From a virus: a DNA stretch of 20,900 nucleotides. The position numbers and the translations under genes were made by a program. Shown one piece after another: positions 1-20,900 of the stretch (the stretch's first letter is position 1; each line of letters starts with the position of its first letter). The stretch is from positions 1 through 20,900 of the IMG/VR virus record IMGVR_UViG_3300024346_000630. One strand, given 5' to 3'. The notes beneath the pieces are model-generated. The model had not been told where the DNA came from. It saw nothing but the letters and a program-made list of their open reading frames with translations, and made no database searches.

Positions 1-3000
1 GTAGGTACAGATAGAGACCAATCAGTATTACCGGCAAGGGGGTCTGCAAAAGTACCAGATGCTGTACTAATAGTATTATTATTCTTTCTATAAATATTTA
101 CTGTTTTTACGGCCTGCCCTGATGCTGCTGCAACAGTTCCTGTCATAACTACAGCGTCTTCAAATGTAAATGTTTCTTCGTTAATTAGTTCTGTAGCGGT
201 ACATTTTACAATTTGTGGCATGCTCGCCTGAGCATCTGGCGCTGTGTAAGTATAAGTACTTTGATTGTTAATACCCGCAGCAGGAGCACCATCAATAGTC
301 CAGGCGTATGTAGAGGTGCCACCAGTATAGTTAATTAAACTAGTAGACAATACTGAGGTTGCGCCTCCGCTATATATACCTGTACCATCTGGCTCATATA
401 TGAAAGTTTTGCCTGCTGGGGAAATCTGAATAGCTCTAATAACATTAACGGGATATGCAAAACCCGACACACCATCACTGGAAGATGAAGGTAGATACTC
501 TGAAAATACAGCTCTATAAGCAGAACCTGAGACGTTATAGGAAGCTTTTCGCACTCTATAGCGAATCCAATAATAACGAGTCTGTTGACCAGTTCCAGTT
601 CTTACTTCGTCAATAAAGTAATTGCTGTTAGAAGTGCCCGCGAGTAAGACTTTACTCACAGTGCCTGTACCACTTCCTATGCCGGTGGCTAAGAAGATAG
701 TGCCTGCTGAATTATCTGGTGCTCCGATATCAGTAAAGTCAGTTGTCCCAGAAGTTTTAATAGTATAGAAAGTTCCAGGCTCAAAACTACCCGCAGATAG
801 TTCTGCGTCAAAATCAATTGCAGTACTTCTAAAGACCTCTGTAGTATGAGTTTCGGGGCTCCAGCTAGCAGAATTTGTCCACTGTACAGCAATCTGTCCG
901 GAGTTAGCCATTCTCTGACTGTTTACGGACAGATTTGTAGGCGCTGCAGGTACTTGCTCTAATCTTGGGTTGTTTCGCTCTCCTTGTGCAATATCGGATA
1001 TAACAGGCTCTGAAACTTTGTAAATAGAATCACTATGTTCATCCGCTGTTACATCTACTGTTCCATCCTTTTTAAAGTTTAAGTTAGTAATCCTAAACTC
1101 TTTTGAAACATACCCAAATCGTGGGTACGTCAACTCTATGATACTACCTGCTGTTAGCATCAGGCCTTTCGGAGACATAGTAAAGCTAATTTCTTGACTA
1201 AATCTAGACTCATTAAGGGATTGTTCAATATTCATTCTGGCATTAAAATAGTTAGTAATACCTGATAGCCTTGCTTGCCCCTTCTTCTGTATACCTTTAT
1301 CCTGCTTTAGGTAAATAGAATTGAAGAAAGAAATACTTCTACTCTCAAATCCATTCTGCGGGTCCATTATAGACGCAGATATATAGTTCTTACTGTTCTT
1401 CAATCCACCATCATTGATTTGTATAGTTCCGATAATATCATCATCAGTTATTTTTTCAAAGTCAGGGTCAACTAAGCCTTTCTTTCCTTTTACTCTTAGA
1501 CTGTACGCGCCACCTGAATACGTTAAAATACCGTTAAACTGGCCCAACATTTTATTGATATTCTCAAATACAGGAACTCCTGTATCAATAAGCTGGTTCA
1601 TTTGATGGCGCGTAACGTTTCTCTGGGTAGGCTCATCCCACCCTGTGTATCTCCAATACTTAACATCGTCAGAATCGTATAGACTGTAACCTGAGGCGCC
1701 TACGGTATTGTTAGCTTCATTATACCCCTTAACTATAGGATTACCATTAGCTGATGACATAGATATGTTAATACTAAATGTATTACTTGAACCTAGCTGA
1801 CCTAATAAAATGCTGGAGACAGGCGGTTGATTCGCTATAACTGGCACGCCGCTTCCGTCTTTTATATATGCTAATCCCTCATGCCAGAATAATTGATTAT
1901 CTGGGAGGACTTGATAATCATTCCACTTTTTACCTAATTTTCCTACGCAGTCTGTGAAAGTAACTACTCTATATAGAGTACCTTCTATGATTTTAATACT
2001 GGAGACTTCTTCTGCAGTTCCCTGCCATTGAATAGGGTTATCAACAGACTGCAGAGCCTGATTGGGGTATTCTACAATAGTACCTACACCTGGGTAGTTA
2101 TTGTAAGGAAAAACAACGCTCACTTTAGACCGAGTATCACAATCTCGTGCAGCTTGTTTAAAGCTCTCTAAATCAATGTCCTTCTCTAGGTCTAGTCCCT
2201 TTCCGTACCTGACGTCTGTAATATAATCTAAAAGCTGCATTGCAGGATTTATTGTTGGTCTTCTATCTCCAAGGGTGCCTAAAGAGTATGACTCAGTATC
2301 TCCCGAAGCTGCCTCTCCCGGTAACAGGGTGAAGTCCCAAGGTTCTTCCACAAAAGCAATATGATGCGACCCATCATACTTTATAATTCTTTGGGTTTGT
2401 GATTTTTTTACTTTTCCAGCTTGTCCTAAATCGACCACACGATTATAGGTTAGAGACATACCTACATAAATATCATCGACATTACTACTTGCTGAGCTTA
2501 ATTGCAGCCCATTGACTATCTTAACTTTAGTATAGTATTTATCGGAAGCAATTGGTACATTATCTAATTTATTAGTTTCGCCGGTTCCATAAGTATAGGT
2601 AGTGAAAGCTCCATATTGAGTATCTATCCCATTAACAGTATCATCATAGAGGGCTACAATTGCAACATCATCATTCTGTATAAAAGCCTGCCCAGCATTT
2701 TCCGTAAATGTTGTCATACTTAATTTACGGGTGCCGGCGGCCGTACCTGGTTCATTATAGGTAGGAGATAGATTAGCTACTAGAGGCTCTGTAATTTCAC
2801 TAGCTGTATATATTGGTGTATTACTTTTGGTCATATACCAATAATACCGCACCCCGCCTTTAAGAATAGTCATGTAAAAATTGGCGGCGTTGGGGAAATT
2901 AACTATATTTGTACTTGGATTAGTAGACCATCTATATCTAGTAACCATTTCCGTACTATCAATATCGGTCTCTAGACTTAGAAACTTATCGATAATGCGT

Positions 3001-4973
3001 ACATTTTGTAATATTCTTGTATCTGATGCGATATTTGCGGTGCCCGTGCCTTCTCCTGGCAGCACATAAATATCTACCTCGTCTCCGAGCAAGAAATAAC
3101 TATTATCTGCCAAAACCTGTTCACTTCTTGGTGCGAAACTATCGTCATAGTTGTGGCATTCAACATTCAAGCCTCGAATAACATACTCTAAATCAGGTAT
3201 TGTTGTTTCGCCATCTGAAATAGCGTAATTACTCGATACATAACAAGTATCTAAAAGCCTGTGCGAACTGCTCCAGTAAGGAATTCCTTTGCTATTATCA
3301 AAATAGTTATTTTGTAGAGTAAATCTATTTAAGGGGTTCGGGTCTAAAGTTACAGCTACTAACCTACCATCGGCTTCTTGGTTCGGTTTTCCTGCGTGAA
3401 ACATTAGATCTGTATATATAGGAGTAGGTCTTGGAATAGTATATCTATCGTCATGCTGTAAACCTACTGCGGCTCCGGAATAGTCTGTTGTAATTCCTTG
3501 CTCTCCCGCAGCTCGCGTACAGGTCTCATACCTTTCCATTTTTAATAGCCATACTTCTTTAGCCGCTGCACCGGTGGGCTCTGCACCAGGATAAACACAT
3601 GTCTCAATTCCAATAGGCGGAGTCTTCTCTAATACGTCGCCTCTTGCTTTATTACCATAACAAACTTGTTCAAAATTTGAATCTGCATTAAGATTATTAT
3701 AGCCTCTTGAAGAGTATTCAAACGCATCAGAGCACGTTATAGAGTTACCGTCTACAATAATATCATACATACTTGCGACAGGGCCTTCACATAGAACGTC
3801 GACTTTATAAACACTAGTCTGATTATTGTTTATAGTATCTACGAACACAGGGAAGCTCTTTACTTTACGAACTCCGTAAATTAAAGGTATTTGTTTTGCC
3901 TGTAAGTTAAAATCAAGACTGACTGTTCTTTCAACTTCAATTGTTCGGGTCTGCAGCGAGCCAGTACCCATACCCGTAACGCTTTGGTCCTTTCTATAGT
4001 ACGATTCTTCTTCGGAAGACCTATACTTAATGGCTTGAGTATAAGCCGTATTAGCGTGTAGAAATCCAAAGTCACCTTTATATGCGGATTTTATTAAGGA
4101 GCCTTCGTCGGATTCGCCTACAGAATTAAGAGCTCTGTGAGTGGCATCGTCGCTTATGCGTCCCTTTATCTGTAGAAAATCTCCCCAGTGGCTATTAAGA
4201 GTCCAGCTAACTTCGGAAGAGTCTGTTTTTTCCGTAAGTGAGCCGCTAGAAATAATGCCTTTAAAATATAGGAAAGGGTCTCCAATTATTTGACGAGTCT
4301 CAGGACTGATATGGCATTTATATATAAACACTTCTCTATTTATATATCCGGCATAGTCATTGGCATTAGTTTTTTGAACTAATAGTGCATTCAGCTCGCT
4401 AGAGTCTTGCTTCAAAGTATAGCTTTTCGTTGCGAAGGCAGCTTCTGTTGTTCTTACTTTTACAGTTTTTCCCTCGTTGCTAAAGTTCCCCAAAGTATAG
4501 AATACTTTAGTATTTCCTACCGTATTAGTGACAGTATCACCTTCCTGGAAGCCTAGAGAGGCTAGGTCGGTATCTGTAATAAGGGTTCCGGTAGTAGCAG
4601 TATCTTTTGATAAAGAAGCCTGTAGAGTAACAATTAAACCTAAACTAGCTGAATCTAATTTTAGCGTCATGCTTGCCGCTTTTGCAATTATATTCTCATT
4701 AACAGTACCTATAGATATTATTTTATTTGCTCTATAAATCTGTAGGCCATTATTATCTGCAGCAGCATCTTGTGAGCCATCATCCCACTGAATATCGTAA
4801 GAATTGTCAGTAATATAGCTATAATTTATACCACTACGAGAATTGCTTCTATCCATAGAAGAGGGCTGCTCAAATTTAATAAGATGAGCTATTATAAATG
4901 GTTCATAGTTTTTCAAAGAGTTTTTAAGCTCAGTTTGTTTTAAACTATCGGTACTTAAAATTCTTAGTGTCAT
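1..4973 (-). CDS. giant tail-tip (gpL/gpJ-like) protein, C-terminus cut by window
   Basis: Read by hand, this minus-strand frame stays open from ATG at 4973 to the left edge, 1657 codons with no stop; I checked the frame at both ends and near 870-900. It probably forms the central tip of the tail that contacts the host. Residues ~1-290 resemble minor tail protein L families (SHWGDF at ~262, then GR-SDDATHRA). From ~365 (IPLIYGVRKV) it resembles lambda gpJ, including GDRRPTINPAMQLLDYITDV then RYGKGLD (~908-935) and SGGAYSLRVKGKKG-LVDP (~1150-1165). An FN3-like domain spans ~1340-1480 and contains an inserted module; an Ig/PKD-like beta domain follows (~1510-1590). Lambda gpJ has 1132 residues, so this is much larger. 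The start overlaps the previous stop as TAATG, with AAGAGG upstream. Family call is confident; host receptor is unknown. Confidence 0.85.
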   Translation of the reverse strand, partial: MTLRILSTDSLKQTELKNSLKNYEPFIIAHLIKFEQPSSMDRSNSRSGINYSYITDNSYDIQWDDGSQDAAADNNGLQIYRANKIISIGTVNENIIAKAASMTLKLDSASLGLIVTLQASLSKDTATTGTLITDTDLASLGFQEGDTVTNTVGNTKVFYTLGNFSNEGKTVKVRTTEAAFATKSYTLKQDSSELNALLVQKTNANDYAGYINREVFIYKCHISPETRQIIGDPFLYFKGIISSGSLTEKTDSSEVSWTLNSHWGDFLQIKGRISDDATHRALNSVGESDEGSLIKSAYKGDFGFLHANTAYTQAIKYRSSEEESYYRKDQSVTGMGTGSLQTRTIEVERTVSLDFNLQAKQIPLIYGVRKVKSFPVFVDTINNNQTSVYKVDVLCEGPVASMYDIIVDGNSITCSDAFEYSSRGYNNLNADSNFEQVCYGNKARGDVLEKTPPIGIETCVYPGAEPTGAAAKEVWLLKMERYETCTRAAGEQGITTDYSGAAVGLQHDDRYTIPRPTPIYTDLMFHAGKPNQEADGRLVAVTLDPNPLNRFTLQNNYFDNSKGIPYWSSSHRLLDTCYVSSNYAISDGETTIPDLEYVIRGLNVECHNYDDSFAPRSEQVLADNSYFLLGDEVDIYVLPGEGTGTANIASDTRILQNVRIIDKFLSLETDIDSTEMVTRYRWSTNPSTNIVNFPNAANFYMTILKGGVRYYWYMTKSNTPIYTASEITEPLVANLSPTYNEPGTAAGTRKLSMTTFTENAGQAFIQNDDVAIVALYDDTVNGIDTQYGAFTTYTYGTGETNKLDNVPIASDKYYTKVKIVNGLQLSSASSNVDDIYVGMSLTYNRVVDLGQAGKVKKSQTQRIIKYDGSHHIAFVEEPWDFTLLPGEAASGDTESYSLGTLGDRRPTINPAMQLLDYITDVRYGKGLDLEKDIDLESFKQAARDCDTRSKVSVVFPYNNYPGVGTIVEYPNQALQSVDNPIQWQGTAEEVSSIKIIEGTLYRVVTFTDCVGKLGKKWNDYQVLPDNQLFWHEGLAYIKDGSGVPVIANQPPVSSILLGQLGSSNTFSINISMSSANGNPIVKGYNEANNTVGASGYSLYDSDDVKYWRYTGWDEPTQRNVTRHQMNQLIDTGVPVFENINKMLGQFNGILTYSGGAYSLRVKGKKGLVDPDFEKITDDDIIGTIQINDGGLKNSKNYISASIMDPQNGFESRSISFFNSIYLKQDKGIQKKGQARLSGITNYFNARMNIEQSLNESRFSQEISFTMSPKGLMLTAGSIIELTYPRFGYVSKEFRITNLNFKKDGTVDVTADEHSDSIYKVSEPVISDIAQGERNNPRLEQVPAAPTNLSVNSQRMANSGQIAVQWTNSASWSPETHTTEVFRSTAIDFDAELSAGSFEPGTFYTIKTSGTTDFTDIGAPDNSAGTIFLATGIGSGTGTVSKVLLAGTSNSNYFIDEVRTGTGQQTRYYWIRYRVRKASYNVSGSAYRAVFSEYLPSSSSDGVSGFAYPVNVIRAIQISPAGKTFIYEPDGTGIYSGGATSVLSTSLINYTGGTSTYAWTIDGAPAAGINNQSTYTYTAPDAQASMPQIVKCTATELINEETFTFEDAVVMTGTVAAASGQAVKTVNIYRKNNNTISTASGTFADPLAGNTDWSLSVP

Positions 4974-5713
4974 TATGCTTGGGCCTCTTCTAGCTTTAGC
5001 GAAAAGCTGTATAAGTTACTTGAGTCTAAAGTGTACTCTTGTACATCATTCTTTAAAATAACTCGAAATAGTGGGTTGTTAAAATTAATAACGCTTGTAG
5101 TAGACTCTACGTTTCTTTGAAGCGAGGGAGTGAACCATATACGCAACTCCCCGTTATCATCTTCAGGAGGTGTAGTACCTACTAAATAATTTGATTCAGT
5201 CTCCACTCTAGTTATTTGATAAGCCTTTTTGTGATTGCTATCACTAGTATCTGTAATTGTTATTATATCTCCGGGCTTAGGAGTTCCATGGGTTGCTCTT
5301 ACATACCCTGTTTTTTTAATCATAAGATTTGTACTGCCAGCAATACCATCAAATACTGGCTGAAAGTTATTACTTGCCACAAAAAGTGCAAATGCTGTAT
5401 CTCTAGGTTTCTTGTACTGTGGCAAAGATACGAAGAAAGGAGATAGAGAGCCTCTTTTCTGCAGCAGAAAAGTATAAATAGGCTCGAACTCCTCTCTTGT
5501 CATAGGATTATACGAAATATCTATAGTCCACTTATGTCCAGAAGTTTCTCTACTTACTAATCTTCCTGAATTTGTACGAGTGTTCATAATCTCATGCTCG
5601 GAAGCAAGTCTAACAGCACTGTACCCTGGTCCTGCTGATCCTCCGGACTGTCCGGCATCTCCAATACTATTATTTGGGTCTGGTAGTATGTTTGTAAATG
5701 TAATAGCGGGCAT
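4973..5713 (-). CDS. putative distal tail / minor tail protein
   Basis: A 246-residue protein between the tape measure and the tip protein, the place of distal-tail or gpM-like proteins that join the tube to the tip. Residues ~60-115 carry the features usual for this class: a W-x-I-D-I-S-Y-x-P-M-T strand, then EFEPIYTFLLQKRGSLSPFFVSLP, where the tail family has a length-of-loop 'FFxxxPQ' pattern. The C-terminal part is beta-rich (FRVILKNDVQEYTLDSSNLYSFSLKLEEA) and resembles a domain closing on itself. There is no signal peptide or membrane segment. The ATG overlaps the tape-measure stop by one base (TAATG) and is preceded by GGAGAGG about nine bases upstream, so translation is probably coupled. 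The role rests mainly on position and general look; it could also be called a minor tail protein of the lambda M type. Confidence 0.6.
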   Translation of the reverse strand: MPAITFTNILPDPNNSIGDAGQSGGSAGPGYSAVRLASEHEIMNTRTNSGRLVSRETSGHKWTIDISYNPMTREEFEPIYTFLLQKRGSLSPFFVSLPQYKKPRDTAFALFVASNNFQPVFDGIAGSTNLMIKKTGYVRATHGTPKPGDIITITDTSDSNHKKAYQITRVETESNYLVGTTPPEDDNGELRIWFTPSLQRNVESTTSVINFNNPLFRVILKNDVQEYTLDSSNLYSFSLKLEEAQA

Positions 5714-8700
5714 TAGTATGACCTCTCCTTAACTGTTTCCAAGAACAGCTCTCCATGCTCATTAGCAGCTTCTCTTATCATTGCGATTATTGCCCCGCGC
5801 TGGTTCATTAGCAAGTCTTCCACACCCGTAGCGTCTATAGCACTAATTGAGAAGTTTACGTTTGTTTGCCCTCCAACGCTTCTGCCTGAAGGTATAATCT
5901 CCCCAGGTGTTTCTGGCATAAATAACTCTGGTCCTTGCTCTCCTACAATATAGCCTCCAGCGGCTCTATGTCTATATCCTGAAAATGCGGATTTTGGCTT
6001 AAAGTTTGACATACCGGTTCCGGAGCCTGACTCTCCTCTTGCGTAGGCTAACTCTCCTCCCGCATTATTTGCACTGGCGAGGTCTACTGTATTACTTCTC
6101 GAACCTACACTCAATGCGCTTGGGGGTGCTCCCGCGCCACTAGAGGACGCGCTACCTCCTTGGAAACTAGTACTAGCAACTATAGCGGCTTGAGCGACTC
6201 CAAGCCCTACTATCCAAGGAGTCAACGCCGCAGCTTGAGTTTTCGTATAATCCAGGGGGTTGGTGTACAGCTGCATAACTGCTGTAGCTGTAGATATTGC
6301 TATTTGTGCGATCTGCATCGCTTTATTTATATTGAAAGCTTTTCTAGCAGCAGCTTCTTTTTTCTTATCTAATGCTGCGAGCTTGGCCACACTTGCAGCA
6401 GACTTTCCGTCTCGCTTTTGTTCCGCAGCTATTTCTTCGTCTATTCCTGCTATTTTAGCCGCGCTACTTGCAGCTAGAGCCTGACTCAGCATACTTACCG
6501 CGGCACCTGCGATTTGTAGCTTGCCTACGGTTTCTCTAGCTGATATCGCTGATGCGTCTAATCCTTCAGTCATTCCTACTGAAATGCTATGTGCCATATC
6601 CAGGAAAGCAGTTTGAATAGCCATAGCACCTCCAGTTAATGCAGCTACAACTTCGCCTTCTGGTCCAAGAGTTTTTAACTTCTCAATCATAGGGTCTAAC
6701 TGGTTTACTAACGCCATATGTCTAGCAAGTGGTACAGCTGTGCCCTTTAAACCTTCGGCAGGATCTCCGGCATCTAGGGTATTTTGTATTCTCTCTGCCG
6801 TAGTATCACCGGTACCGGAAGCAGCTAATGCAGCTTTAGATACTGCAGATTGTTTAGTTCCTCTTTCCAACTTTAGGTCTGAGACTTCTGTAAGTGCATT
6901 ACTAACAACTGCCTTCATTTTTGATTGGAACACCTTAGGAAAAAGGTCCAAAAGCTCACTAAAAGGCTTGCTTAAAGTTCCTACTTCCATAGGCTTCTCG
7001 CCTCGCGCAATCCTCGCCTCATTTATCTCGGCTTCTACGAGCTTGGCTCTTTCAGCCTGCAACTTCGTTTGTGCTATAAGCAACGTTTGCTCCAAGTCTA
7101 GGGCACGTAGTTTGCTGAACATTTCTTTAAAAATAAGTTGTTTTCTTTGCTTTTCGGTAGCTTCAAACTGCTTTAACTCATCAAGTGGTGTAAAGTCCCT
7201 TCCTGTTTCCATTTTTGCCATTCTTGCTTCGTTTTCTACACGCTTCATTCTATCCAAAGATATTTGTTTCTCTGCAGTGGCTATCTGAGTAGTAAGATCT
7301 AGCAGCTTCTGTGCATGTTTAATACCTTCAATATTAGCTGTTAGCGTATCTATACTAGTATTTGCTCTTTCTCTGTCTATTACTGCCAACTCTCTGGTTA
7401 TTTCTGCCAGACGATCTTTTTTAGTCTCCTGCATCTCTAAAACAGTAAAAGCTTCCCTTTCAGCTATTAAAGACTTCTCTTTAGAAGTTCGCACTTCTTC
7501 CTCAAGACCAATTAGAATTTTTGTAGCTTCTTCGTTTCCGGCGGCAAATTCTTTTACTTTGCCCATTTCCACTCCCAGGCTCTTCTGTACCTGTACTTGC
7601 TCGAGCATTATCTTTTTTTGATCTTCGACGTGGGTTGTTAATGCTGCTTGAACTGAAGTCATACTAGCTTTGCCGATCTGCTCTTCTGACAACTTCAAAG
7701 TGTTCGCCGCGAACTTACGAAGAGTTTTCTCCAAGCCTTCAGCCTCGGCTAAGAACGCATCCGTACCCATTCCGCCTTCTCCACCTGCTGCTTTCATCTC
7801 ATTAGTTAAGCTGTGCTGAGCGGCTATTACTTTATCAAGAGCATGAGATCCTTTATCTCCAAGATCGTCAATTTGTTTGCGGAAGTCATTATAAACTTGC
7901 TTTGCAGCATCCACAGAAGCAAGCACTTCTTTGTTTTTACCCAACAAAGCATTTGTGTCTTCAATGAGCTGGTCATAGCTCATTCCGGCTCCGCCTTCTT
8001 TATTAGCTTCTATAAATTTTTGTTTTAGAGCTTCTAAGCCTTTAACTGTGTCGCCCATGTTCTCATTTAAAGTTTCACTATTTGTAATCTTGCCGATTGC
8101 GTCCTCTAAGACTAAGATACCTTCCGCTTGACGGGCGAGGCCAATAGTTGTTCTTAGTGCTTCGTGCTCTGCATTGGCACCATCAAGTCTAGCCTGCAAA
8201 TTTGCCATCTCCCGCTGAAAGGGAGGGTACGCAGCTTCTCCTGATTCTGTATACTTTTTCGTTACTTCTTCAAGCTCTTTTTGAAGATCTAATGCTTTTT
8301 GCTTACTTTCTACGAGCGCCTCTTTGTTCATTTTCCTAGCTTCTTCTTTCATAGCTGAAAAAGCTGAAGATACCTGTTCAACAACACCTACCTGAACTCT
8401 CATAGTGGCAATAAATCTCTCTGCCTCTGTTCTATTACCTGCTAAAGTATCTTTTAACTGTTTTCCAATTCCATCAAAACTATCAAAGGATTTAGTAGCT
8501 TTATCAGCTGCCTTTGCGAGTTCGTCTTTCTCAAAAAGCTTAGAGATAATAGGGTAAAGTATAGACCCTACCATTATTAGCTGGCCAATCACAGGAATAG
8601 CATTAAGTAGCGCAGTGCCAAATAGTCTAGCACTATTACCTGCGACCTTAAATCCTAAGCTCAACTTATTAAGTGCTCCCTCTGCTTTAATGACATCTTT

Positions 8701-10101
8701 TGTTTGCTTACCTACAGAAGCCGCTGCAATCTGGAACCCTTGTAAAGGGCCTGCACTTTCCATCATTTTAAAGGCTGCTGCTGTTTTTCGAGACGTAGAG
8801 CTAATGCCTTTTGCCTTACCTAAAGCACCCCCAGCTCTTCCCCCTGCGGCTTCTTGTTTTTGCAGAGCAATAAGCTCGGCTTTTAGCTGCCTTATTTGAG
8901 CAATTTCTGTTTCTTTTTGCGCTTTATTCTTTAAGGCTCCTGCATCAAGATTTTTCTGTCTACGAACCTCGGTCGCGCTAAGTTTAGCAATAGCATCTTT
9001 CAACCCTGCAGCAGAGGCTTGGCCGTTACGGAGCTGAGATTCAAAAGTACTCAAACTTGCTGGCGCAAACTTAAATGAGGACACCGCTTTTGCTGATTTT
9101 TGAAAAGCAGCGGTAGTTTTTGCAGCAAGAGCTGCTGCTGCTTTACTAGCACCGCTAGCCATCTCCTGCGCAGCTTTGGCAGATGCGGTAATTGCTGGCA
9201 CAATCTGGCTTACTAAAGTTCCTGCAAATAAAGTGACCGCTCCCAACAATGCCATTGGATTGGAAGATAATACATTTATAAGGGGCTCAATAACGACATT
9301 TAAAAGATTTACAGCGGTATTGGCCAAGTTAAAGAAAGCTGCGGATAGTTTATCATAAGGATTTACATCGACTACTTCTGCTAGTTCTCCGAACTTTTTC
9401 AATCCCTGCTCATTAGTAGCAGTTAGAAACGCCATGCGTCTTTCGTATTGTGTAAGTTCTTTTGCACTTTTTCCAAGAGTAATGGCATAGTCGGCCGTAG
9501 CATCATCAAGCCTAATCATAATACCTAATTCATCAAGAATTTCAGGCTCTAATTTTGCAGTACCTCGGACTAATCGGTCTAGAGCGTCGGACATATCCCT
9601 TCCCAATGCTACCGAGGCACCTTTTGCTACTTTAGTCAGGCTTTCTAGTTGTTTAGTGGAAAATCCAGAGCTTACGGCAAGTGCTGTAGCTCTCATAGAG
9701 GTTTCGGTGGATATAGCATTATTTGTTATATCCCTAAGTCTATCAGATACAACTTTCAAGTTTGTACCCGCAGCATTACCTACACGCAGCAACCCTTCTT
9801 CAAGTAGTCGAAGAGATGCTGCTTTAGAAAGTGCACCAAAAAGTGCGGTAAGAGCAAAGACGTTCGCAGCGAGAGTGGCGTACGCAGGAACAAGACCACT
9901 GGAAATACCTGTAGTCATTTTAGAGAAAGCTTTAGTACTATTCGAAGTTGCGCCGATTACACCTTTCTGCTGCTTGTTGTATTGAGCAGAGGCGTTAGTG
10001 GCTTTGTTAGTCGATTTGGCAGCTTTTTCAGCACCTTGAGCTATTTTCTGAAGGCTGCCGTCTTCGTTGATCTTGTACGTTACCGTAATCGTATTAGCCA
10101 C
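5713..10101 (-). CDS. tail tape measure protein
   Basis: This 1462-residue protein is the longest complete ORF and follows the chaperone pair, as tape measures do. It sets tail length and is ejected into the host envelope with the DNA. The sequence is mostly helical and rich in Ala, Lys and Glu, with long coiled-coil stretches (~530-1090). Hydrophobic segments lie near residues 67-92, 255-305, 490-520 and 1285-1310, as expected for a protein that enters membranes. Near 1380-1405 is the common tape-measure motif GGYIVGEQGPELFMPETPG followed by an EIIPSGR-like turn. At about 1.5 angstrom per residue the tail would be near 220 nm. The start is GTG at 10101-10099, overlapping the previous stop as TAGTG; upstream RNA is purine-rich with several weak Shine-Dalgarno-like blocks. 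No lytic transglycosylase or peptidase domain is evident. Confidence 0.93.
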   Translation of the reverse strand: MANTITVTYKINEDGSLQKIAQGAEKAAKSTNKATNASAQYNKQQKGVIGATSNSTKAFSKMTTGISSGLVPAYATLAANVFALTALFGALSKAASLRLLEEGLLRVGNAAGTNLKVVSDRLRDITNNAISTETSMRATALAVSSGFSTKQLESLTKVAKGASVALGRDMSDALDRLVRGTAKLEPEILDELGIMIRLDDATADYAITLGKSAKELTQYERRMAFLTATNEQGLKKFGELAEVVDVNPYDKLSAAFFNLANTAVNLLNVVIEPLINVLSSNPMALLGAVTLFAGTLVSQIVPAITASAKAAQEMASGASKAAAALAAKTTAAFQKSAKAVSSFKFAPASLSTFESQLRNGQASAAGLKDAIAKLSATEVRRQKNLDAGALKNKAQKETEIAQIRQLKAELIALQKQEAAGGRAGGALGKAKGISSTSRKTAAAFKMMESAGPLQGFQIAAASVGKQTKDVIKAEGALNKLSLGFKVAGNSARLFGTALLNAIPVIGQLIMVGSILYPIISKLFEKDELAKAADKATKSFDSFDGIGKQLKDTLAGNRTEAERFIATMRVQVGVVEQVSSAFSAMKEEARKMNKEALVESKQKALDLQKELEEVTKKYTESGEAAYPPFQREMANLQARLDGANAEHEALRTTIGLARQAEGILVLEDAIGKITNSETLNENMGDTVKGLEALKQKFIEANKEGGAGMSYDQLIEDTNALLGKNKEVLASVDAAKQVYNDFRKQIDDLGDKGSHALDKVIAAQHSLTNEMKAAGGEGGMGTDAFLAEAEGLEKTLRKFAANTLKLSEEQIGKASMTSVQAALTTHVEDQKKIMLEQVQVQKSLGVEMGKVKEFAAGNEEATKILIGLEEEVRTSKEKSLIAEREAFTVLEMQETKKDRLAEITRELAVIDRERANTSIDTLTANIEGIKHAQKLLDLTTQIATAEKQISLDRMKRVENEARMAKMETGRDFTPLDELKQFEATEKQRKQLIFKEMFSKLRALDLEQTLLIAQTKLQAERAKLVEAEINEARIARGEKPMEVGTLSKPFSELLDLFPKVFQSKMKAVVSNALTEVSDLKLERGTKQSAVSKAALAASGTGDTTAERIQNTLDAGDPAEGLKGTAVPLARHMALVNQLDPMIEKLKTLGPEGEVVAALTGGAMAIQTAFLDMAHSISVGMTEGLDASAISARETVGKLQIAGAAVSMLSQALAASSAAKIAGIDEEIAAEQKRDGKSAASVAKLAALDKKKEAAARKAFNINKAMQIAQIAISTATAVMQLYTNPLDYTKTQAAALTPWIVGLGVAQAAIVASTSFQGGSASSSGAGAPPSALSVGSRSNTVDLASANNAGGELAYARGESGSGTGMSNFKPKSAFSGYRHRAAGGYIVGEQGPELFMPETPGEIIPSGRSVGGQTNVNFSISAIDATGVEDLLMNQRGAIIAMIREAANEHGELFLETVKERSY

Positions 10102-10421
10102 TATTTCTTTCTCTTTAGCTTCTCCCTCTCCCTTTTAAGTTGTTCCTGAGAATGGTTGATAGCCCTTGATTCTAGGTAGGTTAGAATCTCTAAAAATAAT
10201 TCTTTGTCTTCTATTTCGTGAATATCTAAGTAATGGGGAAGATTTGTAAAGTCTTTTCCCAGATAACCAATATCTGGCATAACTTTATCCCCCAAGGAAC
10301 TGAAGGTAGTCATCGCAACTAAGACTATATCAGGAAAATCCTCCCAGTCGGGAGGAATCTCGCTTTCTACAGGCTCTTGGCCTAACTGTTCACACATCTT
10401 AAAATAACGCTCTCGCGTCAT
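10101..10421 (-). CDS. tail assembly chaperone, second ORF (gpT-like)
   Basis: From its first ATG this ORF gives 106 residues, ending in a very basic coil (QEQLKREREKLKRKK). It sits between the first chaperone ORF and the tape measure, where lambda has the T part of gpG-T. The frame is open upstream of the ATG to 10496 and codes for a helical, natural-looking stretch (KEELLNRLEKYFKNSESK), overlapping the end of the preceding gene in another frame. No clear Shine-Dalgarno site precedes the ATG. Both facts suggest it is mainly made as an extension of the upstream protein by frameshifting rather than alone. In lambda-type phages the G-T fusion binds both tape measure and tube protein to start tube assembly. 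Assignment is from position and arrangement, not from a recognised sequence motif. Confidence 0.65.
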   Translation of the reverse strand: MTRERYFKMCEQLGQEPVESEIPPDWEDFPDIVLVAMTTFSSLGDKVMPDIGYLGKDFTNLPHYLDIHEIEDKELFLEILTYLESRAINHSQEQLKREREKLKRKK

Positions 10422-10431
10422 TTTGGACTCA

Positions 10432-10496
10432 CTATTCTTGAAGTACTTTTCTAGCCGGTTCAGAAGTTCTTCCTTTTGATCCTGTACGAAAGTTAT
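10432..10496 (-). other. candidate programmed +1 (or -2) frameshift window
   Basis: The first chaperone ORF and the second are related by +1 (equally -2), not by the common -1. The second frame is closed by TAG at 10499-10497 and open from 10496 leftward, so the shift must lie between 10496 and 10432. Candidate +1 slip codons are TTT followed by C (TTT at 10491-10489, Phe tRNA can re-pair on TTC), AAA followed by G (10476-10474) and AAA followed by G (10449-10447). A shift at the TTT would join 131 residues of the first ORF to 128 of the second, giving a 259-residue fusion that reads naturally as VFDLDNF-VQDQKEELLNRLEKY. The exact site is not decided. A plain coupled re-start at 10421 is the alternative. 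Confidence 0.5.
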
Positions 10497-10881
10497 CTAG
10501 GTCAAAGACTACCTCGTTGAGCCACGTATCAAATTCAGTGGAGGAAGATACTAGCGTCTCTGCATTATCTGCTGAGTACTCTAATTCTTTTTTAGGGTCT
10601 TGACCTTCAATATTTACTAGAAGTAATGTTTCAAGGTGCTCTAGTGTGAGTCCTTTCCAGTTTTTAATAACTGAATTTGTAAACTCGGTTACAAACTTTT
10701 CTTCATCTAAAGTTTCTACTGCTTGACGCGTCTTGCGGTCAAACTTAGTAGTGGTACATTTCTTGCGTAGTCCTGTAAGTTCTTTTCGTGAAAGATTGGC
10801 TACTTCTACTTCAAAACCTTTAAGACCGGGGAAGTCAACCCAAACTGCTTTGGTATCAACCATTAGTTTTTTTAAATCCAT
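10432..10881 (-). CDS. tail assembly chaperone, first ORF (gpG-like)
   Basis: A 149-residue soluble protein, rich in acidic and basic residues. The N-terminal part (VDFPGLKGFEVEVANLSRKEL) resembles the beta-hairpin start of phage tail assembly chaperones, followed by helices (EKFVTEFTNSVIKNWKGLTLEHLETLLLV). Its place just before the tape measure, paired with a second short ORF, is the classic gpG/gpT layout. The ATG at 10881 has AAGGAT eight bases upstream. The ORF ends with TAG (10434-10432) followed at once by TGA, a tandem stop that would stop any ribosome not shifted. The last 20 or so codons overlap an open +1 frame leading into the second ORF, so two products are likely: this short form in excess and a longer fusion. 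Confidence 0.7.
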   Translation of the reverse strand: MDLKKLMVDTKAVWVDFPGLKGFEVEVANLSRKELTGLRKKCTTTKFDRKTRQAVETLDEEKFVTEFTNSVIKNWKGLTLEHLETLLLVNIEGQDPKKELEYSADNAETLVSSSTEFDTWLNEVVFDLDNFRTGSKGRTSEPARKVLQE

Positions 10882-10898
10882 TGCTAAATCCTTATTTT

Positions 10899-11804
10899 TT
10901 AGTTAAGTGTAATTTTGCTACCGAGATCGGTAGGGTTATCGTTCATTTTCCAATCATACGCTTGTGTAAACACATCAGCAACACTATTTCTATTTGTAAA
11001 AGTGCAATCTGTAAGATTGAATTTAAAACCTCTAAAGCTACTTCCGGACAAGCCGTTTCCGGCTGTTATAACGATTGGTACGTTTTGCTTCCAAGTCTGG
11101 ACATTAGAATTGAAGGCGTTTGTAACATATTGTCCGATAGAGCCTGAGAGTATTCTTTTTTCGAGAGTAAATTGAGAGGGGTACATTGAAGTAGCTGCAT
11201 TAGTTACACTCAACGCATTATTGACGGTTTCATAAGGAGTCCATTGAATTTCGTTTTGAAGTTCGATAGAACACTTATAAAGCCCAGAGGAAAGATTAAT
11301 ACCATCTACAGAGACTACTAACTCTTTAGTGAGCTGGTAGTCTCTAGTACCTCTAGCTGGAGTACTCGGAAGAGTTGCTCCTCTAGTCAGTTTAGACGCT
11401 TCTCCAGATAGTGTCAACTTAAGATTCTCTAATTTCTCAATTATGAATGTCCCATTAGTTATAACACATTTTTCCAGCTTATAAACGTCGTTAGGTAGTT
11501 TTATATATAGATCAAAAGTATTTAAGGTATAGGTGCCTGTTTTATAGTCTACAAGAAGATTAAACACTATATCTAAAGTATCTTGTGTAATCATTGGCAC
11601 TGTCATCTCAAAGTTTGCAGGATTAGCTTTTTTAATATTAGATGCTTCGTGCATCTTATGCTGCTCGTGCAGTGTTTTTTGAGGGTACGTCTTATCCGTA
11701 AAAGTTTGGCTAAAGCTTAGGTCAGAAGTTACATCTATTCTATGATATGTTGAGCCATCATAAAGATAAACTTCCGCTTCTTGTTTAAAATTAAAATTAG
11801 CCAT
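10899..11804 (-). CDS. second tail-tube-like / minor tail protein
   Basis: A 301-residue beta-rich protein placed between the major tail tube gene and the chaperones. Its N-terminal region (residues ~26-50: SDLSFSQTFTDKT, then QKTLHEQH) lines up by eye with the same region of the major tube protein at 11901-13013 (DGFSFSQATNSSEVTLNE), including a following stretch with Pro-Ala and an alternating beta strand. I infer a diverged paralogue with the tube fold, perhaps a special ring at the tip end of the tube or a tube-completion protein. ATG at 11804 has GGAG five bases upstream. It has its own promoter and a hairpin in its leader, so its level may be set apart from that of the major tube protein. 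The paralogy is a by-eye judgement. Confidence 0.6.
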   Translation of the reverse strand: MANFNFKQEAEVYLYDGSTYHRIDVTSDLSFSQTFTDKTYPQKTLHEQHKMHEASNIKKANPANFEMTVPMITQDTLDIVFNLLVDYKTGTYTLNTFDLYIKLPNDVYKLEKCVITNGTFIIEKLENLKLTLSGEASKLTRGATLPSTPARGTRDYQLTKELVVSVDGINLSSGLYKCSIELQNEIQWTPYETVNNALSVTNAATSMYPSQFTLEKRILSGSIGQYVTNAFNSNVQTWKQNVPIVITAGNGLSGSSFRGFKFNLTDCTFTNRNSVADVFTQAYDWKMNDNPTDLGSKITLN

Positions 11805-11819
11805 AATTCTCCGGATAGT

Positions 11820-11842
11820 AAAAGGGGCCCAGAAAGAGCCCC
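11820..11842 (-). terminator. terminator-like hairpin after the major tail tube gene
   Basis: On the minus strand GGGGCTC, loop TTTCT, GGGCCCC forms a 7-bp stem with one G-U pair, followed by TTTT. On the plus strand the G-U becomes a C-A mismatch, which supports minus-strand action. The U tract is short, so termination may be partial. It lies between the promoter at 11863-11891 and the next start codon (11804). Confidence 0.7.
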
Positions 11843-11862
11843 TCTACTTTTTCTATTAACAT

Positions 11863-11911
11863 AGTATAGTCCAAAAGACCAAAAATGTCAAGAACTTTTT
11901 TTAAGCACCTA
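11863..11911 (-). promoter_or_regulatory. sigma-70 promoter with conserved upstream element (copy 1)
   Basis: The -35 box TTGACA is at 11891-11886 and the -10 box TATACT at 11868-11863, with a 17-base spacer. Upstream, TAGGTGCTTAAAAA (11911-11898) then A, AGTT, C leads into the -35. The same block occurs at 19458-19484 (25 of 27 bases identical). The upstream end overlaps the last codons and stop of the tail tube gene. Transcription should begin near 11856, just before the terminator-like hairpin at 11842-11820. Confidence 0.75.
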
Positions 11912-13013
11912 CATATTTGATTGCTAATTCATCTGCGGATTCGATGTCTGTTCCGAGAGCGTTAAAAGTAACCTCTAGCGAAATAATGTCATCCAAAGAA
12001 TGAGTTGGTACTTCTAAGTGACATGAAGGCATAGCGAGCTCAAGACGAGGAGCTGCGCTGCCGCCGACTTTGAATAGTAAGTTAAAGCTATTAGTAACTG
12101 TACTAGTGCCTTCAATTAGATTCTCAAACAAATCCATGCTTGAATTAGTGGTATTGTTAAGGTAGCAAGTAAAGCTGCCTGAGACACTACGAGTTCCTGT
12201 TACATGGTCTAGAGGAGTATTTACTACACCCAAGGTTTCTGGAGTTAAGAAAGTCATATTATTGGAAATTGTAATACTTCCACCTGTCAAAGTAAGCGCA
12301 TAAGCAGCTACAGTAGTAGGGCTGGTAGAGGAAGCTACTAACTCAGTTAAACGGTTACGAATAAAGTTGCCAGTACTTGCAATTGCTTCATAAACGGTAG
12401 GGGTGGGTGCGTCTGCTTGTTCAGTAATAATAGTACCCATTCCTGACCAGTTAATTGTAGTAATACCGTCAATGTCGAAATCAATACCTGCTTCGTTTAC
12501 ACAGCAGTTTGAAATCTTATAAGTAATTTTAGACTCACCAGTAGTACCGCCGAGTGTAAAGTAAATATTTGCTTTACCAAGAGTTGTTTTGTTAGAGTTA
12601 GCAAAGGTAATATCCAAATCATCTGTACCAAGAGTAAAACCTTGAAACGCATAAGTTGTTTGAATTGCGTTACCCACTGTCATTGCCCATAAAACTTCTT
12701 CTACTGCGTGATGGTTACCTGCTGTATTATCGGCTGCGCCATCGCCTGTTCCTGCTGACTTAAAAGGACGTGCGTAAGTAGAAAAACTCCACTCTGCAGG
12801 TGCAAGAGAGTCGTTAAACATTTTACGACCACGACGGCTAACATTACTGCCAGCTGACATTTCGTTCAAAGTTACTTCTGAACTGTTAGTTGCCTGTGAA
12901 AACGAAAAGCCGTCAAGTACTGGAATTTCCCATACTCCTGCTTCTGTTCCGTTGGCAAGTAGAGGTGCGACATACACTTTGGTGTCGCGGCTAAAAAACA
13001 TTGTATCTGCCAT
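11901..13013 (-). CDS. major tail tube protein
   Basis: A 370-residue beta-rich protein, high in Thr, Ser, Asn and Gly, placed after the tail terminator gene and before the chaperones: the standard site of the major tube subunit. The N-terminal region (KVYVAPL, then EIPVLDGFSFSQATNSSEVTLNEM, residues ~11-55) resembles the first strands and loop of tube proteins that stack into hexameric rings. The C-terminal half contains a second beta domain with GSFTCYLNNTTNSSMDLFENL (~275-295) and ends with a strand typical of such folds (SLEVTFNALG). ATG at 13013 has AGGAG seven bases upstream, a strong site fitting an abundant protein. A terminator-like hairpin follows the gene. The large size suggests an extra surface domain on the usual tube fold. 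No cleavage or export signals are seen. Confidence 0.8.
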   Translation of the reverse strand: MADTMFFSRDTKVYVAPLLANGTEAGVWEIPVLDGFSFSQATNSSEVTLNEMSAGSNVSRRGRKMFNDSLAPAEWSFSTYARPFKSAGTGDGAADNTAGNHHAVEEVLWAMTVGNAIQTTYAFQGFTLGTDDLDITFANSNKTTLGKANIYFTLGGTTGESKITYKISNCCVNEAGIDFDIDGITTINWSGMGTIITEQADAPTPTVYEAIASTGNFIRNRLTELVASSTSPTTVAAYALTLTGGSITISNNMTFLTPETLGVVNTPLDHVTGTRSVSGSFTCYLNNTTNSSMDLFENLIEGTSTVTNSFNLLFKVGGSAAPRLELAMPSCHLEVPTHSLDDIISLEVTFNALGTDIESADELAIKYVGA

Positions 13014-13076
13014 AGTTAATCTCCTATGTTATCTTGAAAAGACTTGGACTTGAACCTTTGTTCGTGCCAGTATTTT

Positions 13077-13529
13077 CTAGTATCGAACCTCTAGCTGCAT
13101 TTCACCTACACCATAAGGCTCTAGTACACCTTCATCAGTATCAATACTAATGATTGTGATTTGTTGAGTATATTGAAGAGTGCCATTCTTATCCGTATAG
13201 GGCAATCTAGAGCTCTCTTCAATAACTGTTTCTACATCTTCAAGTAAACTTTCCAATGCACTTACTGCATCTTCCTCATTAACATAGCATCTAACCGATA
13301 CGGTGAGGAATCTGTCTTTGTATCCGGCGCCTAGGTACTCTCTAGTCTCTGAGCCAGCATTTAAATGCACCGCTGGAAACTCTTCAACTTCATCCCAAAA
13401 CTTTAACCTAGGGCTTACATTCAAAAATAAGTTTGTTCTATAATTACCAGTACCGTTTATATCTTTTAATTTCTGAACCAATGCTTCTACAATAGCGAGC
13501 CTTCGCGTTGTGTATGTTCTTGATACCAT
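13077..13529 (-). CDS. tail terminator (tail completion) protein
   Basis: A 150-residue alpha/beta protein that probably caps the head end of the tail tube and stops tube growth at the length set by the tape measure. Sequence features fit this class: an opening helix (RLAIVEALVQKLKDI), FPAVHLNAGSETREYLGAGY (~52-71), a strand RFLTVSVRCYV, a helix with EDAVSALESLLEDVETVIEES, and a closing DTDEGVLEPYGVGEMQLEVRY. The last segment is a familiar ending of tail terminators from long-tailed phages. Position between the neck candidate and the tube gene agrees. The ATG overlaps the previous stop by one base (TAATG), with AGGAG upstream, so it is coupled to the 453-residue gene. Confidence 0.72.
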   Translation of the reverse strand: MVSRTYTTRRLAIVEALVQKLKDINGTGNYRTNLFLNVSPRLKFWDEVEEFPAVHLNAGSETREYLGAGYKDRFLTVSVRCYVNEEDAVSALESLLEDVETVIEESSRLPYTDKNGTLQYTQQITIISIDTDEGVLEPYGVGEMQLEVRY

Positions 13530-14890
13530 TATACTCTCCTAGTATAGAATCTGCCAATTGCCATTGAAGCTGCGATCTCTCTTATAGACTTATCGATAAG
13601 TGTTCTTGGGTCTCTATCTGTACTTCCTTGAGCATACCCAGGTTCAAAAGTCTGGTAAGGCCCAAGTTGGTATGTATAGCCAATACTAGGAAAACCTTTT
13701 GGAGTTATTGCGACATCTGTAACTCGTACACTACTTGCAAATCGTCCGGTTCTATTTACAAGAGCTGGTGCACCCATATTTTTTTGAACAGTCCTAGGCA
13801 GTTTTGCATTTAATATACCAATCAAACTTACGATAGACTTTTTAGGTCTTTTACTTCTTTTAATTTTGGTAGCGCCGATAGCACCAATAGAGCCTATCTT
13901 TTTACTTTTACCTGTGACCTTGGACTTGTAAGATTTTGAAACCTTAGTATTCGATTCTTTAATCTTTATGTTCTCGGTAGTTACTTTAACGTTTTTTAGC
14001 TTCTTAAACGGATCTAAAGCTTTATGAAGTACTTTTTTTCTTTTTCGTGTTTTTATTGAATCTGACCCTTCTAAGTTTTCTAATGGGTATTTTTCAATGA
14101 AGTCTAATACTGCTTTTCGCAGCTTCTTACTACGCTCACCTGTTTGTGCTCCGCGTTGTCTGTTTAAGTAGGTAGACTCTATTTTAATTATAATAGAGTC
14201 TGCATTATCGACTTTAGCTATCTCTAACTCGAACCCAAGATCGGCAAGCTCTCTTAATAATCTATCTCTAGCAGCTATAGAATCTTCGTCAGACTCTAGC
14301 TCTAAGCTTTTTGCTATATTTAAGGTGGCGTCATCAATAAATCTTTCAAATACTCCGTAGCCTTCCTCGTGCCCAGCATCAAAGAAAAACTTTATACTTT
14401 TCTTTATACTCTTATCTTTGTTGCGTACTACAAACTCGTCTGCATTTTGCTCAAGCCAGTCTTGCATATCTTTAAAATAATCATTAAGAATGTCTCTATA
14501 AGCTAGCTTAACTTTACTAAATGTTGGTAGCTCCAACGGCTTCATTTTATAGTGAGCAGGCAAGGGAACTGTAGTATCACTAGAAAATACGAGAGTTACT
14601 TTACCGCCAGGCTTTGGTAGACTTGACCCCGCTATAGTTTCTAGTCTGCTTATTAACTTATTACCATGTGTATTACTTAACTCTACTAAATGTGTCTTTA
14701 AGGGGCCTAGTATTTCTTTAGGTAGCTTATTCCCCCCTTTCTGCAACTGCTTAATAGTTTGGGATACTAGGGTTCTTTTGTTAAAAACGAAAGTATGTTG
14801 CTCTAAGTTTAGAAGTGATCTATACTCTTTATAACCCTGTAGCTCTTGGTGTAGTTTATGCACGAAAGAGCCTAGTGCCTGCTTAGACAT
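13529..14890 (-). CDS. putative neck / tail-completion protein with long basic N-terminal part
   Basis: A 453-residue protein between the connector and the tail terminator, where HK97 has a gp10-like protein of little more than 100 residues. Its last ~100 residues (VNRTGRFASSVRV, then YQTFEPGYAQGSTDRDPRTLID and SIREIAASM) look like the C-terminal part of such neck or completion proteins. The N-terminal ~340 residues are not recognised: helical, with KSIKFFFDAGHEEGYGVF (~165-185) and a strongly lysine-rich stretch (~265-345) that could contact DNA or act as a linker. Start overlaps the connector stop as TAATG without a strong Shine-Dalgarno site. A 10-bp inverted repeat lies inside the gene (14174-14201). 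The general role as a head-tail joining protein is inferred from place; the N-terminal part is of unknown function. Confidence 0.5.
   Translation of the reverse strand: MSKQALGSFVHKLHQELQGYKEYRSLLNLEQHTFVFNKRTLVSQTIKQLQKGGNKLPKEILGPLKTHLVELSNTHGNKLISRLETIAGSSLPKPGGKVTLVFSSDTTVPLPAHYKMKPLELPTFSKVKLAYRDILNDYFKDMQDWLEQNADEFVVRNKDKSIKKSIKFFFDAGHEEGYGVFERFIDDATLNIAKSLELESDEDSIAARDRLLRELADLGFELEIAKVDNADSIIIKIESTYLNRQRGAQTGERSKKLRKAVLDFIEKYPLENLEGSDSIKTRKRKKVLHKALDPFKKLKNVKVTTENIKIKESNTKVSKSYKSKVTGKSKKIGSIGAIGATKIKRSKRPKKSIVSLIGILNAKLPRTVQKNMGAPALVNRTGRFASSVRVTDVAITPKGFPSIGYTYQLGPYQTFEPGYAQGSTDRDPRTLIDKSIREIAASMAIGRFYTRRV
14174..14201. repeat. perfect 10-bp inverted repeat inside the 453-residue gene
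   Basis: AGACTCTATT, an 8-base AT-only spacer, then AATAGAGTCT. No T run follows on either strand, so it is not a terminator. It could fold in the mRNA or be chance. It codes for a short Ile-rich strand (DSIIIKIES). Confidence 0.6.
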
Positions 14891-15477
14891 TAAAAGTTCT
14901 TATATAAATCTAACACACGCTTAATATGATCTGGGAACGCTACGTTGTTTGTTTGAGAGCTAGACGTCTGATTTGTTACAGTTGCGCCTGCAAGAGTTTT
15001 ACGCTCTTTGTGCTCATCCTTCAAATAGTAGGTAATCAAATCTATTACTGCGAGTTTTAAATCTGCTGGGCATTCTGCATAACCGGCTTTGTATGTTACA
15101 CGTACAGCACCTGGGCCCTGTGGGAACGATTTATACCCATTATATCCATTGCTTCTAAATATACTATCAGTTACATCGTCAAAATAATAGTCCGAATTCG
15201 CTGTTAAAGCAGTATAAGTACCCGAAATAAAGTCTCGTTCTTCTACAGATACCATACTTACAAGAGGGCTCTCTGTTAATTGAACAGATGTAGTGGAATA
15301 ATTTATACTGTATGTTTCTATTTTATTAGTTGTATAATGATCTACGAAAGTATTATTACAATAAGTTTTTACTAATTGACTTACAGAACTTATCAAAGAG
15401 TTAATGCGAGCATCGTCCTTCGAAGACTGAATGCTCTCCGATTCTTTGTATTGTTCTAAGGTTAATAAATCTGCCAT
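14890..15477 (-). CDS. head-tail connector, gp6-like
   Basis: A 195-residue protein following the capsid gene, matching HK97 gp6 / SPP1 gp15-type connectors that form a ring under the portal. Features: an N-terminal helical part with LLTLEQYKESESIQSSKDDARINSLISSVSQLVKTYCNN (in pieces, ~4-42), where this family reads 'D-x-x-I-x-x-L-I-x-x-A'; a beta region with SPLVSMVSVEERD; then PGAVRVTYKAGYAECPADLKLAVIDLI (~120-147), a strong hallmark of the family (VTYxAGY, P-x-D-L-K-x-A). It is longer than HK97 gp6 because of the middle beta region. ATG at 15477 has only a weak ribosome site. A hairpin/terminator in the short gap separates it from the capsid gene and may lower its expression relative to capsid. 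Confidence 0.8.
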   Translation of the reverse strand: MADLLTLEQYKESESIQSSKDDARINSLISSVSQLVKTYCNNTFVDHYTTNKIETYSINYSTTSVQLTESPLVSMVSVEERDFISGTYTALTANSDYYFDDVTDSIFRSNGYNGYKSFPQGPGAVRVTYKAGYAECPADLKLAVIDLITYYLKDEHKERKTLAGATVTNQTSSSQTNNVAFPDHIKRVLDLYKNF

Positions 15478-15497
15478 TAATTTATAAGTCCATTAGT

Positions 15498-15522
15498 AAA
15501 AACTTAGGGGAGCGAGCTCCCC
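15498..15522 (-). terminator. hairpin/terminator after the capsid gene
   Basis: On the minus strand GGGGAG, loop CTCG, CTCCCC forms a 6-bp GC-rich stem, followed by TAAG and then TTTTT. The plus strand gives the same stem followed by CTTG and TTTTTT, so it could act both ways. Its site 20 bases after the capsid stop suits a partial terminator or a 3'-end stabiliser for the abundant capsid message. Confidence 0.65.
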
Positions 15523-15541
15523 CTTGTTTTTTACTCTGCTA

Positions 15542-17506
15542 TTAAGCGATGTAGTCCAACTTAACAAGTGGTTCGTGAGTAGCCGCAACACCGTCTACTA
15601 GCTGGTTAAAGCCAAGAGACTGAGTAGCAACGATTACACGACGCTGTTCCATAACTTCGTAATCACTCTCAACCGCAACACCACGGAGACGTGGAATTAC
15701 ATAGTTAGGAGTATAAACTGCGAAAGCTGCTGGAACACCAATTGCTGCTGCTGGGAACTGCTCAGAAACAACTACTGGAGTACCGTAAACGGCACCGATA
15801 ACGCCAGAAATACGAGTAGCAAGGTCAGAACCTACTTCAGTTACAGTCTGGAAGTCTGTATCGTTCAGAAGGTCAAAATAACCATCCTGGCTAACGATAT
15901 AAACGAGCTTAGTTGGGTCAATACCATACTTACCCATCTTAGTGCGCATGCCCAAAAGCATATCAGAAGTCAGAGCAGTGCTAGAGCCAACAGACATGGT
16001 AGAAGTAGCATCATTATAAGCAAGAACGTCCATACCGTCGAAGCCTTGTGAACCAGCAGTTGCGTTAACAAGCGCGAATTCAACACCAGTTGCGTGTGAA
16101 CGAGCTACTGATTCTACTAGCATAGGCATAAGGTTAACAAGAACTTGCTCGTCAACTTCATTTTCCATGAAAGTAGTAGAAATCAGACGGTGTGCAGTCA
16201 AAGTTGCTACAGTAGGACGACCGCCATTGGTCAGGTTACCAGCTGTTGCTGCGTTAGTGCCCCACTGAGCTCCGCCATTGTCCATTTGAATTGGCAAAGT
16301 AGTTGAGTTGCCCATTACTTGAATCTCGCGGAAAAGCTTAGCAATCTTAGTTTCGTTCATGATTTCTTTTTCAATCAAAGAAGATACTTCAGTATCAATG
16401 TTCAATGCTTGAGTAGCGCCATCATAAGTAAGACCTGATTTCTCTTGAACGTTGCGAGCAAAAGAAGTGTTCATGCCTTTACCAGTCATAACACCCAACA
16501 GGTGAGCATACATGAAGTCCTTGCCCCACTTAGAAAGATCGCCTTTAGCGTCTGAACGATCGCCAAATACGCGCTTGCTGTTACGCATAGCTTCGATTTC
16601 TGCGTTCTTCTCTTCGAGGTCCTTGCCAAACTTGCCAAGTACTTCTTCGAGCTTAGCATCTTTCTCAGCTAATTTAGCTGCTACGTCGGCCATAAGAGAC
16701 TCTACGCCAGTCTGAATGCCTGTTTTAATACGAATTTCTTGTGCTTCGATTGCTGAAGCTTGAGCTGCTTTAGCGTCAAATTCTGCTTTCTCAGCTGCTT
16801 TTTGTTCGGCTTGCTTCATTGCGATTTTGGCAGCAGTTTCGTCCGCTACTTTTTTAGCAAAAGCTTCCAAGTCGATGTTTTGGTTATCCATTTTGATCTC
16901 CTGATCTGTAGATTTCTCTACGCTTTGCGGTGCGTCACTAGCTACGCTAGAAGTATTGACTTCGTCTTTAGCCAGAGACTGACCGGCTAGATCCACACGA
17001 TTAGTGAAAGTTTTTTTGAATTCTTCGTACTCTGCAATAGAGTCAAAAGACTTCGATAGCGAAAAAGTAGCTGCTTGGTTACAAGGAACGGAAACAACCG
17101 AAACTTCAAACAACTCAGCGTCCTTAATCATAAGTCCATCGGTTTCTTTAATATAATCAGCATCCTTGACTCTGAAACCGACAGAAAAGGCTCCAAGAAC
17201 ACCGTCTTTAACAAGTTCAGCTACATTACCAGGTGCATTTTTACTAATCTTACACTCTAGCTCTAGTCCGTTAGGGCCAGCTTTCATACCCGTAGCTCTA
17301 CCAATTGGTCTATCATAATCATGATTAAATAGAATAATTGGATTTTTTTCAAAGTTTTTTAATCCACCTTTTTGCCAAGCCTCTGCTGAGATGGAATCAC
17401 CTGCGCGGTCAAAGTCAGCTGTACTTGCCATACCACGAATCATTACAGAACCGTCATCTGATTCGAGGGCTTTAAAAGTAGATGTAAGATTAAAGATTTT
17501 ATCCAT
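15542..17506 (-). CDS. fused prohead protease, scaffold and major capsid protein
   Basis: One 654-residue ORF holds three functions. Residues ~1-150 are an S78-type prohead protease: GMASTADFDRAGD (25-37), LFNHDYDRPIG with likely catalytic His62, GAFSVGF with likely catalytic Ser108, and LFEVSVVSVP with Glu134. Residues ~206-310 are a charged, Ala/Glu/Lys-rich coiled coil, the place and size of the HK97 delta (scaffold) domain, ending near a likely cleavage area (RNSKRVFGDRSD). Residues ~325-654 are an HK97-fold capsid domain (TTLPIQMDNGGAQW, STTFMENEVDEQVLVNL, YIVSQDGYFDLL, GTPVVVSEQFP). In most HK97-like phages protease and capsid are separate genes. A strong internal start at Met206 would yield a 449-residue scaffold-capsid. 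The main ATG has only a weak GGAAAG upstream, overlapping the end of the preceding gene. Confidence 0.9.
   Translation of the reverse strand: MDKIFNLTSTFKALESDDGSVMIRGMASTADFDRAGDSISAEAWQKGGLKNFEKNPIILFNHDYDRPIGRATGMKAGPNGLELECKISKNAPGNVAELVKDGVLGAFSVGFRVKDADYIKETDGLMIKDAELFEVSVVSVPCNQAATFSLSKSFDSIAEYEEFKKTFTNRVDLAGQSLAKDEVNTSSVASDAPQSVEKSTDQEIKMDNQNIDLEAFAKKVADETAAKIAMKQAEQKAAEKAEFDAKAAQASAIEAQEIRIKTGIQTGVESLMADVAAKLAEKDAKLEEVLGKFGKDLEEKNAEIEAMRNSKRVFGDRSDAKGDLSKWGKDFMYAHLLGVMTGKGMNTSFARNVQEKSGLTYDGATQALNIDTEVSSLIEKEIMNETKIAKLFREIQVMGNSTTLPIQMDNGGAQWGTNAATAGNLTNGGRPTVATLTAHRLISTTFMENEVDEQVLVNLMPMLVESVARSHATGVEFALVNATAGSQGFDGMDVLAYNDATSTMSVGSSTALTSDMLLGMRTKMGKYGIDPTKLVYIVSQDGYFDLLNDTDFQTVTEVGSDLATRISGVIGAVYGTPVVVSEQFPAAAIGVPAAFAVYTPNYVIPRLRGVAVESDYEVMEQRRVIVATQSLGFNQLVDGVAATHEPLVKLDYIA
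16889..16902 (-). promoter_or_regulatory. internal ribosome site and start codon for scaffold-capsid
   Basis: Inside the protease-capsid ORF an AGGAG (16902-16898) stands six bases before an in-frame ATG (16891-16889, Met206). The downstream product would begin MDNQNIDLEAFAKKV, exactly at the start of the coiled-coil scaffold domain. The site is a better match to the Shine-Dalgarno consensus than that of the full ORF. It gives a simple way to make many capsid subunits and few protease copies. Confidence 0.65.
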
Positions 17507-17507
17507 C

Positions 17508-17846
17508 TTACTTTCCCGTTTTAACTGCCGTAGCAGGCTTAACCGTTGCTTTAGGCTTTTCAGCTTTAAGCTCTGGTTCTACTTTAGATACCGCCGGCTT
17601 GGGTGCTGGCGATACTTTTTTCTCTTCTGCTTTAAGAATTTCTGCCCAGAGTGCTGGTTCATGTATTTCAACAGCTTTAAGAAGTCGGGGCCATCTTCCA
17701 AAATATTTTTTAATAGCTTGAACAGATAAAGGTGCGTCTTTCATGTGTCTATACTGTTCGATGTCTTTTGCGAGACCATTCTCAAATAGAAAGACTGCCA
17801 TTGATGCGACAAGTGCTTTCTTTTTTCTGATTGGTAGTTCTGCCAT
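17508..17846 (-). CDS. small protein with HNR-like DNA-binding motif and basic tail
   Basis: I place the start at ATG 17846 (112 residues, MAELPIRKKK), since AAGGAG lies six bases upstream; the longer reading from 17885 has no such site. The start is one base after the portal stop. Residues ~25-62 (KDIEQYRHMKDAPLSVQAIKK then YFGRWPRLLKAVEI) resemble the short helical repeat seen beside homing endonucleases (pattern: P-x-S, I, then FGSW and A-L-x-A). Residues ~75-112 are a Lys/Ala/Pro-rich tail like that of histone H1. This suggests nucleic-acid binding. No small terminase is seen in the window, so that role is possible but not shown. Other options are a capsid-interior DNA-binding or portal-associated protein. 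Function is not established. Confidence 0.6.
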   Translation of the reverse strand: MAELPIRKKKALVASMAVFLFENGLAKDIEQYRHMKDAPLSVQAIKKYFGRWPRLLKAVEIHEPALWAEILKAEEKKVSPAPKPAVSKVEPELKAEKPKATVKPATAVKTGK

Positions 17847-17847
17847 T

Positions 17848-19050
17848 TTATTCTCCTTGTGAATCAGGCTGTGTCGGTGCGCCACCCTGTTCAGGGTTTA
17901 CTGCGCTTCCGGCAATATTTGCAGGTATTCGAATATCATCATGACCATCCATGTGGTCAAACCCAAGAGCACTTCGTGCTTCATTGGCAGATATGATTCC
18001 TGTGTTTACTAATGATGCGTAGTATGCTGAAGCATCTCGTAGTTCTGGCTGTAGTGCCGGAATATCTGTAATATCCTCGTATAACTCGAAACCAAAAAAT
18101 CTCTCTAGTGCTCCATTCAACTTTCTTACGATAGGAAGGACAGTTTCGAGATAGTATAAACGCATATTTGGACGAATATTTGCATTATTACCAGAATCTA
18201 ACATAATTGGAGGAATTCCAAGTGCCTTCAGAACAACCTTTTCGTTATCTGCAATAGCTGCTTGGAAATCTAAGTCTTTAAAGCTTACATTTGAAAGCTG
18301 GTCTACTTCAATTCCGCCATCAAGTATAAGAGGTCTACGACCACCTGCATCAGGGCTATAGCGCTGCTGCCAGGCCATTATCATACGCTCTTTAATTTTG
18401 TCTGATAATGTATTCGGGCTTTTAAGAACAAGACCAGGAATAGCTCCATTCTTAAAGAAATTATCTTGGAAGTCTCGCATACGCTTCATAAGTATCATTG
18501 TACGAAGAGCAGGTTTTAAACGAGAGGTGCCTCTATAGATAGAGTAGAAGGAGTTTTCCTTTATGTGAATTATCTCGCTTGGAGAATAATCAATCTTACC
18601 ATTAAAAGTAAATTTCTCAATGTAAGTAGTATCACTCGCATGAATAGTCATTTTGCTAGCAGGTAAGTGATACAGGTGAGCACCATCAAAGTAAATAAAG
18701 ATATTACCGTCAATAATATAATCTGTAATTAAGTTACGACGAAATGTGCTAATATCCTGAAAAGGGTTGGGCTCTTTGTTGAGTAACAAGTCAACTCGTG
18801 AGCGTTTAATTCCTTTTACAACTCCAGAAGTATTTAACTGCTGAGCAACTGTTGTTGGAATAGCTGCTGCATCATCTACAATCATATTTACACCGCGATT
18901 TACTACTTCTAAATCTTCGTATGCTTTCTCGTACTGGTAGGTATATTCGCGTGAAGGCTCTATATTATGGCCATAGTAACTTTGAGCAGGGTTTAATTTC
19001 TCCTCTGCATCTACGCGATTACGCCCTAAAATAGTATCATACCAAGCCAT
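17848..19050 (-). CDS. portal protein, HK97 family
   Basis: A 400-residue protein of the HK97/lambda-like portal class, the dodecameric ring through which DNA enters and leaves the head. Typical pieces are present: RGVNMIVDDAAAIP near residue 52 (the family's 'V-x-x-c-I-x-x-i-a' region), LLLNKEPNPFQDISTFRRNLI with GNIFIYF (~88-120), the clip/stem region with HIKENSF and YRGTSRLKPALR, and a helix with GIPPIMLDSG and MRLYYLETVLPIVRKL (~275-315). It ends with NEARSALGFDHMDG and a flexible tail. The ATG overlaps the end of the endonuclease gene by 14 bases and has AAAGAGAA upstream. The size is normal for the family. It is followed after one base by the 112-residue gene. Confidence 0.93.
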   Translation of the reverse strand: MAWYDTILGRNRVDAEEKLNPAQSYYGHNIEPSREYTYQYEKAYEDLEVVNRGVNMIVDDAAAIPTTVAQQLNTSGVVKGIKRSRVDLLLNKEPNPFQDISTFRRNLITDYIIDGNIFIYFDGAHLYHLPASKMTIHASDTTYIEKFTFNGKIDYSPSEIIHIKENSFYSIYRGTSRLKPALRTMILMKRMRDFQDNFFKNGAIPGLVLKSPNTLSDKIKERMIMAWQQRYSPDAGGRRPLILDGGIEVDQLSNVSFKDLDFQAAIADNEKVVLKALGIPPIMLDSGNNANIRPNMRLYYLETVLPIVRKLNGALERFFGFELYEDITDIPALQPELRDASAYYASLVNTGIISANEARSALGFDHMDGHDDIRIPANIAGSAVNPEQGGAPTQPDSQGE

Positions 19051-19402
19051 ATTTTTCTCTTTGAATCTCTACCCAACGCATCTGCTTTTTTGCTGTTCCG
19101 AGCGCAGGGTCTTTTCCGTAAATTGAATGCAATTTTAAATGATGGCTATGACATAAAGTGACAGTATCATCGTATAGCTCGCGAGAGTGCTCTTCAATAA
19201 AATCATCCCGAAGTGATTGTATGTATTCAGGATTATGCTTATTCTTTAACATCCACTGATTGAGCAGGGGCGTTAAACTATAATAATGGTGAAAATCAAG
19301 TTGCTCTGTTTCGTTACAAATCTCACAGGCCGTTCCCTTCTGGTACTTAGACTTTGCCTTATCACGGACGTACTTCACTATATCACGTTTTAACTTAGGC
19401 AT
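19037..19402 (-). CDS. small HNH endonuclease next to the terminase
   Basis: A 121-residue HNH protein. A zinc-binding pair C26-x2-C29 and C84-x2-H87 frames the beta-beta-alpha-metal core, with D36-F-H38-H39 supplying the first catalytic histidine and TLCHSHHLKLH (82-92) the closing part. The N-terminal end is basic. In HK97-like phages an HNH protein near the terminase (gp74 in HK97) helps packaging by working with terminase, and this gene, between terL and portal, may do the same. A free-standing homing HNH nuclease is the other choice, but the tight overlap with the portal gene and its own consensus promoter favour a packaging role. The Shine-Dalgarno site before the ATG (GGAAA) is weak; the leader from the promoter would be about 26 bases. 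Confidence 0.85.
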   Translation of the reverse strand: MPKLKRDIVKYVRDKAKSKYQKGTACEICNETEQLDFHHYYSLTPLLNQWMLKNKHNPEYIQSLRDDFIEEHSRELYDDTVTLCHSHHLKLHSIYGKDPALGTAKKQMRWVEIQREKYGLV

Positions 19403-19435
19403 TTCGGTTTCCAGGATTGATTTTTCATTAGAAGA

Positions 19436-19484
19436 ATTATAACTACTTTAAGGTCAGATGTCAATAACTATTTTTAAGCACCTA
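19436..19484 (-). promoter_or_regulatory. perfect sigma-70 promoter with conserved upstream element (copy 2)
   Basis: The -35 box TTGACA is at 19464-19459 and the -10 box TATAAT at 19441-19436, with a 17-base spacer, all matching consensus. Upstream, TAGGTGCTTAAAAA (19484-19471) then T, AGTT, A leads into the -35, as in the copy at 11863-11911. Transcription should begin near 19429 and run into the HNH, portal and capsid genes. Confidence 0.85.
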
Positions 19485-19485
19485 T

Positions 19486-19500
19486 CACTAGAAGCTAGTG
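19486..19500. repeat. short hairpin over the terminase stop codon
   Basis: CACTAG, three bases, CTAGTG: a perfect 6-bp inverted repeat containing the terL stop, directly upstream of the conserved promoter element. There is no T run right after it, so it is not a standard terminator. It may be an operator half-pair for a regulator, or chance. Confidence 0.45.
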
Positions 19501-20792
19501 GCTGAGCTTTGGAATGAATAGAGGGCGTATCGTAGCGCATCAGCCATGTGCGATGCCATATTATGCCTCGGCTTTTCCTTAATTAAATTAGGGTTTGGGT
19601 CCCATTGATACGCATCTACACAAGTTAAGCATTCCTTTTGCATCTGGTCTATAATGATTTTATCATTATCCATTAGACTTGCAACATGAGATATTCCATC
19701 GAGCACCGACTTCTTCGCATTGATTGTAGAAATTCCATAGTTTTGTGCAAAGTCAAAACGAGTCTGCTGTGCCGCACTATCAATATAAATATAATCAATA
19801 TCGTAAAGGTCGATAAGTTTTTGTATTTCCTCTGCGTGTTGTTCCGTTGTTCTTTCAGAGTTAAGATACTCTGCGAGTAAATAGTACTTCTCTGCATCCC
19901 AATCATATGCGATTACACACATTGCTGTTGGGTCTTTGAAACCAACGTCCAACCCCGCAAAGACGTCCATTCTACTAGTATCGAGATTAGACAGGTCTGC
20001 AGTGCATTCCTCGAAGTTGAACTTCCAAATCTGGCCTTCGTATGTATTAAAGTCAGCTTCATACTCTTGCTTAAATTCTGCTTCTGACATAGACTTCCGA
20101 GCTTCTTTAATATCACTTTCTGTCATACGCGGATTATCGCGATAAGTTGCACGAATACTACACCACTCTTCAAATTCGTCTGAATAACCTCTATGGTAGA
20201 ACTCAGAGAACCAGTTGTTGCGACCCCGTGGCGTGGAAATGAAAATTGCTTTTGAATTTGGTTTATCAAGCGTAGGTCGGAGTGCTACGTTAAAAGCATC
20301 TCGTCCATCTGCAAGTGCGGCTTCGTCAAATATAATCAGGTCATAAGAGCGACCCACACAAGAATCCACCTGATTGACAGAGCCCATGCGAATGGTGGAG
20401 CCGTTGGAGATTTCGATAACTTTATCTTTTGCGTTATCTTTTGTAACTTCTAAATCAAAATGTTTAATAAGGTTTCTTTGAAGGTCAAAAGAAATCTGAG
20501 ACAAGGCGTAGTTGGGGGACATGATAAGGATATTGGACCCTGGTACAAGGGAGACTAGTTGTCCAATAATGTTAGCGATGTATGTCTTTCCCTGTCGTCG
20601 AGAAACGGCGGCACAGACAAAACGATACTTCGGATTATTGATCGCATTGATAATTGCTACCTGCGATGGGAGTGGTTCTACTCCCAATAAATCCAAGTAT
20701 GGAGGTATTGGGAGCTTAATGAACCTTGTCTCAGATTGTAACTCTAAAATGTTATCGCCAGTTATATCTCTCCGGCTTATTTCAATTGCCAT
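19488..20792 (-). CDS. terL: terminase large subunit (packaging ATPase-nuclease)
   Basis: A 434-residue motor protein that drives DNA into the prohead and cuts it. The ATPase domain has a Walker A of the type SRRQGKT (64-70), Walker B LIIFDE (152-157, with catalytic Glu157) and the coupling motif FISTPRG (184-190). The RNase-H-like nuclease domain has GLDVGFKDPTA (Asp282), IYIDSAAQQ (Asp338) and HMADALRYAL (Asp418), the three expected acids. The length is normal. The C-terminal part is short after the last Asp. ATG at 20792 follows the stop of an upstream gene by 25 bases with only a weak ribosome site. No small terminase gene is visible; it may lie to the right of the window or be replaced by another protein. 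Confidence 0.95.
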   Translation of the reverse strand: MAIEISRRDITGDNILELQSETRFIKLPIPPYLDLLGVEPLPSQVAIINAINNPKYRFVCAAVSRRQGKTYIANIIGQLVSLVPGSNILIMSPNYALSQISFDLQRNLIKHFDLEVTKDNAKDKVIEISNGSTIRMGSVNQVDSCVGRSYDLIIFDEAALADGRDAFNVALRPTLDKPNSKAIFISTPRGRNNWFSEFYHRGYSDEFEEWCSIRATYRDNPRMTESDIKEARKSMSEAEFKQEYEADFNTYEGQIWKFNFEECTADLSNLDTSRMDVFAGLDVGFKDPTAMCVIAYDWDAEKYYLLAEYLNSERTTEQHAEEIQKLIDLYDIDYIYIDSAAQQTRFDFAQNYGISTINAKKSVLDGISHVASLMDNDKIIIDQMQKECLTCVDAYQWDPNPNLIKEKPRHNMASHMADALRYALYSFQSSATSF

Positions 20793-20817
20793 TCAGTTTT
20801 GCCTATAATATGTAATT

Positions 20818-20900
20818 TTATGCGTTATCTACCAATATGATATCAAAGATAGCACCCACTCCACAAGTTGCGGAAGTAACTGCGTCAATTCTTATATCAG
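20818..20900 (-). CDS. C-terminal end of an unknown gene (5' part outside window)
   Basis: A frame open from the right edge to TAA at 20820-20818 codes for 26 residues, reading DIRIDAVTSATCGVGAIFD and then IILVDNA. It alternates hydrophobic and small residues like a beta strand-rich structural protein end. The gap to terL is only 25 bases, as expected for a neighbour in the same transcript. Too short to identify; it does not look like a usual small-terminase C-terminus, which tends to be charged. Confidence 0.5.
   Translation of the reverse strand, partial: DIRIDAVTSATCGVGAIFDIILVDNA

Follow-up and report, generated by a model that had tools for sequence, protein, structure and literature searches.

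Two near-identical promoters in an uncultured marine T5-like phage very probably belong to one genome-wide promoter class

Why should two distant gene junctions of one phage carry nearly the same 27 bases around a promoter? The window (the whole stretch analyzed, 20,900 nucleotides) is a 20.9-kb fragment from an uncultured marine T5-like phage. Relatives of its terminase are encoded on at least 596 contigs, its large terminase subunit (TerL) is about 50% identical to the counterpart in Pectobacterium phage My1, and a search of the DNA around the promoter that we call P-tube against isolated phages gave no match. The initial annotation described a 27-base element occurring twice with 25 of 27 bases identical, and our results bear this out: TAGGTGCTTAAAAANAGTTNTTGACAT is found exactly at 11885-11911 and 19458-19484, both on the minus strand, with no further match in the window at up to 3 mismatches and zero matches to the 27-mer pattern in 100 dinucleotide shuffles. 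The promoter hexamers and their spacing are also as described there (TTGACA-17-TATACT in copy 1 and TTGACA-17-TATAAT in copy 2), as are the surroundings, with copy 1 overlapping the tube gene's stop codon (...GTA GGT GCT TAA) and the intergenic copy 2 beginning 4 bases past the TerL stop. The relevant features are listed below; the +1 positions were placed from the -10 box alone.

10899..11804, minus strand: baseplate tail tube/minor tail protein gene (PHROG 3889), first gene 3' of P-tube
11817..11848, minus strand: terminator-like P-tube leader hairpin and U-run, from RNA folding; core stem 11836-11842 / 11824-11830, U-run 11820-11823
11863..11910, minus strand: predicted promoter P-tube at the tube-tail junction; AGGT box 11907-11910 (-54..-51), A5 11898-11902 (-46..-42), -35 TTGACA 11886-11891, spacer GGT 11878-11880, -10 TATACT 11863-11868, predicted +1 11856
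11901..13013, minus strand: major tail (tube) protein gene (PHROG 3575, E 1.7e-58), its stop codon within P-tube
17848..19050, minus strand: portal gene (PHROG 12), second gene 3' of P-HNH
19037..19402, minus strand: HNH-type endonuclease gene (PHROG 3497/8048), first gene 3' of P-HNH
19436..19483, minus strand: predicted promoter P-HNH at the TerL/HNH-portal-capsid junction; AGGT box 19480-19483, A5 19471-19475, -35 TTGACA 19459-19464, spacer ACC 19452-19454, -10 TATAAT 19436-19441, predicted +1 19429
19488..20792, minus strand: TerL gene (PHROG 2), upstream of P-HNH

The window is the entire deposited contig, with nothing further of the same genome to scan, so the genome-wide search for more copies that had been proposed was carried over to relatives. 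The survey set comprised the window and 17 longer relatives (653 kb, all fragmentary genomes), and there members of the class were found genome-wide upstream of genes. They share one layout: in most of them a box reading ACC or GGT at -54/-53, then AAAAAWANTTC at -46..-36, and perfect or near-perfect sigma-70 hexamers (TTGACA and TATAAT) separated by a 17-bp spacer. Each of the 73 AAAAAWA-N4-TTGACA strings in the 653 kb is followed by a -10 box at a distance of 16-18 bp, the reversed pattern had 0 matches in 20 contigs, and 60 of the 80 exact TTGACA/TATAAT pairs carry AAAAA exactly at -46..-42. The next same-strand ORF starts within -30..+100 of the predicted start site for 82 of 100 promoters, versus 10% for random positions, and 4 of 100 lie inside long ORFs, versus 91%. 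These are sigma-70-type promoters in the usual sense of TTGACA and TATAAT 16-18 bp apart ahead of genes. Columns that played no part in the selection are conserved as well among 52 non-redundant promoters: A or T at -41 (52/52), A at -40 (51/52), T at -38 (40/52), T at -37 (42/52), and C at -36 (43/52). The spacer of the tube site (GGTC..TT.GAC) is conserved, and so are the spacers at other sites. A class promoter occupies the tube-tail junction in 42 of 44 distinct relatives, and P-HNH has 59 distinct homologous sites. The HNH gene would have a 5' UTR of 27 nt from P-HNH; a conserved 12-aa leader peptide (MKN...) after this promoter was considered and rejected, as L038 and other relatives have lost its ATG.

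In three bacterial bins (5.2 Mb), the class is almost confined to phage contigs: 18 of 19 matches lie on contigs encoding proteins of this phage group, in keeping with the earlier proposal of a phage promoter class. The bins holding such contigs are labeled Porticoccaceae, Halieaceae, one unnamed gammaproteobacterium, and two unlikely others, which is a hint at the host only. We are thus confident that both window sites belong to a single promoter class spread over the genomes of a marine T5-like clade, likely read by the host sigma-70 RNA polymerase with its alpha-CTD. Copy 1 does run into the end of the tube gene, where GGT GCT serves as codons, but chance resemblance or coding constraint alone has a negligible probability given the shuffles without a match, the zero count for the reversed control, and the class-wide conservation.

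The two copies were originally read as a late-gene class, in which the 27-base element, with GGTGC as a regulator site, would set the HNH-portal-capsid and tail units. Both window copies do precede virion-gene units, and class promoters precede TerS, HNH-portal-capsid, tail, and fibre-assembly genes. On the opposite strand, however, the same architecture stands ahead of genes for split NAD-ligase, primase, and DNA-binding proteins, which speaks against a restriction to late genes. Nor does GGTGC hold up as a unit: its GGT part, or equally ACC, is general, whereas its GC part is not conserved and belongs in copy 1 to the coding sequence for the tube C-terminus. The HNH site carries the box in 59 of 59 distinct relatives, as ACC in 56 and as GGT in 3 (the window clade). 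A late-specific class is accordingly a poor prospect, and we favor a class that serves early and late genes alike.

The box itself is well supported by position. ACC or GGT occurs at -56..-51 in 34 of 52 promoters, against a control mean of 6 and maximum of 13, and is the best among all 32 trimer pairs; in the hold-out set, the count was 22 of 29 (control mean 3.9, maximum 7). The spacer holds a second, weaker ACC/GGT (19/52 versus 8). We rejected the idea that the upstream and spacer boxes regularly stand 29 bp apart, since spacings of 28, 29, and 30 bp occur at 3:8:3, no better than independent positions. It is conceivable, at rather less than even chance, that a dedicated phage-encoded regulator, either an activator or a repressor, recognizes the box in both orientations at promoters genome-wide. 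Its positional enrichment in two independent sets, its retention despite the orientation flip in the window clade, and the weaker second copy in the spacer are in favor of such a factor. Yet 3-4 bp is short for one, no candidate protein was identified, and the box could instead reflect a DNA shape that delimits the A-tract; moreover, about one-third of the non-redundant promoters lack it, as do 14 of the 40 distinct tube-site sequences.

With the class and its box in place, the close match between the window copies is explained as the class consensus plus a lineage-specific ACCT-to-AGGT flip at the HNH site. Across the 52 non-redundant class members, the corresponding 27-bp segments have 17.4 ± 2.2 bases in common, so the 25/27 pair lies in the extreme tail, equaled by one pair within genome G003. 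This extreme value speaks for one copy having been written onto the other by gene conversion or recombination via the A-tract, and the HNH site of the window clade departs from most relatives at several bases, there resembling the tube site. Against this, the two internal differing bases stay typical of their sites (T and A in the HNH copy, A and C in the tube copy), and the equal pair in G003 lies at unrelated sites. In addition, the ACC-bearing relative L019 already carries ACCTGCTTAAAAAT, so that a CC-to-GG change alone is needed for that part. Conversion between the copies is thus very improbable. The GCTT of copy 2 is already present in L019 (ACCTGCTT), and the bases beyond GGT in copy 1 belong to the conserved tube C-terminus (..YVGA-stop). 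Both window copies contain the string TGCTTAA, which resembles a MotA box. In T4 middle promoters, the MotA box, centered near -30, takes the place of the -35. Here TGCTTAA lies at -51..-45 rather than -30, the -35 is perfect, and relatives do not conserve the string; a MotA-type promoter was rejected.

The A-run had been likened to an UP element. It is in the right register, with a further conserved box upstream. The proximal alpha-CTD site has the consensus AAAAAARNR at -46..-38 (PMC2801614), and the A-run lies exactly at the position of this subsite, which makes host sigma-70 polymerase the likely reader. The A5 at -46..-42 was partly selected for; W at -41 and A at -40 were not. As in Escherichia coli rrnB P1 (PMC2801614), the A-tract has the same register, here as a tract resembling the proximal subsite alone; an UP element with only this subsite is known from phage Mu Pm (PMC4390567). 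Unlike the E. coli consensus, -38 is T rather than R, a TTC outside every UP consensus is conserved to -36, and a G/C-containing box takes the place of the distal A/T-rich subsite. To account for the T at -38 and the TTC, a further reader for this part of the motif, or a preference peculiar to the host, has to be assumed. A gene for phage sigma region 4 (PF04545) was absent from the 20 contigs, all fragments; a phage sigma factor was rejected as the reader on this count, an absence that supports host sigma-70 without establishing it. In the mechanism that we propose, host polymerase with its housekeeping sigma would read the -35 and -10 while alpha-CTD docks on the A-tract (-46..-42), which could make the promoters strong with no need for a phage sigma factor. 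The ACC/GGT box may offer one more contact point, perhaps to a DNA-binding protein of phage or host sitting beside alpha-CTD.

T5 transcribes its pre-early, early, and late classes with host sigma-70 RNA polymerase (PMC7472727). Its promoters (AY543070; PMC7472727) likewise form a phage-wide class read by host polymerase, with an A-run about 10 bp ahead of the -35, a consensus -10, and 17-bp spacing, and also occur at ligase genes and around tail genes. They differ in their typical -35, TTGCTT/TTGCTA preceded by AAAAATTNAT, and in having the ACC/GGT box at background (4/45), A at -40 in 6/45, and C at -36 in 11/45. TTGCTT with AAAAATTNAT does not characterize the sites studied here, which are therefore not assigned to the T5 promoter class, and the whole genomes of T5, My1, and X1 gave few class matches at up to 3 mismatches.

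A terminator-like hairpin after the tube promoter, missed in the initial annotation, spans about +9 to about +40 of the predicted P-tube transcript and ends 13 nt ahead of the tail-gene ATG. Such a hairpin follows 27 of 42 distinct tube-site promoters and 1 of 195 other class promoters. Its stem pairs, counted on stem-anchored sequences, vary as CG/UA/GC among relatives; RNAalifold on a MAFFT leader alignment was uninformative because the stems are shifted. P-tube may be attenuated or controlled by antitermination, a tentative reading compatible with the class assignment, in which a terminator is met within about 37 nt and the tail genes depend on read-through. The hairpin and U-run lie directly in the leader of 27 distinct relatives, with varied pairs, and no space is left for a further promoter ahead of the tail gene. 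Promoter-proximal terminators bypassed by an antiterminator have a precedent (PMC7969949), where tB begins 54 nt after the AlpA-controlled start. P-tube alone resembles this promoter and the lambdoid late promoters with a leader terminator and Q (PMC6606751, PMC7969949), with its intrinsic-terminator-like hairpin within tens of nucleotides; at the level of sequence and structure, P-tube has the leader terminator of a Q-type module. On the other hand, 15 other distinct relatives have the terminator first and the promoter after, an order that fits a plain tube-operon terminator. The U-run in the window is just 4 long, and the hairpin could simply protect RNA ends. Genes for the known Q antiterminators Antiterm (PF03589) and Phage_antitermQ (PF06530) were absent from the 20 contigs, all fragments, and these were rejected; PF06323 was found in 0 of the same 20 fragments, where its control gave no signal either. 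We think it improbable that the box is bound irrespective of orientation by an undescribed factor acting with alpha-CTD and that, in addition, tail-gene expression hangs on an undescribed antitermination step at a leader terminator into which P-tube fires directly.

T5-like phages pass from early to late transcription with host sigma-70 polymerase alone, and how they do so is an open question (PMC7472727). Where the promoters of early and late genes have the same rigid build, as here, only the discriminator, the small box, or something downstream can hold the switch, so there are fewer places to look for it. The tube promoter, which runs into a terminator-like hairpin of its own, is a candidate for control by dosage or antitermination. 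Sequence alone gives a predicted map of transcription for this common uncultured group of marine T5-like phages, and the clean pattern can help to find its genomes, to orient them, and to bin them.

Sequence comparisons indicate that the 27-bp block repeated in the window belongs to a real, tightly defined and phage-specific promoter class, with specificity judged against three bacterial bins. Exactly two copies exist, both of them minus-strand, and shuffled sequences contain none; the hexamers, spacing and gene context of both copies are as the initial annotation gave them.

11863..11910, minus strand: P-tube, promoter at the tube-tail junction, predicted start 11856
19436..19483, minus strand: P-HNH, promoter at the TerL/HNH junction, predicted start 19429
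11885-11911 and 19458-19484, minus strand: the two copies of the block, identical at 25 of 27 bases
Gene order: TerL, HNH, portal, small gene, fused protease-capsid, connectors, tail terminator, tube, baseplate tube, more tail genes

The window is a complete 20.9-kb virus record, though only a fragment of its own phage genome. The phage is T5-like (Demerecviridae-related) and without a close isolate, since its TerL shares ~50% and its tube protein ~34% identity with T5-like isolates that infect Pectobacterium and Vibrio. TerL relatives are encoded on at least 596 environmental contigs. A single 654-aa open reading frame (ORF; 15542-17506, minus strand) fuses prohead protease and major capsid protein; the fusion is complete (652-716 aa) in 15 of 17 relatives' contigs and runs off the contig end in the other two, whereas the isolated phages My1 and X1 have separate protease and capsid genes.

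Because the phage's own genome is represented by a fragment, the genome-wide search proposed with the initial annotation was moved to relatives (17 long contigs of up to 72.9 kb, plus 80 loci each for TerL and tube), where further members of the promoter class were found. Across the window and the 17 contigs (653 kb), AAAAA lies exactly at -46..-42 in 60 of 80 exact TTGACA/TATAAT pairs, and all 73 AAAAAWA-N4-TTGACA strings are followed 16-18 bp downstream by a -10 box. The reversed pattern had no match in 20 contigs. For 82 of 100 promoters the next same-strand ORF begins between -30 and +100 relative to the predicted start (random, 10%), and only 4 of 100 lie inside long ORFs (random, 91%). 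The invariable -10 box, the placement at gene starts and the empty reversed control therefore identify a promoter class, which recurs roughly once per 5-8 kb. When three bacterial genome bins holding such phage contigs (5.2 Mb) were scanned, 18 of 19 matches fell on six contigs with proteins matching this phage group; the other, a single-mismatch match, lay in a contig stretch without them. The class is thus phage-specific, as first proposed, relative to these bins' chromosomes and not to that of the true host, which the bins may not include.

The consensus of 52 non-redundant promoters is (ACC or GGT at -54/-53)-N5-AAAAA W A N T T C-TTGACA-W-N16-TATAAT. Columns outside site selection are strongly conserved at -41 (A/T, 52/52), -40 (A, 51/52), -38 (T, 40/52), -37 (T, 42/52), -36 (C, 43/52) and -52 (C/G, 44/52). 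The ACC/GGT box is present in 34 of 52 (upstream control windows: mean 6, maximum 13) and ranks first of 32 trimer pairs at its position. Among 29 hold-out promoters from other loci, picked blind to the box, 22 carry it (3.9 expected from controls, maximum 7), and the remaining columns were reproduced. A second, weaker ACC/GGT lies in the spacer near -25 (19/52 versus 8).

Class members share 17.4 +/- 2.2 bases over the same 27-bp segment, so that 25 of 27 is extreme within the class, yet such identity is also found elsewhere. The conserved GGTGC had been taken to suggest binding by a regulator; across the class the conserved unit shrinks to GGT or ACC. At the HNH site the box is present in 59 of 59 distinct relatives, as ACC in 56 and as GGT in 3, the window's clade. 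Since one relative, L019, carries ACCTGCTTAAAAAT at this site, only two substitutions, CC to GG, would be needed to convert ACCT to its own reverse complement AGGT, yielding the tube-like AGGTGCTTAAAAA. In the tube copy, GGT GCT TAA also makes up the last codons and stop of the tube gene, but GGT or ACC is often retained where the promoter has shifted off the stop codon. Retention of the box through the ACC/GGT flip suggests that its orientation matters little.

The A-run was proposed to resemble an UP element, and it lies in the matching register: the A-tract (-46..-42) and W-A (-41/-40) coincide in position with AAAAAARNR, the proximal subsite for alpha-CTD at -46..-38 (PMC2801614). A search of 20 contigs for a sigma region 4 protein found none, and in T5 all promoter classes are read by host sigma-70 polymerase (PMC7472727). 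From the A-tract register, the consensus hexamers, the negative sigma region 4 search and the T5 precedent, we infer strong promoters read by host polymerase. This alpha-CTD/sigma-70 account covers neither the ACC/GGT box nor the TTC at -38..-36. Phage-wide host-sigma promoters with a UP-like A-tract are already known, and this class is a variant of them. T5's own class differs in having another -35 and no ACC/GGT box. T5 P-J5 (AY543070, 99936-99975), located within the gene that precedes the one for the major tail protein, is one mismatch from the marine core, as is the equivalent My1 site (100138-100177); the two are possibly an ancestral or convergent form. In that neighbourhood the window offers no more than a weak TTGGCA-18-TATAAT, at 13557.

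The class is not confined to the late genes for which it was suggested. In the 72.9-kb contig, members on one strand stand ahead of TerS, HNH-portal, tail and tail-fibre-assembly genes, whereas those on the opposite strand precede each half of a split NAD-dependent ligase as well as genes for DNA-binding proteins and a primase. The same ligase genes have promoters in T5. The discriminator begins with A in 12 of 13 opposite-strand, presumably early, copies and varies on the other strand, in few, related sequences from two contigs; in T5, too, the discriminator is the main difference between early and late promoters (PMC7472727). In most relatives seen, TerS looks leaderless, with a conserved ATG ~6-8 nt past the -10 box of a class promoter, at ~+1/+2 (L171:5825-6330 and equivalents). 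In another relative (L064:12600-12760), a class promoter bearing TAGGTGTTTAAAAA precedes what seems to be an additional tube-like gene (MADKLFFSRDTKV), which suggests that the tube gene was duplicated.

The predicted P-tube RNA forms a G+C-rich hairpin followed by a U-run at ~+9 to +40 (11848-11817), directly after the promoter. For the window sequence by itself the z-score against shuffles is -1.95, so the case rests on conservation. Among 42 distinct relatives whose tube-tail junction carries a class promoter, 27 have the promoter first and the hairpin second; the remaining 15 have the hairpin at another place in the junction, which in the cases inspected is upstream of the promoter. Reversed order was seen in L099, L108, L119, L130, L133, L134, L154 and other tube-tail loci. 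Stem positions 4-6 alternate among CG, UA and GC with pairing kept; because the stems were preselected for pairing, the evidence is the variety of pairs. Behind other class promoters, 1 of 195 has a leader hairpin. A terminator-like hairpin, GGGGGAGCTCGCTCCCCT plus a T-run (15506-15523, minus strand), also lies immediately 3' of the capsid gene, which puts a hairpin behind each of the two highest-copy virion genes.

Since the window leaves no space for a further promoter ahead of the tail gene, transcription of the tail genes must traverse the hairpin when the promoter comes first. Antitermination may act there, although 20 contigs yielded no gene of the known antiterminator families PF03589 and PF06530; the hairpin may instead protect the RNA 5' end. 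We favor partial attenuation by the leader hairpin, which would set tube:tail ratios.
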